Source of the DNA: Verrucomicrobiota bacterium
Lineage (GTDB): Bacteria; Verrucomicrobiota; Verrucomicrobiia; Limisphaerales; JADLHS01
Assembly (NCBI GenBank): GCA_029573725.1
Contig: JAKQDQ010000028.1
Span: forward strand, 248,001-312,000
Direction of reading: 5' to 3'
Length of the DNA stretch: 64,000 nucleotides
This document shows, piece by piece, positions 1 to 64,000 of this stretch. The position numbers were made by a program, and so were the translations under genes. The notes beneath the pieces are model-generated. The model worked only from the letters and a program-made list of their open reading frames with translations. It had not been told where the DNA came from and searched no databases. Position 1 is the first letter of the stretch. Each line of letters opens with the position of its first letter.

Positions 1-2
1 AC

Positions 3-1115
3 GGCCAGTGGCACCACATCGCCGCAGTACGACGCAACGGCACGGAAGGCGCCCTGTATATTGATGGAGCGCTGGCGGCCTCAGCGACCTCGAGCACGAT
101 CGCGCCCTTGATTCCGTTGCGCGTGGGGATCGGTGGCGATCTGCGGGATCAAACCAGCTATTTCGCCGGCACGATTGCCGACGTGGCAATTTACGACTAC
201 GCCTTGTCGGCCAGCCGCATCGGCCTGCACGCAGCCCACGGCCTGCTCGGCACGGGCAACATCGTCCTCTCGGTCGTGCCCGGCGGCTTTGTCACGGATT
301 CCAAACCGGTCGGCCTCCTGCACCCCGGAGTGAATCGCGGCAGCACCTGGGAGGCGTCGGTCACGGACGATGCCCAGTTGGTCACCCGCACGGGAGTGGC
401 GAACTTCAATGGTTCGGGCCAAATCGTCATCCCGGCCAGTGCCGACTTCGAGGTCGTTCGTGGCACCGTCATGTTCTGGCTGCGCGCCAACGCCCCCCTG
501 CCCGGACCGGGCAATGAGGCTGCGATGCTGTTCGACTTCCGCACCGCAACCGGCGCCGTCATCGCGTTGCGCGACGAGGGCGACATTTTCTGGCAGGGAC
601 AGGTGGGGGCCCGCAACCAGTTTTCGGCGGGTTACGTCCCGGATAACAACTGGCATCACATCGCCGTCACCTTCAGTCAGGTGGTCAATGACACGATCTC
701 CATCTACATTGACGGAGTGCTCGCCGGTTCCACCACGGTGGCTCAAGGATGGACATGGCCCAGCGGACAACCCATCGAACTCGGCAAGTCGCACGACGGC
801 TATTGGAAAAAGCTGAACGGTCAAATGGATGACTTCCGCATTTACAACCGCATTCTTGAGCCGGAGGAAATCGGTCAAGCCTTCAGCAGCGCTGCCCTGG
901 TGGACACCAACGCGCTGCAGGTGCGGTTTAACTTCGACACGGCCGGCGCCGGCACCAGCCTGAGTTGGCCGACGGGTTCGCTGCAGAGTTCCCCCACTCT
1001 CGGCCCCACGGCGGTGTGGACAACGGTGAGCGGCGCCACCTCGCCCTACCCGTTTCTGCCTCCGGCCCCGGCAACACCCGCGGGCACGTCCTTGTTCTAC
1101 CGGGTCGGGTTCTGA
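3..1115 (+). CDS. LamG-domain surface/secreted protein, 3' part (5' end outside window)
   Basis: The reading frame is already open at the left edge, so only the C-terminal ~370 residues are present. Two concanavalin A-like (LamG) units are visible. The first is cut at the window edge, with WHHIAAV and YIDGAL motifs near the start. The second, complete one has NWHHIAVTFS, YIDGVLAG and MDDFRIYNR motifs. The protein ends in a short beta-rich module (LSWPTGSLQSS through FYRVGF) of the kind found at the C-termini of verrucomicrobial extracellular proteins. LamG modules usually bind glycans or mediate adhesion; the real role depends on the missing N-terminus. A strong terminator follows directly. 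Confidence 0.85.
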   Translation, partial: GQWHHIAAVRRNGTEGALYIDGALAASATSSTIAPLIPLRVGIGGDLRDQTSYFAGTIADVAIYDYALSASRIGLHAAHGLLGTGNIVLSVVPGGFVTDSKPVGLLHPGVNRGSTWEASVTDDAQLVTRTGVANFNGSGQIVIPASADFEVVRGTVMFWLRANAPLPGPGNEAAMLFDFRTATGAVIALRDEGDIFWQGQVGARNQFSAGYVPDNNWHHIAVTFSQVVNDTISIYIDGVLAGSTTVAQGWTWPSGQPIELGKSHDGYWKKLNGQMDDFRIYNRILEPEEIGQAFSSAALVDTNALQVRFNFDTAGAGTSLSWPTGSLQSSPTLGPTAVWTTVSGATSPYPFLPPAPATPAGTSLFYRVGF

Positions 1116-1136
1116 TCACGCGGCATTCTGAATCCC

Positions 1137-1168
1137 GGGCGGTCGAAGCTGGCTTCGACCGCCCTTTT
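1137..1168 (+). terminator. Rho-independent terminator after the LamG gene
   Basis: A perfect 12-bp stem (GGGCGGTCGAAG paired with CTTCGACCGCCC) closes a 4-base loop (CTGG) and is followed by TTTT. It lies 21 bases after the LamG stop codon. The opposite-strand gene ends at 1212, so the hairpin may stop transcription from both sides, although the T-run favours the plus strand. Confidence 0.85.
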
Positions 1169-1211
1169 CATTGCCGGGGACAGGCCCCGGCAAATTGCCC
1201 CCGTACGCCGC

Positions 1212-3299
1212 TTACGGTTGATCATAGAGTTGCCGTCCCACCTCCCGGCTGGCGGCAATCGTCTCCGCGTAGGGCGTGTCGGCAATATCCACAAAGCCGA
1301 TCTGGTAATTCTCCTCGTCATACACCCGCCCCGTCGTCGGTTCATCCATGTATTGGAACCAGTGCGTGCCGACAAATTGCGGATGTCGCAACGCTCCAAG
1401 AACGTATTCCTTATAGCTGGTCGCCCGCGCCGCCTGATTCTCCACGGGCACCAGTCCGGTATGGAAGAGGCCCCGATCCAGCGCGCCAAAGTGGAATTCC
1501 CCGATGATGAGCGGTTTGTCGTGACTTGGATTTTTGAAATCGGCCACACTGCGTTCGTACAGATTGTAACTGATCACGTCGCAATACTTGCCGGCGGCCA
1601 AGTCAGCCAACCGATTCACCCAGGCGAACCGGCAACCAAGATAGAGTTGCTGCGGAGCGACTGCCTTGATCGCCTCGCGCACGACGCGAAAATAAGTTTC
1701 CGCCGTATGCGAGTAAAACGCGGTTAAATCCGCGCGCGCTTTGTAGGCATCCGGAGTCTCCCGGGTCGCGAGCAACGCGTCCCACGAGTCATGAGTCGTT
1801 CCCCACACCTGATTCAGCTTCTCGATCTCCGCATACTTCGCCTTCAGATCGGCCAGCAAAGCCAGCTTCGCAGGCTGGTCCGCGGGAGATTTCAATGCCG
1901 CCAGCGCCAGCGACGTTTCATCGCCCCAGGACATTTCGTTATCGGAAAAGTAGCCAAGGCACCAGGGGTCATTCGCGCTCGTCTTGCGTTTGCCCGCCAT
2001 GGCGCGACGCAGGCTGTTGGCAAAACTGGCATCGAACACGTCCGGGAATTTTCCCCAATAACCCTCGCTGCCTTCAATCATCCGGGCGCCGTGCGAGCCT
2101 ACATTATCGGTGTACGGCGTGCGCCGCTTCAGGAACACGTCACCCGCTGACCAGTTGGCGATGGTGTTAAGCCCCCAACTGCGCAGGCGTTGATGGATGA
2201 CCTCGGTGTAAACCGCCCTCCAATCCGGTCCGTACTTGCGCTGCAAGTTGACGGACGCGAAGGGAAAACATTCCGGAGAACGGTCCGCATAATGACCTTT
2301 CAAAGCGTAGGCTTTGGTGCGGAACCGCCGGAATGGCTCCTGATCGCCGGGAAAATCCTCAAACCACGACGCGCGTTCCGCGATGGGCGTAACGTCAATC
2401 GCCAGCACGCAATCAATTCCGTGCGAAAAAAACAGATGCCCTTCCGGGTCCACCAACCACCATTTGCCGTTGTGTTTGGCCGTGCGAAAAAATCCCGTGG
2501 CTTCGAGTTTCGGACCATCGGCCCAGCCGCCATATTGGTCCCAATTTCCCGGCCCTCGTTGTGCGGCGAGTTCGCGCGCCTCGGTTTCGCGCCGCTGCTG
2601 CAGTTCTGCCAGCGAATGAACCTTGCCCGGCCAGTCCTTATGTTTGTATTGACCAAAGAGGTCAATGAACGGGAAGAAGGGATCGGCATCCGTGACCCAG
2701 GCCGTGGGCGGCGTGTAATCGCCCGTGGCGCTGACCGACAGGATATCGAATTGATGTGGAGCCTGGGGTTCGGAAACAAACAGCAGAATCTGCGTAATAT
2801 GGTTTGGTTTGATGGTTTCCGGCCCACCAAGGACCACCGGATAACCGCGCAAACCAAACAGCTTGCCGTCCAGGGTGTCGCCGCTCGCCCGCCGCAATAG
2901 CACCCGCAGCGAGCCGTTTTCACCAGGGTTCAGCGTGATGGCGCCGTTGACGCAATTAAGTCTGCCATCGGCTCCGGGATTATCCACGCGACAATTCAGC
3001 GTGGCACGATTGGTGCCGGTGTTGCGCACCGCAACGATCACATTGGCGAAGGGCGACAAGTCCCAATGCCCATCCGGCGCGGGCAACGTCACGCCCGGCC
3101 AACGTTGCCGAATCCCGGTAATGAGTCGCAGCGCGCTGGCTGGTGCTGACCCCGCCCGTTCCAGCACGGCATCGGTGGTGACAAATTTCGTCAGGTCAGT
3201 CTGGGAATCCGGGCGCAACAATACCTTTCCGGCGGCAGAGGGGACGGGCGCCGTCGCCAAACCGAGCAACAGCGGGACCAGGATTTTGTGAGCGTTCAT
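1212..3299 (-). CDS. Secreted glycoside hydrolase, GH50 (beta-agarase)-like
   Basis: A 695-residue protein with a signal peptide (residues 1-23). Residues ~25-200 form a beta-rich, carbohydrate-binding-like N-terminal domain. A TIM-barrel catalytic domain follows from about residue 250, starting with the GKWWLVDPEGHLFFSHGI block typical of GH50 enzymes. The likely acid/base is Glu455 in YFSDNEMSWG and the likely nucleophile is Glu601 in PLIIGEFHFG. The family includes exo-beta-agarases. Substrate cannot be read from sequence, and a non-agar beta-galactan or beta-glucan is possible. It may share a transcript with no other gene, since a 159-base gap separates it from the next minus-strand gene upstream. 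Confidence 0.75.
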   Translation of the reverse strand: MNAHKILVPLLLGLATAPVPSAAGKVLLRPDSQTDLTKFVTTDAVLERAGSAPASALRLITGIRQRWPGVTLPAPDGHWDLSPFANVIVAVRNTGTNRATLNCRVDNPGADGRLNCVNGAITLNPGENGSLRVLLRRASGDTLDGKLFGLRGYPVVLGGPETIKPNHITQILLFVSEPQAPHQFDILSVSATGDYTPPTAWVTDADPFFPFIDLFGQYKHKDWPGKVHSLAELQQRRETEARELAAQRGPGNWDQYGGWADGPKLEATGFFRTAKHNGKWWLVDPEGHLFFSHGIDCVLAIDVTPIAERASWFEDFPGDQEPFRRFRTKAYALKGHYADRSPECFPFASVNLQRKYGPDWRAVYTEVIHQRLRSWGLNTIANWSAGDVFLKRRTPYTDNVGSHGARMIEGSEGYWGKFPDVFDASFANSLRRAMAGKRKTSANDPWCLGYFSDNEMSWGDETSLALAALKSPADQPAKLALLADLKAKYAEIEKLNQVWGTTHDSWDALLATRETPDAYKARADLTAFYSHTAETYFRVVREAIKAVAPQQLYLGCRFAWVNRLADLAAGKYCDVISYNLYERSVADFKNPSHDKPLIIGEFHFGALDRGLFHTGLVPVENQAARATSYKEYVLGALRHPQFVGTHWFQYMDEPTTGRVYDEENYQIGFVDIADTPYAETIAASREVGRQLYDQP

Positions 3300-3458
3300 A
3301 TTTTGGCGGAATCTGAGTGAAGTTCAACCTGATGCGGTTAGCAAGTTTCTCCTGTGCGCTGGGATTGAGTTGCGGAGGATTGACCACAACTCCATCCGCG
3401 TCGGCAACGGCCCCAAAGGCGACGGACGGCGGGATGAAGTCAAAAATCCCGGTGCGGC

Positions 3459-4457
3459 TTAACGCGAGGTTGACAACATGCCGGCCCCGCCGTTTTTCTC
3501 CATCACGTCACTGATTTTCACCGGCTGGCCGCCTTGCCGCTTGCTTTCATCCGCCGCTTCCATGAACGCATAAATTTCCAAACTTTCCTCGGGGGATACG
3601 GGAGCGATTCCGGTTTGGAAAAACTTCATGATTTCCACCACCAACGGCGCGTAGGAGTCACCCCCCTCCTTCTGTTCCAACACCCCCTTCTCGCCAAAAA
3701 CGATCACCTTGTGCGCCCAACTGTTGCGCACGCCGTACAACACTCCCGTGCGGCCGTCCGCCCAAATGCCCGTGGCGACATCAGTATCCGCCGTGTTCAC
3801 GCGCACCACGGATTGACAACCCGCACCCATGATGGTGAACAGCGCCTCAGTCGGATGAATGCCATACCAGAAGAAATCGGGATGATGCGGCTCCAATTCG
3901 CATGGGCCATAAGAAATGGCGCCTTTGATTTTTTGCGCCTGGGTCTGTTGCCGCAAGTCCGTCAGACTGCGGTAGTAGCGATAGGCGGAAGACGTAAAAA
4001 CCGGCACGCGATTCGCCTGGGCCAGTCGGTAGAGTTCAATTGCGTCACGCAATGTCCCCGCCACCGGTTTATCCACAAACAACGGCTTGCCCGCCTGGAT
4101 CACCGGCCGGGCTTGTTCCAGATGTGGTCGCCCGTCCACGCTTTCCAAAAGCACGACGTCCACCTCTTTGCAAAGCGCCGCCACGGAATCCACCAGCCGC
4201 ACGCCAAATTTTTCCTGAACCTCCGTGGCGTATTGGTCCACGCGACTCCAGCTCGATTCAATATCCCGGCTGCCGCTTTTGAACAGCACCGTCACCCGGC
4301 CGCCGGGCACGTGATTGGGATCCGTCGGATCATTGATCAACTTGGTAAACGCGGGCACGTGCGAAGTGTCCGAACCAATGATGCCAATGCGCAAATCGGC
4401 CGACCACCCGGCAGTGATGGCCAGCACGCAGAAGAGGAGAAGCAGGCAGGATTTCAT
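3459..4457 (-). CDS. Secreted Gfo/Idh/MocA family oxidoreductase
   Basis: A 332-residue protein with a Sec-type signal peptide (residues 1-20) rather than a twin-arginine one. A Rossmann nucleotide-binding stretch sits at residues 23-33 (RIGIIGSDTSH). The family EKP motif appears as DKP (residues 129-131, GKPLFVDKPVAG), with the catalytic lysine retained. HPTEALF at about residue 200 matches the family active-site histidine region. Members reduce or oxidise sugars or inositols with NAD(P). Sec export of an NAD-binding fold implies either a tightly bound cofactor or loss of redox function. It lies upstream of the GH50-like gene on the same strand, consistent with glycan use. Confidence 0.8.
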   Translation of the reverse strand: MKSCLLLLFCVLAITAGWSADLRIGIIGSDTSHVPAFTKLINDPTDPNHVPGGRVTVLFKSGSRDIESSWSRVDQYATEVQEKFGVRLVDSVAALCKEVDVVLLESVDGRPHLEQARPVIQAGKPLFVDKPVAGTLRDAIELYRLAQANRVPVFTSSAYRYYRSLTDLRQQTQAQKIKGAISYGPCELEPHHPDFFWYGIHPTEALFTIMGAGCQSVVRVNTADTDVATGIWADGRTGVLYGVRNSWAHKVIVFGEKGVLEQKEGGDSYAPLVVEIMKFFQTGIAPVSPEESLEIYAFMEAADESKRQGGQPVKISDVMEKNGGAGMLSTSR

Positions 4458-4715
4458 AATGTCATTTGCTCAATTTACAATTGGGCGTCACCCTATTCCT
4501 TTTGATTTCTGCAATACAAGTCAAATAGGTGGGCCGGCCCCCGCCGCCAACGCGAAGCTCCGGCGCATCTCCAAGCTCCGCCCGCAAAATCAAGCTGCGC
4601 CGTCTTTCCGGCCGTCCCGCGCCTTCCGCCCGGGAGTCATCTGCGCCACACTGCATCGCCCGGCCGGCGGTGTCGCCTCCGGAACTTTACGATCCAGCCG
4701 GGAACGGACGGAGCG

Positions 4716-5918
4716 TTAACGATCGGCGGTTTTGGGAACGATGTCCGTTTGCAACTGCGGGTCCGCCGCCGGAATGTAGGTGGTCGGCAACCCCAGTTCC
4801 TGGCGGACAAGGTTCGTGCCTTGCGCAATCGCCACGGTCTTGAAGAAGGCGATGTCCCGATTGCACCCCTGCCGGCCAAAGCCGCAGTCGCTCGAAACGA
4901 TGAGTTGCTCCGGAGCTATGTGTTTGAGCGCGGTGCGCACCGAATTGGCCACCTGATCCGCCAGTTCCACCTGCAACGTGCGATGGCTGACCACGCCGAC
5001 GGCGATCTTCTTTTTGAGCTGGCCCTTGAGGGGCGCGAACAATTCGATCTCGCGCAGGTTGCGATCGCGCATTTCCACCGTCCATACATCGCCCCGCAGG
5101 GCTTCGAGGTACAATTGGAACGATTCACGGTAGCTGTCGTTTTCAATCACCCGCTGCATGTTCGGGTTGCCCCAGCAGGTGTGGATCCAAAGTTCCACGT
5201 CATCAAGTCCTTGCACCTCGCGATTGAACGCCTCGATCATGAATTTGACGTTGTCGTGATCCTTGCCGTAGGTGTTGGCCCAGAAGTGCAATGTGGGTTC
5301 TTCGATCTGAATGCACTTGCAACCCGCGTCACGCAGCGCCAGCAGCTCCTTGTTCATGGCCACCGCCATATCCCAGATGACTTCCCGGTTGTCCTTGTAC
5401 TTCTTGGTGTGAATATCCAGAAACAACCCCATGACCTGCGAGCAACAAGTACCAAACCGCACCGGCTTGCTGGCTTTCGCCTGCGCCATGCGCCAGATTT
5501 TCGCGTAGTCGAGCGGCCGATGCTCAATTTTATCCACCACGCGCGGCCAGCGCCAGCCCGTGTAGATTTCGTTGAGCAATGTTCCGGCGGGATAGCGCAA
5601 CCAGGGTGACCGGGTCTCCTCCGATTGCAAATAATCGCCGCTGAAACCGGACCAGCGTTGGATGGGATAATGATGCCACGAACGCCCGGCCATGTCGTCG
5701 TCGCAATGCAGATCACCGTGGGTCAAAATATCAATGCCGGCGCGCGCCTGATCGCTCAACACCGTCGCCAGCGCGTCCTGGAAACGCTCGCGATAACGCA
5801 CGTCCATCATGCAGGTGTCGAGCGGGCGGCCCCACATGCTCATGTCGAACCAATGCGGGCGCGGCCAGGAGCCGGTGATGGTGCAGGGAAGAATTTTATC
5901 AGCGGTAATGGTAAGCAT
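4716..5918 (-). CDS. Cobalamin-independent methionine synthase family protein (core MetE, C-terminal domain only)
   Basis: A 400-residue TIM-barrel protein that starts at the ATG at 5918, which places the family motif PCTITGSWPRP at residues 11-21. Longer in-frame starts add sequence unlike the family. Zinc/homocysteine ligands typical of MetE are visible: His246 and Cys248 (IHTCWG), Glu282 (VEMRD) and Cys345 (SDCGFGR). The N-terminal half of classical ~750-residue MetE is missing, so this is a core-type enzyme. It may take its methyl group from a donor other than methyltetrahydropteroyl-triglutamate (inference). No riboswitch-like leader was recognised. Confidence 0.8.
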   Translation of the reverse strand: MLTITADKILPCTITGSWPRPHWFDMSMWGRPLDTCMMDVRYRERFQDALATVLSDQARAGIDILTHGDLHCDDDMAGRSWHHYPIQRWSGFSGDYLQSEETRSPWLRYPAGTLLNEIYTGWRWPRVVDKIEHRPLDYAKIWRMAQAKASKPVRFGTCCSQVMGLFLDIHTKKYKDNREVIWDMAVAMNKELLALRDAGCKCIQIEEPTLHFWANTYGKDHDNVKFMIEAFNREVQGLDDVELWIHTCWGNPNMQRVIENDSYRESFQLYLEALRGDVWTVEMRDRNLREIELFAPLKGQLKKKIAVGVVSHRTLQVELADQVANSVRTALKHIAPEQLIVSSDCGFGRQGCNRDIAFFKTVAIAQGTNLVRQELGLPTTYIPAADPQLQTDIVPKTADR

Positions 5919-6135
5919 GGTGATTCGATTGTGTCGGTTTAGATCATTCGCGTGCGGAGCAGCTTGACGCAGACAACGGCGGAACAAAAGCAAATTTCTC
6001 AAGTATTATCAGCTTGAATCTGCCCGCACGCCGGACCGGCAACCCGTCCCGGCTCTCCCGGACTCCGGGACCGAACGCCGGGGATGCTACATCGAGGAAT
6101 GGCCGGCCCCGCGCGGGACCGGTGCTGCGCGGGCG

Positions 6136-6990
6136 CTATTGGCTGCCGGCCCGTTGCAAGGGATCCCAATAGCGGGAGTTGATCAGCGCCCGGGCCGAAC
6201 GATCGGCGGGATTGGCGGGCGGATTGATCTGCTGGCTTTTCCGCACTTCCGCATGACCGTCGTTGAACACCATTGCGGCCCCGCCCAGATGGCGTTTGGG
6301 CTCCACCCCTTCGTAGGTGGGAAACGAGCTGCTGGCCACCACCGCTGGATCCATGCAGGCCGAAACCCACCACAGGCTGCTGCTCCATAACGGCGGGTAA
6401 CCGTAAGGCTGCTTGTCCGCGATCAACAAGTTTTCGGACGGCTTGTGAATGGCGCTCCGCTTGAACGTCGGTTGCGTGTCAAACCGGATGCCCCCCACCG
6501 TGATCGAGCTCGCTCCGTACGGGTGGCTTCCGAGAAAATATCCATTGTATCCGTAACCGACCAGGTGGCAGTCAAAATTCCATTTCCAAGTCACACCATT
6601 GTCCTGCCGGACCCCCTTGAAAGCGGGATCATGAAACAGATTGCTGCGACCGCCGCCATACCGGACGATGGTCGTTCCCCACCAATTATTGATGGAAGCC
6701 CGCGCGTCCGCCGTGTTCAAACCCTGATTACGGTGTGCCGGAAAGACATCGTTGTTTTCATCCGTATAAAACTGCATGAACAGGCTGATTTGCCGCAGGT
6801 TGTTCAAGCAGGAAATTTGCAGGCTTTTGGCCTTGGCCCGGGCCAACGCGGGCAGAATCATGGCGGCGAGAATGGCAATAATGGCAATCACCACCAGCAA
6901 CTCGATGAGCGTGAAGCCTTTCCATCGGATTGAAGCATGACCCAATTTCACGTCTCCAGTTTGCGTCGTGAATGTTGCTTTCGTCTTCAT
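6136..6990 (-). CDS. DUF1559-type pseudopilin (prepilin-type N-terminal signal)
   Basis: A 284-residue protein. The leader ends at Gly25, followed by [20 protein letters not shown] with the conserved Glu at mature position 5. This is the type II secretion/type IV pilin cleavage-methylation signal. The C-terminal part carries a FNDGHAEV motif, like the H-X9-DG box of DUF1559-family proteins. These proteins are greatly expanded in Verrucomicrobia and Planctomycetes and are thought to form surface or periplasmic filaments; no individual function is known. It is divergent from a paralogue at 7284. Confidence 0.9.
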
Positions 6991-7234
6991 GGTTCGTGGT
7001 GTCCGGAAAAATCATAGGCGCAAAATCGGGGGCGACAAGACTTTTTCCATGCCCTCAGGCATGAACAGCAGCGCTGTCGGGTCTCACACCCGCCAGCCGG
7101 GTGCGATGAGGAGCGCTAACTCCGCCCTGTACAGGGCTGCCAGCTGTACGCGGGCGGCGCAGGCATGCTCGGACCGAAAAATGGCTTTCCGGCTGGATTC
7201 TCCCCCAAATGTGGGATTTATTTCAAACGGATTC

Positions 7235-7262
7235 TTGCGAAGATAACCCGGTCGTTCATAAT
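7235..7262 (+). promoter_or_regulatory. Candidate sigma-70 promoter for the plus-strand pseudopilin
   Basis: TTGCGA (7235-7240), a 16-base spacer and CATAAT (7257-7262) lie 21 bases before the ATG at 7284. The -10 box matches the consensus at 5 of 6 positions and the -35 at 4 of 6. It is the only good candidate seen in the 293-base divergent gap; the rest of that gap (6991-7234) shows nothing else recognisable. Confidence 0.4.
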
Positions 7263-7283
7263 TAACCTGTACCCAGTCGAATA

Positions 7284-8081
7284 ATGATTGCGCCCAATCA
7301 ACCGAAACGGTCCTACCAAGACCGTCCCCACGGATTCACCTTGATTGAATTGCTGGTAGTCATCGCCATCATCGCGATTCTAGCGGCCATGTTGCTTCCG
7401 GCGCTGGCCAGCGCCAAGGACAAGGCGCTGCGCACCAAATGCGTGGGCAACTGCAAACAGATCATTCTGGCGGAACACCTCTACGCCAATGAAAATCGTG
7501 ACGCCCTCCCCCACCCCAATTGGAATCCGCCTTGGACTCTTCCCGACGGCCGGACCCCCTTGCCGGGCTGGTTGTACACCCCGGTGGGAGGCGCGCCACC
7601 AAACATGACCGCCGCCCCCTACAATATGTTTCCTGAGCGCGCTTACGAGACCGGTCTGTTGTGGCCGACCTTGAAAAATCACGCCATTTATCGGTGCCCC
7701 ACCGATCTGGCCACCAACACCCCGGGATATCGGGTACGGAACAACAAAATGTCCACTTATATCATGAATGGCGCCGTCTGTGGCTTCGGCGCCAATAAAA
7801 GCGAAGGGTACAAAATCACCAGCTTCCGTCAGGATGCCTATGTTTCCTGGGAACCAAATGAATTCAACCCCAGCGGCGGCACTGCCTACAATGATGGCAG
7901 CAGTTATCCCTCGCCGACTGCCGATGGCGGCTTGGGCCGGCGGCACGGTAAAAGCGGCGGCGTGGTCATGGTCGTGAGCGGCAGCGTGGAATTCGTGAAA
8001 TACGATCAGTGGCTGAAGATTTCCGCCTCCCCCACCAAGAACAGTCTGTGGTGCAATCCGGTGACTCCGGACGGACACTAA
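7284..8081 (+). CDS. DUF1559-type pseudopilin (prepilin-type N-terminal signal)
   Basis: A 265-residue protein with a short leader ending at Gly17, then [20 protein letters not shown]. This is the same signal as the divergent paralogue at 6136-6990, with the mature Glu5 present. The remainder is a globular domain with [20 protein letters not shown] near the C-terminus, a degenerate version of the paralogue's H-X9-DG region. It is expected to be cleaved by a prepilin peptidase and anchored in the inner membrane. A small lipoprotein gene starts 9 bases downstream and is probably co-transcribed. Confidence 0.9.
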
Positions 8082-8089
8082 GGATCACC

Positions 8090-8449
8090 ATGTTCAAGTC
8101 CACACTCTGCATTGGATTGCTGATGGGCGTCTTCAGCCTGGCGCTCAGCGGATGCAACCGGGACCCCTACGCCTTAAGCGCCAGCGATCAGGCCGCCTTC
8201 CAAAGCGCCACTCCGGAACTGCAACGACTGTGGGAAACGGCGCGCAAGGCGGATCAGGCGAATGACTTCCTCGCCGCCAGCACCAACTACCGGAGTTTGC
8301 TCCACCAAAACCTTACCACGGAACAGTTGATGGCGGTGCAAAATGCCGTGGGCGGATTCAACTACCGGTTGAATGATGCGGCGGCCAGGGGAAACCCGGC
8401 CGCGCAACAGGCCTTGGAAGCCGCCAAAGCCGCCGGGCCGCACCGCTGA
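8090..8449 (+). CDS. Small lipoprotein of unknown function
   Basis: A 119-residue protein. The ATG at 8090 gives a textbook lipoprotein signal with lipobox LSGC (Cys22); an in-frame start further upstream would bury this signal and overlap the pseudopilin gene. The mature part is mostly helical and rich in Ala and Gln (ASDQAAFQ, LWETARKADQAN, QQALEAAKAAG), resembling a small tetratricopeptide-like or coiled helical domain. It starts 9 bases after the pseudopilin stop, so it may be a partner of that pilin-like protein. No specific family was recognised. Confidence 0.7.
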   Translation: MFKSTLCIGLLMGVFSLALSGCNRDPYALSASDQAAFQSATPELQRLWETARKADQANDFLAASTNYRSLLHQNLTTEQLMAVQNAVGGFNYRLNDAAARGNPAAQQALEAAKAAGPHR

Positions 8450-8641
8450 GAGGTGTTTCCCCTTTGCTGACCGTTCCACGAGCGAGCCTTCGCATCCGGA
8501 CGCCGGCGATCACTGGAAATCGCACGGCCCAACGCCGATCGCCGCCAGACCAGCCCGAACCGGCCGGCCTTCGCAAACGGCAATCCCCCGAATGTGTGAT
8601 GGAGCATCCTGCCGGGTTCGCTTACGCTGACGCCGCTGATT

Positions 8642-9667
8642 ATGAAAGCGTTAGTCAAAAAGCTGCGTCAACCCGGCCTCTGGCTCGAGGAGGTGCCTGA
8701 GCCAACCATCGGCATCAACGACGTGTTGATCCGCATCAACCGGACCGGCATCTGCGGAACAGATCTCCACATCTACAAGTGGGATGCCTGGGCGCAAAAA
8801 ACCATCCCGGTGCCCATGGTGGTGGGTCATGAATTCGTCGGTGAAATCGTCGAAGTCGGCGCCAACGTGAACGACTTTCGGATCGGCGACGTGGTGAGCG
8901 GCGAGGGCCACGTGGTTTGCGGGCGCTGCCGCAACTGCATGGCGGGCCGCCGGCATTTATGCAAGGCCACCCAGGGCGTCGGCGTCAACCGGCCCGGAGC
9001 CTTCGCCGAGTACCTTTCGCTGCCGATGACCAACGTCTGGCATCACTCGCCGGGCGTGGACCTCGATGTGGCTTCGATCTTCGATCCGTTCGGCAACGCC
9101 GTTCACACCGCGCTGTCGTTTCCCGTGCTGGGCGAAGACGTGTTGATCACCGGCGCCGGCCCCATCGGCATCATGGCGGTGGCCATCGTCAAACACGCGG
9201 GTGCCCGCCACGTGGTCATCACGGACGTGAACGATTACCGCCTTGATCTGGCCAAAAAGCTTGGCGTCACGCGCGCGGTGAACGTGAAGCACCAAAACCT
9301 TCGCGATGTGCAAAAGGAACTCGGCATGAAGGAGGGGTTCGACGTCGGGCTCGAAATGTCCGGCAACCCGGCCGCCTTCCGCGACATGATTGACAACATG
9401 TGTCACGGAGGAAAAATCGCCATGCTGGGCATCCCTTCGGAACCCATTGCCATTGACTGGAACCAGGTGGTCTTCAACATGATCACCATCAAGGGCATCT
9501 ACGGTCGCGAAATGTATGAAACCTGGTACAAGATGACCGTGATGCTGGAGAGCGGGCTGAATCTGACCCCGGTGATCACCCATCGCCTGCCCTACACGGA
9601 ATTCGAGCAGGGTTTTGCCGCCATGTCGAAGGGGGAATGTGGGAAGGTGGTCTTGAACTGGCGTTAA
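8642..9667 (+). CDS. tdh: L-threonine 3-dehydrogenase
   Basis: A zinc- and NAD-dependent medium-chain dehydrogenase that oxidises L-threonine to 2-amino-3-ketobutyrate. Its 341 residues match the E. coli enzyme length. Catalytic zinc ligands Cys38, His63 and Glu64 (GICGTD; VGHEFVG) and structural zinc cysteines 93, 96, 99 and 107 are all present, and the Rossmann motif GAGPIGIMA is intact. It is the first gene of a tight plus-strand run whose last gene (16617) is kbl, the next enzyme of the same pathway. Usually the two are adjacent; here about 7 kb of other genes lie between them. The 192 bases upstream show no clear promoter. Confidence 0.95.
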
Positions 9668-9684
9668 CCAGCCGGAACCACCGC

Positions 9685-10668
9685 ATGCACCCTGCCGCCG
9701 CCCCTTCCGCGCTCCCTGCTCCGGTGCTGAACCTCATCGGTAACACGCCGCTCATCCCATTGTGCTTCGCACCGGAAGGCGTGACCCTCCATGCCAAATG
9801 TGAGTTCCTCAATCCCAGCGGCAGCATCAAGGACCGGCTGGCAAAGATGGTGTTGATGGACGCCAAGCAGCGCGGCCTGCTCAAGCCGGATTCGATCATC
9901 CTCGAATGCACCAGCGGCAACACCGGCATCGCCCTGTCCATGGTCGGCGCGGCGATGGGTTATCGCGTCGCCATCCTGATGTCCGCCAGCGCCAGCGAGG
10001 AGCGCCGCCGCCTCATCCGCCGGCTCGGCGCGGAACTCATTCTCTTCGACAGCGGCGGCATGTATCAGACCGGCATCAAATTGTCGCAGCAGATGGCCGC
10101 GGAAGACCCGCGCTACTTCCTGCCGCGCCAGTTTGAAAACCCGCTCAACGCGGAAGATCACGAACACACCACCGGCCCGGAGATCCTGCGGCAAATTGGC
10201 GGACCGATTCACGCGTTCGTCACCGGATTTGGGACGGGCGGCACCCTGGCCGGGTGTGGCAAAGCCATCAAGAAGCGCTGGCCCAATGCCCGCATTCTCG
10301 CCATGGAGCCCGCGGAGCAGGCGTTGCTCGCCGGCGAATGTCCGTGCTGCCATTTCATCGAAGGTGTGGCCGATGGCTTTGTTCCCGCCCTGCTGCGCGA
10401 CGCACCCCTCGACGGATCAATCAAGGTCCGCAGCGCCGATGCCCTCACGATGGCGCGACGGTTGCACCGCGAGTTCGGCCTGCTGGTCGGCACCAGTTCC
10501 GGCGCGAACCTCGTGGCCGCATTGCAGACCGCGCGCGAGCTGGGGCCGCAAGCCACCGTCGTCACCCTGCTCTGCGACCGCGCGGAACGCTATTTCAGCA
10601 CGGCGTTGTTCGACGATAAATCACCAACCACCACAGCGACTCCAACGCCACCCGCCACTGCCAAATGA
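9685..10668 (+). CDS. Cysteine synthase family PLP-dependent enzyme
   Basis: A 327-residue fold-type II PLP enzyme. NLIGNTPLIPL opens the catalytic domain, Lys49 in NPSGSIKDR is the Schiff-base lysine, and TSGNTG binds substrate carboxylate. GTGGTLAGCGKAIK and GLLVGTSSGAN are phosphate-binding and C-terminal family motifs. O-acetylserine sulfhydrylase or a related beta-replacement/elimination activity is likely. The ATG at 9685 is chosen over one at 9637 because the longer form overlaps tdh. It starts 17 bases after tdh and its stop overlaps the next ATG by 4 bases. The enzyme could be a beta-synthase with another substrate. Confidence 0.85.
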   Translation: MHPAAAPSALPAPVLNLIGNTPLIPLCFAPEGVTLHAKCEFLNPSGSIKDRLAKMVLMDAKQRGLLKPDSIILECTSGNTGIALSMVGAAMGYRVAILMSASASEERRRLIRRLGAELILFDSGGMYQTGIKLSQQMAAEDPRYFLPRQFENPLNAEDHEHTTGPEILRQIGGPIHAFVTGFGTGGTLAGCGKAIKKRWPNARILAMEPAEQALLAGECPCCHFIEGVADGFVPALLRDAPLDGSIKVRSADALTMARRLHREFGLLVGTSSGANLVAALQTARELGPQATVVTLLCDRAERYFSTALFDDKSPTTTATPTPPATAK

Positions 10669-11975
10669 AACCATGCCTCCTGTTCATCCTCGCCGTGTGC
10701 TGCGGCCTGCGCGCCAGCGCGGCATTGCAGATCCCCGCCTTCACCGCGTACCTCGATCCCGATCCCGATGGCGCCCGCGTCTCGGAACGTTCCGGCATCA
10801 CGCGCTGGCGGGACCCGGACTTGAAGGTTTCGTGGTTCGGCGAGTTCAAGACCCCGGGCAAATTGGAGGCCGCCATCGAACTGCGCTTGCCGGCGGGCGC
10901 GACTTCCAAGTTGCGGCTGACCGTTGCCGGCCAGGCGCACGAGGCCACCGCCCACGGCGACGACACCCATCCGGTCACAGTGAAATTTGGCAGCTTCGAG
11001 CTTGCCACCGCTGGCTACCAGCGATTCACCCTCGAATCGTTGAATCCCGCCGGACAGAGCGCCGGGGATTTGAAGACGCTCATCCTCGATGGCCCGGCCA
11101 CCGCAGACGCGCATTTCAATCTCAAGGAACGCCGCAATGCCGCCTCCGTGCATCTCGTCTATCCCGTCGGCAAAGGAACGAATGTGCAGGCCTTCTATTG
11201 CGAGATGACCGGAGTGGAAGACCCGATCTGGACTTATTACATGGCCTGCGGCTGGCATCGCGGCTATTTCGGGATGCAGGTGAACAGCCCGACGGAACGG
11301 CGCATCATCTTCAGCGTCTGGGACAGTGGCAACGAAGCCGTCAGCCGCGACAAAGTCGGGCATGAAGACCGCGTGACCTTGGTCGCCAAAGGCGAAGGAG
11401 TTTATTCCGGGGACTTCGGCAACGAAGGCACGGGCGGCCACAGCCATCTCAAATTTCACTGGAAGACCGGCGAGAAACAGCGCTTCCTCGTCACCGCCAG
11501 ACCGGTGGATGCCACGCACACGATCTTCTCGGGTTACTATTTCCGGCCGGATCAGAAAAAGTGGATGTTGATTTCGAGCTGGAAGGCCCCGAAAGACGGC
11601 GGCTGGCTGCGCGGGCTTTACAGTTTCAGCGAAAATTTCGTTGGCGACAACGGGCAGTTGCGCCGCAAGGCGCTTTACGGCAATCAATGGCTCCAGACCG
11701 ATGAGGGGCAATGGATCGAGGTGACACAAGCCAGTTTCAGCCATGATCCGACCGGAAATGCCGACCGGCTGGATCGGTTCATGGGTGTCGAGGACGACGC
11801 GTTCTTTCTGAGTCAGGGCGGATTCGTCCCGGGCTTCACCCGGTTCGGCGAAACATTCTTCCGGCCCGCCACCGGCCGGCCGCCCACCGATCTTGAGTTG
11901 CCTCCGCTGCCCGTGCTAAAGACCGCCGCGCGCGCCGCCAACCTGCTGCCGGAGCCATCCACGGCGGTCCACTGA
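10665..11975 (+). CDS. Secreted DUF3472/DUF5077-type protein
   Basis: A 436-residue protein with a signal peptide (residues 1-19). The N-terminal beta-sandwich (residues ~22-135) resembles DUF5077. The DUF3472 core follows, with GYFGMQVNSP, RRIIFSVWDSG, GSHSHL-like and KFHWKTGEKQRFLV motifs. Such proteins are common in polysaccharide-use loci of Bacteroidota and Verrucomicrobiota, but their biochemical role is unproven. The ATGA overlap with the preceding gene suggests translational coupling. The unknown secreted protein at 14188 appears distantly related. Confidence 0.75.
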   Translation: MKPCLLFILAVCCGLRASAALQIPAFTAYLDPDPDGARVSERSGITRWRDPDLKVSWFGEFKTPGKLEAAIELRLPAGATSKLRLTVAGQAHEATAHGDDTHPVTVKFGSFELATAGYQRFTLESLNPAGQSAGDLKTLILDGPATADAHFNLKERRNAASVHLVYPVGKGTNVQAFYCEMTGVEDPIWTYYMACGWHRGYFGMQVNSPTERRIIFSVWDSGNEAVSRDKVGHEDRVTLVAKGEGVYSGDFGNEGTGGHSHLKFHWKTGEKQRFLVTARPVDATHTIFSGYYFRPDQKKWMLISSWKAPKDGGWLRGLYSFSENFVGDNGQLRRKALYGNQWLQTDEGQWIEVTQASFSHDPTGNADRLDRFMGVEDDAFFLSQGGFVPGFTRFGETFFRPATGRPPTDLELPPLPVLKTAARAANLLPEPSTAVH

Positions 11976-11980
11976 ATCGC

Positions 11981-12280
11981 ATGAGCCCGTTGACCACGAA
12001 ACAAATCGCCCATCTGCGGGCACAGGGGCAGCGCTTGGAGCCGATGGCCCACATCGGCCAGGCGGGATTAAGCGACGCCGTGCTCGCGAGTGTCAACCAG
12101 GCCCTGGACGCGCATGAACTGGTGAAGGTGAAATTTCATGCCTTTAAAGAAAAAAGAAAGCCCCTCGCCGCGGAACTGGCCGGACGCACCGGCAGCGTGC
12201 TGGTGCAACAGGTCGGCCATGTGGTGGTACTCTATCGCGCGGCCGCCGACCCGGCCGCGCGCAAAATTCAGTTGAGTTAA
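11981..12280 (+). CDS. yhbY: YhbY family RNA-binding protein (CRM domain)
   Basis: A 99-residue single CRM domain. The family signature is clear: LTTKQIAHLRAQGQRLEPM, then HIGQAGLSDAV, then NQALDAHELVKVKF, with VGHVVVLYR at the end. In E. coli the homologue binds the pre-50S ribosomal particle. It starts 5 bases after the previous stop and is the only ribosome-related gene inside an otherwise catabolic run. This suggests an operon assembled by insertion or one that co-opted the tdh transcript. Confidence 0.9.
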   Translation: MSPLTTKQIAHLRAQGQRLEPMAHIGQAGLSDAVLASVNQALDAHELVKVKFHAFKEKRKPLAAELAGRTGSVLVQQVGHVVVLYRAAADPAARKIQLS

Positions 12281-12314
12281 CCACCCTTCGCGCAACAGCC
12301 TGAACCCATTCCCC

Positions 12315-14186
12315 ATGAACGCCGATGTCCACCAATCCCCTCGTTGCCGACCCGGCCTGGCGACCGTGCTTGCCTTCATCCTGCTGGGCATCGCCAGCGC
12401 CCCGGCCGCGCCTCGTCATCAGTTCGCGCTCGGCACCAACGATTTTCTCCTGGATGGCAAACCGTTTCAGATGCGGGCGGGCGAGATGCACCCGAACCGC
12501 ATCCCACGCGAGTACTGGCAGCAGCGGATTCGCATGGCCAAGGCGATGGGCTTGAACACCATCGCGGTTTATATTTTTTGGAACTACCACGAGCCGACCG
12601 AGGGGAAGTTCGATTTCAAGACCGGCAATCGCGATCTGGCGGAGTTTTTCCGCCTGGTGCAGGCGGAGGGCCTGTGGCTGCTGGTGCGGCCCGGCCCGTA
12701 TTGCTGTGCCGAATGGGATTTTGGCGGCATCCCGAGCTACCTGCTGCGCGAACCGGACCTCAAGGTGCGCTGCCGCGACCCGCGTTATCTGCGCGCGGCG
12801 GAACGGTATCTCAAGCAACTGGCCCGGGTGATCCGCCCGTTTCAAATCACCCGCGGCGGCCCGATCCTTCTGCTCCAGATTGAAAATGAATACGGCAGCT
12901 ACGGGAACGACCGCGAGTATCTCGAATGGTTGCGAAAGCTCTGGCGCAAACAGGGCATTGACATTCCGTTCTCCACCGGCGATGGCCCGACCCCGTACAT
13001 GCTCGAAGCGGGCTCGTTGCCGGGCTGCGCGGTGGGACTGGACTCCGGTTCGGCGGAATCCCACTGGGAACTGGCGCGGCGCATCAACCCCGGCGTGCCC
13101 GTCTTCAGCAGTGAAACCTATCCCGGCTGGCTCACGCACTGGGGTGAATCCTGGGCGACGGTTTCCACCGCCGGCATCAGCAAGGAAGTCACCTTCCTCA
13201 TGGACCATCACAAATCGTTCAGTCTTTACGTCGTGCATGGCGGCACGAGCTTTGGCTTCACCGCCGGCGCGAATGCGGATCGCCTGCGCGTCTCCACCAA
13301 CGGCGTCGCCTCGAGTTTTCAGCCGGACGTGACCAGTTATGATTACGACGCCCCGATCAATGAACAGGGCCGGCCCACGCCGAAGTTTTATGCCCTGCGC
13401 GAACTCATCGGCGCGCGCCTGCCGGCGGGCGAATCCTTGCCGCCGGTCCCCGACGTCATCCCGGCGATGATGCTGCCGCCCATTTCACTGGAGCGCTGGA
13501 GCACGCTTTGGGACGCGCTGCCCCAGCCGGTCACCGCGCCCCAGCCGGTTACTTTCGAGCAACTCGGCCAGAACCAGGGCCTGGTGCTCTATCGCACCCG
13601 GCTGATTGGCCACAAGGGAGGACAACTGATTCTCCGCAACCTGCACGATTACGCGCTGGTGTTTCTGGACGGCAAATTCGTTGGCACGGTGGATCGGCGG
13701 TTGAACCAGACGGAGATTCACCTGCCCCGCTCCAGCGAGCCGGTGCCCGTGCTGGAGGTGCTGGTGGAAGGCTTGGGGCACATCAACTTTGGCGAGTTCA
13801 TCATTGATCCGAAAGGCATCACCGACCGCGCGGTGCTCAACGGCATGACGCTGATGAATTGGAAAATGTTCTGCTTCCCCTTGCAGGATGATTGGGTCAC
13901 CCGGCTGCCGTCGGCTGCCGCCAAGTCCGATCGGCCGGGCGCATTCTTTCGCGGCCATTTCCAGGTCGCGACACCGGCGGACACCTATTTCGACCTGAGC
14001 CAGTATCGCAAGGGCGTGGTCTGGGTGAACGGCCACAATCTGGGGCGTTATTGGGAAATCGGCCCGCAGACGCGGCTGTATTGTCCCGCCAACTGGTTGC
14101 GGCGCGGCGACAACGTAATCACCATCCTCGACCTGCTCGCCACCGAACCCAAACCCGTGAGCGGACACGAAACCCTGAAGGACTAA
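12315..14186 (+). CDS. Secreted beta-galactosidase, GH35
   Basis: A 623-residue protein with a signal peptide (to about residue 32). The GH35 TIM barrel shows MRAGEMHPNRIP, YIFWNYHEP, RPGPYCCAEWDFGG and IENEYGSYG; Glu192 is the likely acid/base and Glu267 in VFSSETYPGW the nucleophile. Beta-sandwich domains follow, ending with GVVWVNGHNLGRYWEIGPQ typical of GH35. It removes terminal beta-galactose from glycans. It starts 34 bases after yhbY, and the next gene begins one base after its stop. Together with the GH29 fucosidase downstream it fits trimming of fucosylated galactan or O-glycan chains. Confidence 0.93.
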   Translation: MNADVHQSPRCRPGLATVLAFILLGIASAPAAPRHQFALGTNDFLLDGKPFQMRAGEMHPNRIPREYWQQRIRMAKAMGLNTIAVYIFWNYHEPTEGKFDFKTGNRDLAEFFRLVQAEGLWLLVRPGPYCCAEWDFGGIPSYLLREPDLKVRCRDPRYLRAAERYLKQLARVIRPFQITRGGPILLLQIENEYGSYGNDREYLEWLRKLWRKQGIDIPFSTGDGPTPYMLEAGSLPGCAVGLDSGSAESHWELARRINPGVPVFSSETYPGWLTHWGESWATVSTAGISKEVTFLMDHHKSFSLYVVHGGTSFGFTAGANADRLRVSTNGVASSFQPDVTSYDYDAPINEQGRPTPKFYALRELIGARLPAGESLPPVPDVIPAMMLPPISLERWSTLWDALPQPVTAPQPVTFEQLGQNQGLVLYRTRLIGHKGGQLILRNLHDYALVFLDGKFVGTVDRRLNQTEIHLPRSSEPVPVLEVLVEGLGHINFGEFIIDPKGITDRAVLNGMTLMNWKMFCFPLQDDWVTRLPSAAAKSDRPGAFFRGHFQVATPADTYFDLSQYRKGVVWVNGHNLGRYWEIGPQTRLYCPANWLRRGDNVITILDLLATEPKPVSGHETLKD

Positions 14187-14187
14187 C

Positions 14188-15102
14188 ATGAATTCATTTG
14201 TTCGCGCCCTGCCCGTCGTGACGGGAATGTTTTTGTTGAGCAGTGCCAGGCTGCTCGCGGCGGCCGAAACGACCAATGCCTTGCCGCCTCAGCCCTGGCA
14301 TCTGGCCGACGTGTGGTGGACCTTCGAGCAGCCCACGACCAATTTCCAATCGCTCGCAGTGGACGTCACGATTGATCGCGACGTGCCGGACACCGTCAAT
14401 CTTTACGTCTCGCCCTGCGGCATCGCGAAGATCAACGGCCTGGATTTCTACGGCGGCCTGCAATCCAACATCAACGGCTGGGCCAACGCCACCAATCACA
14501 CGCGACTGCATCCGGGCAAAGGCGCCATCTTCTCGCGCTGGTCGAGCGACAAACAAACACCGGTCGGGCTGGAAAACGTGCGCGTCGCCGGCACCAACTG
14601 CCTGGTGGAAAGCGCCGGTTACGAAGGCGAGTTCGCCAGCGTGCGCCGGCCGCTCCAGTGGACGAAGGGCACTTACACCTACCAGATCACCAAGGCGCAA
14701 ACCGAGATCACGGATGGCAAAACCAACACCTGGTTCACCTGCCGCGTGAAGGATCCCGCCGGCCACGAGCACGAAATCGGCAGCCTGCGGTTTGAGGGCG
14801 CGGACTTCACCTTCTGGGCCCGGCACGCGGCGTTCGTCGAAGTTTATTCCACCGCGAAAATTCCGCGCAGCGCGATTCCCGAAGTCACCGTGACGTTCGG
14901 CTACCCTCGCGTCAACGGCATCGCTCCGAAGTTGAAAGCCGCGTCCGTGGTGCATCCCGGCCCGGGCGAACGTTCAGGCTCGCCCGATGCGGCGCGCGCG
15001 GTCGCCGAGGGGTCCTCCGTGGTGGTGACCGTTGGGCCGATTTTTCCGCGGGACGCCAAGGACCGGCGACATCCGCTTGCATTGAAAATGCCCGGCGTGT
15101 AA
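14188..15102 (+). CDS. Secreted protein of unknown function (distantly DUF3472-like)
   Basis: A 304-residue protein with a signal peptide (residues 1-26). No established family was recognised with certainty. The block FYGGLQSNINGW, then AIFSRWS and GYEGEFASVRRPLQWTKGTYTY parallels, in order and spacing, the FGMQVNSP, IIFSVWD and KFHWKTGEKQRF blocks of the DUF3472 protein at 10665. A shared fold is therefore inferred. It lies one base after the GH35 gene and 13 bases before the GH29 gene, so a glycan-related extracellular role is likely. Confidence 0.7.
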   Translation: MNSFVRALPVVTGMFLLSSARLLAAAETTNALPPQPWHLADVWWTFEQPTTNFQSLAVDVTIDRDVPDTVNLYVSPCGIAKINGLDFYGGLQSNINGWANATNHTRLHPGKGAIFSRWSSDKQTPVGLENVRVAGTNCLVESAGYEGEFASVRRPLQWTKGTYTYQITKAQTEITDGKTNTWFTCRVKDPAGHEHEIGSLRFEGADFTFWARHAAFVEVYSTAKIPRSAIPEVTVTFGYPRVNGIAPKLKAASVVHPGPGERSGSPDAARAVAEGSSVVVTVGPIFPRDAKDRRHPLALKMPGV

Positions 15103-15115
15103 GGCTGCGGTAACA

Positions 15116-16612
15116 ATGAAAACATTTCTGACCATCCTGGGGTGCGCCGTCGCCGCCCTCGGCGCAACGGAGGCTGCCGCCCCAACTCCCTCCGTGCCGC
15201 CGCCCCGGCCGTTCGGACCGGTGCCGACCGAGCGCCAATTGCGCTGGCACGAAATGGAGTTCTACGGCTTCCTGCATTTCACCGTGAACACGTTCACGGA
15301 CAAGGAATGGGGTTACGGCGATGAGAGTGAGGCGGTGTTCAACCCCACGGATTTCGATGCCGACGCCATTGTCACCGTCGCCAAGTCCGCCGGCATGAAA
15401 GGCCTGATCCTGACGGCAAAGCATCACGACGGATTCTGCCTCTGGCCGAGCCAGTACACCGAGCACTCGGTCAAGAACAGTCCCTGGCGCGGCGGCCACG
15501 GCGACGTCGTGAAGGAACTCGCCACCGCCTGCCACCGGCAAGGCCTCAAGTTCGGCGTCTATCTTTCCCCCTGGGACCGCAACCACGCGCAATACGGCCG
15601 GCCCGAATATGTGACCTATTATCGCAACCAGCTCCGCGAATTGCTGACGCACTACGGCGACATCTTCATGGTGTGGTTCGACGGCGCCAACGGCGGGGAC
15701 GGTTTCTATGGCGGCACCCGTGAGAAGCGCACCATTGACAACCGCACCTATTACGACTGGCCGGACACCTGGAAAATCGTCCGCGAGTTGATGCCGCAGG
15801 CCGTGATGTTCAGCGATGCCGGGCCGGATGTGCGCTGGGTCGGCAACGAGCGCGGCATTGCGGGCGATCCCTGCTGGGCGACGCTGAATATCGCCGGGCG
15901 GCGCCCCGGTGGCAGCAGCGAAGGCTTGAATTCCGGCGAGCGTCCGGGCACGGATTGGATTCCCGCCGAATGCGACGTCTCGATCCGCCCCGGCTGGTTC
16001 TATCACGCCCGCGAAGACCGCAAGGTGAAAACCCCGGCGCAACTGCTCGACATCTATTACGCGTCAGTCGGGCGCGGCGCGGACCTCAATTTGAACATTC
16101 CCCCGGATCGCCGTGGCCGCATTCCCGATCCGGATGCGCAATCCCTTCGGGAATTTCGGAAGGTGCTGGACGCTACGTTTGCCCGCAACCTCGCCGCCAC
16201 TCCGCGGACTATCGTCCACGCCAGCAACGTGCGCGGCCACGCGCAAACTTTCGCGGCCGCCAAGGTGCTCGACGAGCGACGTGACACCTACTGGGCGACG
16301 GATGACGGCGTGACCACCGCGGAACTGACCCTCGAACTGCCCGCGCCCGTCACCTTCAACGTGGTCAACCTCCGCGAGTTCCTGCCGCTGGGGCAGCGCG
16401 TGGACGCCTTCGCGCTGGACCGCTGGCAGGACGGCAACTGGATCGAGTTCGCCACCGGCACGAGCATCGGCAATCGCCGCTTGCTGCGCGTCGCCCCCGT
16501 GACCACCGACAAGGTCCGCCTGCGCATCACCCACGCCGCCGCGTGTCCTGCCCTCTCCGAGTTCGGGTTGTATGCCGAACCCGCCGCCGCACGGTCGCCG
16601 CAGCCGAAATGA
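15116..16612 (+). CDS. Secreted alpha-L-fucosidase, GH29
   Basis: A 498-residue protein with a signal peptide (residues 1-21). The GH29 catalytic domain covers residues ~35-345. It includes [12 protein letters not shown] (fucose-binding His pair), [10 protein letters not shown] and [10 protein letters not shown], with Asp189 as the nucleophile. The acid/base residue, which is variable in this family, was not assigned. A C-terminal discoidin-like beta domain (about residues 365-490, [10 protein letters not shown] to [10 protein letters not shown]) probably binds carbohydrate. It retains alpha-L-fucose cleavage motifs and fits with the GH35 enzyme in the same run. It ends 4 bases before the kbl start. 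Confidence 0.92.
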
Positions 16613-16616
16613 TTTT

Positions 16617-17807
16617 ATGACCTCCCAATTCCAGGATCATCTGCAGTCCCAACTCGCCGCGGTGCGGGCGGCCGGCACGTACAAGCACGAGCGCGTGATC
16701 ATGACGCCGCAGGGCACAACCATCCGCGTGGCCGACGGCCAGCCGGTGCTCAATCTGTGCGCGAACAATTATCTCGGGCTGGCGCAGCATCCCGCGGTGG
16801 CGGCGGCGGCTCATGCGGCGCTCGACCGGTGGGGTTACGGCTGCGCCAGCGTCCGGTTCATCTGCGGCACCCAGGGTGTTCACAAGCAACTGGAGCAAAA
16901 GCTCAGCGAGTTTCTCGGCACGGACGACACCATTCTTTACTCCTCGTGCTTCGATGCCAACGGCGGTTTGTTCGAGACGCTGCTGGGCGAGTCGGACGCG
17001 ATCATCTCGGATGAATTGAATCACGCCAGCATCATTGACGGCATCCGGCTCTGCAAAGCGCAGCGGTATCGCTATAAAAACAACGACATGGCCGACCTCG
17101 AGGCGAAGTTGCGCGAGGCCGACGCGAAACAGGCGCGCTTCAAGCTGATCGCCACCGACGGCGTGTTTTCCATGGACGGTTACCTCGCGAATCTCAAGGC
17201 GATCTGCGACCTGGCGGACCAGTATCATGCGCTCGTGATGGTGGACGACTCGCACGCGGTCGGTTTCGTCGGCAAAACCGGTCGCGGCACGCACGAGCAT
17301 TGCGGCGTGATGGGTCGCGTGGACATCATCACCGGCACGCTGGGCAAGGCCCTTGGCGGCGCGAGCGGCGGCTACACCAGCGGTCGCCAGGAAATCGTGG
17401 AATACCTGCGACAGCGCTCGCGACCCTATTTGTTTTCCAACACGCTCGCGCCTAGCATTGCCGGCGCGTCGTTGAAAGTGCTGGAGTTGTTGAGTGAGTC
17501 CACCGCCTTGCGCGACCAGTTGGAAGCGAACACGCAGTTCTTCCGCGAAGGCATGGAAAAGCTCGGCTTCACCATTCTGCCGGGCACGCATCCCATCTGT
17601 CCCGTGATGCTCGGCGACGCCGCGCTCGCCGCGAAGTTTGCGGATGCCATGCTGCAACAGGGCGTGTACGTGATCGGCTTCAGTTATCCGGTCGTGCCCC
17701 AGGGGAAGGCGCGCATCCGCACGCAGATTTCCGCCGCCCACTCGCGCGCGGATTTGGAACGAGCCTTGAACGCGTTTGCGGCCGTCAAGAAGGACCTCGG
17801 CGTGTGA
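16617..17807 (+). CDS. kbl: 2-amino-3-ketobutyrate CoA ligase (glycine C-acetyltransferase)
   Basis: A fold-type I PLP enzyme that cleaves 2-amino-3-ketobutyrate with CoA to glycine and acetyl-CoA, directly downstream of Tdh in the pathway. The 396-residue length and the PLP lysine at position 244 ([13 protein letters not shown]) match the E. coli enzyme. Other motifs are [21 protein letters not shown] and [10 protein letters not shown]. The ATG at 16617 is chosen because an ATG 45 bases earlier overlaps the fucosidase gene and adds non-family sequence. It closes the tdh-initiated run; the 207 bases after it contain no recognisable gene or clear terminator. Confidence 0.95.
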
Positions 17808-18014
17808 CCCGTGGTCCGCGCATCCGAAACTGGCAACGCCTCGTTTGGCTGCTGACGCTGACTGCCCGTCTGACGCGGGCGGGCCTTGTCTGACATCAAA
17901 GGGCTGCTCCGGATGGATTGACGCTCTGCGAGCTCAGGACGAATTCCATCTCGGAACCGATGAACATGCTGGTGAGTGCAGCAGACGGGAATCCCCAACA
18001 AACCCGGCGCGCGC

Positions 18015-19307
18015 TTACAGTGTCCATGGCGCGCGCTTGGGCCGGTCCAGCCAGGTGTTGGCCTCCGCGTCGCCGACGAATTGTTCCGTTTTCGGATTCC
18101 AGCGCAACCGACGATGATTCCAGTAGGCCAGGTTGCCCAGGTGACACACCGTCACCGAGCGACAGCCGATCTCGACGTCGCAGATGGGCAGCTTGCGGCT
18201 GCGCGTGCAATTCAACCAGTCCTGCAAATGATCCGAACTCGCGTACAGCCGGATGGCCTTGTCGCCCAGCGGCGCTTCCGCCAGCGACTCGGGATGGGCT
18301 TCAAACCGGCCCCGATCCACATGGATGCTGCCCTCCGTGCCATTGAAGGTGACGCCGCCTTTGCTGGAGTCGTGAATCATCTCGACTCCGTTGGCGTACC
18401 GGTAGCGCAGGCCGGTGGTGGCGTTGGGATCCTCCGGCGGAATGATTTCGACCGGACCGCTGTCATCCATGCCGAGTCCCCACTGGGCAATGTCAAAATG
18501 ATGCGCGCCCCAGTCGGTCATCGCGCCGCCGGAATACTCGCGATAGCTGCGCCAGTTTGGGAAAAAATCATGTACGCCGCGCGGGCTGAGCACGGAATTG
18601 TAGGGCCGCAGTGGCGCGGGTCCCAGCCACAGATTCCAGTCCAGTCCGGGCTCCATCTTTTCCTCGGGCAGATCGCACCACTTGCTCGGTCCGCCCACGC
18701 CCACCACCACCGTTTGAATTTTTCCGAGCCGCCCGTTGCGGACCAGTTCGCACGCCTTGAGAAATTCACGCGACGAGCGCTGCATGCTGCCGGTCTGACA
18801 AATGCGCCCGTTCTTGCGCACCGCGTTCACCATCGCGCGCGCCTCATGAATGGTCAGCGACAAGGGCTTCTCGCAGTAGATGTCCTTTCCGGCGTTGGCG
18901 GCCGCCACCACGATCAGGGCGTGCCAGTGATCCGGCGTGGCGACCACCACCGCGTCAATATCCTTGCGCGCCAGCAAGGCGCGAAAATCCGCGTAGGCCT
19001 CGCAGCCATGGAACGCGCCGTTGCCTGACTGCTGCGCGTAGTATTTCTCCACGGTTTGTTTCGCGTGCTCGCGCCGCGTGGTGTCCACGTCGCAAACCGC
19101 CACCACCTGCGTGCCTGGCTTGTGGATGAACCCGTTCAGCAACCCGCGATTCTGTTTGCCCACTCCGATAAATCCGAGCGTGATCCGGTCGTTGGGCCCG
19201 GTTGTCGCGCCCCAGACCGAGGACGGCAGAATGGCCGGCGCGGCGACGGCCAGCGTGGTTGTGGTTTGCAGGAATTTACGACGGGTGAAGCGATTTGCAG
19301 TAGTCAT
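18015..19307 (-). CDS. Tat-exported Gfo/Idh/MocA family oxidoreductase
   Basis: A 430-residue protein. The ATG at 19307 gives a twin-arginine leader (FTRRKFLQ followed by a hydrophobic stretch and an Ala-rich cleavage region near residue 33); upstream in-frame codons are not family-like. NAD-binding motif GFIGVGKQNRG lies at 45-55 and EKP at 146-148 in DIYCEKPLS. DWGAHHFDIAQWGLG contains the family active-site histidine. Tat export suggests folding with bound NAD(P) before secretion, as in periplasmic glucose-fructose oxidoreductase. Substrate is unknown. Confidence 0.9.
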   Translation of the reverse strand: MTTANRFTRRKFLQTTTTLAVAAPAILPSSVWGATTGPNDRITLGFIGVGKQNRGLLNGFIHKPGTQVVAVCDVDTTRREHAKQTVEKYYAQQSGNGAFHGCEAYADFRALLARKDIDAVVVATPDHWHALIVVAAANAGKDIYCEKPLSLTIHEARAMVNAVRKNGRICQTGSMQRSSREFLKACELVRNGRLGKIQTVVVGVGGPSKWCDLPEEKMEPGLDWNLWLGPAPLRPYNSVLSPRGVHDFFPNWRSYREYSGGAMTDWGAHHFDIAQWGLGMDDSGPVEIIPPEDPNATTGLRYRYANGVEMIHDSSKGGVTFNGTEGSIHVDRGRFEAHPESLAEAPLGDKAIRLYASSDHLQDWLNCTRSRKLPICDVEIGCRSVTVCHLGNLAYWNHRRLRWNPKTEQFVGDAEANTWLDRPKRAPWTL

Positions 19308-19529
19308 GGTTTGCGTGCCAGAGTGAACCCAACTGTTGTTACTCCGATGGCCAGCCTCCCGCAAGCAAACATATCGCGCCGTGGTTTTTGACCGCCCAAC
19401 GTGGAGCGCGTCTCCACCCAACCGCCAGCGGTCCTGGCTTCGGGTGCGGGAGGCACTTCCACAACGGCGAAAAACCCTGCAACTCCGCCCCCTGCCCGTT
19501 CGCCCGGTCTGACGCAACACAGAGCCGCG

Positions 19530-21026
19530 TCAGTTGACGAATTTCTGTCGCAGATAATCGAGATGATGCCGGCTTCGGGTCGGCTCGCCGGTCGCCTGTG
19601 TCATCAACTCCTGGGGACGATAGCGTGATCCGTGGGCATGCACCCTGGCGCGCAGCCAGCCCAGCAGGCCGCCGTACTCGCCCCGCGCCAGTTCCGCGGC
19701 GAGATTCTCCCGCTCCTGACGGGCGCGGTGCATGAGTTGCGCCGCGTTGAGATTGCCCAGGGTGTAGGTCGGGAAATAGCCCAGCAGGCCGATGGACCAA
19801 TGTATGTCCTGCAAACAACCGTCGGCGTCCCGCGTGACCTTCAGCCCGGTCAGCTTTTCAAACTCCTCATTCCAGCGCGCGGGGACATCGGCAACTTTGA
19901 GCCGGCCCTCGACCAGGGCCACCTCCAATTCAAAGCGCAGCATGATGTGCAAATCATACGTCACCTGATCGGCTTCCACCCGGATGAACGAGGGCGCCAC
20001 CCGGTTCACTCCGGCGTGAATCTGCTCGGGCGTGAACCGTCGCAGGTCCGGCAGATGTTCACAGGCCACGGGATGCCAGTGCTGCCAGAAGACGGCATCG
20101 CGCCCGACGTGATTTTCCCACAAACGCGACTGCGACTCGTGAATGCCCAGGGACACCGCCGTGCCCAGCGGACGGCCGAACTGTTCCCCGGGCAACCCCT
20201 GCTCGTACAGCCCGTGCCCGGCTTCGTGCAGGACGCCATAGAGCGACTGCGCGAAATTCGATTCATCGTAGCGGGTCGTAAGGCGGCAATCCCGCGGGCC
20301 GAGAGTTTCGCAAAACGGATGCGTGGTCGTGTCAATGCGACCGGCCGCGAAGTCGAAACCGATCGCCGCCGCCACCTGGCGGTTGAAGGCCTGTTGCGCC
20401 GCGACGGGATAATGTCCCCGCAAAAAATTCTCCGGCAGCGCGGCGGATTTCTCCCGCGCCGGCCCCAACACCGCGCCCAGTGCCGGACGCAATTCCGCAA
20501 ACAGCGCGCGCAGTTCGCGGGTTTTCGCCCCAGGCTCGTAGCCTTCCAGCAGCGCGTCGTACACCGATTCCTGAAATCCCCAGCATTCCGCGAACTGCCG
20601 CGAAAGCCCGAGCACCTTTTGCAAATGCGGCTGGAAGAGCCGGAACTTGGATTGTTCGCGGGCGCGCTTCCAAGCCTCGCGGGCATGGGTGCGCGTCCGC
20701 TCCATTTTCTCGACCAGGCGGGGCGGCACTTTGGTGGCTCGATCGTAACTGCGCCGCCATTCCCGCACGTTCGCCGCCTCGGCGGAGTCCGCCGGAAAAC
20801 CGTGCTGCTCGCATTGGGCGATCAGGTCGCCGACTTTTCCGGAGGTGAACTTGCGATGGGCCGCGCCGCCGAGATACGCGAGTTGTTCCGCGCGAAAGTT
20901 CACGGCCTCGGCCGGCGCGTACGTCTCCAAATCCCAGGTGAGCATCGAGGCGGAACTGGTCAGCAGCGCAATCTCCCGGGTTCGTTTCAGGAGCTGGCGA
21001 TAGGGGGTGAAGGCAACCGGTGTCAT
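19530..21026 (-). CDS. Carboxypeptidase M32 (Taq carboxypeptidase family)
   Basis: A 498-residue cytoplasmic zinc metallocarboxypeptidase with no signal peptide. Zinc ligands are His267 and His271 in LHEAGHGLYEQ and Glu297 in IHESQSRLWEN. DTTTHPFCE upstream of these also belongs to the M32 core. The mostly helical N-terminal half and a length near 500 agree with the family. The ATG at 21026 matches the usual N-terminus (YRQLLKRTREIALL); an earlier start adds only eleven residues. It is divergent from the Gfo/Idh gene at 21450 and is not evidently co-transcribed with the minus-strand gene 222 bases downstream. Confidence 0.92.
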   Translation of the reverse strand: MTPVAFTPYRQLLKRTREIALLTSSASMLTWDLETYAPAEAVNFRAEQLAYLGGAAHRKFTSGKVGDLIAQCEQHGFPADSAEAANVREWRRSYDRATKVPPRLVEKMERTRTHAREAWKRAREQSKFRLFQPHLQKVLGLSRQFAECWGFQESVYDALLEGYEPGAKTRELRALFAELRPALGAVLGPAREKSAALPENFLRGHYPVAAQQAFNRQVAAAIGFDFAAGRIDTTTHPFCETLGPRDCRLTTRYDESNFAQSLYGVLHEAGHGLYEQGLPGEQFGRPLGTAVSLGIHESQSRLWENHVGRDAVFWQHWHPVACEHLPDLRRFTPEQIHAGVNRVAPSFIRVEADQVTYDLHIMLRFELEVALVEGRLKVADVPARWNEEFEKLTGLKVTRDADGCLQDIHWSIGLLGYFPTYTLGNLNAAQLMHRARQERENLAAELARGEYGGLLGWLRARVHAHGSRYRPQELMTQATGEPTRSRHHLDYLRQKFVN

Positions 21027-21449
21027 GTCGCCGCGGAGTAAACCCGTTCCCGCGCCCATTCACAAGCCGGCACTCGGCAAGAGAGGCGATCACCCATTCC
21101 CGCCAGCTCCTGATCCGCAGGGGCGGGCAGGCTTGTGGAGCGTGATCGAACCCGGAATCCAGACCAACGCCGGCGATAATCCGTCCCCCAATATGCGGGG
21201 TTGAGTTGCGCGGCCCGGTTCGGTCTAATCAAACCGGGACAGGGAAAGCGACCATTATGAATGACCAGGCAGGTTTTCAGCATGCCGCCGGGAGACGGCG
21301 GGGCTTGACACGCCAGACGGGGCACCCGGAACCGGACGGAATGTCATCAGGACGTCTTGCCGGCTGTCGCCGCGGCAAAAGAACCGCTCGCCATTTGAAC
21401 TGGATTACGCCATAAAGAGTCCCAATAAAACAAAACACACTCATCATCT
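21027..21449. other. 423-base divergent intergenic region
   Basis: No gene is supported. A 7-bp inverted repeat (CCCGGTT at 21214-21220, AACCGGG at 21232-21238) with an 11-base loop could be an operator or leader hairpin. A TTGAAC box at 21395-21400 has no good -10 partner at normal spacing. The stretch before 21450 is A-rich (cccaataaaacaaaac), consistent with an untranslated leader. Confidence 0.5.
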
Positions 21450-22763
21450 ATGAACAACTCAACCTCTCCTGGCTCCACCCGTCGTGAATTTCTCGGTCAA
21501 TCGGCGCTCATCGCCGGCGCACTGGCCGCTCCGGCCATCCTCACCTCGAAGGCGTTCGCCGCCGATGATACTCCGCTCCGGGTCGGCCTGGTGGGGTGTG
21601 GCGGACGCGGCACCGGTGCGGCGGGACAGGCTTTGCAGGCGGACCCGCACGTGCATCTGGTGGCCATGGGGGATGCCTTCGCGGAAAAGATACAACCTTC
21701 CCTGCAGACTTTGCGCGCGGAAGCCGGCCAGCACGGTTTTACCGAACGCATCAAAGTCACCCCCGACACCTGTTTCGCCGGCCTGGACGCCTTCCAAAAA
21801 GTCATTGATAGCGGGGTGGACGTCGTGCTGCTCTGTTCCCCGCCCGGTTTCCGCCCCCAGCACTTCAAAGCCGCAGTGGCTGCCGGCAAGCACGTCTTCT
21901 GCGAAAAACCCATGGCCACCGACGCCACGGGGGTGCGGTCAGTGATGGAAACCGCCAAGCTGGCCAGACAGAAAAACCTTTCGGTGCTGGCCGGGTTCTG
22001 CTGGCGTTACGATTATCCCCGCCGCGAACTGTTCCAGAAACTTCACGAGGGGGCGATTGGCGAAATCCGCTCCATCTACGCGGATTACTACACCAGCCCG
22101 GTCAAACCCATGCCGCCCGCCAGTACCCGGCCCAAGGAGATGGGCGACGTCGAGTGGCAGGTGCGGAACTGGTATAATTTCGTCTGGCTCTCCGGCGACG
22201 GCCTGGTGGAACAGGCCTGTCACAGCGTGGATAAAATTGCCTGGGCCATGAAAGATGTGCCCCCCTTGAAGGCCGTGGCCGTGGGCGGCCGGCAGATTCC
22301 CAACCACGAAGGCAATATCTACGACCACATGTTTGTGGTTTACGAATTCGAGAACGAGGTGCGCGGCTTCCTCGGCCAGCGCCAGATCAGCAATTGTTTC
22401 TCGGAAAACTCGGACTACATCATGGGTACCACGGGTTCGGCCAAGATCACCTGGGGCGCCGGTCCGGTGATTCACGGCAAGGAAAACTGGCGGTTCCGCG
22501 GTCCAAAAACCGACATGTACCAAAACGAACACAACGAGTTCTTTGCCGGCATCCGCAGCGGCAAACACATCTTCGACGCCGACTGGATGGCGCAAAGCAC
22601 ATTGATGGGCATCATGGGCCGCATGGCCGCATACACCGGACAGGAGGTCACCTGGGAGGAGGCTTTGAACTCCAAAGAATCGCTCGTGCCGGAACACCTG
22701 GATTGGAAAATGCCCCTGGCGATTGCGCCCATGGCGGTCCCCGGTCAGACCAAATTGATTTAA
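21450..22763 (+). CDS. Tat-exported Gfo/Idh/MocA family oxidoreductase
   Basis: A 437-residue protein with a twin-arginine leader (STRREFLGQSALIAGALA) and probable cleavage near AFA-AD (residue 38). The Rossmann motif GLVGCGGRGTG (46-56) and EKP at residues 152-154 (HVFCEKPMA) are intact. VEQACHSVDKIAWAM carries the family active-site histidine. It starts a two-gene unit with the TIM-barrel protein at 22792. Such pairs are frequent in Verrucomicrobia and Planctomycetes and may process oxidised (3-keto) sugars or glycosides; that role is inferred. Confidence 0.9.
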   Translation: MNNSTSPGSTRREFLGQSALIAGALAAPAILTSKAFAADDTPLRVGLVGCGGRGTGAAGQALQADPHVHLVAMGDAFAEKIQPSLQTLRAEAGQHGFTERIKVTPDTCFAGLDAFQKVIDSGVDVVLLCSPPGFRPQHFKAAVAAGKHVFCEKPMATDATGVRSVMETAKLARQKNLSVLAGFCWRYDYPRRELFQKLHEGAIGEIRSIYADYYTSPVKPMPPASTRPKEMGDVEWQVRNWYNFVWLSGDGLVEQACHSVDKIAWAMKDVPPLKAVAVGGRQIPNHEGNIYDHMFVVYEFENEVRGFLGQRQISNCFSENSDYIMGTTGSAKITWGAGPVIHGKENWRFRGPKTDMYQNEHNEFFAGIRSGKHIFDADWMAQSTLMGIMGRMAAYTGQEVTWEEALNSKESLVPEHLDWKMPLAIAPMAVPGQTKLI

Positions 22764-22791
22764 CCCCTGCAACCCCAGCCACTCTGCCATT

Positions 22792-23688
22792 ATGAAGCTG
22801 AACGCCAGCCGACGCCGCTTCCTCAAAACCACGGGGGCAGCACTCGCCTGGGCCGGGCTGACTCCCGCCTGGTCCTTCGCCGCGAACCACCCGGCCCGAA
22901 AACGCGCCAACCTCAAGGCAATCATGTGGGACACCATTGATGTGAAAGGCAGCGTGCTGGAACGGATGAAAGCGGTGAAGGCCGCGGGTTTCCAGGCCGT
23001 GGAAATGGCCAGCCACCTGGATCAGGCGGAAGTGCTGCAGGCGCGGGACGCCACCGGATTGTCCATCGTCAGCGTATGCGGAGCCAGGCACTGGAGCGAA
23101 CCGTTGTCCAGTCCGGACGCCAACACCCGCGCCGCAGGATTGGCCGCCTTGGAACAAACCATACGTGATGCCAGGGCGTACGGAGCCACTTCCATCCTGC
23201 TGGTGCCGGGCGTGGTCAACCAGGACGTCACCTATGAGCAATGCTGGGAGCGATCCATCGCCGAAATCCGCAAAGCCCTGCCGCTGGCCCAGGACTCCGG
23301 CGTCACCATCTCCATTGAAAACGTCTGGAACAACTTCATCACCGAAGTGGACCAGGCGGTCAAGTATCTCGACGCCATCCACTCGCCGCAGGTCGGCTGG
23401 CACTTCGACGTGGGCAACATCATCCGTTACGGGGATCCCATTAAGTGGATCCAAACCCTGGGCAAACGCATCATCCGCGTTCACATCAAGGAATACAGTC
23501 GCGACCGCGCCATGCGCGCGGGCGACGTCTGGAAGGGTTTTGGCGTGCCACTGCTGGAAGGCGCCAACAACTGGCCCGGCATCATGAAAGCGCTCGATGC
23601 CGTCGGCTACACCGGACCGCTCATTACCGAACAGGGCGCCAGTCTGCCGGAGTTGTCGCACGCACTGGATCGCATCCTCGACGCCTGA
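22792..23688 (+). CDS. Tat-exported sugar phosphate isomerase/epimerase-like TIM-barrel protein
   Basis: A 298-residue protein with a twin-arginine leader (SRRRFLKTTGAALAWAG). The rest is a xylose-isomerase-like TIM barrel. Expected metal ligands are Glu176 (SIENVW), Asp206 (WHFDVGN), His231 (VHIKEY) and Glu280 (LITEQG). Enzymes of this superfamily isomerise or epimerise keto-sugars or cleave 3-keto-glycosides. The gene follows the Gfo/Idh gene by 28 bases on the same strand, suggesting a sugar oxidation plus isomerisation/cleavage pair in the periplasm. The exact reaction is unknown. Confidence 0.88.
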   Translation: MKLNASRRRFLKTTGAALAWAGLTPAWSFAANHPARKRANLKAIMWDTIDVKGSVLERMKAVKAAGFQAVEMASHLDQAEVLQARDATGLSIVSVCGARHWSEPLSSPDANTRAAGLAALEQTIRDARAYGATSILLVPGVVNQDVTYEQCWERSIAEIRKALPLAQDSGVTISIENVWNNFITEVDQAVKYLDAIHSPQVGWHFDVGNIIRYGDPIKWIQTLGKRIIRVHIKEYSRDRAMRAGDVWKGFGVPLLEGANNWPGIMKALDAVGYTGPLITEQGASLPELSHALDRILDA

Positions 23689-23834
23689 GTCACAACTGCC
23701 CCGGGAGCCGGCCCACGCCGCAACGCCCGGCGAAGCGATGCGGGCGGAATGCATCATGGATGCGGCCTGGCTCCGGTCCGTCCCAACGCGGCTCTTCACT
23801 ATGCCGGGGTGGTGCAGCCTGCGAGCAAATCCAC

Positions 23835-23862
23835 TTGCGGACGGCCGGGTTTCCCGCATAAT
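23835..23862 (+). promoter_or_regulatory. Candidate sigma-70 promoter for tRNA-Ser
   Basis: TTGCGG (23835-23840), a 16-base spacer and CATAAT (23857-23862) lie about 90 bases upstream of the mature tRNA. The geometry is the same as the candidate at 7235-7262. The 23689-23951 stretch contains no other supported feature. Confidence 0.4.
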
Positions 23863-23951
23863 GCCGCGCCACTGAGCGGAGTGCGTCTTGCGCCGGCGCC
23901 CATCCACCCGCAAGGCAGCGGGCGGATGCCCCGGACGGCTCACCCGCAAAC

Positions 23952-24041
23952 GGAAGGGTGGCTGAGTGGTTAAAGGCATCTGACTCGAAATCAGAAGTAG
24001 GGGCAACTCTACCGTGGGTTCGAATCCCACCCCTTCCGCCA
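23952..24041 (+). tRNA. tRNA-Ser (anticodon CGA)
   Basis: A 90-nt class II tRNA with encoded CCA. The acceptor arms GGAAGGG and CCCTTCC pair perfectly with discriminator G. The anticodon stem TCTGA/TCAGA encloses CTCGAAA, so the anticodon is CGA (23986-23988), reading UCG. A long variable arm (AGTAGGGGCAACTCTACC) is present, and the T-loop is GTTCGAATC. These features identify serine. Confidence 0.97.
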
Positions 24042-24214
24042 GTGCGTCGTCCCCACTGGTGATCGGCGGCGGCCCGGCGCTGTGTTTTTGCTTGTTCCCA
24101 ACCGGGAATTCGCGGCACACTGCCGCCGCGTTGCCGGTGGATGCCCCGGCAACGATTTATTTACGGCACCGGAATACCGACGATTTGACCTCCGGGGTCT
24201 TCCACCAACAATTG

Positions 24215-26047
24215 ATGAAAACTGCAGATCAAAATCTCCCGCAGGATGCCACCATCCGGCACTGGGTCCGCGACATGGCGGCCCTGTGTCAGCCCGACCA
24301 GATCCATTGGTGTGACGGTTCGGAAGCCGAAGACCAGCAGATGCGCCGCCTGATCATTGCCTCCGGCGCCGGCGTGCAGCTCAACGAAAACCTGCGCCCC
24401 AACTCCATCCTGGTGCGCAGCGACCCGCGCGATGTCGCCCGCGTCGAACAGCGCACCTTCATCTGTTCACAGTCCCCGAAGGACGCCGGGCCCACCAACA
24501 ACTGGGAAGCCCCTGCCGCCATGAAGGCGCGGTTGAAGGCCCTTTTCAACGGCTGCATGAAGGGCCGGACCCTTTATGTCATTCCTTTCAGCATGGGGCC
24601 CATCGGCTCCCCCATCGCGCAATACGGCATCGAACTTTCGGACAGCCCGTACGTCGTCGCCAACATGCGGATCATGACCCGCATGGGAACCGCGGTGTAC
24701 CGGGAAATCGAGCGCGTCGGACAGTTCGTCAAATGCCTCCATTCGGTGGGCGTGCCGTTGGCGCCCGGAGCGAAGGACGTGCCCTGGCCCTGCAATCCCG
24801 AGCAGACGTACATCAGCCACTTCCCCGAAGAACGGCTCATCATGAGTTTCGGTTCCGGCTACGGTGGCAACGCCTTGCTGGGCAAGAAATGCTTTGCGCT
24901 GCGTATCGCCTCGGCCATGGCGCGGGACGAGGGCTGGATGGCCGAACACATGTTGATCCTCGGCGTCAAGGATCCCTCCGGCAACAAGACCTACGTGACC
25001 GCGGCGTTTCCCAGCGCGTGCGGCAAAACCAATTTCGCCATGCTCGTGCCGCCGCCGCACCTCAAACAGCAGGGGTGGGAAGTCACCTGCGTGGGCGACG
25101 ACATTGCCTGGATCAAGCCCGGCCCCGACGGCCATTTCCGCGCCATTAATCCGGAGGCCGGCTTCTTCGGAGTCGCGCCCGGCACGTCCTACACCAGCAA
25201 TCCCATGGCCATGGATTCCATCAAGCGCGACACGATTTTTACCAACGTGGCGCTGACGGACGAGGGCGATGTCTGGTGGGAGGGGATGACGCCGGCCCCT
25301 CCGGCGCATTTGATTGACTGGAAAGGCCGCGACTGGACCCCGGCCTCCCGGGACGCTGATGGCAAGCCCGTGTTGTCGAGCCACCCGAACAGCCGGTTCA
25401 CCGCTCCCGCCCGGAATTGTCCCATCATTGACCCGGATTGGGAAAATCCTGAAGGCGTGCAGGTCAGTGCCATCATTTTTGGCGGCCGCCGGGCCACCAC
25501 CATGCCGCTGATCTTTCAAGCGTTCAACTGGGTGCATGGCGTCTATCTGGGCGCCACTGTCGGCTCGGAAATGACCGCCGCCGCCGCCGGCACGATCGGT
25601 CAGGTCCGGCGCGATCCCATGGCCATGCTGCCGTTCTGCGGTTACAACATGGGCGATTACTTTTCCCACTGGCTCGAAATGCGGCGCCACGTCAAGCACC
25701 TGCCCCGCATGTTCCACGTCAATTGGTTCCGAAAAAACGCGGAGGGAAAATTCCTCTGGCCGGGCTACGGGGAAAACATGCGGGTGCTCAAATGGGTCGT
25801 GCAACGCTGCCGCCTCGGCGCCCGCGCGATCGAGACCGCCATTGGCTGGGTGCCCGAATACCAGGACCTGGACATGCACGGGCTGGAACAGGAAATCACC
25901 GCGGAGAAATTCGCCGCGGTGCAAAATATTGACCGTGCGGAATGGCATCGGGAACTGGTGATGCAGGACGAGTTGTTCTTCAAGCTGTACTCGCAACTGC
26001 CCAAGGAACTGGTCTTCCAGCGGGAATTGCTGGTCTCCCGTTTGTGA
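24215..26047 (+). CDS. pckG: Phosphoenolpyruvate carboxykinase (GTP)
   Basis: A 610-residue protein converting oxaloacetate and GTP to PEP, the entry step of gluconeogenesis. The P-loop FPSACGKTN is at residues 265-273, with the hyper-reactive Cys269 and Lys271 of the GTP-dependent family. VGDDIAWI supplies a metal-binding aspartate pair, and IIFGGRR and the [11 protein letters not shown] block are family hallmarks. The ATG at 24215 gives the family N-terminus; the frame stays open back into the tRNA gene, so earlier starts are rejected. It lies 173 bases after tRNA-Ser. Confidence 0.95.
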
Positions 26048-26072
26048 CCGCGCCCTCATTTTGCCTTCCGGG

Positions 26073-26108
26073 AACGCCGGTCCGCAGCATCCCTCCGGGC
26101 GGCGTTTT
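26073..26108 (+). terminator. Possible weak terminator after pckG
   Basis: AACGCC (26073-26078) pairs with GGCGTT (26101-26106) around a 22-base loop that itself contains complementary CCGG tracts; TTTT overlaps the 3' arm. It lies between pckG and the next plus-strand gene, which begins at 26128, so it would separate or attenuate the two. Confidence 0.3.
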
Positions 26109-26127
26109 CCGGCGGCGCTGAACGCAC

Positions 26128-27123
26128 ATGAAGAAAATTAAGATTGCCCAGTTTGGGCTGGGCCCCATCGGCATTGAAACACTGAAACTGGCCGCCACCA
26201 AGCCCTGGATTGAGATCGTGGGCGGCATTGACATTGACCCGGCCAAAGTCGGCAAACCGCTCGCCCGGCTGGCCGGCGAGCCCCGTGTCGGTCGCGCCCG
26301 GGTCCATCGGTCGCTGGAGGCCCTGCTGGCAACCGCGCAACCCGAGGTGATTTTTCACACCGCCGTCTCCAGGGTGAAACTGGCGTATCCTCAAATCGAA
26401 CCGATGCTGCAACGGGGGATCAGCGTAATTTCCTCGTGCGAAGAGCTGCTCTATCCCGCCCTGCGCGAGCCCCGGCTTGCGGCCCGGCTCGATGCCCGCG
26501 CCAAGGCCGCGGGCGCCCGCCTGCTGGGCACCGGCGTCAATCCCGGCTTCGTGATGGATGTGCTGCCGGTTTGCCTCACCGGCGTCTGCCGCGAGGTTCA
26601 GGCCGTCCATGTCCAGCGCGTCGTGAATGCCTCCACCCGGCGCGGGCCCTTGCAGCGCAAAATTGGCAGCGGTTGGACGCCTGCCGAATTTGAGCGCCGC
26701 TTCCAGCGCGGTCAGGCCGGGCACGCCGGACTCAAGGAATCGGCGGCCCTGATTGCCCATGCACTCGGCTGGAAACTCGACGCCCTGGAGGAGACCGGCA
26801 AGGCCATGGTCGCCCTGGCGGACATCAAGACTCCGCACGTCACCGTCCAGCGCGGCCAATGTTGCGGCCTGCACCAGCTCGCCGTCGGGCGGATGCGGGG
26901 CGCGGTCAAAATCACCCTCGACATCAAGATGTACCTCGACGCGCCCAACCCGCACGACGCCGTGGAAATCGTCGGTGATCCGGGTCTGAAAAACATCGTC
27001 ACCACGGGTGTCGCCGGCGACGGCGCCACCGTGGCTTCGCTCGTCCACGCGGCGCCGCGGCTGCTCAAGGCCCCGCCCGGCCTCGTGTTGATGACCGATC
27101 TGGGGGTGCCCAGCTTTGCCTGA
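26128..27123 (+). CDS. DapB-like NAD(P)-dependent dehydrogenase (2,4-diaminopentanoate dehydrogenase-like)
   Basis: A 331-residue protein. The N-terminal Rossmann fold (KIAQFGLGPIGIETL, residues 5-19) matches the dihydrodipicolinate reductase N-terminal family. GTGVNPGFVMDVLP in the middle is characteristic of the 2,4-diaminopentanoate dehydrogenase-type branch of amino acid dehydrogenases. True DapB is shorter and has a different C-terminal domain, so a lysine-biosynthesis role is unlikely. The natural substrate is unknown; an amino acid-derived imine or amine is a fair guess. No partner gene of ornithine fermentation is seen nearby. Confidence 0.75.
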   Translation: MKKIKIAQFGLGPIGIETLKLAATKPWIEIVGGIDIDPAKVGKPLARLAGEPRVGRARVHRSLEALLATAQPEVIFHTAVSRVKLAYPQIEPMLQRGISVISSCEELLYPALREPRLAARLDARAKAAGARLLGTGVNPGFVMDVLPVCLTGVCREVQAVHVQRVVNASTRRGPLQRKIGSGWTPAEFERRFQRGQAGHAGLKESAALIAHALGWKLDALEETGKAMVALADIKTPHVTVQRGQCCGLHQLAVGRMRGAVKITLDIKMYLDAPNPHDAVEIVGDPGLKNIVTTGVAGDGATVASLVHAAPRLLKAPPGLVLMTDLGVPSFA

Positions 27124-27182
27124 GCGAACCCGGCCCGGGCGGACCGGCCCGCGGGCACGCGCCCTTCGCGCTCTCCCGCAAG

Positions 27183-27220
27183 GGCATGACCTCCCGGGTG
27201 AGGGAGGAGGGCTTCATGCC
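27183..27220 (+). terminator. Two-part hairpin, probable terminator of the DapB-like gene
   Basis: The outer stem GGCATGA/TCATGCC (27183-27189 with 27214-27220) encloses an inner stem CCTCCC/GGGAGG with a 6-base loop and a 6-base bulge. ATTTTGG follows. It lies 60 bases after the stop at 27123 and 43 bases before the next gene start. Confidence 0.5.
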
Positions 27221-27262
27221 ATTTTGGGATTGGTGGTATGGAAACCCCAATTCCTGCAGCAG

Positions 27263-27937
27263 ATGATTCAAGAGCCACCTCTGGCGCGACAACTCATGAA
27301 AGCGCAACTGCACCATTCCGTCGAAATCACAGATGGGCTTGGGGAAATCAAATTCGGGTTTACCACCGGAGATGTGGAGCGTCGCCTCGGTGCGCCTGAC
27401 GAAGCAGAAACGTTAGACCCCGGCACTGAATCGGCGGCGATGTGGTTCTACGCTGAGGAGAGGCTGCAAATCACCTTCCAAAAGTCAGCGACCGATGAGG
27501 CCATGCGCATCACTCAACTCACCACAAGCCATCCGGCGGCTACGCTGTGGGGCAGTCGAATTATCGCTCGTCGCGAAAGCGAGGTGCTTGCACTGTTCAA
27601 GACGCATGGCTATGAGGACTTCACTGCATCGGACGAATCAGTCGGCACACAAAGTTACAAATCATTTCGGATCGAGAACTTGCGTGTCACCCTCGATTTT
27701 CGGGATGGACTCCTTCAGCACATTCTTTGGGGAGAAGTCGAATCCCAACCGGCTGTCCCGCACAAACGGTGTAAGGAATCTGGCTCGCCTCAGGCCGGCT
27801 CGATAGCAGGTCGGCCACCCGCCTGTCTGCGTGCGGCACGCACAGGCAGGCGACTGCCGCCCCAAAGACACCCCCGGCGGGCCAACCGGAACTTTGTGGC
27901 GCTCGCCGACTCGCGCCAGAGCTTCGCCAGTTCGTGA
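27263..27937 (+). CDS. Hypothetical protein with an unusual C-terminal extension
   Basis: A 224-residue protein from the ATG at 27263 (27296 is an alternative). The first ~165 residues look like a genuine compact domain: GLGEIKFGFTTGDVERRLGAPDEAE, then WFYAEERLQITF, SRIIARRESEVLALFKTHGYEDF and LRVTLDFRDGLLQHILWGEVE. The opening motif resembles the repeated helix-strand unit of BamE-like or related small domains, but no family is claimed. The natural end appears to be around ILWGEVE. About 60 further residues are Arg/Pro/Ser-rich and low-complexity and include a palindromic repeat, so they probably arose by loss of the original stop codon. Confidence 0.6.
   Translation: MIQEPPLARQLMKAQLHHSVEITDGLGEIKFGFTTGDVERRLGAPDEAETLDPGTESAAMWFYAEERLQITFQKSATDEAMRITQLTTSHPAATLWGSRIIARRESEVLALFKTHGYEDFTASDESVGTQSYKSFRIENLRVTLDFRDGLLQHILWGEVESQPAVPHKRCKESGSPQAGSIAGRPPACLRAARTGRRLPPQRHPRRANRNFVALADSRQSFASS
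27820..27852. repeat. Imperfect palindromic (REP-like) element
   Basis: The left arm CGCCTGTCTGCGTGC and the right arm GCACGCACAGGCAGGCG are near-complementary around a short centre. The shape is that of a bacterial REP-type palindrome. It lies within the C-terminal extension of the hypothetical gene at 27263, so it may be an insertion that extended that reading frame. Confidence 0.5.
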
Positions 27938-28105
27938 GCCGTGGTTGCAATCGTGGCGTCCTGGAAGTTCTGCGCGTTCCGGCCCTGCGTTCGCGAGTGA
28001 GCGCTCGCACCTTCGGCGCTTCGGGAACGCCATCCCTTCACGACGATGCGGCGGATCAGAACGGAGCCCGTTCCGTTAACGCAGGGGTTCGCGCGGAGAA
28101 GGCGT

Positions 28106-30535
28106 TCATTTGTAGAGCAGGTACCGCTCGCGGCGCTGCTGGAAGTCCACCAAATCCATCTTCCAACTGGCGCGGATGTCATCAAGGGATTTGTCCTCCT
28201 TGACGGCGTTCAGGGTGGCGGCATGCAGCAGGAGATTCTTCGGCTTCTCCACGGGAAAATCCTTTGGATAGAGCCGATACGCGGTCTTCATGATGAGCAA
28301 TCCCACGTCCACCACGTTGCACGTTTTGCGATCGTTCAACATGATGTAAACGCCGCCACATTCCTTGCCCTGGTGAACACTGTAGGTGGGGGTGAACCGG
28401 ATCGGCACAAAGCCCACCCCCGGTAACGCGGCGCGATTCAGCTCCGCCGCCAGTTTCACGTCGTCAATATAGGGCGCGCCCACGACTTCAAACGGCGTGT
28501 CCGTCCCCCGCCCCACCGACAGCGCGCTTTCCAACAAACCGACGCCGGGATAAAGAATCGCCTGCTTCAAATTGCGCATGTTGGGCGAGGGATTGGTCCA
28601 AGGCAGATCCGTTTCATCGAAATACGTGTGGCGCGACCAGTTTTCAAGCGGGATGACGGTTAATTTGGCGTGCGTCCGGCGTTCTTCATTGTACATGAGC
28701 GCCAGTTCGCCCATGGTCATGGCGTAGCGCAATGGCGTGGGATGGAAACCGACAAAACTCGTCGGTTCAGTGAGCACCGGACCGTCAATCGTCACCCCGT
28801 CAATCGGGTTGACCCGGTCCAGCACGAAGTATTCGATGCCGGCCTCGGCGGCGGCCTCCATGCCCAGCCCCATGGTGGAGGTGTAGGTATAGAACCGGCA
28901 GCCCACGTCCTGAATGTCGAACACCAGCGCGTCGAGGCCCTGCAGTTGTTCCGGAGCGGGTTTGCGGCGCTGTCCATACAGGCTGTATATCGGCAGGCCG
29001 GTTTTGGCGTCGGTGCCGTCGCCTACCTGCTCGTCGGCCACGCCGCGGATGCCGTGTTCCGGACTGAACAGGGCGACCAGCCTGACGTCAGGCGCGTGGA
29101 ACAGCAGGTCAATCGTGCTACGCCGGGCGCGGTCGTGTCCGGTGTGGTTGGTGATCAATCCGATCCGCTTGCCCCGGAGCGGCGCAAAGTTGCGTTGCAC
29201 CAAAACGTCAATGCCGTCCAACACCGGCCCCTTTCGCCCTGCTTGACGGAGCGGGGCGGGGCTGCTGCCGCTGCGCGCGTGATCCGAGGAGGTCCGCGGC
29301 GGCAACGCCCCGGTCACATGGGTGAAATCGAAGTCCTTGATGGCGGCGGCCGCCAGGGTGCCCAGCTGGCGGCGCAACGCCAACACACTGCCCTGCTCGG
29401 TGGGATGATTCCGGTTCGACAAAAAAATGACGAAGGACTTGGAAAAGGGGTCAATCCAGAGGGAGGTCCCCGTCCAGCCGGTGTGGCCATAAGATCCGAG
29501 GGGGAAGATGTCTCCGCGCGGTCCGCTGAAACCGGTGTCAATGTCCCAGCCGATGCCGCGCCGGCCATTCACATTGGGCGGCGTCTGCACGCTGGTCATG
29601 AGTTGGACCGTTTCCGGCCGGAAAATCCGCACGCCATCGAGCTCGCCGCCATTGAGCAGCATTTGCGCATAGCGCGCCAGATCGGAGGCGGTGAAAAACA
29701 AGCCGGCATGACCCGCCACCCCGCCCATCCGGCGCGCGCGTGGATCATGCACCACTCCGCGCACCGGCACCCCGTTCTCCACTTCCGTGGGCGCAATCCG
29801 CGCCAATTTGGACGGGGGCGGATTGAAGCCCGTGTCCTTCATGCCGAGCGGCCCATATACTTCACGTTGCAAGAACTGATCCAGCGGCTGGCCGGCCACG
29901 CGATGCACAATCTCGCCCACCAAGATTGGCCCGGTGTCGCTGTACACAATTTTCTCACCCGGCCGGCTGGCCAGTTTCTCGGCGCAGGCCAGTTTGATGG
30001 CGGCGGCGGTGCCGTTCCAGTCCGGCTTCAAACTGATGTCGGGACGCAACCCCGAAGTGTGGGTCATCAACTGGCGCAGGGTCACCTCCTCCTTGCCGCC
30101 GCCGGTGAAGTCGGGCAAATATTTCGCCACGCGATCCTCCAGGCTCAACTGGCCGCGTTCCACCAGCAACATGAGCGCCGGGGTGCAGGCCACCACCTTC
30201 GTCAGGCTGGCGGCATCGAAGAGGGTATCCTCGGTCATCGGCTCAACCGCCGGCACGACCGCTCGCTGGCCGTAGGCCCGGTGATACGTTGCGCCATCAT
30301 GCTGCAGCCACAGCACCCCGCCCGGACATTTCCGGTCCGCAATGGCGGCGTTAATGGCCTGATCCATCTCCGCCAATTTCTCTGGGCGGAAGCTGGCGCC
30401 CGGCTGGGCCAGGCTGTTGAGTCCGAAGGTCAGCGCCAGCAATCCGGCGGCGCCGGCCCTGGACCAGACGGAATACGTGCCGCGACCGGCGGGAGTTATA
30501 GTCGATGACATCAGGGTGGAGGGGTCTTGGTTCAT
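28106..30535 (-). CDS. Fusion: class C beta-lactamase-fold serine hydrolase + NamZ-type exo-beta-N-acetylmuramidase (GH171, DUF1343)
   Basis: An 809-residue exported protein. After a hydrophobic leader (residues ~26-44), residues ~50-405 form a penicillin-binding-protein/beta-lactamase fold with Ser110 and Lys113 (AASLTK), Tyr198 (VYSDTG) and HTG at 351-353. A Pro/Ser/Arg-rich linker (410-437) leads to a DUF1343/NamZ domain (438-809). That domain has LITNHTG, FSPEHGIRG (Glu493-His494), VFDIQDVGCRFYTY and GRGTDTPFEVVGAP. NamZ releases N-acetylmuramic acid from peptidoglycan ends. The first domain may act on peptide or ester bonds of muropeptides. The gene overlaps marC by ATGA. Confidence 0.9.
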   Translation of the reverse strand: MNQDPSTLMSSTITPAGRGTYSVWSRAGAAGLLALTFGLNSLAQPGASFRPEKLAEMDQAINAAIADRKCPGGVLWLQHDGATYHRAYGQRAVVPAVEPMTEDTLFDAASLTKVVACTPALMLLVERGQLSLEDRVAKYLPDFTGGGKEEVTLRQLMTHTSGLRPDISLKPDWNGTAAAIKLACAEKLASRPGEKIVYSDTGPILVGEIVHRVAGQPLDQFLQREVYGPLGMKDTGFNPPPSKLARIAPTEVENGVPVRGVVHDPRARRMGGVAGHAGLFFTASDLARYAQMLLNGGELDGVRIFRPETVQLMTSVQTPPNVNGRRGIGWDIDTGFSGPRGDIFPLGSYGHTGWTGTSLWIDPFSKSFVIFLSNRNHPTEQGSVLALRRQLGTLAAAAIKDFDFTHVTGALPPRTSSDHARSGSSPAPLRQAGRKGPVLDGIDVLVQRNFAPLRGKRIGLITNHTGHDRARRSTIDLLFHAPDVRLVALFSPEHGIRGVADEQVGDGTDAKTGLPIYSLYGQRRKPAPEQLQGLDALVFDIQDVGCRFYTYTSTMGLGMEAAAEAGIEYFVLDRVNPIDGVTIDGPVLTEPTSFVGFHPTPLRYAMTMGELALMYNEERRTHAKLTVIPLENWSRHTYFDETDLPWTNPSPNMRNLKQAILYPGVGLLESALSVGRGTDTPFEVVGAPYIDDVKLAAELNRAALPGVGFVPIRFTPTYSVHQGKECGGVYIMLNDRKTCNVVDVGLLIMKTAYRLYPKDFPVEKPKNLLLHAATLNAVKEDKSLDDIRASWKMDLVDFQQRRERYLLYK

Positions 30536-31179
30536 GATTTAATCCATTCGTTGCGCACGGCGGTGATCCCGTTGATCATGAACTGAATGGCCACGGTGGC
30601 CAGCAGCAGGCCCATGATCCGCGTCGTGACTTTCATGGCGATGGGATTGAGCCAGGCGGCGCCGCGCGCCGAGAGGCGCAAAATCAGATAACTGAGGCAC
30701 GCCACCAGCAAAATGCAGGCGTACAACGCCACATGCTGGGCCACGTTGATCGCCCGGGATTGCATGACAATGGCCGTGGAAATGGCCCCCGGGCCGGCCA
30801 GCATGGGCACCGCCAGCGGCGTGATGGCGATGTCGGCCTTTTCCGAGCCGGCCAGGGTTTCCTCGGTGGTTTCGACCACCCGGGAGCGTTGCGCCTGCAA
30901 CATGTCCAGCGCCACGATGAACAACACGATGCTGGCGGCGATCTGGAACGCCGGCATGGTGATTCCGAGGAAGTGAAAAATAACTTTCCCGGCCACGGCA
31001 AAGACCAACAGGATCGTTGCCATCACAACGCAAGCCAGGCGCGCCATCCGGATGCGTTGTTCCGGGGTGTCCCGCGGTGTCATGGCGATGAAAGCCGGCA
31101 CCGTGGCCAGCGGATCCACAATCACGAACAGCGAACCAAAGGTCAGCAGCGTGTATTCGAGCAGCGCGTGAAGATTCAT
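30532..31179 (-). CDS. MarC family integral membrane protein
   Basis: A 215-residue membrane protein with about six hydrophobic helices. The family pattern is visible in FVIVDPLATVPAFIAMT near the N-terminus and ITPLAVPMLAGPGAIST in the middle. MarC proteins are of unproven function; the old link to multiple antibiotic resistance in E. coli is not supported. It overlaps the genes on both sides by 4 bases (ATGA), so it is translationally coupled to the ATP-grasp-like gene upstream and the NamZ fusion downstream. Confidence 0.9.
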   Translation of the reverse strand: MNLHALLEYTLLTFGSLFVIVDPLATVPAFIAMTPRDTPEQRIRMARLACVVMATILLVFAVAGKVIFHFLGITMPAFQIAASIVLFIVALDMLQAQRSRVVETTEETLAGSEKADIAITPLAVPMLAGPGAISTAIVMQSRAINVAQHVALYACILLVACLSYLILRLSARGAAWLNPIAMKVTTRIMGLLLATVAIQFMINGITAVRNEWIKS

Positions 31180-32546
31180 GCCGAACAGGGCGCCAGCACG
31201 GCGTCACTCATGCCGTGAACAATTTTTTTGTCCGCCGGAACCACCGTCGCCAGAACCCCACCCAGACGCGCCTGGGCCGAGTCCCCTTCACCGGTCACAA
31301 AATAATATGGGCACAGCCGGGCCCGCCCCCTCACCGGCACCGCTGCATTGCGTGTGAAATCATACCAGGAGGTCTCCACCAGCGCCGGCTTGTGAAACCG
31401 CTGCAGGACGCGTGGGGAGCGTGAAAATTCCGTCAACGCCGCATCCACCGCCCTGGCCCAGGCCTCATGCGACAGATCACTGCCCAGGAAAACGCCGCGC
31501 GCGCCCCAGGCGCGCTCCGAAAAACCGGAAACCTTCAAAATCAGTTCCCGCTCCTTTTGCGACAGGGATTTCAACTGCTGCCAGTCGGTGAGATTCAATT
31601 CGGGAATGGCCGCATGCGGCGGCATCGGACTGGGATCCACCAGCCAGGTGTAAGGCATCAATTTCCGCAACCGCGCAAAAAAACCATCGCCCAGCTCCAG
31701 CCGCCAGAAACCCTGCAAATGACGATTCCAGAGCAACGCAAAGAGCATTTTTTCCTCGAAAATCGGTTTGAACGGCGGCGTGACGCGGATGTCCCCCTGC
31801 TGCGCCTGCATCATGATTTGCTGGGCGGCAGGCACATTGGGCAGATCAAACAGCTCGAAAAAGCGATAGACCGCGTCTCCCGTGCGGAACGTGGAAAAAC
31901 TGGCGTCGTGCACGGCAAACCGCGGCCCCAGCTGTTCCGCCAACCATTGCATTTCGGGACGATAAGTGGCGGCTTCGTCCGAAACAATCACATGAACGTG
32001 TGGCGCATCTCCGAAGAGACTTGCAAACCCGCGCAGCATCCCCTCGGCCCCGCCCAGCACCGGCGCTGCAGGCGAACCGGCATCCAGCGCGGCGTAGGTC
32101 TGGTTCAACCAGCCGGTCAACCCCATGCCACCCGGTACCGAGTCCAATTCCGTGCAACGCAACCCTTCGGCGGTGATTAACAAGTCCGGGCGGATCACCC
32201 GGGGCAGGTCCTGCTTGAAAACCGCCGCACGCTGCCAGGCGATCAGCTGGGGCGGTTTGCCCAGGTCGAGCCAGTGGGCCACCCAGGCGGGCAGCTTGCC
32301 CGCGACGCTCTTGCGGTACAACAAATTAACGGCGCGGTAAAACTGCAGCAAAATACGGCCGAGCGCCTCAATTTCCCGGGCTGTGGATTGGCCCAGGCGA
32401 AACGGCGCGGGCGCGATGCGCCATTGCATGCCCGCAAACAGACCGTGGGGGGGCATGGCAGCGCGAATCGCCCGGGCGCGCTGGGCAGTTGCATTGGGTG
32501 AATCCGCTGTCGGAGTTTGCACGTGCGTCCACCGTAGAATAACCAT
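31176..32546 (-). CDS. ATP-grasp-like protein of unknown substrate
   Basis: A 456-residue soluble protein. No named family is certain, but the layout resembles ATP-grasp ligases. RPDLLITAEGLRCTELDSVPGGMG fits a substrate/nucleotide site. ILKVSGFSERAWGARGVFLG with a Lys and Gly-rich loop follows, then VLQRFHKPALVE (strand with conserved Gln/Glu), GRARLCPYYFV and ARLGGVLATVVP in the order expected for the ATP-grasp fold. It is the first gene of a three-gene run with 4-bp overlaps. Its neighbours suggest cell-wall peptide or amino-sugar metabolism; that is inference. The start at 32546 is uncertain. Confidence 0.5.
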   Translation of the reverse strand: MVILRWTHVQTPTADSPNATAQRARAIRAAMPPHGLFAGMQWRIAPAPFRLGQSTAREIEALGRILLQFYRAVNLLYRKSVAGKLPAWVAHWLDLGKPPQLIAWQRAAVFKQDLPRVIRPDLLITAEGLRCTELDSVPGGMGLTGWLNQTYAALDAGSPAAPVLGGAEGMLRGFASLFGDAPHVHVIVSDEAATYRPEMQWLAEQLGPRFAVHDASFSTFRTGDAVYRFFELFDLPNVPAAQQIMMQAQQGDIRVTPPFKPIFEEKMLFALLWNRHLQGFWRLELGDGFFARLRKLMPYTWLVDPSPMPPHAAIPELNLTDWQQLKSLSQKERELILKVSGFSERAWGARGVFLGSDLSHEAWARAVDAALTEFSRSPRVLQRFHKPALVETSWYDFTRNAAVPVRGRARLCPYYFVTGEGDSAQARLGGVLATVVPADKKIVHGMSDAVLAPCSA

Positions 32547-32696
32547 GCCGCAGCGTCAAAAACGGAATCGGCCGCATTGCCGCCGCTCCCGCAGCCCGTT
32601 TGCCTCCCTCCCCCGCGCCCTTGGCCCCCCCGGAATCGGGTACAGTCCGGAACGAAAAGGAGTTGCGCGCCGCCGCCGGCCAGTTTAATAACGGAC

Positions 32697-33608
32697 ATGA
32701 TGACCAACCCAATGATTCGTCCCTCCTGCTGGGCTGTCGGCGCCCTGGCCCTGAGCTGGCTCATACCCCTGGCCCGTGCGGAGCAGGTGGCCTTCGTGGT
32801 GAACAGCAACCAATCCGCCCTCACGATCAGTGGCAGTTTTCAAGGCGTGGCCATGCAACCCCAGGGGCCCGGCGGGCTGACCACGAAATATGCCGGCACC
32901 CTCCTGGCCGACATCAACGCGGACACCATTACCTTTGGCGGCGGCTCCACCATCCAGGCATTGAACAACGGCAATTGGACGCCGCTGCCCGGCGGGGCCG
33001 GCGGCACCGCCCCCGCCAATTATGGCGGCAAGGTTTACATCATCTTCGTGGTGGACGGCAAGGCGGCCATTCGGAATTTGGAGCTGGATCTGCTCAGCGA
33101 TCCGTTGACGTTGACGGCCGGCGCGTTCCCCGCTTCGGGAATCACCTACTTGCCTTCGTCCACCAGCACGGCCACGGTGGATTACACTTATTCAGGTCTG
33201 GTGGGGAGCGACAGCGGCAGCAATCCGTTGACCGGCACCCTGGCCAACACCGTCAGCGCCAACGCCACGCTCGCTGTTCAGGGCGCGGAATGGGTGCTGA
33301 CAATTCCAGTGGCGGTGAGCGGCACCGGCAGTGACTTTGCTTACCAGGTCCAAGGCCAGATTGAAGCCCGGGCGCCCATCTCCATCCCGCTGGCAATCAC
33401 GGATTTTCAGGTCGGCGCAGAACAACTCACCTTCACCATCGCCACGACTCCGGGGAAATCCTACGAAATCGTGGCCTCCACGGACCTGAGTTCGTGGCCG
33501 ACGGTGGTGGACAATTTTGCCGCCGGGACGAACCCCACCATCCGGAGCATCGCGCGCGCGGCCGCGCCCGCGGCCCGGTTCTTCCGCGTGCGGGAGGTGA
33601 CTCCGTAG
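32697..33608 (+). CDS. Secreted beta-rich protein of unknown function
   Basis: A 303-residue protein from the ATG at 32697 (ATGs at 32700 and 32712 are alternatives); the frame is open upstream but lacks a signal sequence there. The signal peptide ends near LARA-EQ. The mature protein is rich in Ser, Thr, Gly and Ala and predicted beta-strands, without recognisable catalytic motifs. Its C-terminus (FTIATTPGKSYEIVASTDLSSW through FFRVREV) is a short beta module common at the ends of verrucomicrobial surface proteins and similar in plan to the end of the LamG protein at 3-1115. No PEP-CTERM anchor is present. Confidence 0.75.
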   Translation: MMTNPMIRPSCWAVGALALSWLIPLARAEQVAFVVNSNQSALTISGSFQGVAMQPQGPGGLTTKYAGTLLADINADTITFGGGSTIQALNNGNWTPLPGGAGGTAPANYGGKVYIIFVVDGKAAIRNLELDLLSDPLTLTAGAFPASGITYLPSSTSTATVDYTYSGLVGSDSGSNPLTGTLANTVSANATLAVQGAEWVLTIPVAVSGTGSDFAYQVQGQIEARAPISIPLAITDFQVGAEQLTFTIATTPGKSYEIVASTDLSSWPTVVDNFAAGTNPTIRSIARAAAPAARFFRVREVTP

Positions 33609-33633
33609 CGGCGGCACGATCCGCCGGCGGGCG

Positions 33634-34872
33634 TCAGCGTTGGAGTTCCCGGGCGACGCGTTCCGCTTCGCGCAACACGCGCAAGATATTCTGCCCGGCC
33701 ACCTTTCCCACCTCCTGGCGCGACCAACCGCGCCGCAACAGTTCGGCGATCAAATCCGGATACTTGGACACATCCTCCAAACCCTTGGGCGCGCCGCTGA
33801 ACCCATCAAAGTCCGCGCCGATCCCCACATGATCCACCCCGGCGATTTTCCGGATGTGCTCAAGATGATCCGCCACATCACTCAACGTCGCCGCTTGCGG
33901 ATCGGGATGGGTTTTCCGCCATTCGGCAATGGCCGCTTGAATGGCGCGGGGGTCGTCACCGTGCCGTTGCCGCAAGCGCTGGCGTTCCCGGGTCACGAGT
34001 TCTTCATCCAGACGATCCGCCTCGGCGAGGAAATTGGGCACAAACGCCACCATCACCACGCCGCCATTGGCCGCCGTCAGCCGCAGCACATCGTCCGGCA
34101 CATTGCGCAAATGATGACACCGGGCGCGCGCGGACGAATGGGAGAAGATCACCGGAGCGCGCGCAACCCGCAACGCGGCGCGCATCGTGGCATCGCTGAC
34201 GTGCGATAAATCCACCAGCATGCCCAGCCGGTTCATTTCACGGACCACCTCCTCGCCAAAAGCCGTCAAGCCGTGATGCACGGGGACGGCGCCCGCCGCA
34301 TCGGCCCAATCGGTGTTCTCCGTATGGGTCAGGGTCATGTAGCGTGCGCCCAGACGATACATCATGCGGAGCGTCGCCAGGGAATTGTTGATGGAATGCC
34401 CGCCTTCCATCCCGATGAGGGAGGCGATTTTGCCCCGACGGAAAATGCGTTCCACGTCCGCCGCCGTGAGGGCCAGTTCCAGCGTCTCCGGATGACGCGC
34501 ACACATCCGGTAAACCACGTCAATTTGTTCCAGGGTCGCCTGGACGGCCGCGGCCCCGCCGGGCTGTGCGGGCACGTAAACCGACCAAAATTGTGCCCCC
34601 ACCAGGCCGGCGCGCAGCCGGAGCAGGTCCGTGTGCATGGGCGGACGCAGGCCGGCCGTGCTTCGGCCCAGATCCAGCGCCGCAAAATTGTTGTGCACGC
34701 GGTCGAGGTATTCCCACGGCGTGTCATTGTGTCCGTCAATCAGCGGGGTGCGTTTGAGCAGGCGCCGGGCTTCCGCGAGGTAACGATCCGGCGGCTGCCC
34801 GGTTGCGGGCCGGATCCCCGTGATCAGGATCCCCAGGGTGGCGGTCACGATGATAAACAGCCGCTTGATCAT
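33634..34872 (-). CDS. Exported membrane dipeptidase-like enzyme, peptidase M19
   Basis: A 412-residue protein with a signal peptide (residues 1-25). The renal dipeptidase fold starts with LIDGHNDTPW (His48, Asp50 as zinc ligands). It continues with IASLIGMEGGHSINNSL (bridging Glu), LVDLSHVSDATM and PVIFSHSSARA (zinc histidines) and HVGIGADFDG near the C-terminus. It hydrolyses dipeptides, often with D-residues, so it could act on cell-wall or dietary peptides. The ATG at 34872 is chosen because it begins a clear signal peptide; the frame is open upstream without signal. It is divergent from the esterase gene at 34976. Confidence 0.92.
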   Translation of the reverse strand: MIKRLFIIVTATLGILITGIRPATGQPPDRYLAEARRLLKRTPLIDGHNDTPWEYLDRVHNNFAALDLGRSTAGLRPPMHTDLLRLRAGLVGAQFWSVYVPAQPGGAAAVQATLEQIDVVYRMCARHPETLELALTAADVERIFRRGKIASLIGMEGGHSINNSLATLRMMYRLGARYMTLTHTENTDWADAAGAVPVHHGLTAFGEEVVREMNRLGMLVDLSHVSDATMRAALRVARAPVIFSHSSARARCHHLRNVPDDVLRLTAANGGVVMVAFVPNFLAEADRLDEELVTRERQRLRQRHGDDPRAIQAAIAEWRKTHPDPQAATLSDVADHLEHIRKIAGVDHVGIGADFDGFSGAPKGLEDVSKYPDLIAELLRRGWSRQEVGKVAGQNILRVLREAERVARELQR

Positions 34873-34975
34873 GCGATTATTGTGCCAATGGATTGAGCCC
34901 CGCGCATCTCCAATTCTGCGGACACGGTAAACATGCGCATTGAACCACGTGCCGCGAACGCGTACGCTGGGCGCG

Positions 34976-35863
34976 ATGAATTTGCCACCCCGATGTCTGG
35001 CCTTGGCTGTGACGCTGCCGCTGCTGGTCCATGCCCAAAATCCGCAAAGCTTTCCGCTCTGGCCCGGGGGCGCCCCGGATGCGCGCGGCCAGGCGGACCA
35101 GGACATTCCGACGCTGACCGTTTATTTGCCGGCCCCGGAACACGCCACCGGCGCGGCCATGGTCGTATGCCCCGGTGGCGGCTACGCGGGGCTGGCCGAC
35201 CATGAGGGGAGCATTTACGCCCGCTGGTTGAATGACCTGGGGATCACCAGCTTCGTCCTGAAATACCGGCTGGGCCCGAATGGTTATCATCATCCCGCCA
35301 TGTGGCACGATGCCGCACGCGCCCTCCGCACCGTGCGGGCCCGCGCGGCGGAATGGCGGGTGGACCCGCACCGCGTCGGCATCATTGGCTCGTCGGCCGG
35401 GGGGCATCTCGCCTCCACGACAATGACGCACTGGGACGCCGGCCATCCGGACGCAACCTCCGCCATTGAACGGCAAAGCTCGCGCCCCGATCTGGCCATC
35501 TTGTGTTATCCGGTCGTTTCGATGAGCAACGAATTCACACACAAAGGTTCGCGCAACAATTTATTGGGCACGAATCCGCCCGCCGCCCTGCTGCGCGAAC
35601 TGTCCGCCGAGTTGCACGTCAACAAGGACACCCCGCCCTGTTTTCTCTGGAGCACGCTGGAGGACAAAACCGTGCCGGTGGAGAACACCCTGCTGCTGGC
35701 GCAGGCGCTGCGGCGGGCCGGTGTGCCGTTTGATCTGCATGTTTATGAACGCGGCCCGCACGGAATCGGGCTCGGGGTCCGGACCTACAGCCCCGGGGTC
35801 AAGCTCCACCCGTGGGCGGAGGATTGCAGATTCTGGTTGCGCGAACATCAATTCGTCCGCTAA
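34976..35863 (+). CDS. Secreted alpha/beta-hydrolase, probable carbohydrate esterase (BD-FAE/acetyl-xylan-esterase-like)
   Basis: A 295-residue protein with a signal peptide (residues 1-20). The oxyanion-hole motif is VVCPGGGYAGL (63-73), the nucleophile Ser140 sits in IIGSSAGGHLA, Asp/Glu in STLEDKTVPVEN and His in ERGPHGIGLG complete the triad region. PLWPGGAPDA near the N-terminus is typical of this esterase group. Such enzymes remove acetyl or feruloyl groups from plant polysaccharides, although the true substrate is unknown. The ATG at 34976 gives the best signal peptide. Confidence 0.85.
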   Translation: MNLPPRCLALAVTLPLLVHAQNPQSFPLWPGGAPDARGQADQDIPTLTVYLPAPEHATGAAMVVCPGGGYAGLADHEGSIYARWLNDLGITSFVLKYRLGPNGYHHPAMWHDAARALRTVRARAAEWRVDPHRVGIIGSSAGGHLASTTMTHWDAGHPDATSAIERQSSRPDLAILCYPVVSMSNEFTHKGSRNNLLGTNPPAALLRELSAELHVNKDTPPCFLWSTLEDKTVPVENTLLLAQALRRAGVPFDLHVYERGPHGIGLGVRTYSPGVKLHPWAEDCRFWLREHQFVR

Positions 35864-35917
35864 ACCTCTTCCCGCAGCGCCATGGGTGTACGGATTTCCA
35901 GGCCAGGTCACCCCGGG

Positions 35918-35939
35918 CGGGGCATTCGGTAATGCCCCG
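35918..35939 (+). promoter_or_regulatory. Stable leader hairpin upstream of the export genes
   Basis: CGGGGCATT pairs with AATGCCCCG (9 bp) around loop CGGT. No T-run follows, so it is unlikely to be a simple terminator of the esterase gene. It lies 126 bases before the start of the first Wza-like gene and could stabilise or regulate that mRNA leader. Confidence 0.35.
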
Positions 35940-36065
35940 GAGGAACGTAGGGTGTCATTCCGGTTTGCTTGCGAAACGCGGCCGCTTAGTTTTTTCAAGC
36001 TGCTTTTCCCGCCACCGGAGGGGGCGCACGAACATTGTCATTCACAGTACCAAGAGCCAATGCAC

Positions 36066-37133
36066 ATGAAGAAGCGTTTAGTCATTCTGGGCGGGGTCCT
36101 GCTGCTCGCGATCACGCGGCCAACGCCAGCCGCTGACGAACCCCGGTTTTCGCCGCCCCCCGCCGACCCGGCGAAGCCCGCCGTCAAGGCCCGAGGCGCG
36201 CTGACGGCGGCGGATCCCGGCCAGCGCGCCGAGTGGCAGAAACGGTTGACCCTGGGACCGGGAGACACGCTGAACTTCGTGTTGTTTGATCGCCCGGACA
36301 GCGCACGGCGCGACGTTGCGATCGGCCCCGACGGCCGGGTTTCCTTTCTGCAAGCTGAAGACCTCCTCGCCACCGGCCTGACGATTGACGAACTCCGCGC
36401 GGCTTTTGATGCGGAGCTTGGCAAGTTTTACAACACGCCGCGCACGATCATCACCCCCGCCAGCTACAACAGCAAGAAATTCTACCTGCTGGGCGCCGTC
36501 AGCCAAAAAGGAGTGTTTACCCTCAACCGCCCCACGACGCTGATTGAAGCCATCGCGCGGGCGGGCGGCCTGGAGACGGGCTTGTTCGATCAAACCACTG
36601 TGGAACTGGCGGACCTGTCCCACAGTTTCATGGTCCGGCACGGAGAACGGCTCGCCGTGGATTTTGAAAGTCTGTTTCAGCGCGGCGACCTGTCGCAGAA
36701 CATCGCCATCGAGCCGGACGATTACATCTTCTTCGCCTCGGCCGCCGCCAATCAGATCTTCGTGGTCGGCGCGGTGGGACGCGGCCTCGGCGAAGGCACC
36801 GGGGTGGTGCCCTACAGCCCCAACGCCAGCCTCATCTCGGCCATCACCGCCCGCGGCGGATTTGCGGACAAAGCCTATCAAAGCCGCGTGCTCGTCGTCC
36901 GCGGTTCGCTGAACAAACCGGAATGCATCGTCGTGAACGCCAAGGCCATTTTGGCCGGAGAAGCGCCCGACTTCCGCCTGGAGCCGAAGGATATCGTCTA
37001 TGTTTCGCGCCGCCCGTGGGCGCGGGCCGAGGAAATTCTCGACAACGCCACGATCGCCTTCATCCAGTCCGCCGTCGTGACCTACACCGGATTCCTCCAC
37101 CCGTTGATTCAACACCCCTGGGTCAATCCCTGA
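36066..37133 (+). CDS. Wza-like polysaccharide export protein (Poly_export/SLBB)
   Basis: A 355-residue exported protein with a signal peptide (residues 1-22) but no lipobox cysteine. The polysaccharide export domain starts with LTLGPGDTLNFVLFDRPD and DVAIGPDGRVSFLQ. Two SLBB-like units follow (KFYLLGAVSQKGVFTL and QIFVVGAVGRGLGEGT). Family members form outer-membrane or periplasmic export channels for polysaccharide. An in-frame ATG six bases upstream (36060) is possible. It is followed 35 bases later by a paralogue of the same plan; no glycosyltransferase, Wzc or Wzy gene is next to them. Confidence 0.87.
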   Translation: MKKRLVILGGVLLLAITRPTPAADEPRFSPPPADPAKPAVKARGALTAADPGQRAEWQKRLTLGPGDTLNFVLFDRPDSARRDVAIGPDGRVSFLQAEDLLATGLTIDELRAAFDAELGKFYNTPRTIITPASYNSKKFYLLGAVSQKGVFTLNRPTTLIEAIARAGGLETGLFDQTTVELADLSHSFMVRHGERLAVDFESLFQRGDLSQNIAIEPDDYIFFASAAANQIFVVGAVGRGLGEGTGVVPYSPNASLISAITARGGFADKAYQSRVLVVRGSLNKPECIVVNAKAILAGEAPDFRLEPKDIVYVSRRPWARAEEILDNATIAFIQSAVVTYTGFLHPLIQHPWVNP

Positions 37134-37168
37134 CGCAAACTGCTGATGCATCGGCCCCGACATTTCAC

Positions 37169-38239
37169 ATGAAAAAGGTTCTCGCTCTCCACTTGCTGCT
37201 GGCCGGGTTGATCCTGCTGGTTGGCTGCCAAATTCCCCGGCAAAGTTCGGCGCCGCGGTTCGATCCACGGGCCACCGGCACCTTCTCCAACGCCGTGGCC
37301 GGACTCGTGCCGGCGCAACCCTTGGACGCCGCCCTGCTCGCCGCCCCGCAGGAACATTTCCGCCTCGGGCCGGGGGATGAACTTCAAATCGAAGTCATTG
37401 ATCAGCTGGCGACGCGGTCCGACGTGACGGTGGGCCCGGACGGCAAAATTTATTTCTACCTGCTGCCGGGCATTGACGTCTGGGGAATGACACTGGCGGA
37501 GACCAAGCGCGCGCTCGAGAAGGATCTGGAGAAATACATTGCCGGTCCGCAGGTCGCCATCAGCTTGCGCGCCGTCGGCAGCAAGCAGATCTGGGTGCTC
37601 GGGGCGGTGGCGCATCCCGGCGTCTATCCGGCCCCGGCTCCGATGACCTTGTTGGAGGCCATGGCGCTGGCCGGCGGCACCCGCAATGCCGTCGCCGGCA
37701 CCACCACCGTGGACATGGCGGATCTGCGCCATGCCTTCGTGGTCCGCAATGGCAATGCGCTCCCGGTGGATTTTCAGCGCCTGCTCGAGCAAGGAGACAT
37801 GTCCCAGAACATTTATCTGCAGTCGGGAGATTTTGTTTATGTGCCCTCGGGGGCGGCCCGGGAGATCTACCTGTTCGGCGCCGTGCGCATGCCGCGCGCC
37901 ATCGCGCTCTCCGAGACCCCGACGCTGGTGGCGGCGATTACGGCCGGAGGCGGCCCCCTGCGTGACGCCTACTTGTCGCAGGTGGCCATCGTCCGCGGCT
38001 CGCTGACCCACCCGGAAATGGCCGTGGTTAATTACCGGGACATCCTCGAGGGGCGCGCCGGGGACATACCACTTGAACCCCGGGACATCATTTTCGTTCC
38101 GAACAGTCCCTATCGTTTCCTGCGGAATTACGTTGATGCCGTGATCAACACGTTTGTGTTCTCGGCCGCGGCCAATGAAGGCGCCGCCGCCTTCGGCGGC
38201 ACCCCGGCCGGAGTTGGCGTCTCGGTCGGCAACCGCTAA
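37169..38239 (+). CDS. Wza-like polysaccharide export lipoprotein (Poly_export/SLBB)
   Basis: A 356-residue paralogue of the preceding protein, with a lipoprotein signal (LLVGC, Cys20). Motifs run in the same order: [73 protein letters not shown] and [18 protein letters not shown]. This one is the lipidated partner, so the pair may form a hetero-oligomeric channel. The C-terminal hydrophobic stretch ([20 protein letters not shown]) could cross the outer membrane as the Wza helix does (inference). Confidence 0.88.
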
Positions 38240-38717
38240 AGCCGCTCAACGCCGGCCTCCGGCTGGCAGACCGGAAATTTTGAGCGACGGCGCGGGCGCG
38301 GCGGGTGGATGCAGTGGCGCGGGCGGAATCCCTTCCCCCGCACGGTTGAGCGCCGCGGAGCGTGCCGTCGCGAACGCCGCCAATTCGGAACGACCGCCGC
38401 CGGGACCGGCCCAGGCCTCCGAAGCGGGTTGGCGTGATGAAAAGTCATCGGGTTCGCCGCTTGACGCTCCGGGGACAACGCTGCATATTCCTCCGCCGTA
38501 CACCCAAACCAACCGGCCATTCAGTCACAACGATATGCGCAAACCGAGGGTTCGTAGTTCCAGAGTCAGAGGTTTCCATTCCGCACAACCGGTCATTCAA
38601 GATCCCGGCCGGCCCGCCGCCGGCCGAAGCCGCCCCATCGCGTCCCCGCCGCCCAGGATCATTCCGATCGACACCGTGATTTCGCGAACGCAAAACGAGG
38701 CCCCCTTGAATGCCTCC

Positions 38718-40364
38718 ATGGGGCGCATCGCCGACAAGTTCAAAGAATTGATCCATCTCGCCCAGGAACAGGGGCATCTGACCCACAGTGACATTTCCGA
38801 AGTGCTGCCGGAGGACACCCTCTCGCCAGAGGCCCTGGACGAGGTCTATGCGCAGTTGCGCAATCTGGAGATCCACATCGTGGACACCGCCGAGTTGGAC
38901 CAGACCAGTCCGCCGGCCTGGGGGCCGCACGGGAAAGACCAGCTCGACGGACTGGATGACCCGGTGCGCATGTACCTGAAGCAGATGGGACGGGTGCCGT
39001 TGCTGACGCGTGAACAGGAGGTGGAAATCTCCAAACGGATCGAGGCCGCCGAGCGGGACCTGCAAGCCATCGTGTACCGCCTCGGCAACACGCCCAAGGA
39101 GTATCTGGCCATCGCCGACAAATTGATGTCCGAACCCCCGCGCGAACGCTTTGACCGGGTGGTGTTGAATCAGAAATCATCCGTCCGGACCAGATATTTC
39201 AAGGCCTTGCAACAGACCATGCAGGCGACGCGTGAACTGGACCGCCAGGCGGATGCACTGTTCCGCCGCAGCCGGAACGCCCCCACCAAAACACAGCGCG
39301 CGCGCGCACTCGCCGACCTGAAAAGCGTCCATCAAAAGTTGCCAGCCTGTCTGGGAAAGTTCTTTTACAAACAGACCGTCATCGAAGACCTGATGGTCAT
39401 TGCGGAGAACGTTTACGAAAAACTCGTCACCGGGCAGCAGCAGCTGGCCACCGCCCGGCGCGCCGGACGCAACGCCCCTCCCGTGCCGGCCAGTCATCCC
39501 GCCCGCGCGTCCATCGCCGCGTTGGAAGAGTTCGTCCGCATGCCCACCGCCGAATTCCTCGCCGCCTACCGCGACATGAAACAGGCGGCCATCCGCGCCC
39601 ATCAAGCCAAGGCGGAAATGGTGGAGGCCAATCTGCGGCTCGTCATTTCCATCGCCAAAAAATACACCAATCGCGGCCTGTCCTTCCTGGATCTCATCCA
39701 GGAGGGCAACGTGGGCCTGATGCGGGCGGTGGAAAAGTTCGAGTACCGCCGCGGCTACAAGTTTTCCACCTACGCCATCTGGTGGATCCGGCAGGCGGTC
39801 ACGCGCGCGCTGGCCGATCAGTCCCGCACCATCCGCATCCCGGTCCACATGATCGAAATCATCAACCGGTTGATGCGCGTGCAGAAACAACTGCGGCAGG
39901 ACTTCGGCCGCGAGCCTGCCGCAGAGGAAATTGCCGACGAACTGCAGTATCCGGTGGACCGGGTTCGCGCCCTGCTGCGGATGGCGCAGCAGCCCATTTC
40001 CCTGCAATCGCCGGTCAACGACGAGGAGGAGGCCAATGTCGGCGATTTCATCGAGGACAAGAATTCGGAGAACCCCGTGGACATCACCAGCTTTGCCCTG
40101 CTGAAGGACAAGCTGACGGCGGTGCTCGCGAGCCTCAACGCCCGGGAGCGCAAGGTTCTCGAGCTGCGGTTTGGCATTGGCGATGGCCACGCCCGCACCT
40201 TGGAGGAGGTGGGAAAGCAATTCTGTGTCACCCGCGAACGCATCCGGCAAATCGAAGCCAAGGCGCTCCGGAAGATGCGGCATCCCACGCGCATCCGGCA
40301 GCTGCAGGGCTTTCTGGATATCGAAAATCTCGAAGGCTTGCTGGCCCGCCGCTCCCTCGCCTGA
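38718..40364 (+). CDS. rpoD: RNA polymerase primary sigma factor (sigma-70)
   Basis: A 548-residue protein from the ATG at 38718. Region 1.1-like sequence (residues 1-60, [20 protein letters not shown]) is followed by region 1.2 ([22 protein letters not shown], ~80-112) and a large non-conserved region (~115-290). Region 2 runs over 301-380 ([50 protein letters not shown]), followed by region 3 and region 4 ([27 protein letters not shown]). The frame is open back to 38154, overlapping the export gene; an ATG at 38535 would add 61 residues of basic, non-family sequence, so 38718 is preferred. Confidence 0.9.
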
Positions 40365-40436
40365 GCGGATCAATCCTGCCGGCCGGCTGATTTGACTTGT
40401 TCCCCGGCGCCATCCCCGCAAACCTCTTCCGGTCAT

Positions 40437-40512
40437 GGGCCCATAGCTCAGCGGTCAGAGCAGGCGACTCATAATCGCTTGGTCCTCGGTTCAAATCCGA
40501 GTGGGCCCACCA
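40437..40512 (+). tRNA. tRNA-Ile2 (anticodon CAU, lysidine-modified type)
   Basis: A 76-nt tRNA with encoded CCA. Acceptor arms GGGCCCA/TGGGCCC pair perfectly. The anticodon loop CTCATAA sits on stem GGCGA/TCGCT with anticodon CAT (40470-40472). The run AGGCGACTCATAATCGCTTGGTC is the hallmark of isoleucine tRNA with C34 modified to lysidine by TilS, rather than methionine tRNA. The disturbed sulfatase/YfhO region begins 4 bases after its 3' end. Confidence 0.9.
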
Positions 40513-40516
40513 ATCC

Positions 40517-40958
40517 GCCCTGCGCCCCCCGGCCTTCACGGTCGTGGGACTCCGGCCGCCAGCCGGGTTTCGGGCCGCGGCTGAAGCAGCGAACGGTAGT
40601 AATCGTAATGCTTCAACAACCCCGCCTGGAACGCGTCAAACTGCCCAAAATCGGGAACGCTCGCCTCCGGATCCCGCAACTCCGGATATTGCGATTCCGC
40701 GCCGGAATTCTGGATGGAATACGAGCGGAAATGCGATTTGCCGCGTTCGCCAAAATGCATCCGCCTGCCTTCCAGAACGGCGTATTGGGAAAAGCTGTTC
40801 AAGTAAATGGTCCGCGCCCTGGCGGCCGCCGGCGAGTACAACGAAACCCCCTGATACAGCTGGTTGTGTGGAAGGGGCACCCCCAGCTTGTCGAGGATGG
40901 TGGGCAGCAAATCCACCTGCGACCCCACCGTATAATTGATCGCCCGCTCCGGTCGGGT
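40517..40958. repeat. Long direct repeat, copy A (sulfatase 3' end)
   Basis: About 442 bp nearly identical to 44038-44479 in the same orientation and without indels. About a dozen mismatches were counted by eye, which is roughly 97% identity. The left boundary is GCCCTGCGCCCCCCGG, a few bases after tRNA-Ile. The two copies are 3521 bases apart. Confidence 0.93.
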
Positions 40959-41321
40959 CGGGTCCATGATGATCAACGGGACATTAGCCAGCTCGGGAGT
41001 CAAGCGCCACCCGTGCCCGATCGGACCGCCGTTCTCCCCCAGCATTTCCCCATGATCACCGGTGATCACCACCAGCGTCCGGTCCAGCAACCCGGTGGCC
41101 TTCAATTCATCCAGTAAACTCGCCACCACCCAGTCCATGTAGAGCAGATCATTCAGGTAGCGCGGAGTGAAATCCTTGTATTCCACATCCGGGAATTTTT
41201 TGAATCGTTCCGGCGTGCCGTCGTAGGGATAATGCGGTGCGGCGGGAATATAGCTCATGAAAAAGCGTTGCGAGGATTGCGCGTGTTGCCGAAGAAAGGC
41301 CCGCATTGCCGCCAACCACGG
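40536..41321 (-). pseudogene. Truncated sulfatase/LTA-synthase-type phosphatase-superfamily gene, C-terminal part (copy A)
   Basis: About 260 residues with the C-terminal half of an alkaline phosphatase superfamily sulfatase. FFMSYIPAAPHYPYD and TLVVITGDHGEMLGENGGPIGHGW supply metal-binding Asp/His motifs, and VGSQVDLLPTILDKLG is typical of sulfatases and phosphoglycerol transferases. The family N-terminus, with the catalytic Cys/Ser or Thr, is missing. On the minus strand, an in-frame TAA lies immediately upstream (41322-41324), followed by a palindromic element. The fragment could start at TTG 41315 but cannot be a complete enzyme. A shorter near-identical copy lies at 44057-44509. Confidence 0.85.
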
Positions 41322-41418
41322 TTAGGTGCGGCATCTTTGTAGAAATGGCCACAACAGAATCCCAAGCTCCGCAGGAGCGATATATCCGCCGCACCCTATG
41401 TCGCCTCCACAGAGCTTG
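41322..41418. repeat. Palindromic element (MITE/REP-like) at the break in the sulfatase gene
   Basis: Two nested symmetries are visible. TTAGGTGCGGC at 41322 and GCCGCACCCTA ending at 41399 form 11-base imperfect terminal inverted repeats. CAAGCTCCGCAGGAGCGATAT (41363-41383) is also imperfectly complementary to ATGTCGCCTCCACAGAGCTTG (41398-41418). The element starts exactly where the sulfatase frame is broken. It encodes nothing. Confidence 0.55.
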
Positions 41419-41437
41419 CGGTTTATTTTTCCGCGCG

Positions 41438-41454
41438 TAACTACAACTATGTCG
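41438..41454. repeat. 17-bp direct repeat, left copy
   Basis: TAACTACAACTATGTCG is identical to 44020-44036. The two copies flank the YfhO-like gene, one 118 bases past its 3' end and the other 172 bases before its 5' end. Confidence 0.8.
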
Positions 41455-41471
41455 CGCCTAACGGTGCTGGC

Positions 41472-41489
41472 CGTGGGCATCGGCCCACG
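41472..41489 (-). terminator. Hairpin downstream of the YfhO-like gene
   Basis: CGTGGGC and GCCCACG pair perfectly around loop ATCG, 83 bases beyond the YfhO-like stop on the minus strand. No T-run follows on that strand, so termination is uncertain and it may belong to the repeat-rich filler. Confidence 0.3.
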
Positions 41490-41571
41490 ATAATGGGTTC
41501 AAAATAGATTCGCCCCCGTAGAGGTCGCACATTTCTTCAACGCCTGACCGCGGATTCCCACCCACGATTGT

Positions 41572-43848
41572 TCACGTCGGGCCGCGTTGCGGTCTGAAAG
41601 GGGGAAGCACTTCCCGTTTGCGGCGCACTCCGAACCATAAGCAGCCAAACAAAGTTACTCCAGAGATAATTGCTCCGATCTTGAAGTTCGGATCGCTATA
41701 AGTAAGAATGACTTCGTGCTGCCCCGCTGGGACCTCCAGCGCCTGAAAGGCCAGGTTCGCTTGAAATAATGGAGTGCAATTCCCACTTACATTAGCCTTC
41801 CAGTGATGATAATAAGTCTGCGACAAGACCACCATGCTCGGCGCCGTGGTCTCTGTTGTGAAGCTGACTTGGTTCCGCTTGAACTTGAGCCCCGTCACCG
41901 TACACTCAGTTTGGTTAGTGACTGTGATCATCTTTGCCGCCTGTTCTGGCAAATAAACAACATTCAAGGGTACAAAATCGTTGCCTTTCATTGCTTGCCA
42001 ACTCTGATCTGCTGTGGCGAATATTGGCCGTTGCCCAGCAGTAACAAGAGGCAAGGCGGTCGCTCGCCACTCCCATTCCGTTGGATTATTTGACGATGAA
42101 ATCCATGCGATCGAAAGAAAGTCCAATAACGGTTGGCCGAATGTTTGCTTGGTGTAGTACAACTGTCGTTCTATAAAGTCGAAATGGCTTGGGCGTAATG
42201 TAATTGCTCCGTTTACCTTCGGAATTTGATCCAGCAAATTCAGATTGTACCACTCGGCAAGACGTTTTCCCGTCAGATCCAATGCAAAATTCTTTATGGG
42301 ACTATAAGTTAATAATCTCTCAGCCTCCGGACTAATCATTATTCGACCTTGGCCTAGCGCCGGGGGCAGAGGTTTATCGGAAAGTTGCCAGAGATTCCGC
42401 GTCAAACTAGCAGTTGGCAAAGTAGGAGCCTGCTGTTCGTTGTGGGTGAATGCATCCAACGGGAATACCGCGAGTACAAGTAATTGCAGCCCTAATTTGT
42501 ATTTGCCTGCTGGAAGTTTAGTCGCAAGCCAGACGCCGCCAACCGTAAGCAGCATCAAGCCACTACGCAGCGCCGCATTAGCCGCGGTGGCAGGCCAGTC
42601 GTCATAAGGGAACGGATATAACTTTGCGATAAGAACAAATAGCGCAACCAAACACAACGCACTCATGCCTATAAACACCAGCTTCCGATTGCTGCGCCAA
42701 TCAGTCGGTTGAATCCCACTAATTCCCCACGCCATCAACAGCGGCAAGAAAAACGCCGTCGGAATGGCATACTTCACTGGAAATCTGGCGATACTAATCA
42801 ACGGGAAAACTTTGTTTAGCCACCCAAACAAAACGCCATCGTTGCCCAATGCAAGAATCCAGCAGAGAAGGGTCAGACCCCCAATGGTCAAAAATTTCCG
42901 TTCAGGCCTGATGAGCAAGCCGAAAGCCGCCAACACAATTGCACTGATCCCTAAATAATATGAAACAAGAAATTCCTGGCCGTACTGAAACCACTGCCCC
43001 TGTGGTGAATGATAAGTGTGGAACAAAGGCACAAATAAATTCGCCCACCCCCAACCAGGCATTGCCCATGCCGCGCTTTCCCTTCCGGCAATTTCACGCT
43101 GCGAATGCACCAATAAGTCCAGAAACGGAAGCATTTGCACCATCGTCAAAGCCGATGCGATGGCTACTACCAAGCCAACGCGAAGAACCACTTTCGTCGG
43201 CTTCATTTCTCGCTTGAAAACGGCACCCGCTAAGAGAGCAATCAATCCTATCCAAAATACCAGAGTGATTTCTGGTGTTCCCGTCAAGACTTGCAATGCA
43301 CTAAATACTGCAGCAAGGACGGTATATTGCCGCCCATATTGACATGCCATCTTAACGGTGATGACCACCCACGGCATCCAGGCCAGCGAAGCAATATAAT
43401 TCCCCCAGACAAGGCAGGACAAGGTCACGCCATTGAAAACGAACGCAAGCCCCGCGGCCTGTGCGGCGAACTTTTCCACGTCCCACTGGCGACACAAACA
43501 ATAAACCCCGGTGCCGCCCCAGATTAAATGCAGCAGCTCAAAAAAATTTACTGCCCAAGGAATGGGAAGCAACGAAGCTAACAATGCAGGTGGGTACCAA
43601 ACACCCATCTGAGCCATGAACGGCACACCAGCATGACTGAATGGATTCCAAAGCGGTAACTCTCCACCCCAGAGAGAATCATGCAGATAAACGGCATACG
43701 GGTAGCCAAGCGCGGCAAAATCACGAAAAAAAAATGTTTCAGAGCCTAGTGCAACTTTGAGAAACAAAGCAAAAACGGCCCCCGCGAGAAGCAAGGTGAA
43801 ATGTACACCTTCATTCCACATGCTGGAGTGGGTATTGCGTATGGCCAT
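41572..43848 (-). CDS. YfhO family multi-spanning membrane protein
   Basis: A 758-residue protein with a dozen or so hydrophobic helices in residues ~15-480 and a C-terminal soluble beta domain. FFFRDFAALGYPY, LPLWNPFSHAGVPF and GVWYPPALL near the N-terminus match the YfhO/GT-C-like membrane protein pattern. The end (VVLSQTYYHHWKAN, LEVPAGQHEVILTYSDP, GAIISG) is also typical. In Gram-positives YfhO glycosylates lipoteichoic acid; the role here is unknown, but cell-surface glycosylation is likely. Base use differs from its neighbours: a 60-base sample at 42301 has 26 G+C (43%), against 39 (65%) at 12481. It sits between two copies of a sulfatase fragment, suggesting acquisition or rearrangement. 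Confidence 0.8.
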   Translation of the reverse strand: MAIRNTHSSMWNEGVHFTLLLAGAVFALFLKVALGSETFFFRDFAALGYPYAVYLHDSLWGGELPLWNPFSHAGVPFMAQMGVWYPPALLASLLPIPWAVNFFELLHLIWGGTGVYCLCRQWDVEKFAAQAAGLAFVFNGVTLSCLVWGNYIASLAWMPWVVITVKMACQYGRQYTVLAAVFSALQVLTGTPEITLVFWIGLIALLAGAVFKREMKPTKVVLRVGLVVAIASALTMVQMLPFLDLLVHSQREIAGRESAAWAMPGWGWANLFVPLFHTYHSPQGQWFQYGQEFLVSYYLGISAIVLAAFGLLIRPERKFLTIGGLTLLCWILALGNDGVLFGWLNKVFPLISIARFPVKYAIPTAFFLPLLMAWGISGIQPTDWRSNRKLVFIGMSALCLVALFVLIAKLYPFPYDDWPATAANAALRSGLMLLTVGGVWLATKLPAGKYKLGLQLLVLAVFPLDAFTHNEQQAPTLPTASLTRNLWQLSDKPLPPALGQGRIMISPEAERLLTYSPIKNFALDLTGKRLAEWYNLNLLDQIPKVNGAITLRPSHFDFIERQLYYTKQTFGQPLLDFLSIAWISSSNNPTEWEWRATALPLVTAGQRPIFATADQSWQAMKGNDFVPLNVVYLPEQAAKMITVTNQTECTVTGLKFKRNQVSFTTETTAPSMVVLSQTYYHHWKANVSGNCTPLFQANLAFQALEVPAGQHEVILTYSDPNFKIGAIISGVTLFGCLWFGVRRKREVLPPFRPQRGPT

Positions 43849-44019
43849 GATTGGTTTATGGATCGTTTTATCAGGCGGCTCGATTCTCTCTCATCCGGGT
43901 CTGACTTCCATTAGTCGCCTTTCTTGATGATTTTTGATGCCATGTTCAAGATCGAGTACAGCTTGAGACTAGAGGTATAGAAATGATCATGCCAGAATCA
44001 AGACCGTAACCCGTGAAGG

Positions 44020-44036
44020 TAACTACAACTATGTCG
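44020..44036. repeat. 17-bp direct repeat, right copy
   Basis: TAACTACAACTATGTCG is identical to 41438-41454 and abuts the start of the long direct repeat copy B at 44038. The surrounding 43849-44037 stretch has no gene. Confidence 0.8.
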
Positions 44037-44037
44037 G

Positions 44038-44479
44038 GCCCTGCGCCCCCCGGTCTTCACGGTCGTGGGACTCCGGCCGCCAGCCGGGTTTCGGGCCGCG
44101 GCTGAAGCAGCGAACGGTAGTAATCGTAATGCTTCAACAACCCCGCCTGGAACGCGTCAAACTGTCCAAAATCGGGAACGCTCGCCTCCGGATCCCGCAA
44201 CTCCGGATATTGCGATTCCGCGCCGGAATTCTGGATGGAATACGAGCGGAAATGCGATTTGCCGCGTTCGCCAAAATGCATCCGCCTGCCTTCCAGCACG
44301 GCGTATTGGGAAAAGCTGTTCAAGTAAATGGTCCGCGCCCTGGCGGCCGCGGGCGAGTACAACGAACCCCCCTGATACAGCTGGTTGTACGGAAGAGGCA
44401 CCCCCAGCTTGTCGAGGATGGTGGGCAGCAAATCCACCTGCGACCCCACCGTGTAATTGATCGTGCCCTCCGGCCGGGC
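44038..44479. repeat. Long direct repeat, copy B (sulfatase 3' end)
   Basis: About 442 bp nearly identical to 40517-40958. Similarity stops near 44480 within the sequence encoding RPE-INYTVGSQ, after which the two copies are unrelated. Confidence 0.93.
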
Positions 44480-44509
44480 CAGAGCCGGAATGAGTTGCTC
44501 CGGCGACAT
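44057..44509 (-). pseudogene. Truncated sulfatase-type gene, C-terminal fragment (copy B)
   Basis: An open frame of 150 residues that repeats the last ~140 residues of the fragment at 40536-41321 (INYTVGSQVDLLPTILDKLG to the identical C-terminus). The first ~12 residues (MSPEQLIPALARPEG) are junction sequence. All sulfatase active-site motifs lie in the missing part, so it is a remnant. Its presence shows that the sulfatase 3' end was duplicated. Confidence 0.85.
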
Positions 44510-44604
44510 TTTTCAGACCACTTTGGTCGGACAACCCCAACGGTACGGAGGCAATTCAATTCATTGGCTTCCATCCCAGTCAGAAAGCCGGTTTCCCTCG
44601 TGGC

Positions 44605-44638
44605 AAAAAAGGCCCGGAATTGCTTCCGAGCCTTTTTT
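44605..44638 (-). terminator. Strong bidirectional Rho-independent terminator
   Basis: A 15-base stem with one mismatch (AAAAAAGGCCCGGAA against TTCCGAGCCTTTTTT) closes a 4-base loop TTGC. The A-run on one side and T-run on the other make it work in both directions. It lies 17 bases past the stop of the pilin-like gene at 44655 and probably ends that transcript. Confidence 0.85.
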
Positions 44639-44654
44639 GCTTATCTATTGCAGA

Positions 44655-45008
44655 TTATTGATTCGGCAGGACGTGGTTCGCGACAGTACATGTGGGAGCA
44701 TTCGCTAGACTGCCAATGGCATACGTTCCACTAGCCGGGCACGCCGGCTCCGTTTTAATATAGAGCCCGGCCCCATACAGGTCGTTATCTGTCGGGGTCG
44801 CAGTCGGAGCGGCCTTGATTTCCAGCGCCCACTGCTGTTTGGCTCCATCAATCTGTCGGAGGTTGTTGATACACGCGTTCATTCGCGAGGTTTCGCGCGC
44901 TTTCACGAAATTCGGAATCGCGATCGCAGCCAGGAGGCCGATGATGGCCACCACGATCATGATTTCGACCAGGGTGAAGCCCGCTTTACGGGAGGTATTG
45001 ATCTTCAT
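44655..45008 (-). CDS. Type IV pilin-like/type II pseudopilin small protein
   Basis: A 117-residue protein. A short leader ends at Gly10, then FTLVEIMIVVAIIGLLAAIA with the conserved Glu5 follows. The motif NACINNLRQIDGAKQQWAL matches the alpha-helical continuation of type IV pilins. Two cysteines near the C-terminus (CPASG, CTVAN) could form the pilin D-region disulphide. Compared with DUF1559 proteins it is short and resembles true major pilins or GspG. A paralogue lies at 45897-46280, also on the minus strand, separated by 888 bases without a gene. Confidence 0.92.
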   Translation of the reverse strand: MKINTSRKAGFTLVEIMIVVAIIGLLAAIAIPNFVKARETSRMNACINNLRQIDGAKQQWALEIKAAPTATPTDNDLYGAGLYIKTEPACPASGTYAIGSLANAPTCTVANHVLPNQ

Positions 45009-45896
45009 AGTTGTTCTGTTCTTTCTGTTAGCGGCGTGAACACAGCAGCAGGCGGGTTATTCAATTGCGGTTGGTGTCCACTTGATTGCCTGCTGCAACC
45101 GCGTGCTCCTGGTTTAGCACCGCCAATGCCAATCCAATTTGCCCCGGGTTTCACCGGGATTTCACCCGGGTTTGGCTTCAGAATACATTCGCGCCCTTCC
45201 TCACGGGAAAGACCGTTTCCTCCCGCGCACTGGGCAGCGGCCGTTCCCCCGATCCGCCCGCTCAATTTCTGCTCCCGCAGCTCGCACGCAGTGGAAATTG
45301 TGGGGACATCCCGGGAAACCACGCACCTCCGGGACAGGCGGAGAAACCGGATTGGGTGACCAGGATGCGCAGGGCCCAACCACGGGAGGAGTATCTCCTG
45401 GTCCAGGACGCTGTCTTGAATTGAGTCAGTTGTCTCGTTCAACTGGACACGCGGCCGTCCGCCGCACTTCTCCTCTCCTCCGGGCGGTACGGAATGGCAT
45501 GGAGGGCCGGAACGCAGCGCGGCAGCAGTGCGCGGAGGGAAATTCAATTCGCGGTTCGCAATTTTCCAGTCATCTTCGGAATGGAGAGAAGACGACAATT
45601 CCCTTGCCAGTTCGTTAAGTGGTTCAAACCGCGAAGACTCCGGGGTCACACCGCGCCATCTCCATTGGAAATTTGGCCGCCCCGCCCATGAGAAGCAGGA
45701 CGAAGCCCAAGCGCCGGGTCGGCTTCCGCCAGTGATGCAACGCTCTGCCGCCGTTGCCGGGATCAATGGGGAAGGGGCGCTTGGAGCCGGTCAACCTGCC
45801 CTGCCCTGTTCACGTGACCGGTCCGGTTCGCAATTCGCCGTCAGGGGCGGGTCACGCGGCGCCGGTCCGGACATTCCCGGAGCCGCAAAACCAAGG
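45009..45896. other. 888-base stretch without a supported gene
   Basis: This lies between two minus-strand pilin-like genes. Long open frames exist on both strands but have Arg/Pro/Ser/Gly-rich, non-protein-like composition and no start context, so none is called. One inverted repeat stands out: CCCGGGT (45143-45149) with ACCCGGG (45164-45170) around a 14-base loop. No clear promoter, tRNA or terminator was recognised. A long leader, small RNA or decayed gene is possible. Confidence 0.5.
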
Positions 45897-46280
45897 TCAG
45901 GGATTGGTCCGGCGCCCCAGCCGATGCGGCGGGGTGCTATTTTCATTGGGACAGGTGACACTGGGCACCGAGGCCACGGTGCCGCCCAAAACGTAGTCCA
46001 CATTTCCCGCCGGACACACCGGCATGATTTTGTCTTTGATGTATTCCCGCACGTTGTCCGCCGTCACCGGATCGGCATCGCGCTTGTTGTTTTCCAGGGC
46101 GTACTGCTGAATGGCGTTGTCAATCTGCCGCATGTTGGCAATGCAGGCATTGGCCTGGGCGGTGTTGCGGGCTTTGATCATGTTGGGGATGGCGATCGCC
46201 GCCAACATCCCGATGATCGCCACCACGATCATGATTTCCACCAAGGTGAAACCAGCGTTTTGATTCGTCTTAATTTTCAT
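45897..46280 (-). CDS. Type IV pilin-like/type II pseudopilin small protein
   Basis: A 127-residue protein. The ATG at 46280 is preceded by AAAGGA at a reasonable distance and gives the leader MKIKTNQNAG before FTLVEIMIVVAIIGMLAAIA; an in-frame start 72 bases upstream would lengthen the leader unnaturally. NACIANMRQIDNAIQQYALENN continues the pilin helix. Two cysteines (MPVCPAG, SVTCPNE) bracket a possible D-region loop. It is closely related to the protein at 44655-45008 in its first ~55 residues and different beyond. Confidence 0.92.
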   Translation of the reverse strand: MKIKTNQNAGFTLVEIMIVVAIIGMLAAIAIPNMIKARNTAQANACIANMRQIDNAIQQYALENNKRDADPVTADNVREYIKDKIMPVCPAGNVDYVLGGTVASVPSVTCPNENSTPPHRLGRRTNP

Positions 46281-46896
46281 CGCTACATGTCCTTTTGCTT
46301 GCCCGCCAGCCATTCCGGCCTTGCCTTCGTTCCCGGCCCCGGATTTTTCCATCCTAGCCGACTTTCACCGCATTGCAACGCGTAACCTGACGCGACACCC
46401 GCAGTGATCCGACCAGCGTGCTTTCCCCGATTGCCCAGGCTTCCTGCCAATCCGCCGCTCCGAACCCGCCGCCCGCCACAAAACGCAATCACCGCACGGG
46501 GGAAAAAGTTGCGCGGGGCGGGACATTTTCGCTTCCATCCGGGGTGAATTCCTGTGGAAGCCGGTTCTAGCCGGCGATTGCTTGCCCGCCGCACGGCGAC
46601 CATCGGGGAACTTGCCCGTTTGCCGCGGACCGGGCCATTCGCTGAATGGGATGTGGCGCGAGGACGGCTCAGGGTGCGACGCCCCGGAACGACGGAACCC
46701 CGCTTAAATTCGACGTGCCCGCGAGGTGATTTTGAGGCGATTTCCCATTTGCCTCCGGACGTGACTCCGTTAAGCTGTCAAGCGGTGGCCCAGAAGGCCC
46801 GCAACGGCGGACCTTCCGCATAGGCGTCCCGGGGACGCACATGCGCCGAAGAAGTGCAAGGTCACCCGTTCCAAACAACCAACAACCATTGCAACC
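46281..46896. other. 616-base divergent stretch without a supported gene
   Basis: This lies between the minus-strand pilin gene and the plus-strand rhodanese gene. Open frames are short, overlapping and of low-complexity composition. It must carry the promoters of both flanking genes, but no box pair was convincing. Confidence 0.5.
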
Positions 46897-47283
46897 ATGA
46901 AAAAATTACTGGCCCTGTTTACTGTTCTGCTGGGGGTGACGGCTGGTCTGGCCGGCGAATTTGCCGATCTCACCGTCAAGGAAGTCAAGGCACTCGTCGA
47001 AGCGAAGCAAGCGGTGCTCATTGACGTCAATGGCACGGCGTCCTTCAAGCGCGGGCGCGTTCCGGGAGCTTTGAATTTCGCGGAAATCGAAAACAAACTC
47101 GCCACCGTGTTACCGGCGGACAAGAGCACCCTGATAGTCGCGTATTGCGGTCATCCCAAGTGCCTCGCGTACAAAGAAGCGGCGGAAGCCGCCGTTAAAT
47201 TGGGTTATACCAACGTCAAATTCATGTCCGCCGGAATCCAGGGCTGGAAGGCCGCCGGCGAAAAGGTCGAGAAATCGAAGTAG
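46897..47283 (+). CDS. Secreted rhodanese-like domain protein
   Basis: A 128-residue protein with a signal peptide (residues 1-20) and a single rhodanese domain. VLIDVNGTASFKRGRVPGALNF is the family aspartate/CH2A region. The active-site loop is VAYCGHPKCLAYKEA, with Cys84 as the likely sulphur-carrying residue and Cys89 five residues later. The C-terminal FMSAGIQGWKAAG is also typical. Export suggests periplasmic sulphur transfer or redox/cyanide handling. It lies 242 bases before the peroxiredoxin gene on the same strand. Confidence 0.88.
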   Translation: MKKLLALFTVLLGVTAGLAGEFADLTVKEVKALVEAKQAVLIDVNGTASFKRGRVPGALNFAEIENKLATVLPADKSTLIVAYCGHPKCLAYKEAAEAAVKLGYTNVKFMSAGIQGWKAAGEKVEKSK

Positions 47284-47525
47284 TGCCACGACGCCCCCCT
47301 TCTGTCGTCGCCCGAACGGCAGGTCGCGCCATTCAATCCCGGGCCTGACGAATGGCGGGCGGCCGCAGGCGCACGGCGGCGCCGATCGGCCAACGCGCCC
47401 GCGCTGCCAGTGGACGGGGTGTGCCAACCGAATGGGCGTTTGACAGCCCCGGCGCATCTGTTCATGCTGTAACCGGTTCAAGAATGGTTTTGAACATTAA
47501 ATCGTAAATTGAAAAGGATACAACT

Positions 47526-48002
47526 ATGCCAATCGCAGTAGGAAGCAAAGCGCCCGATTTCACCTTGAAATCCAAATCCCCCACGGACGCGGAGGTCAAG
47601 CTGAGCAATAATTTCGGAAAAAAGAACACCGTGCTGTTATTCTTTCCGCTGGCCTTCACCGGGGTATGCACCTCGGAAATGTGTGGAGTGACCGCCGGAT
47701 TAAATGCCTACAAGGACCTGAATGCGGAGGTGGTGGCCATCAGTGTGGACAGTCCGTTTGCCCAGCAGGCGTGGGCGCAGAAGGAAAACATTGGCATCAC
47801 CCTGGCCAGCGATTTGAACAAGGAAACGACGAAGGCTTACGGGGTGTTGTTTCCCAACCTGCTGGGATTGGGCGATACGGCGGCGCGCGCGGCGTTTGTC
47901 ATCGACAAGCAAGGCACGGTGCAATACGCCGAACAAACCGCCACACCGCATGATCTGCCCAACTTCGACCATATCAAGGCCACGCTGGCGAGGCTGAAGT
48001 AA
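47526..48002 (+). CDS. Peroxiredoxin (AhpC/TSA family)
   Basis: A 158-residue cytoplasmic thiol peroxidase. The peroxidatic site is PLAFTGVCTSEMC, with Thr45 and Cys48; Cys53 could serve as a resolving cysteine. VVAISVDSPFAQQAWAQ and ARAAFVIDKQGTVQY are standard family segments. Length and motif are closest to AhpE/BCP-like single-domain peroxiredoxins. AAAGGAT upstream of the ATG is a better ribosome-binding site than most in the window. Confidence 0.9.
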   Translation: MPIAVGSKAPDFTLKSKSPTDAEVKLSNNFGKKNTVLLFFPLAFTGVCTSEMCGVTAGLNAYKDLNAEVVAISVDSPFAQQAWAQKENIGITLASDLNKETTKAYGVLFPNLLGLGDTAARAAFVIDKQGTVQYAEQTATPHDLPNFDHIKATLARLK

Positions 48003-48087
48003 GGCCGTTGGGGATGGGACGGCCACGACGCCTGGAGCAGTAATCCCGGTCACGCCAGGAAATCCTGTGTTTTCGGGAAAAGCGGAC

Positions 48088-48116
48088 TTGACGCGTGCAG
48101 AATCCTTTCCTACGGT
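48088..48116 (+). promoter_or_regulatory. Candidate sigma-70 promoter for the nusA operon
   Basis: TTGACG (48088-48093), exactly 17 bases, then TACGGT (48111-48116). The -35 matches 5 of 6 consensus positions; the -10 keeps the critical T1, A2 and T6. It lies 118 bases before the nusA start and just upstream of an attenuator-like hairpin. Confidence 0.5.
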
Positions 48117-48160
48117 TGAGCTTAACGGTAAAGTTTGACGCCGACGCAAGTTGGCATGCG

Positions 48161-48192
48161 AAGTCGGAAGAATAACCTCTACCGACTTTTTT
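48161..48192 (+). terminator. Attenuator-like hairpin in the nusA leader
   Basis: AAGTCGG (48161-48167) pairs with CCGACTT (48182-48188) around a 14-base loop, and the T-run reaches 48192. It is 41 bases before the nusA ATG and downstream of the candidate promoter at 48088, so it would cause premature termination of the nusA mRNA, perhaps as feedback on NusA level. It is too far from the peroxiredoxin stop (158 bases) to be an obvious terminator for that gene. Confidence 0.55.
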
Positions 48193-48233
48193 GTTCCCCC
48201 CGTGGGAAGAAACATGAGAGCGAGAAACGGGCG

Positions 48234-49493
48234 ATGAATGCTGAGATTTTAGCTGGACTGGAATATTACGAACGCGAGAAAGGCATCAGCCGGGAGGTGC
48301 TGGTAACCGCGGTGGAAGAGGCGTTATTGTCGGCCGCCAAAAAGGCCGTCGGCCCCGCGCGCGAACTCCGCGTCACCGTGGACTCCAAGAGCGGCAGCAT
48401 CAAGGCCTGGGCCAAATTGATCGTCGTGGAGAAAGTGGTTTCCAACCACGACCAGATTTCGCAATTCGACGCGCGCCGGATCAAACCGGATGCGGTCCTG
48501 GGGGATGAACTGGAGGTCGAGGTCACGCCGGCCGGGTTTGGCCGCATCGCCGCCCAGTACGCGAAGCAAGCGCTGATGCAGCAGGTGCGTCGCGCGGAAA
48601 AAGCGATGATTTTCACGGAGTTCAAGGACCGGGTGGGCGACATCATCAGCGGATCGGTACGGCGGTTTGAGCGTTCGGACGTGTTCGTGGATTTGGGCAA
48701 GTATGAGGCGCTGCTGCCCAACAAGGAGCGGGTGCCGACCGAGGAATATCAGATCGGCGAACGCATTCGTTGTTATGTCAAAGCGGTCGAGCAGGGCCCG
48801 CATGGACCGGAGATCATCCTTTCCCGGGCCGACCCGCGGTTTGTCATCAAGCTGTTTCAGGTGGAGGTTTCAGAGATCAGCGACGGCACAATTGAGATCA
48901 AGGGCATCGCCCGCGAAGCCGGTTTCCGGACCAAACTGGCGGTTTACACCCGGGACGAAAAGGTCGATCCCGTCGGCGCGTGCGTGGGTTTGCGCGGGCA
49001 ACGCGTCAAAAACATCGTGCGCGAGTTGAACAACGAAAAGGTGGACATCATCAAGTGGTCGCCCAACATCCGCGACTACGTGACCAACGCCCTGGCACCC
49101 GCCAAGTTGAAGTCGTTTGAAATCGACGAAGCGAACAAGCGCGTGAAAATCCTGGTCAGCGAGGATCAACTATCGCTGGCGATCGGCAAGCGCGGCCAAA
49201 ATGCGCGGCTCACCTCCAAGCTGACCGGCTGGCAGGTGGACATCGAAGCGGAAGTGGTCGTGAGCAAGGGATTTGAGGAAAAGGTGGCCGAGGCGGTGGA
49301 ACAACTGGCGGCCATTGAGGGGATCAGTCGCGAACAAGCCGATGCCTTGGTGCATGCCGGGCTGACGCGCCTGGAGGATTTGTTGCAGGCGGAAGAGGAG
49401 GATTTGCTGGAGATTCCGCAGATTGGCGACCAGGCGGAGGCCATTTTGAACGCCGCCCGCGCCGAATCCTTGCGCCGCACCCTGAATGTTTGA
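48234..49493 (+). CDS. nusA: Transcription termination/antitermination factor NusA
   Basis: A 419-residue protein that binds RNA polymerase and nascent RNA. After the N-terminal polymerase-binding domain (1-125) come an S1 domain (~133-200), KH1 (VGACVGLRGQRVKNIV, 247-262) and KH2 (LSLAIGKRGQNARL, 313-326). A C-terminal helix-hairpin-helix domain (IEGISREQADALVHAGL, IPQIGDQAEAIL) follows. The ATG at 48234 starts the conserved N-terminus (MNAEILAGLEYYEREKGIS); an earlier in-frame start would be read from inside the leader hairpin region. It heads a seven-gene information-processing run. rimP, its usual upstream partner, is absent here. Confidence 0.95.
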   Translation: MNAEILAGLEYYEREKGISREVLVTAVEEALLSAAKKAVGPARELRVTVDSKSGSIKAWAKLIVVEKVVSNHDQISQFDARRIKPDAVLGDELEVEVTPAGFGRIAAQYAKQALMQQVRRAEKAMIFTEFKDRVGDIISGSVRRFERSDVFVDLGKYEALLPNKERVPTEEYQIGERIRCYVKAVEQGPHGPEIILSRADPRFVIKLFQVEVSEISDGTIEIKGIAREAGFRTKLAVYTRDEKVDPVGACVGLRGQRVKNIVRELNNEKVDIIKWSPNIRDYVTNALAPAKLKSFEIDEANKRVKILVSEDQLSLAIGKRGQNARLTSKLTGWQVDIEAEVVVSKGFEEKVAEAVEQLAAIEGISREQADALVHAGLTRLEDLLQAEEEDLLEIPQIGDQAEAILNAARAESLRRTLNV

Positions 49494-49578
49494 TATGCCG
49501 TATCCGCATAAATCAGCCGGTCAACGGTCTGGCTTATGAAAACGACAAACGCAGATTGGCGGTTCGTGTTGAAAAATT

Positions 49579-52068
49579 ATGCCCGTACGTATTTACGAAA
49601 TCTCGAAGAAGCTCGGCCTGGAAAACAAGCAAATCCTCGCCAAAGCGAAGGAATTGGGCATTACCGCCAAAGCCGCTTCGAGCTCTCTCGACAAGATCAC
49701 GGCGGAATATCTTGAAGACCAGTTGTGCCAGGCCTTCCCCGAAGTTGCCGCAAAACTGAGACCGGTCACCACCACAACCCCGGAACCCTCGCCGGCACCC
49801 GTAGAACCCAGAATCGAGATCATCAAGGCGCCGGAGCCGCCCCCGGCTGACTCCCAGCCCGCCCCCGAACCCGCCCCCCCCACCGCCGCGCAACCGGAAA
49901 CCACACCGGCAACTGGGGAAGAATCAACCACGTCGGCGTCCGCGCCGGCCGCCGCGCCCGACGCAACTGCCGGAGTCGTCGCGCCCCCGGAGGCCGCTCC
50001 CGCACCGGCGGCTCCCCCGCCCCCTTCCGAGCCTCCCAAGCCCCAAATCGGGCAAAAAGTCGGTTTCATTCAATTGGCGCCGCGACCGCAACCGCGCTCA
50101 TTCGAGCGTGGCGGGCGGGGACACGGCCGTACCGCCGGGGCGGGAGCCACCGAGTTCACCCGGCGGGGTGGTGGCGCGCGCGGTGGCGGCCCCGAATCCT
50201 TCCGGCGCAGCGCGCCGGGCGGAAAACTGACCGACGGCTCGAGCCCTGCCGCAACCAGACCCGCGCTGCCGGGCGATGCCCCCGTAATCACCCTCAAGCC
50301 GCCGATTGTGGTGCGGGAACTGGCGGAAGCCCTCAAGCAAAAACCTTTCAAGATCATCGCGGACCTCATGGAGGCGGGCGTTTTCGCCAACGTCAACCAG
50401 GCGATTGAAGAAAAAACAGCGGTCCAGATCTGCGCCAAATACGGGATCAAATTCGAAGTCGAAAAGCGGGCCCGGGGCGAAGGTCAGGTCCATGCCCCCG
50501 TCAAGAAGATTGAAATCGACGTCGAAGACAAACCCGAACAACTGAAACCGCGCCCGCCCGTGGTGACCATCATGGGGCATGTGGATCACGGCAAGACCTC
50601 GCTGCTCGACGTCATTCGCAAGGCGAATGTGGCCGCCGGCGAAGCGGGCGGAATCACCCAGCGCATCGGCGCCTACACGATTTCCTTCCCGCATCCGGAA
50701 CGCAAAAACGAGCTGCAGCAAATCACCTTTCTGGACACCCCGGGCCACGCCGCCTTCAGCTCCATGCGCGCCCGCGGCGCGAACGTCACCGACATCGTCG
50801 TCCTGGTGGTCGCCGCCAATGACGGGGTGATGCCCCAGACCCTGGAGGCCCTGAACCACGCCCGCGCAGCCAAGGTGCCGATCCTGGTCGCGGTCAACAA
50901 ATGCGATCATCCGAACGCCAACCCCCTGAAAGTGCGGCAACAACTGCAGGAAAAAGGCCTGACGCCCGATGACTGGGGCGGGGAAACCATCTTCGTGGAT
51001 TGCTCGGCGCTGACCAAGCAGGGGGTGGACAAACTGCTGGAAATGATATTGTTGCAGGCGGATCTGTTGGAACTGAAGGCCAACCCCGATCGCAACGCCA
51101 AGGGCAATGTGATTGAATCCGGGATTGAACCCGGCGGACCGATGGCCACCGTGCTCGTGCGCAAGGGCACGCTGCACCGGGGCGATGTCATCATTTGTGA
51201 CGAGTTTTACGGCAAAGTGCGCGCCCTCATCAATGACGAAGGCAAGCGGCTGGACGAAGCCACGCCTTCCGTGGCGGTGCGCGTGCTGGGGTTGAACGGC
51301 GTGCCCGAAGCGGGCGCGGAGTTCAGCGTGGTGGATGACGAACGAACCGCGCGCGACCTGGCGGAGGAACGACGCCTGGCCGGACGCGCGGAGGACCTGG
51401 AAGCCCGGGCCAAGGTCACGCTGGAAAACCTCTTCGCCACCCTGGACGAGCAACAGAGCAAGATCTTGAAGGTCGTCGTCAAGGCGGACACGCAGGGTTC
51501 TGTCGAAGCCATTGTGGATGCCTTGAACAAAATCGAAAGCGACAAGGTCTCCCTCGAAGTCATTCACAGCGACGTGGGAGCGATCACCGAAAGCGACGTC
51601 GCACTCGCGTCCGCCTCCAAGGGCATCATCCTCGGCTTTCACACGCGCGTGAGCAGTTCCGCCGCGGAGAAGGCGAAACACGCCAACGTACAGATCAAAC
51701 TGTACGCGATCATTTATGAGTTGATTGACGAGGTGAAGGCGGGCATGGCCGGCCTGCTGGATCCCTTGAGCAAGGAGGTGGTCATCGGGGCCGCGGAAGT
51801 GCGGCAGGTGTTCCACCTCTCCAAGGGCGTGCCGGTGGCGGGTTCGATGGTCACCAGCGGCCGCATTGCCCGCGGCAAAGTCCGGGTGCGCCGGCGGAAG
51901 GACGTCATTTACGAGGGGGTCACCCAGTCGCTCCGGCGCTTTCAAGACGAGGTCAACGAAGTCCGTGCAGGACTGGAGTGCGGCATCCGCATCGAGGGGT
52001 TTGGCGAGATCGCCGAGGGCGACATCATCGAGTGTTACACGGTGGAAAAGGTGGCGCAAAAGCTCTAA
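49579..52068 (+). CDS. infB: Translation initiation factor IF-2
   Basis: An 829-residue GTPase that places initiator tRNA on the 30S subunit. A short IF2_N domain ([24 protein letters not shown]) is followed by a long Pro/Ala-rich, then Arg/Gly-rich linker (~60-220). A second IF2_N-like unit (~244-295) precedes the G domain, with GHVDHGKT at 333-340, DTPGH at 386-390 and NKCD at 440-443. Domains II-IV complete the C-terminus ([20 protein letters not shown] region). It starts 85 bases after nusA. Confidence 0.97.
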
Positions 52069-52094
52069 ACCAGTCCGCCGGAAGGGTTCTTGTT

Positions 52095-52484
52095 ATGCCT
52101 AGTCTGCGACACCAGCGAGTCCGCGAACTGTTAAAACGCGCCATTGGCGAGGTCGTGCGCCGCGAGTTCAGCCTGGAGGACGTTGGTCTGGTATCGGTGA
52201 ACGATGTTGAATGCGCGGGCGATCTGAAATCCGCCGTGGTGTATCTCAGCGTTCTGGGCACTGCCGAGCAGCAACAACGCGGACTGCTCCGGTTGGAGGA
52301 ACGGCGCGCCCGCATCCAGGAACTCCTGGGGGCCGCAGTCGTCCTCAAATACACTCCCAAACTTAAATTTGTGATGGACGACACCATCGCCCGCGGGGAT
52401 CGCGTCATGCAAATCCTCAATGAACTTGAACCCCATGCGGCTTCCGGCGGCCCGCTGCCGGAAAATCAGCCGTCCGACCGTTAA
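52095..52484 (+). CDS. rbfA: Ribosome-binding factor A
   Basis: A 129-residue KH-like protein that helps mature the 16S rRNA 5' end. SLRHQRVRELLKRAIGEVVRREF is the family N-terminus; VVYLSVLGTAEQQ and YTPKLKFVMDDTIARGDRV are further family motifs. The ATG at 52095 is chosen because earlier in-frame codons overlap infB. Its stop overlaps the next ATG by one base (TAATG), indicating coupling with nrnA. Confidence 0.93.
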   Translation: MPSLRHQRVRELLKRAIGEVVRREFSLEDVGLVSVNDVECAGDLKSAVVYLSVLGTAEQQQRGLLRLEERRARIQELLGAAVVLKYTPKLKFVMDDTIARGDRVMQILNELEPHAASGGPLPENQPSDR

Positions 52485-53467
52485 TGAAATCGCAGGCGCA
52501 GCTCATCCAGGAAATCCTCACCGCCATCCAGAACGCCCGGACGATCTGCATCGTCGGGCACATGCGCCCGGACGGGGACTGCATTGGTTCGCAGTTGGGA
52601 TTGATGCTGGCGCTGCGGGCGATTGGCAAGCAGGTCGTTTGTTGGAATCAGGATGCGATGCCGCTGAAATACCGGTTTCTGGACCCGGGCCACAACTTTG
52701 TCAAACCCAAATCCGGACAGGAGTTTGACCTGGTCATTGCGGTGGATTGCGCGAGCCTGGAACGGCTGGGCACGGTGGCGCGCCGGGTCACCCGACGGCG
52801 GCAATTAATCAACATTGATCACCACGAAAGCAACACCCGCTATGGCGACATCAACTGGGTTTCCGCGCGCGAACCTTCCACGGGGGAACTGATCTACCAC
52901 TTGATGAAAGCCGCCGGCTGGCCCGTGACCAAGCCCATTGCCGACTGCCTGTTCACCGCCGTCAGCACCGACACCGGCTCGTTCCAGTATGCCAGCACGC
53001 GTCCGGGCACGTTTCACGTCGGCGCGGAGCTGGTGACCCACGGCGCCAATCTGGCGCGGATTTGCCATGAGGTTTACCAGTCCTTCCCGCTGGCGCGGGT
53101 GCGATTGCTCAAGCACGTGTACAACAAATTCAAACTGACGCATAATGATCGCATCGCCTATTTTTGGCTGAAGAAGGCGGATCTGGCACGCACGGGCGCC
53201 GGGAGCAGCGATACTGAAGGATTGATTGATCACATCCGGGCGATCGAACCGGTCGTGGTCGCCTGTGTCTTCGAGGAAATCGAGCCGGAAACCATACGCA
53301 TCAGCCTGCGGTCCAAGTGCAGGAGCGTCAACGTGAATGACATTTGCCGGCAATTTGGCGGCGGCGGTCATGGCGCCGCGGCCGGGGCGATGATTGCCGG
53401 CCGGCCCATGACCATTCAACGCCGCGTCATTGGCGCCATTAGAAAAGCGATCAACTCCGCGAACTGA
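52484..53467 (+). CDS. nrnA: DHH-family phosphoesterase, oligoribonuclease/pAp phosphatase (NrnA-like)
   Basis: A 327-residue protein. The DHH domain has HMRPDGDCIGSQLGL (26-40), a VAVD-type motif (LVIAVDCAS) and the DHH triad at 112-114 (NIDHHES), with TDTGSFQYAST following. The DHHA1 domain ends with FGGGGHGAAAGA. NrnA degrades very short RNAs and dephosphorylates 3'-phosphoadenosine 5'-phosphate. It is fused to the rbfA-truB transcript by a one-base overlap upstream and 6 bases to truB. Confidence 0.92.
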   Translation: MKSQAQLIQEILTAIQNARTICIVGHMRPDGDCIGSQLGLMLALRAIGKQVVCWNQDAMPLKYRFLDPGHNFVKPKSGQEFDLVIAVDCASLERLGTVARRVTRRRQLINIDHHESNTRYGDINWVSAREPSTGELIYHLMKAAGWPVTKPIADCLFTAVSTDTGSFQYASTRPGTFHVGAELVTHGANLARICHEVYQSFPLARVRLLKHVYNKFKLTHNDRIAYFWLKKADLARTGAGSSDTEGLIDHIRAIEPVVVACVFEEIEPETIRISLRSKCRSVNVNDICRQFGGGGHGAAAGAMIAGRPMTIQRRVIGAIRKAINSAN

Positions 53468-53473
53468 CTGCGC

Positions 53474-54187
53474 ATGCAAGACTTCACCGCGCTCGATGGC
53501 GCCCTTCTCGTTGACAAACCCGCCGGGCCCACCTCGCATGATGTCGTGGATGCCATCCGGCGCAGGTTCGGCATCAAAAAAGTTGGGCATTGCGGCACCC
53601 TGGACCCCAATGCCACCGGTCTGCTGATCATCGTGCTGGGCCGTGGCACCAAGCTCTCCGAACGCCTGATGAGCGACGACAAGGTGTACGCCGGCACGAT
53701 CAAATTTGGCGAAAGCACCGACAGCCATGACGCTGACGGACAGTTGATGGCCGCCCGGCCTGTCCCGCCGCTCACGCTGGCCCGGTTGAATGCCGTCGCG
53801 GAAAGCTTCATCGGCGACCAGCTGCAGACGCCGCCGATGGTTTCGGCAATCAAAAAAGCCGGCGTGCCACTCTACAAACTCGCGCGCAAGGGCGTGGAGG
53901 TGGAGCGCGAAGCGCGGCTCATTCATCTCTATCAGTTCCGGTTCACCGAATATGCCGAACCGCTGGGGACGTTTCAGCTGGCCTGCACGAAGGGCACGTA
54001 CGTGCGAAAAATCGCGCATGACCTCGGGGAAAAGCTTGGTTGCGGGGCGCATTTGACGAAGTTGCGGCGCACCGCCTCCGGCAAATTTGACGTTGCTGAA
54101 GCCACGCCGCTCGAGACGCTCCTGAATCTCTCCACCGCCGCACTGGAACAACGGGTGCTCCCGTTCCTGAAACTGGTCGCCGCCTGA
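53474..54187 (+). CDS. truB: tRNA pseudouridine(55) synthase
   Basis: A 237-residue enzyme that isomerises U55 in the T-loop of tRNAs. LLVDKPAGPTSHDVV opens the catalytic domain, Asp44 in GHCGTLDPNATG is the nucleophile, and KGTYVRKIAHDLGEKLG is the other conserved block. The C-terminal PUA extension of E. coli TruB is reduced or missing, as in many shorter TruB proteins. It starts 6 bases after nrnA. Confidence 0.95.
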   Translation: MQDFTALDGALLVDKPAGPTSHDVVDAIRRRFGIKKVGHCGTLDPNATGLLIIVLGRGTKLSERLMSDDKVYAGTIKFGESTDSHDADGQLMAARPVPPLTLARLNAVAESFIGDQLQTPPMVSAIKKAGVPLYKLARKGVEVEREARLIHLYQFRFTEYAEPLGTFQLACTKGTYVRKIAHDLGEKLGCGAHLTKLRRTASGKFDVAEATPLETLLNLSTAALEQRVLPFLKLVAA

Positions 54188-54290
54188 TCCGGCCGGACGG
54201 CGGGCCGCCGCGTTCCCCTGATGTGCCGCACAAACGCAACTTCGTTCTTAATTTGCCTCCGCCTTTCCGCCATACTGCGCCACGCTGTTG

Positions 54291-55214
54291 ATGAAGCTCA
54301 TTCACACCGCCAGAGACCTTGCGCCGGGCCGGCAAAAAATCTGCCTGGCCATCGGAGTTTTTGATGGCGTGCATCTGGGCCATCAGCAAATCATCCGGCA
54401 GACCGTCAGTGATGCACAGCAACACGGCGCCCTGGCGCTGGTGGTGACTTTTGACCAACACCCCAACGCCATCGTCGCTCCCGGCCGCCTGCCGCCCCGC
54501 ATCTATTCACGCGCGCAAAAACTGCGGGTGATTGCGGAATTCGGGGTCGCCGCGCTGCTGGAAATCCACTTCGACCGCGAATTCAGCCATTTGACGGGCG
54601 AGGCCTTCATACGCCAGCTGGTCCGGGAGCTGGGCCGGATCCAGAGCATCTGTGTCGGCGCTGATTTTCAATTCGGCCACCGGCGCAGCGGGGATGTTCC
54701 CCTGCTCCGTCGCCTGGGCCGTGAGCTGCATTTTCAAGTACACGGCTTGTCCGCCGTGGCGCTGGACGGCCAGGTGGTCAGCAGCACGCGCATCCGCAAA
54801 GCCATTCGCGCGGGGCACTTCGATGCCGCGAGCCAAATGCTGGGACGCCCCTATTCCCTCGCCGGACGGGTCATGCGCGGCGACCGGGTGGGGCACAAAA
54901 TTGGATTCCCCACCGCGAATCTCGACACCACCGGAATGTTGTTGCCGCCATCGGGCGTGTATGCCGCCTCCGCCCGGCTGGAGGCACGAACCTGGCGCGC
55001 GGCCGTCAACATCGGCGTCCGGCCGACCCTCTCCACGCCGACACCCGTACCGCGGGTTGAAGCCCACCTGCTGGATTTCGCGGGGGAACTTTACGGTCAG
55101 GAACTGGAAATCACGTTCCTCAATAAAATCCGTGGCGAACTGAAGTTCCCCTCTCTCGCCGCGCTGCGCGAGCAAATCCGGAAGGACGTGCTGACCGCAC
55201 GGGCGCAGTTTTGA
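54291..55214 (+). CDS. ribF: Bifunctional riboflavin kinase/FAD synthetase
   Basis: A 307-residue protein making FMN and then FAD. The nucleotidyltransferase domain has IGVFDGVHLGHQQII with the HxGH motif at 28-31 and ends with VSSTRIRKAIRAG. The riboflavin kinase domain shows GDRVGHKIGFPTANL and PSGVYAA. The ATG at 54291 is taken; a TTG codon directly before it is possible but unnecessary. No FMN riboswitch was recognised in the 103-base gap upstream. rpsO, often next to ribF, is not present. Confidence 0.95.
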   Translation: MKLIHTARDLAPGRQKICLAIGVFDGVHLGHQQIIRQTVSDAQQHGALALVVTFDQHPNAIVAPGRLPPRIYSRAQKLRVIAEFGVAALLEIHFDREFSHLTGEAFIRQLVRELGRIQSICVGADFQFGHRRSGDVPLLRRLGRELHFQVHGLSAVALDGQVVSSTRIRKAIRAGHFDAASQMLGRPYSLAGRVMRGDRVGHKIGFPTANLDTTGMLLPPSGVYAASARLEARTWRAAVNIGVRPTLSTPTPVPRVEAHLLDFAGELYGQELEITFLNKIRGELKFPSLAALREQIRKDVLTARAQF

Positions 55215-55323
55215 TTTTCAGCAGTCCGTCCAATGAAGAAATCCTCCTCCCCCAGTTTGTCCTCCAGCCTCCGGCGGCGGCCCTCCGGTCGGACGCCCGG
55301 GGCGATGCCCCATTTCCGCCCTC

Positions 55324-57426
55324 ATGTTTGATCTGCACACGCTCAATCCCCCGCAGCGCCTGGCCGTGGAGACCCTCAATGGTCCGGTCCTGATTCTGGC
55401 AGGCGCGGGCACCGGAAAAACGCGGGTGATCACGCACCGCATTGCGTATTTGGTGCGGCGCAAAATCGCGCCGGAAAACATTCTGGCCGTCACGTTCACC
55501 AACAAAGCCGCGCGCGAAATGCAGGAACGCATTCGCGCCCTGCTCCCCAAACCGCTCCCGGCCGGACCGGCCGCGGACGCGCCCCGTTCCTCGGCGACCC
55601 GGCGTCCCACCATTTGCACCTTCCACTCGTTATGTGTGCGGATTCTGCGGCGGCACATCGAGAAGCTGGGTTACAAGCGCGACTTTGTCATCTACGACGA
55701 GGCGGAGCAACTGGGAGCGATCCGGAAAATTCTTGCCAGCGTTTCAACCAGGGGGGAAAAGGCCGATCCGGGGGCCGTGCTTGCCTGGTTGAGCCGATTC
55801 AAAAACAGTGGCGGACGCTCCATCGCCGGCGCGGCGTCAGAGACGCAGGCGCTGGCGGAACACATTGCCGGACGTTACGCATCCGCACTCCGGGCCTGCA
55901 ACGCGGTGGATTTTGACGACCTGATTTTGTTGACGCTGCGGTTGTTCCGCGACCATCCGGAGGCGCTCGAAGCGTGTCGCCAGCAATATCGTTACGTCAT
56001 GGTGGACGAGTATCAGGACACCAACGCAGCGCAATTTGAACTGGTCCATGCCTTGACGCGGGTGCATCGCAATTTTTGCGTGGTTGGCGATGATGACCAG
56101 AGCATTTATGGCTGGCGCGGTGCGGAAATCGCCAACCTGCTCAACCTGGAAGAGCATTTTCCCGAGGTGAAAGTCATCAAGCTCGAACAAAACTATCGTT
56201 CGACAACGACCATTCTCACCGCGGCCAATGCGCTCATTCAAAACAACCTCCGCCGTCGCGTCAAAAAGCTCTGGTCCACGAAGGGCACGGGCAAAAAAAT
56301 TTCCCTTCGCCAGTTCGCGACCGATGAGGAGGAGGCGCGCGAAACCGTCGCCGCCATCGAGTTCCAGCGCCTGGCCCACCGCACCCCCTGGGCGCAACAC
56401 GCCATTCTCTTCCGCACCAACCAACAATCGCGACCGCTTGAAACCGCCCTGCGGGCGGCCGGAGTGCGTTACCACCTCATCGGAGGGCAAAGCTTTTTCG
56501 ACCGACGCGAAATCCGGGATTTACTGGCCTATCTCAAAACCCTCCTCAACCCCCACGACGACATCAGTCTGCTGCGGATTGCCAACACGCCGGCACGAGG
56601 CTTGAGCGACGTCACCATGGAACGGTTATTGAGCGCCAGTCAGGAACGCGGCACCTCGGTTTTCGCCACCATGAAAAATCCGCTGGTCACCAGCACGCTG
56701 CCGTCGCGGACCCGGAATGCGATGGCGTCTTTTGTGCAGTGGGTGGAGCAAAACCAGGGAGATTTGCAGCTTGCGATTCCACCGGCCTCCCCCTGCCCCG
56801 ACATTCCAACGCGCCCCGGACCACCCCCGCCCCCGCCCTCGCTGGCCGCCTGGACGGACCACCTGTTGACCGGCCTGGGTTATTACACCGAGTTGCGGCG
56901 ACTGGAAAAGGAGCCGGAGACGGCGGAGAACCGGGTACGCAACCTCAAGGATTTCATTGCCACCATGGAGGAACGGGAGACGTCCGCCGCCACCCTGGCG
57001 GACCGCCTGCTGGAGTTTCTGGAAACGGTGACCCTGGACAACGATCGGGACGACGAAAAGGAAAACACCGGCGACGCCGTCACCTTGATCACCATTCACT
57101 CGTGCAAAGGCCTGGAGTTTCCGCACGTTTACCTGGTCGGAATGGAGGAGGGATTGCTGCCTCATTCCCGTTCCAAAACGGAAGGCACGCTGGATGAAGA
57201 ACGGCGTTTGCTCTACGTCGCGGTGACCCGTGCCATGACCACCCTGACCATGAGCCATTGCGCTGGGCGCAAAAAATACGGCCAGCTGCTGCCCTGTCAT
57301 CCGTCCCAGTTTCTCAAGGAATTCCCCCCCGAGTTGATCGAAGTCGAAACCGAGAAAAATGCGAAACCGGTTTCACAGGCCGCCGGCAAAGATCTTTTTG
57401 CCGCCCTGCGCAACGCCGTTCGCTGA
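55324..57426 (+). CDS. UvrD/PcrA-type ATP-dependent DNA helicase
   Basis: A 700-residue superfamily 1A 3'-5' helicase. Motifs in order: Q motif (LNPPQRLAVE), Walker A GAGTGKT (27-33), motif Ia (AVTFTNKAAREM), DEYQD at 228-232, GDDDQSIYGWRGA, LEQNYRS and the C-terminal ITIHSCKGLEFPHVYLVGMEEG and EERRLLYVAVTRA. A Pro-rich segment (residues ~486-505) interrupts the 2B subdomain. It could act in repair or in clearing stalled replication forks. It follows ribF by 109 bases. Confidence 0.93.
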   Translation: MFDLHTLNPPQRLAVETLNGPVLILAGAGTGKTRVITHRIAYLVRRKIAPENILAVTFTNKAAREMQERIRALLPKPLPAGPAADAPRSSATRRPTICTFHSLCVRILRRHIEKLGYKRDFVIYDEAEQLGAIRKILASVSTRGEKADPGAVLAWLSRFKNSGGRSIAGAASETQALAEHIAGRYASALRACNAVDFDDLILLTLRLFRDHPEALEACRQQYRYVMVDEYQDTNAAQFELVHALTRVHRNFCVVGDDDQSIYGWRGAEIANLLNLEEHFPEVKVIKLEQNYRSTTTILTAANALIQNNLRRRVKKLWSTKGTGKKISLRQFATDEEEARETVAAIEFQRLAHRTPWAQHAILFRTNQQSRPLETALRAAGVRYHLIGGQSFFDRREIRDLLAYLKTLLNPHDDISLLRIANTPARGLSDVTMERLLSASQERGTSVFATMKNPLVTSTLPSRTRNAMASFVQWVEQNQGDLQLAIPPASPCPDIPTRPGPPPPPPSLAAWTDHLLTGLGYYTELRRLEKEPETAENRVRNLKDFIATMEERETSAATLADRLLEFLETVTLDNDRDDEKENTGDAVTLITIHSCKGLEFPHVYLVGMEEGLLPHSRSKTEGTLDEERRLLYVAVTRAMTTLTMSHCAGRKKYGQLLPCHPSQFLKEFPPELIEVETEKNAKPVSQAAGKDLFAALRNAVR

Positions 57427-57568
57427 GGCTGCGACGTGTTTTGGCGACCGCCGGTGGAAACGCCCGGCAGCGCCCCGGGGGGGGCCGCGGGTTTGCCGGT
57501 GACTGGAATCGGGCATCTTCTCATGGCAAATCCGCCCCTCCAGGATGAGGTTCAGGCGCAATTTTATT

Positions 57569-57982
57569 ATGGACGCTGATCAGACTCTCATCTGCCAATA
57601 CCTGAAACAGTCACCGGAGGAATTTGTCTCGCGCAAGGAAATATGCCGGCGCGCGGGCGGCAAGTGGCGCTACCGGGAAGATGAAACCTGGGCTGTCCCC
57701 GCGCTCCGCCAGCTGGTTGAGCGAAAGGTCGTGGAATCGAATGACACCGGGCACTTTCGTCTGATCAAGGAAGGCAGCAAACCCACTACCGGCAAGCAGC
57801 GCTTCTGGCTCTCACCGGCCATTCGCGCGACACTCAAACGCAATGCCCAGAATTTTGAAACCATTGATCTGGACCGCGAACCGGAAACTGCCGAGCAGTT
57901 GGCCAGCCCCGGTCCGTTGTTGGAATACCAGAGTCGCGCCCCGTTCGGCCATTCCGCTGCCGGCGGCAACAAGGTGGATTAG
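57569..57982 (+). CDS. Hypothetical protein with a winged-helix-like N-terminus
   Basis: A 137-residue protein from the ATG at 57569; an ATG at 57545 in the same frame would add only eight residues. Residues ~5-75 (LICQYLKQSPEEFVSRKEICRRAGG, WAVPALRQLVERKVVESNDTGHFRLI) look like a winged helix that might bind DNA. The rest is polar and poorly ordered. No family is claimed. It follows the helicase by 142 bases on the same strand. Confidence 0.7.
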   Translation: MDADQTLICQYLKQSPEEFVSRKEICRRAGGKWRYREDETWAVPALRQLVERKVVESNDTGHFRLIKEGSKPTTGKQRFWLSPAIRATLKRNAQNFETIDLDREPETAEQLASPGPLLEYQSRAPFGHSAAGGNKVD

Positions 57983-58017
57983 CGCCAGCCTGGCACGCAT
58001 CCGGCTGGAATCCGCCC

Positions 58018-58572
58018 ATGGCGGCAAAACCATGGAACCACGTCACACGCGGGCGGTTAATCGGATTTGGCATCGGTTCGGGGTTGTTTTTTCTGCTGAT
58101 CCTCGTTTCCGAACCGGGCTTCGTCTTCCTTGTGGATCACGCAAATCTCCTGTTCCACGAAGCCGGACATCCGCTGATGGGCCTCTTGAGCGCCCGCTTG
58201 GAGACCTACGGAGGCACCCTCGGTCAATTGCTGTTTCCGGTCGTGCTGGCGGTGCATTTCTGGCGGGGAAATCAAACCCTCTCCTTTGCGGGCGCGTGGA
58301 TTTGGTTCTTCGAAAACTGGCTGAACATCGCGCGTTACCTGGCGGATGCCCGGGCCCAGACACTGCCTCTGGTCGGTGGCGGAGATCACGATTGGCACCG
58401 CATCCTCAGCCGCTGGGATTTATTGCCGCATGACACGGCGATTGCCGCCGCGGTCCAGCTCGGAGGCTGGATCGGCATGCTGGCGGCCGTCGCCTGGGTG
58501 GGCTGGCGCGCCTGGCAGGATCGCGGTCGTCCGGCGTCCGATCCCTTCGCTTCACTCGCTACACTGTCCTGA
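58018..58572 (+). CDS. Small membrane protein with a HEAGH motif
   Basis: A 184-residue protein with three to four hydrophobic segments (about 13-32, 60-85, 90-110, 140-165). LLFHEAGHPLMGLL contains HEXXH within a membrane segment, as in site-2-type zinc metalloproteases, but the downstream third-ligand motif (NxxPxxxLDG type) was not found. It may be a degenerate or minimal member or a different metal-binding membrane protein. It starts 35 bases after the hypothetical gene upstream. Confidence 0.75.
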   Translation: MAAKPWNHVTRGRLIGFGIGSGLFFLLILVSEPGFVFLVDHANLLFHEAGHPLMGLLSARLETYGGTLGQLLFPVVLAVHFWRGNQTLSFAGAWIWFFENWLNIARYLADARAQTLPLVGGGDHDWHRILSRWDLLPHDTAIAAAVQLGGWIGMLAAVAWVGWRAWQDRGRPASDPFASLATLS

Positions 58573-58715
58573 TGACCCCTGGTGCGATGCGGAATACACG
58601 GCCGGCTAGGAACGCGCCCGCGTTGCCCGTGTCGGGCCATCCGTCTGGTTCTCTCCGCGTGAACGCTGGGCTTGGAGTGGCGGGGAGGGGCCACCTTGGT
58701 CCCGCCGGATCGCTT

Positions 58716-59132
58716 TCAGACCGGCTTCGCCCGCCCCAGCGCCAGCAGTCGCCTGGCCTGAGCTGCGCCGACGGGAGAGACGGACAGGCGTGATTGTTTC
58801 ACCAGCGGCATGGCGCGCAAAATCCGGTCGGTTTTAATCTGATCCAGGCGGACCGGCTGAGCAAAGCCCTGAACGGGCACAAGGTCCACACAGGACCACT
58901 CGCCTTCCCGGGCCGTGGGGTCGGGATAAAATTCCTTCACGACTCTGGCCTCGCCCACCACCTCCCGTCCGGTGACACTGTGATAAAAGAACACGCGATC
59001 GTTGCCCTTCATGGCGCGCAGGTTGTTGCGCGCCTGATAATTGCGCACTCCAGTCCACGCGGCGCGCCCGTCCTGGACGAATTGTTGCCAGGAGTAATCT
59101 TCCGGTTCCGACTTTACGAGCCAGTATTGCAT
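58716..59132 (-). CDS. EVE-domain protein
   Basis: A 138-residue PUA-like domain of the thymocyte nuclear protein 1 (EVE) family. MQYWLVKSEPEDYSWQQF at the start, WTGVRNYQARNNLRAMKGND and VFFYHSVTGREVVG are hallmark segments. EVE domains bind modified bases in nucleic acid; bacterial members are uncharacterised and some appear near modified-DNA restriction systems, which is not the case here. It is divergent from the YggS-type gene (43 bases apart) and convergent with the HEAGH membrane-protein gene. Confidence 0.9.
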   Translation of the reverse strand: MQYWLVKSEPEDYSWQQFVQDGRAAWTGVRNYQARNNLRAMKGNDRVFFYHSVTGREVVGEARVVKEFYPDPTAREGEWSCVDLVPVQGFAQPVRLDQIKTDRILRAMPLVKQSRLSVSPVGAAQARRLLALGRAKPV

Positions 59133-59175
59133 GTCCGGAATTTACGTTCGCTGAATTTCACCGTAAAGTGGGATC

Positions 59176-59877
59176 GTGAGTTTGATCGAGAATTTGGCTC
59201 TGGTTCGATCCCGGATGCAGGAGGCGTGTTGTCGCGCAGGACGCGAGGCCAACTCGGTCCGTTTACTGGCGGTTTCCAAAACGCATCCCGCTGAAACAAT
59301 CCGGGAGGCCGTCGCCGCCGGTTTGACGGATTTCGGGGAAAACAAGGTTCAGGAAGCCAGGGTAAAAATTCCTAACGCGCCCCGCCAGGCGCACTGGCAT
59401 TTCATCGGACATTTGCAATCCAACAAGTGCCGTGACGCCGTCGAACTGTTTGAAATGATTCACAGCGTGGACAGCCTGGGGCTGGCGCAGGAAATCAATA
59501 AACGCGCCGCACAACTGGGCAAAACGATGCCGATTCTGCTGGAAGTCAACGTTGCCGGGGAGCGCAGCAAATTCGGCTATCCGCCGGAACAGATGCTGGC
59601 GGAGCTCAAAGCCATCAACGCCCTGCCGCGCCTGGAAATCCACGGGCTGATGACCATTCCCCCATTTACGCTCGTGGCGGAAAAATCGCGCCCGTACTTT
59701 CGCCAGCTGCGGGAACTCAAGGCGCGGGCCGAGGCGATTTTGGGCGCGCCCTTGTTGCATTTGAGCATGGGGATGAGCGGTGACTTTGAAGTGGCCATTG
59801 AGGAGGGCGCGACCCTCGTGCGCATCGGCACGGCCCTGTTCGGTGAACGGCGTTCCCTCCGGCCGGCAACCACTTGA
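59176..59877 (+). CDS. YggS/PLPBP family pyridoxal phosphate homeostasis protein
   Basis: A 233-residue single TIM-barrel PLP-binding protein. Lys35 in VRLLAVSKTHP forms the Schiff base; FGENKVQEA, HFIGHLQSNK, LLEVNVAGE and LHLSMGMSGDFEVAIEEGAT are all family motifs. It has no known enzyme activity and buffers PLP supply to other enzymes. Translation starts at GTG (59176), which gives the standard N-terminus. It could help the several PLP enzymes in this window, although it is not linked to them. Confidence 0.93.
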   Translation: MSLIENLALVRSRMQEACCRAGREANSVRLLAVSKTHPAETIREAVAAGLTDFGENKVQEARVKIPNAPRQAHWHFIGHLQSNKCRDAVELFEMIHSVDSLGLAQEINKRAAQLGKTMPILLEVNVAGERSKFGYPPEQMLAELKAINALPRLEIHGLMTIPPFTLVAEKSRPYFRQLRELKARAEAILGAPLLHLSMGMSGDFEVAIEEGATLVRIGTALFGERRSLRPATT

Positions 59878-59928
59878 GCCGGCAGATTTTTGCTTCACCA
59901 AAACCAGTTTCACGCTAGGCTAATTCCG

Positions 59929-60258
59929 GTGACAATCGAGACTTTCAAAAAGGAAATTGGAGCGGCCGTCAAGGCGTACGACAAATTCATTGTTTGCCTT
60001 GAGAAAGCGCCGGCAGACTTTGAAGTGGCCTTGAAATCCCTGATGGCCAAGGCAATTGATGCCTATCAAAACCGCGCACCGGGCATGCGCCACGGCATTG
60101 CCCTGGACAAGCAGGTCACGATCATCGTGAGCCAGAGCGATACGGCACGCCCGCTTTGCGGCATCTATTTCAATTTACACTCTCCCTACCAGAAACATGC
60201 CCTGCCCAGCACGGTCAAAGCCATGGGCCAGAAGGCCTCCCAGGAAGACCCCGTTTGA
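59929..60258 (+). CDS. Small hypothetical protein
   Basis: A 109-residue protein starting at GTG 59929 (a TTG at 59890 would add 13 residues). KKEIGAAVKAYDKFIVCLEKAPADFEVALKSL looks like an amphipathic helical start and TIIVSQSDTARPLCGIYFNLHSPYQK a beta-strand end. No family was recognised. It follows the YggS-type gene by 51 bases and may be co-transcribed. Confidence 0.6.
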   Translation: MTIETFKKEIGAAVKAYDKFIVCLEKAPADFEVALKSLMAKAIDAYQNRAPGMRHGIALDKQVTIIVSQSDTARPLCGIYFNLHSPYQKHALPSTVKAMGQKASQEDPV

Positions 60259-60284
60259 TGCTGCCATCCCCCCGGGACGGCCGA

Positions 60285-60710
60285 TCATTTGTCGCGCACG
60301 ACGTCGCCCTTGAGGGCCTCACCGGAAACCAGATCCGCCACGGTGTTGTGATCGCGCTGCGGACCGGTAACCCGCACTTCCCCAACTTTCAAGCCTTGCC
60401 GGTAAACGAACAAGGTCTGGTCCACTGCCGGCATCTTCCCGGGGGCAAAGTCGAGCACTACGAAGCGCCCGGCCTGATTGAAGGTTACCACCGTGCCCGC
60501 CAGCCCCTGTTCCGCAGTTACCAGCAGCTTGGATGACGCAGGCGCGCCCGAGTCTCCGTCCCCCACCGGCCGGCCGGTCTCCGGAGAGGTTGCATTCGTT
60601 TCCGTCGCGGATACGGTCGCCGGGTCAGCAAACTTTCCCGCAGTCTGATGCGTGGCACAACCGGCCATGATTCCACCAACCGTCACCAGAACGAGGTAAC
60701 CGAATTTCAT
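60285..60710 (-). CDS. Small lipoprotein of unknown function
   Basis: A 141-residue protein with lipobox MAGC (Cys18). A Ser/Thr/Pro-rich linker (20-60) leads to a compact beta domain (GLAGTVVTFNQAGRFVVLDF, VYRQGLKVGEVRVTG, LVSGEALKGDVVRDK). That domain resembles the small SH3-like modules of surface or cell-wall-associated lipoproteins common in Verrucomicrobia. The binding partner is unknown. It lies convergent to the small hypothetical gene at 59929. Confidence 0.75.
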   Translation of the reverse strand: MKFGYLVLVTVGGIMAGCATHQTAGKFADPATVSATETNATSPETGRPVGDGDSGAPASSKLLVTAEQGLAGTVVTFNQAGRFVVLDFAPGKMPAVDQTLFVYRQGLKVGEVRVTGPQRDHNTVADLVSGEALKGDVVRDK

Positions 60711-60844
60711 GACGACAGTAAAACCGGAGCGGTCTGGCGGGTCAATTCACGTTTCGCGGAAATGAACACCGGCAGGTTTTGAACTCGCGCCCGGTTCCAG
60801 AGACGGCTCCGGTCCATTGGCCGTTGCCCGCCCTTTGCCGCCGT

Positions 60845-61909
60845 TCATGCGGCGGTCATCCCGCCGCAACGAGGCTGGCTCTGCCCCAGCAACACCCCCG
60901 TTCCAATCAGGCCAAGAGCGCCAAGAAAGGTCGGGGTGATGGGTTCCCCCAAACAAAAGTGGGCCCAGAGCAGAGTGGTCACCGGGATCAGGTTGTTGAA
61001 CAACAACACACGGCCGGTGGGCCAGCGGGTCAGAGCCCGGTTCCACAGACCATAGGCCAGCGCCCCTCCGGCGATGATGCAAAACGCCTGGACTCCGAGC
61101 AAATTCAGGGTCACGGACAGGTGCCGCCGGGTCAGTTCCGCCAGGCCGACCGGGAGCAACAGCACTCCGGCGCGCCACATGGTGTGTGCCGAGATTTCGG
61201 CACTGTGGAGGTGGACGGAAAATCGGCGGCTCTGCCAGCCATAATTCGCCCATAAAACACTGGCAAGAATCCCCAGCAACTCACCCGGCAAACTGAGCCG
61301 AAAACCATCGCCGGCAAGGGAAGGCCAGAGCAATACCCCCACGCCGCCGACCGCCAGCAGCGCCGAAATCCACCGGATCCAATTGATCCGTGCCCCTTCT
61401 GCATGCGCTTCCCAGAGCAGGGCCCACACCGGCGCCGTGCCGAGGTAGAGCGCAACGTGCGAAGCGGAGGTAAACCGCAGCGCGTAATTGAACGTCGCAG
61501 TATAGAGGGCCAGGCTGCATCCCCCCCGCCACCATAAAGCCCGGTCCGCCGCGCGGCTTAACGGAGTCAGCTTCCCCAGCCAGGCAGTCCGGCGCATGAC
61601 CAGCAACAACAGGAGTCCCGCAAGGAAGAACCGGGTGCTTCCGGTAAAGATCGGTGGCCAGAAAGCCATCAGCCACTTTGTCCCGACGTTGGTCCCGCCC
61701 CACAACGTGACGGCCAGCGCAAGTCCGAATCCCAGATTGGAATGGCAGGTGTTCCTCAGTGGCGACGAGACTAACCCCGCGGCCAGCCATGTTGCCAGCC
61801 AACAATTGGGAATCGGGACGCTGGAATCGTCACCGTCCGGCACGAGACGGGCCGGACGGGGCAACTTTGATTTTGCACCCGGGGGCGGGGTTTGGTTTCC
61901 TGTTTCCAT
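60845..61909 (-). CDS. EamA/DMT superfamily transporter
   Basis: About 354 residues if it starts at 61909, with ten hydrophobic segments from about residue 60 onward. [30 protein letters not shown] and [20 protein letters not shown] are typical of EamA repeats, with the last matching the proline-containing end of the second repeat. Members export metabolites or amino acids. The start is uncertain: the last ATG before the first transmembrane segment (61909) overlaps the pgm start codon on the other strand, so an alternative non-ATG start further in is likely. Confidence 0.8.
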
Positions 61910-63548
61910 GGCAGCCAACGCGTTGGCGGGCAAACCTGCTCCCGCAAACATACTGATCGATGTCGCGCGACTGGAACGCGACTACTACGAAAAGAAACCC
62001 GACCTCGAGAACCCCAACCAGCTCGTGAGCTTTGGCACGAGCGGACATCGCGGCTCACCGTTGCACGGCACCTTCACGGAGGCGCACATTCTCGCCATCA
62101 CCCAGGCCATCGCCGAGCATCGAAAACGCCAGCACATCAGCGGTCCCCTGTACCTGGGCAAGGACACGCACGCGGCCTCGGGTTGGGCGGAGCGCACGGC
62201 ACTGGAGGTCCTGGCGGCCAACGACGTGGAAGTTTTTGCGCAGCCGAACGACGGTTTCACCCCGACGCCGGCCATCTCCCACGCCATCCTCACCCACAAT
62301 CGAGGGCGCAGCAGCGGGTTCGCCGACGGCATCGTGATCACCCCGTCGCATAATCCGCCCGAGGACGGCGGATTCAAATACAATCCGCCCAATGGCGGTC
62401 CGGCGGATACGGACATCACCCGCTGGGTGCAGAACCGGGCCAACGAAATTCTGCGCGGGCACAACCAGGCGGTACGGCGGCTCGATTGCGACACGGCACG
62501 CCGGACGGGAAAGGTGCATGCCTACGATTTTGTTGCGCCCTACGTCGCCACGTTAAGCGAGGTGATTGACATGGCGGCAATCCGGCGGGCCGGGATCCGC
62601 ATGGGAATTGATCCGCTCGGGGGCGCGGCGCTGGCCTACTGGCAGCCGGTCATGGAGACGTACGGGTTGGACATCACCGTGGTAAACACCCGGGTGGATC
62701 CCCAGTTCGGCTTCATGACGGTGGATCACGACGGCAAAATCCGGATGGATTGCTCGAGCCCAGATGCCATGGCGGGGCTCGTGCGGTTGAAAGACAAATT
62801 CGACGTGGCCTTTGGCAACGACCCGGATGCTGACCGGCACGGAATCGTCACTCCTTCCAGTGGCTTGTTGAACCCCAACCATTATCTTGCGGTGGCCATT
62901 GACTACTTGCTCACACACCGTCCGCACTGGAGTTCCACCGCCGCCGTCGGCAAGACCCTGGTCAGCAGCAGCCTGCTGGACCGGGTGGTCCGGGCGCGCG
63001 AACGGCGACTCATGGAAGTGCCGGTCGGCTTCAAGTGGTTTGCGCCGGGTCTGGCGGACGGTTCGGTGTGCTTCGGTGGCGAGGAAAGCGCCGGGGCCAG
63101 TTTTCTGCGCCTGGAGGGGAGCGTCTGGAGCACAGACAAGGACGGTTTGATCCTTGGGTTGTTGGCGGCGGAAATTTGCGCGACAACCGGTCAGGACCCC
63201 GGCGCACATTATGCCGCACTGACCCGCCAGTTCGGGTCTCCGAGCTATCAGCGCATTGATGTTCCCACGACTCCAGAACAGAAAGCCGCCTTCAAGCGGC
63301 TGACGCCGGCAGTCGTCACCTCCCCCACGCTGGCGGGGGAAGTCATCACTCAAAAACTCACCCGTGCCCCCGGGAATCAGGCGGAGATTGGCGGGCTGAA
63401 GGTTTGCACTGAAAACGGATGGTTTGCGGCGCGTCCATCGGGCACGGAAAATTTATACAAAATCTACGCCGAAAGTTTCCGGGGCCCCGCACACCTCGAA
63501 CATATCATCGCGGACGCACAACAAATCCTCCAGCAAGCCCTGCATTGA
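61908..63548 (+). CDS. pgm: Phosphoglucomutase (alpha-D-glucose phosphate-specific)
   Basis: A 546-residue enzyme interconverting glucose 1- and 6-phosphate, identical in length to E. coli Pgm and collinear with it. [10 protein letters not shown] and the catalytic phosphoserine loop [13 protein letters not shown] (Ser147) are present. [15 protein letters not shown] binds magnesium, [11 protein letters not shown] is the sugar-binding loop and [15 protein letters not shown] is the phosphate-binding loop. Starting at the ATG at 61908 gives the family N-terminus ([11 protein letters not shown]); longer in-frame starts are not family-like. It feeds hexose phosphates from or to polysaccharides. Confidence 0.96.
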
Positions 63549-63623
63549 GGGGGCGCTGTTTCCGGCCGGCAGCTGGTTGGGTGCGACGATTCACCCGGTT
63601 GTTCCGCCGCCTGTCAGGCCGGA

Positions 63624-64000
63624 TCATGCTTCCCAGCCGGACCGGTTTTTCCGGGTGAGCCAAGCGTTCAATTCCGGCAGATTCGTCACCTTCATGCCCG
63701 GACCGTCCCACATGACCTTCCGGCCCGGACCGGCGCGCATGGCCAGATTGGCCAGCAACACAAATTCGGTCAGGCGCGTGCCGTAGTCGAAGTTGGAGGC
63801 GGTCTCCGCCGTCCCTGCCCTGATGGCGTCCAGGAAATCCACAAACACGCCCTTGGGCCGCGGCAGCATCCGAGGCGGCTCCGGAGTTTCTTTCATCTTC
63901 GCGTAGGGAACAATGTGCATGCGGTTGCCGTAGGTGCCGGTGAAAATGATGCCTTTTTCTCCCACGTAAATCGAGCCGCTGTCGCCACTGTCGAGCTCCT
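63624..64000 (-). CDS. Gfo/Idh/MocA family oxidoreductase, C-terminal part (5' end outside window)
   Basis: The last ~125 residues of a Gfo/Idh protein of the bacterial C-terminal-domain type. GDSGSIYVGEKGIIFTGTYG, PPRMLPRPKGVFVDFLDAIRAG, FDYGTRLTEFVLLANLAMRAG and VTNLPELNAWLTR are the usual motifs of the large secreted oxidoreductases of this group. The NAD-binding half lies beyond the right edge, so motif integrity and leader cannot be judged. It converges with pgm, 75 bases apart. Confidence 0.88.
   Translation of the reverse strand, partial: ELDSGDSGSIYVGEKGIIFTGTYGNRMHIVPYAKMKETPEPPRMLPRPKGVFVDFLDAIRAGTAETASNFDYGTRLTEFVLLANLAMRAGPGRKVMWDGPGMKVTNLPELNAWLTRKNRSGWEA

Follow-up and report, generated by a model that had tools for sequence, protein, structure and literature searches.

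Organization of the locus

The locus lies in the window, by which we mean the whole stretch of 64,000 nucleotides analysed, and consists of three minus-strand genes (Table 1). The first encodes a 456-residue protein, labelled ATPG here (gene and product alike), the second is marC and the third encodes a fusion of a beta-lactamase-fold domain with NamZ (Bla-NamZ). The open reading frames and the sequence agree with the original prediction of three genes on this strand with an ATGA overlap at both junctions, and profile searches confirmed that the second gene is a MarC and the third a NamZ fusion. At each junction the TGA stop of the upstream gene and the ATG of the following one have bases in common. 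Many bacterial operons have a 4-base ATGA overlap, so it is little proof when taken alone. The exact start of ATPG is uncertain, because its first 10-20 residues are poorly conserved and residues 1-6 have a pLDDT below 50.

Table 1. Features of the ATPG-marC-Bla-NamZ locus (positions in the window)
Feature	Position	Strand	Basis
ATPG	31176..32546	-	456-codon ORF
marC, NAAT-family membrane protein	30532..31179	-	215-codon ORF
Bla-NamZ fusion gene	28106..30535	-	809-codon ORF
ATPG/marC overlap, 4 bases, ATGA	31176..31179	-	sequence; conserved among relatives
marC/Bla-NamZ overlap, 4 bases, ATGA	30532..30535	-	sequence; absent in locus L032
Codons of R119, D121, E133 and D135, proposed acid-substrate/Mg2+ motif RxD...ExD	32142..32192	-	MAFFT alignment
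Codon of K266, candidate ATP-phosphate lysine	31749..31751	-	1.00 of 132 family rows
Codon of K338, candidate second ATP lysine, preceding a Gly-containing loop	31533..31535	-	1.00 of 132 family rows

The MarC of the window matches PF01914 (1.7e-51) and exceeds the cut-off of TIGR00427 (173.2 bits against 99.2), as do members of the MarC/SnatA NAAT family (TC 2.A.95), but it falls below the cut-offs of all three NAAT equivalog models (YchE, MarC and YhgN). In this family SnatA moves glycine and a mutant E. coli MarC moves threonine, and what MarC and YchE do physiologically is given as not established (in passages of PMC12003319). The fusion protein carries a serine beta-lactamase-fold domain at residues 58-388, with the motifs SLTK (110), YSD (198) and HTG (351), followed by NamZ_N (458-656) and NamZ_C (660-808) as located by profile search; judged from its sequence alone it looks exported, having a hydrophobic N-terminal stretch. 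The pairing of a NamZ exo-muramidase (PF07075/PF20732) with a DD-peptidase/beta-lactamase fold is known, as the pair DDPept-DUF1343 (DUF1343 being PF07075) appears in a list within a 2008 survey (PMC2605481), and the window fusion differs from it only in its place behind marC.

Predicted fold and conserved residues of ATPG

In a profile search the window ATPG matched no Pfam and no NCBIfam family, and the 11 Pfam families listed for 56 members of the family include neither a glutathione synthetase family nor PF03738. PF00816 (Histone_HNS) turned up in 33 of these 56 members (best 0.0022). Two class members also matched it, at best with 0.00071 and 19.7 bits where the cut-off is 25.6, and we took all of these matches as chance. 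The ATPG profile gave chance-level matches only against PDB sequences (best E 1.2), phmmer was likewise unproductive, and hhalign against GspS, YgiC and YjfC gave no significant match (E 0.08, probability 0.7%). As no Pfam or NCBIfam model covers it, ATPG probably carries the label hypothetical protein in annotations. The sole annotated relative that we met, from Streptomyces, bears this annotation, and a plasmid search with it as the query recovered only itself. Among open-licence papers we recognised nothing on the family, which is not a claim that none is in print.

The AlphaFold2 model of ATPG (pLDDT 91, pTM 0.91) was compared with known structures by VIA, which yields the Z values given here, and by Foldseek. 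Over its full length the predicted fold matches the circularly permuted ATP-grasp ligases, for which Z lies between 21.0 and 25.9, while the other rows stand at 11.2 (3k1t) and then at 8.8 or below for ordinary ATP-grasp proteins. The top match is YgiC (7uka, Z 25.9), tied with homoglutathione synthetase (3kal, Z 25.8 over 402 residues) and the fungal Cp1B of the E-64 pathway (9cjn, Z 25.8 over 392 residues at 3.2 A). Human glutathione synthetase (GSS; 2hgs) follows with Z 24.8, GspS is also among the full-length matches, these five spanning Z 24.8-25.9, and Foldseek returned a human GSS variant (8fbz) with E 8.8e-15. As modelled, ATPG has the whole-length circularly permuted ATP-grasp fold of the GSS/GspS/YgiC type, and the earlier description of the first gene as ATP-grasp-like is upheld by structure prediction. 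Cp1B and Cp2B are a comparable case, with no detectable Pfam domain and with homoglutathione synthetase, YgiC and YjfC as their nearest folds (according to part of PMC12568646); ATPG however has only 15% identity to Cp1B, which belongs to fungal secondary metabolism as opposed to a bacterial class-wide gene.

R119, D121, E133 and D135 are each conserved in 1.00 (to two decimals) of the 132 family rows, and MAFFT places them in the columns of R316, D318, E330 and N332 of E. coli GspS, which we take to be the residues that hold the substrate and Mg2+ there. The four columns read R, D, E, N in GspS, YgiC and YjfC, and R, D, E, E in the Streptomyces relative, so ATPG has the RxD...ExN/D substrate/Mg2+ motif with E-x-D instead of E-x-N. 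The candidate ATP lysines K266 and K338 resemble GspS K498 and K533 by eye only, as the aligner places another GspS residue in the first column and a gap in the second. We regard an active ATP-dependent carboxylate-amine (amide or peptide) ligase as the most likely nature of ATPG.

Distribution and gene neighbourhood

ATPG is present in 180 of 196 genomes of the window's order, and in 110 of the 111 with completeness of at least 90% and contamination of at most 5%. Among the matches listed, it occurs in 77 of the 94 genomes of the class sample (own genome included) and in 1 of the 194 phylum genomes sampled outside the class. The family is close to universal within the order, common in the class sample and almost missing elsewhere in the sampled phylum. 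On a quick tree, used only for counting state changes, the window ATPG sits on a long branch apart from its genus mates.

Linkage was counted in 52 genomes with a placed ATPG (57 minus G014, G032, G040, G052 and G071). The commonest gene in front of ATPG is proA on the same strand, found within 300 bases in 33 of the 52 genomes, within 600 in 36 and within 900 in 38; the remaining 14 have no proA within 900 bases in front. Directly behind ATPG lies marC in 24 of the 35 genomes that have both marC and a placed ATPG, and 17 of the 52 keep ATPG without any MarC match. As raw counts hold some genomes twice, we also removed duplicates at 97% identity, and in the resulting 100 distinct loci proA adjoins ATPG in 45 of 87 and marC in 39 of 96. 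On the quick tree the marC link changes 24 times against a mean of 29.2 in shuffles (1 of 100 as low) and the proA link 21 times against 29.0 (0 of 100 as low). The linkage of ATPG to proA and marC is labile. The proA link, though the commonest order-wide, is invisible from the window, as it is missing at ATPG in the window's genome. That genome has ProB over the cut-off, which means that there is no missing proline step calling for ATPG, and a role as ProB replacement was rejected there.

Of the 39 distinct loci with marC behind ATPG, 2 were dropped as they lacked an in-frame start. Among the remaining 37, 29 have a start codon placed so as to overlap the end of the ligase gene by exactly 4 bases, and for 20 of the 37 no other start lies closer to the alignment than this one. 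Translational coupling of ATPG and marC may be inferred from this recurrence. The coupling first proposed for the three genes recurs across the order for ATPG and marC, but a joint role of all three in cell-wall recycling is not supported.

The expected conservation of the three-gene order was not borne out. Bla-NamZ was seen to follow marC in three loci only, namely the window, L003/L174 (G165, same genus) and L032, where the ATG that fits the fusion gene is located some 30 bases past the marC stop, with no ATGA overlap. Among the 61 distinct loci with 2.5 kb of room downstream, a set that leaves out the window's L001 and L003 (1.5 kb flank only), just one (L032) has Bla-NamZ, and in the congener G187 it was not found in about 6.7 kb of contig past marC. 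The window's genome holds two more NamZ genes elsewhere. We read Bla-NamZ as a wall-turnover enzyme in its own right that was added locally, and the window locus as one version of an order-wide proA - ATPG - marC block, minus proA and with Bla-NamZ added behind.

In 29 class members from outside the order, most of them with flanks of about 1.5 kb, neither proA nor marC was found beside ATPG; instead ruvA recurs there (7 of 20 loci), with sucC/sucD-, tig- and clp-like neighbours, named by eye, in fewer loci. Therefore ATPG is not dependent on either partner.

Alternative explanations

A ligase that joins peptides or amino acids to polyamines in the manner of YgiC, YjfC or GspS (PF03738, peptide-spermidine ligases) is suggested by the highest Z falling to YgiC, which is annotated as a peptide--spermidine ligase, by the Z of 23.7-25.9 over this group and by the shared RxD...ExN/D columns. 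We consider it quite unlikely, since the YgiC value is tied with those of Cp1B and homoglutathione synthetase, ATPG has no GSP_synth (PF03738) match where the controls YgiC and GspS scored 546.7 and 221.4 bits, hhalign did not recover the relationship, and the representatives of 12 of the 48 neighbour clusters and 10 others included nothing that we recognised as a polyamine gene.

A second possibility is that ATPG is a synthetase for glutathione or an analogous thiol, standing in for GshB. Eukaryotic-type glutathione and homoglutathione synthetases (2hgs, 8fbz, 3kal) are its best Foldseek matches and share the fold over the whole length (Z 24.2-25.8), GshB exceeds its cut-off in none of 57 genomes (3 weaker matches, the best with 211 bits against 299), and MarC relatives move glycine, the amine used by glutathione synthetase. 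But the identity is only 10-12%, ATPG has no glutathione synthetase Pfam match, and for the two GshA families covered, GCS2 was found in 4 of the 57 genomes and Glu_cys_ligase in none, neither of them being present in the window's genome; most genomes with ATPG are without these glutamate-cysteine ligase families. This weakens the replacement reading, to which we give little credence.

The neighbourhood may also carry no functional meaning, the gene order being inherited from an ancestor and ATPG serving an unrelated core process. The different neighbours outside the order and the 21-24 changes of the two links on the tree would fit this, yet most MarC genomes keep the pair, and the 4-base overlap is allowed in most of the loci even though their MarC has only 53-79% identity to that of the window, so that we hold this explanation to be quite unlikely as well.

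Finally, a cell-wall recycling operon, in which Bla-NamZ would free muropeptide pieces, MarC import them and ATPG ligate them, is highly improbable and was rejected as the common function of the three genes. It can point to the NamZ-type third gene, to the overlap of all three in the window and to a cluster of YkuD proteins that lie close to ATPG, mostly in the upstream flank, in 14 of 110 loci (duplicates included). These YkuD proteins resemble ElsL, a carboxypeptidase of wall recycling, at a score below its cut-off, and so hint weakly at a link to the wall. But Bla-NamZ is rare behind marC, further NamZ genes lie elsewhere and ATPG itself is near-universal in the order.

Proposed function and significance

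The reading that we regard as reasonably probable is that ATPG is a carboxylate-amine ligase specific to the class and connected with glutamate/proline metabolism, that MarC moves a small amino acid or the product and that Bla-NamZ is separate. In this scheme R119 and D121 would hold a substrate carboxylate for phosphorylation by ATP, Mg2+ would sit on E133 and D135 and the nucleotide on K266 and K338, and the resulting acyl phosphate would be attacked by an amine. The link of ATPG to ProA suggests a glutamate-type acid, so the acid substrate may be glutamate or a glutamate-derived compound, and MarC might import the small amino acid to be joined or move the product. We infer the catalysis, the substrate class and the transport role of MarC from the model, the alignment and the neighbourhood. 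It is conceivable, if rather unlikely in this specific form, that ATPG makes an undescribed class-wide amide or gamma-glutamyl metabolite of the Verrucomicrobiae (a protectant, osmolyte or thiol), with ProA sharing the glutamate branch point and MarC moving the amine or product.

A near-universal gene of a large order here codes for a ligase fold that has no Pfam or NCBIfam model, and the fold makes the type of reaction testable at once. The recurrent overlap of marC with the ligase gene is a genetic handle on a transporter family with an unsettled physiological substrate. If the class-wide metabolite were real, it would give MarC a concrete biochemical context, in a lineage that is mostly without the tested glutathione genes.

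Predicted fold of the first gene

The three genes of the original prediction were all present in the ORF list at the predicted positions on the minus strand, and the 4-base overlaps that it claimed were found on inspection of the sequence as ATGA at each of the two junctions. The 456-codon first gene (ATPG) matched no Pfam or NCBIfam family at E 0.1, and a phmmer search against PDB sequences gave nothing at E 10. An AlphaFold2 model of the protein, built on a 56-sequence alignment, has a mean pLDDT of 91 and a pTM of 0.91. Foldseek against PDB placed human glutathione synthetase, Cp1B and the potato and soybean (homo)glutathione synthetases on top, with GspS lower. The second structure aligner (VIA) gave Z scores of 25.9 for YgiC, 25.8 each for homoglutathione synthetase and Cp1B, 25.4 for GspS and 24.8 for human glutathione synthetase, all five alignments spanning nearly the full length of ATPG, after which the score falls to 11.2 (3k1t) and to at most 8.8 for ordinary ATP-grasp proteins. 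By its predicted fold ATPG is an ATP-grasp ligase, which upholds an earlier guess framed to be refutable by structure. The sequence motifs give this fold partial support: across 132 members, R119-x-D121 and E133-x-D135 are conserved and line up with R316, D318, E330 and N332 of E. coli GspS, and K266 and K338 are also conserved, their match to known ATP lysines being by eye only. No significant match to GspS, YgiC or YjfC came out of a profile-profile comparison, so the relation to these proteins would have gone unnoticed from sequence alone.

Features discussed in the text, with positions in the window unless a locus or genome handle is given
Feature	Position	Strand	Basis
ATPG	31176-32546	minus	ORF list
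marC	30532-31179	minus	ORF list; Pfam MarC
Bla-NamZ fusion	28106-30535	minus	ORF list; Pfam Beta-lactamase + NamZ_N + NamZ_C
M19 membrane dipeptidase gene	33634-35106	minus	
tRNA-Ser (CGA)	23952-24041	plus	
Longest ORF overlapping tRNA-Ser	24014-26047	plus	
2,4-diaminopentanoate dehydrogenase C-terminal domain protein	26128-27123	plus	PF19328, 2.5e-34
Second MarC, window's genome	G000:C127:211863-212474		104.6 bits
YkuD-type protein	L059:2011-2637		
Streptomyces plasmid locus	L170:9222-15781		

Distribution of ATPG

The ATPG family belongs to the core genes of the lineage, with a match in 180 of the 196 genomes of the window's order and in 110 of the 111 having at least 90% completeness and at most 5% contamination. 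In the phylum sample, a profile search matched 77 of 94 genomes of the class, the window's own among them, and 1 of 194 genomes outside it, the latter match being truncated. Among the best 80 of 128 relatives, those named belong to Limisphaerales, Pedosphaera and other Verrucomicrobiota, a few carrying doubtful or bare titles. Three loci (L055, L070 and L107) are titled Methylacidimicrobium fagopyrum or Akkermansia muciniphila; their ATPG groups with the order's sequences in the tree, and these MAG labels are doubtful. Sixteen of the 17 class genomes without ATPG belong to one genus (g109, family f64), where 6 of the 22 sampled genomes carry it, a loss that merits comparison. The sole match in a plasmid search was a distant relative (26.6% identity, with R, D, E and E in the four motif columns) on a Streptomyces plasmid, flanked by an arginine deiminase family gene and a valine--tRNA ligase gene; a radical SAM gene is also annotated nearby, and the locus looks like a natural-product cluster.

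Linkage to proA and marC

ORF clustering of 110 ATPG loci singled out two genes that recur beside ATPG on its own strand: ProA in front (cluster identity from NCBIfam) and MarC behind. After de-duplication, 45 of 87 loci have proA ahead of ATPG and 39 of 96 have marC after it; where there was room on both sides (83 loci), 16 carry the two genes together, 28 just proA, 16 just marC and 23 neither. Whole genomes provide the cleaner test: in the 52 that are 90% or more complete and have a located ATPG gene, same-strand proA lies in front within 300 bases in 33, within 600 in 36 and within 900 in 38. A MarC match exists somewhere in 35 of these genomes and immediately follows ATPG in 24 of the 35, the aligned parts lying 12 to 104 bases apart; the other 17 of the 52 have no MarC match. 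As in the window, 29 of 37 distinct loci offer a marC start codon that overlaps the end of the ligase gene by exactly 4 bases, and on a quick tree the two links take 21-24 state changes, somewhat fewer than with shuffled labels. The links are therefore retained above chance but frequently lost, and MarC is not required by ATPG. Neither neighbour was seen beside ATPG in 29 class members outside the order. The window's genome also holds a second, more distant MarC.

Bla-NamZ and other neighbours

The third gene, the Bla-NamZ fusion, is local. It stands behind marC in the window, in G165 (a genome of the same genus) and at locus L032, where, starting ~30 bases past marC, it does not share the second overlap; G187, also of that genus, has an intact proA-ATPG-marC, and the 6.7 kb that follow yielded no Bla-NamZ. 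Given this, wall recycling as the function of a three-gene operon, as originally proposed, is unsupported. Two more NamZ genes are present in the window's genome, and the fusion of a DD-peptidase/beta-lactamase fold with NamZ was already listed in 2008 (PMC2605481). The M19 gene, which has a relative upstream in L032, may move together with the Bla-NamZ form of this locus; in the window an ORF of opposite orientation lies between it and ATPG. A YkuD-type protein is found in 14 of the 110 ATPG loci (L059 and 13 others), at a median of ~3.7 kb upstream, and resembles the wall-recycling carboxypeptidase ElsL, the one representative scanned falling under the ElsL cut-off. Elsewhere in the window, tRNA-Ser overlaps the first codons of an ORF resembling phosphoenolpyruvate carboxykinase (judged by eye), whose true start is probably downstream of the overlap.

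Possible function

Enzymes of the glutathione synthetase fold group join a carboxylate and an amine via an acyl phosphate, and ProA acts on gamma-glutamyl phosphate. Among the 23 distinct loci that carry ProA and extend 3 kb or more upstream, 6 also have a gene for N-acetylglutamate synthase (one representative identified, by NCBIfam) farther out on that side. The action of ProA and this upstream gene make glutamate chemistry the best lead for the substrate of ATPG. Such joining via acyl phosphate is described for Cp1B, of the same fold group (PMC12568646), and among MarC-type proteins SnatA can transport glycine and E. coli MarC, when mutated, threonine (PMC12003319). It is possible that ATPG is a peptide-polyamine ligase, the three highest fold matches being tied. 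A glutathione-making enzyme is a poor fit, as none of 57 genomes has a GshB match that reaches the cut-off (3 have weaker ones), and of the two GshA families tested one was found in 4 of the 57 and the other in 0. The ATPG family is class-specific, of known fold and outside every Pfam and NCBIfam model; it is repeatedly linked to MarC and, more widely at the level of the order, to proA.

Follow-up and report, generated by a model that had tools for sequence, protein, structure and literature searches.

Remnants of a predicted native sulfatase gene flank a low-GC YfhO-family gene and lie beside REP/TIR-like sequence in a Verrucomicrobiota genome

Two incomplete copies of a sulfatase gene lie on either side of a membrane protein gene within a 64-kb stretch of Verrucomicrobiota DNA (hereafter the window). 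In the account that we consider probably correct, a native gene for a membrane-anchored sulfatase of the LtaS superfamily would have been duplicated locally, with the join point of the duplication at a REP/TIR-like palindromic repeat. The 5ʹ parts of both copies would have been lost, and the low-GC YfhO-family gene that lies between the remnants was probably acquired in a separate event. We infer both the tandem duplication and the order of events from the arrangement of the DNA, building on direct observation of the repeat, the unequal truncation of the two gene copies, the palindrome where the left copy is cut, the exact 18-bp match to its end beside the right copy and the intact genes of relatives. 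The locus as a whole is a product of ordinary genome reshuffling. The window is part of a 355-kb contig (C30) in a draft genome of 4.28 Mb that comprises 187 contigs and is 96% complete.

The direct repeat lies at 40517-40957 (left copy) and 44038-44478 (right copy), both on the plus strand. Each copy is 441 bp long, and the two agree at 428 of 441 positions without gaps, as expected from the two repeats of about 442 bp and 97% identity described in the original prediction. The 13 differences are distributed unevenly, with three in the first 300 bp and ten in the last 141 bp, and five of them are packed into 22 bp at the far edge. A scan of the window in twenty-one 3-kb tiles detected no further direct repeat of at least 60 bp inside a tile. 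Seven codon differences are synonymous and four are non-synonymous, a synonymous share that exceeds the neutral expectation of 25-30% (P about 0.01-0.02) on what are small numbers. This excess suggests that the copies diverged while the sulfatase gene was still under selection, so that duplication may have come before truncation; alternatively, one copy may derive from another strain. Tandem duplication after truncation is the simplest geometric model, but it does not predict the synonymous excess.

The left remnant (40536-41315, minus strand) encodes the C-terminal 259 amino acids of the sulfatase and matches positions 155-301 of the 301 in the Pfam Sulfatase profile; it lacks the N-terminal membrane part as well as the initial half of the catalytic domain. 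In the right remnant (44057-44509, minus strand) the last ~140 amino acids are homologous, no Pfam match is obtained, and the first residues of the frame are junction sequence. Thus, both copies are C-terminal fragments, as had been proposed, but they are unequal rather than the same. Both are also truncated in the 5ʹ part, in keeping with the earlier observation that neither retains the N-terminus, and the complete PF00884 catalytic domain with its N-terminal nucleophile region, present in relatives, is missing from each. Loss of the first half of this domain should leave neither remnant active as a sulfatase. Both are stop-free open frames with sharply cut edges, which favours rearrangement over simple point decay, again as originally suggested, given the full-length gene carried by relatives.

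Among relatives, uninterrupted genes encoding 897-959 amino acids with one Sulfatase domain were found in three genomes (G001, G004 and G006) and four further loci (L092-L095), and the intact protein shares about 51-55% identity with the left remnant. The closest sulfatase loci in the public genome collection belong to Verrucomicrobia metagenome assemblies. A search of the present genome with an intact relative protein yielded only the two remnants and distant sulfatases, and no N-terminal sulfatase piece. Because relatives carry intact genes and no N-terminal piece survives elsewhere, both remnants are predicted to derive from a native sulfatase gene that has since been lost. A comparison with relatives had been proposed as a check on the locus, with a shared arrangement in a conserved gene order counting against acquisition or unequal exchange. 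The relatives’ sulfatase loci are intact and contain no YfhO match, and two sulfatase copies around a YfhO gene were encountered in none of the relatives examined.

Pilin-like genes lie downstream of the intact sulfatase in four relatives (G001, G004, G006 and L095). In G001, G004 and G006 the sulfatase and an fcl-like gene (GDP-fucose synthase) stand back to back. In the present genome, fcl resides on another contig and adjoins neither a sulfatase nor a pilin gene. The window carries a type IV pilin-like or pseudopilin gene (N_methyl) at 44655-45008 on the minus strand, of the type found beside the relatives’ intact sulfatase, and a second pilin-like gene (N_methyl) at 45897-46352, also on the minus strand; their 173-194-bp 5ʹ parts are 71-72% identical. 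These genes precede the remnants here, whereas in relatives they follow the intact sulfatase. Elsewhere in the window, one frame of 809 amino acids (28106-30535) fuses a beta-lactamase-family domain to the N and C domains of the exo-beta-N-acetylmuramidase NamZ.

The evidence for how the two copies were joined comes from an imperfect palindrome of about 155 bp (~41315-41468), which had been overlooked in the original prediction together with an 18-bp sequence at 44019-44036. Sulfatase homology in the left remnant stops at ~41315, and the palindrome, whose ends read ACCACGGTTAGGTGCGGCATCTTTGTAG and CTACAACTATGTCGCGCCTAACGGTGCT, sits exactly at this 5ʹ cut. Its terminal part, GTAACTACAACTATGTCG (41437-41454, plus strand), recurs exactly at 44019-44036 on the plus strand, one base before the right repeat copy. 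Allowing up to two mismatches, the genome contains no further copy of this sequence, and no other 18-mer is repeated in the 64-kb window outside the pilin paralogues and the 441-bp repeat. At the left copy the sulfatase tail comes first and the element second, whereas the right join begins with the element end and continues into the sulfatase tail, a reversal that would be the signature of a tandem-duplication join with a unit spanning 40517-41454. The join at 44019-44038 thus lends support to the earlier suggestion of unequal or local exchange followed by deletion. REP clusters have been described as hot spots of recombination and rearrangement (PMC11708052), and REP sequences at tandem-duplication join points were reported by Shyamala et al. 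1990, as cited in PMC11708052 and PMC7661048.

The palindrome is one member of a dispersed family. Counted from search matches, 22 sites in the genome match 41310-41480, six of which (itself included) have E < 1e-4, and elements of 142-195 bp on five other contigs align with the palindrome over its full length. Its DNA folds only slightly better than shuffled sequences (z -1.3), and we therefore do not claim a strong hairpin. On contig C127, elements of this kind lie on both sides of an IS200-like Y1 transposase gene (L036:620-1081; about 13020-13480 of the contig), whose product matches PF01797 (E 2e-23) and exceeds the cut-off of the NCBIfam model transpos_IS200 (NF033573), but falls below that of REP_Tyr_transpos (37.6 against 80 bits). 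This dense cluster is a likely source locus of the repeat family. The combination of a dispersed multi-copy palindrome and an IS200/IS605-like Y1 transposase with repeats on both sides marks this as a family of the REP/TIR type described in PMC3733652, a paper that also reports GTAG-tagged REPs in Verrucomicrobia. A GTAG is present here about 9 bases from the nearest stem, and the family therefore resembles the TIR type more. The earlier statement that no recombinase is visible holds locally, but a transposase-associated repeat family sits exactly at the breakpoint. A separate 447-bp direct repeat (93% identity, spacing 492) occurs on contig C71 (L002:1296-2233; about 10996-11933) and includes a palindrome copy plus flanking sequence. 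It exceeds the element itself, whereas in most other local repeats involving the family the element alone is duplicated.

Between the remnants, a gene for a multi-spanning membrane protein of 758 amino acids (41572-43848, minus strand) matches the YfhO family (PF09586, E 1e-8); the match scores 34.4 bits against a gathering score of 28.5 and covers only profile positions 753-835, in the C-terminal part. Its GC content of 0.497 (GC3 0.527) is the minimum of the window, which averages 0.613, confirming that the interposed gene is of lower GC. The 41465-41571 interval between palindrome and YfhO gene is gene-free and contains a perfect 7-bp hairpin (CGTGGGC-CGAT-GCCCACG) on the minus strand. The gene is single copy in the genome, and its homologues are patchy in the family, order and class, with at most 42% identity; a search for a close donor in 384 genomes of the class found none, the best match being 41% identical. 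We consider that the YfhO gene was probably acquired separately from the sulfatase and would be of foreign origin. The original prediction offered acquisition of a surface glycosylation/sulfatase locus as one possibility. Its arrival as a unit finds no support because the sulfatase is native to the family, only the YfhO gene deviates in composition, and the relatives’ sulfatase neighbours are fcl and/or pilin-like genes, never this YfhO gene.

The position of the left copy invites a different origin, in which a mobile island integrated at the 3ʹ end of a tRNA-Ile gene and then decayed. ARAGORN identifies a tRNA gene with a CAU anticodon at 40437-40512 (plus strand, labelled Met), and Rfam confirms a tRNA. 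Its anticodon arm, GGCGACTCATAATCGCTTGGTC, is one that we take to be that of bacterial tRNA-Ile2 (lysidine type), so the gene is probably tRNA-Ile2, and the isotype given in the original prediction is probably right despite the ARAGORN label. The left repeat begins at 40517, four bases past the tRNA as stated there, and tRNA 3ʹ ends are common attachment sites. Neither feature expected of a tRNA-integrated genomic island, a duplicated tRNA 3ʹ end (att site) or an integrase beside the tRNA, was seen. The 3ʹ end matches the window only once when up to three mismatches are allowed, and no integrase is among the main reading frames that lie between rpoD and nusA, all of which are assigned to other families. 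The sulfatase is, moreover, a native family gene. Integration at the tRNA is largely refuted by the lack of a second attachment site in the window, and we regard it as extremely improbable. Neither a CAU tRNA nor a sulfatase follows rpoD in any of the relatives’ regions compared; three relatives of the same genus have a tRNA-Ser there, and the nusA-infB order is kept in relatives while its left flank is not.

The exact copies of GTAACTACAACTATGTCG that bound the YfhO segment (about 41455-44036) could also mark its insertion in one piece at the end of the palindrome, with an 18-bp direct repeat left behind; the sulfatase duplication would then be older and separate. The deviating GC content of the segment and the patchy occurrence of its homologues in the order, at no more than 42% identity, are consistent with such an event. 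The segment carries neither transposase nor integrase, however, target duplications are not known for IS200-type transposases, and the distance of a single base between the right 18-mer and the repeat edge would be left to chance, so we consider this reading unlikely. An extension of it, whereby the element and the IS200-like transposase moved the YfhO cassette into the locus and left the 18-bp repeat and the duplication as by-products of REP-mediated gene capture, is very unlikely. An artefact of the metagenomic draft, in which assembly joined variants of the locus from two strains, would suit the state of the genome (187 contigs, 96% complete) and the mostly synonymous differences between the copies, as strain variants would show. 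Against this, the edges of the copies are sharp and different on both sides, the contig extends over 355 kb, and the right join shares just 18 bp with the palindrome, which is below the usual assembly words and would not arise by simple collapse; an artefact is thus quite unlikely.

The preferred reading, local duplication of a native sulfatase gene at the palindrome, has difficulties of its own. The presumed second unit retains only 18 bp of palindrome at one end and 441 bp of sulfatase at the other, and with so little kept at least two further deletions or insertions would be needed. The model also gives no account of the order ‘pilin then sulfatase’ here as opposed to ‘sulfatase then pilin’ in relatives. 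As it stands, the locus would explain the loss of a conserved surface-enzyme gene and leaves the general picture unchanged. It offers a clear case, from an uncultured Verrucomicrobia lineage, of a small gene duplication whose join carries a REP-like repeat. Were REP-mediated capture of a neighbouring gene to be proven, a repeat family that is usually deemed passive would gain a function.

Parallels with known systems can be drawn for each component. The intact relatives resemble the LtaS/YejM/phosphoglycerol transferase-type superfamily (PF00884) in joining an N-terminal hydrophobic part, with about 10 hydrophobic segments by simple hydropathy, to a C-terminal sulfatase domain, although the relative tested reaches none of the NCBIfam equivalog cut-offs and the window holds C-terminal remnants only. 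Verrucomicrobia are not known to possess LTA. The YfhO of B. subtilis, which acts in LTA glycosylation (PMC5836110), shares with the present protein its multi-spanning membrane character and a PF09586 match above the gathering score, but an LTA substrate is not to be expected in Verrucomicrobia. As in REP/BIME and RAYT/TIRYT systems (PMC3733652), imperfect palindromes of about 150-195 bp are dispersed and, in one cluster, lie around an IS200-like Y1 transposase gene; here, in contrast, GTAG is not flush with the stem and the transposase is below the REP_Tyr_transpos cut-off. The duplications of Shyamala et al. 1990, as represented in the papers that cite them, were large and arose in laboratory strains, whereas the present one is small, old, eroded and read from sequence only; both have a palindromic repeat at the join of the duplicated segment.
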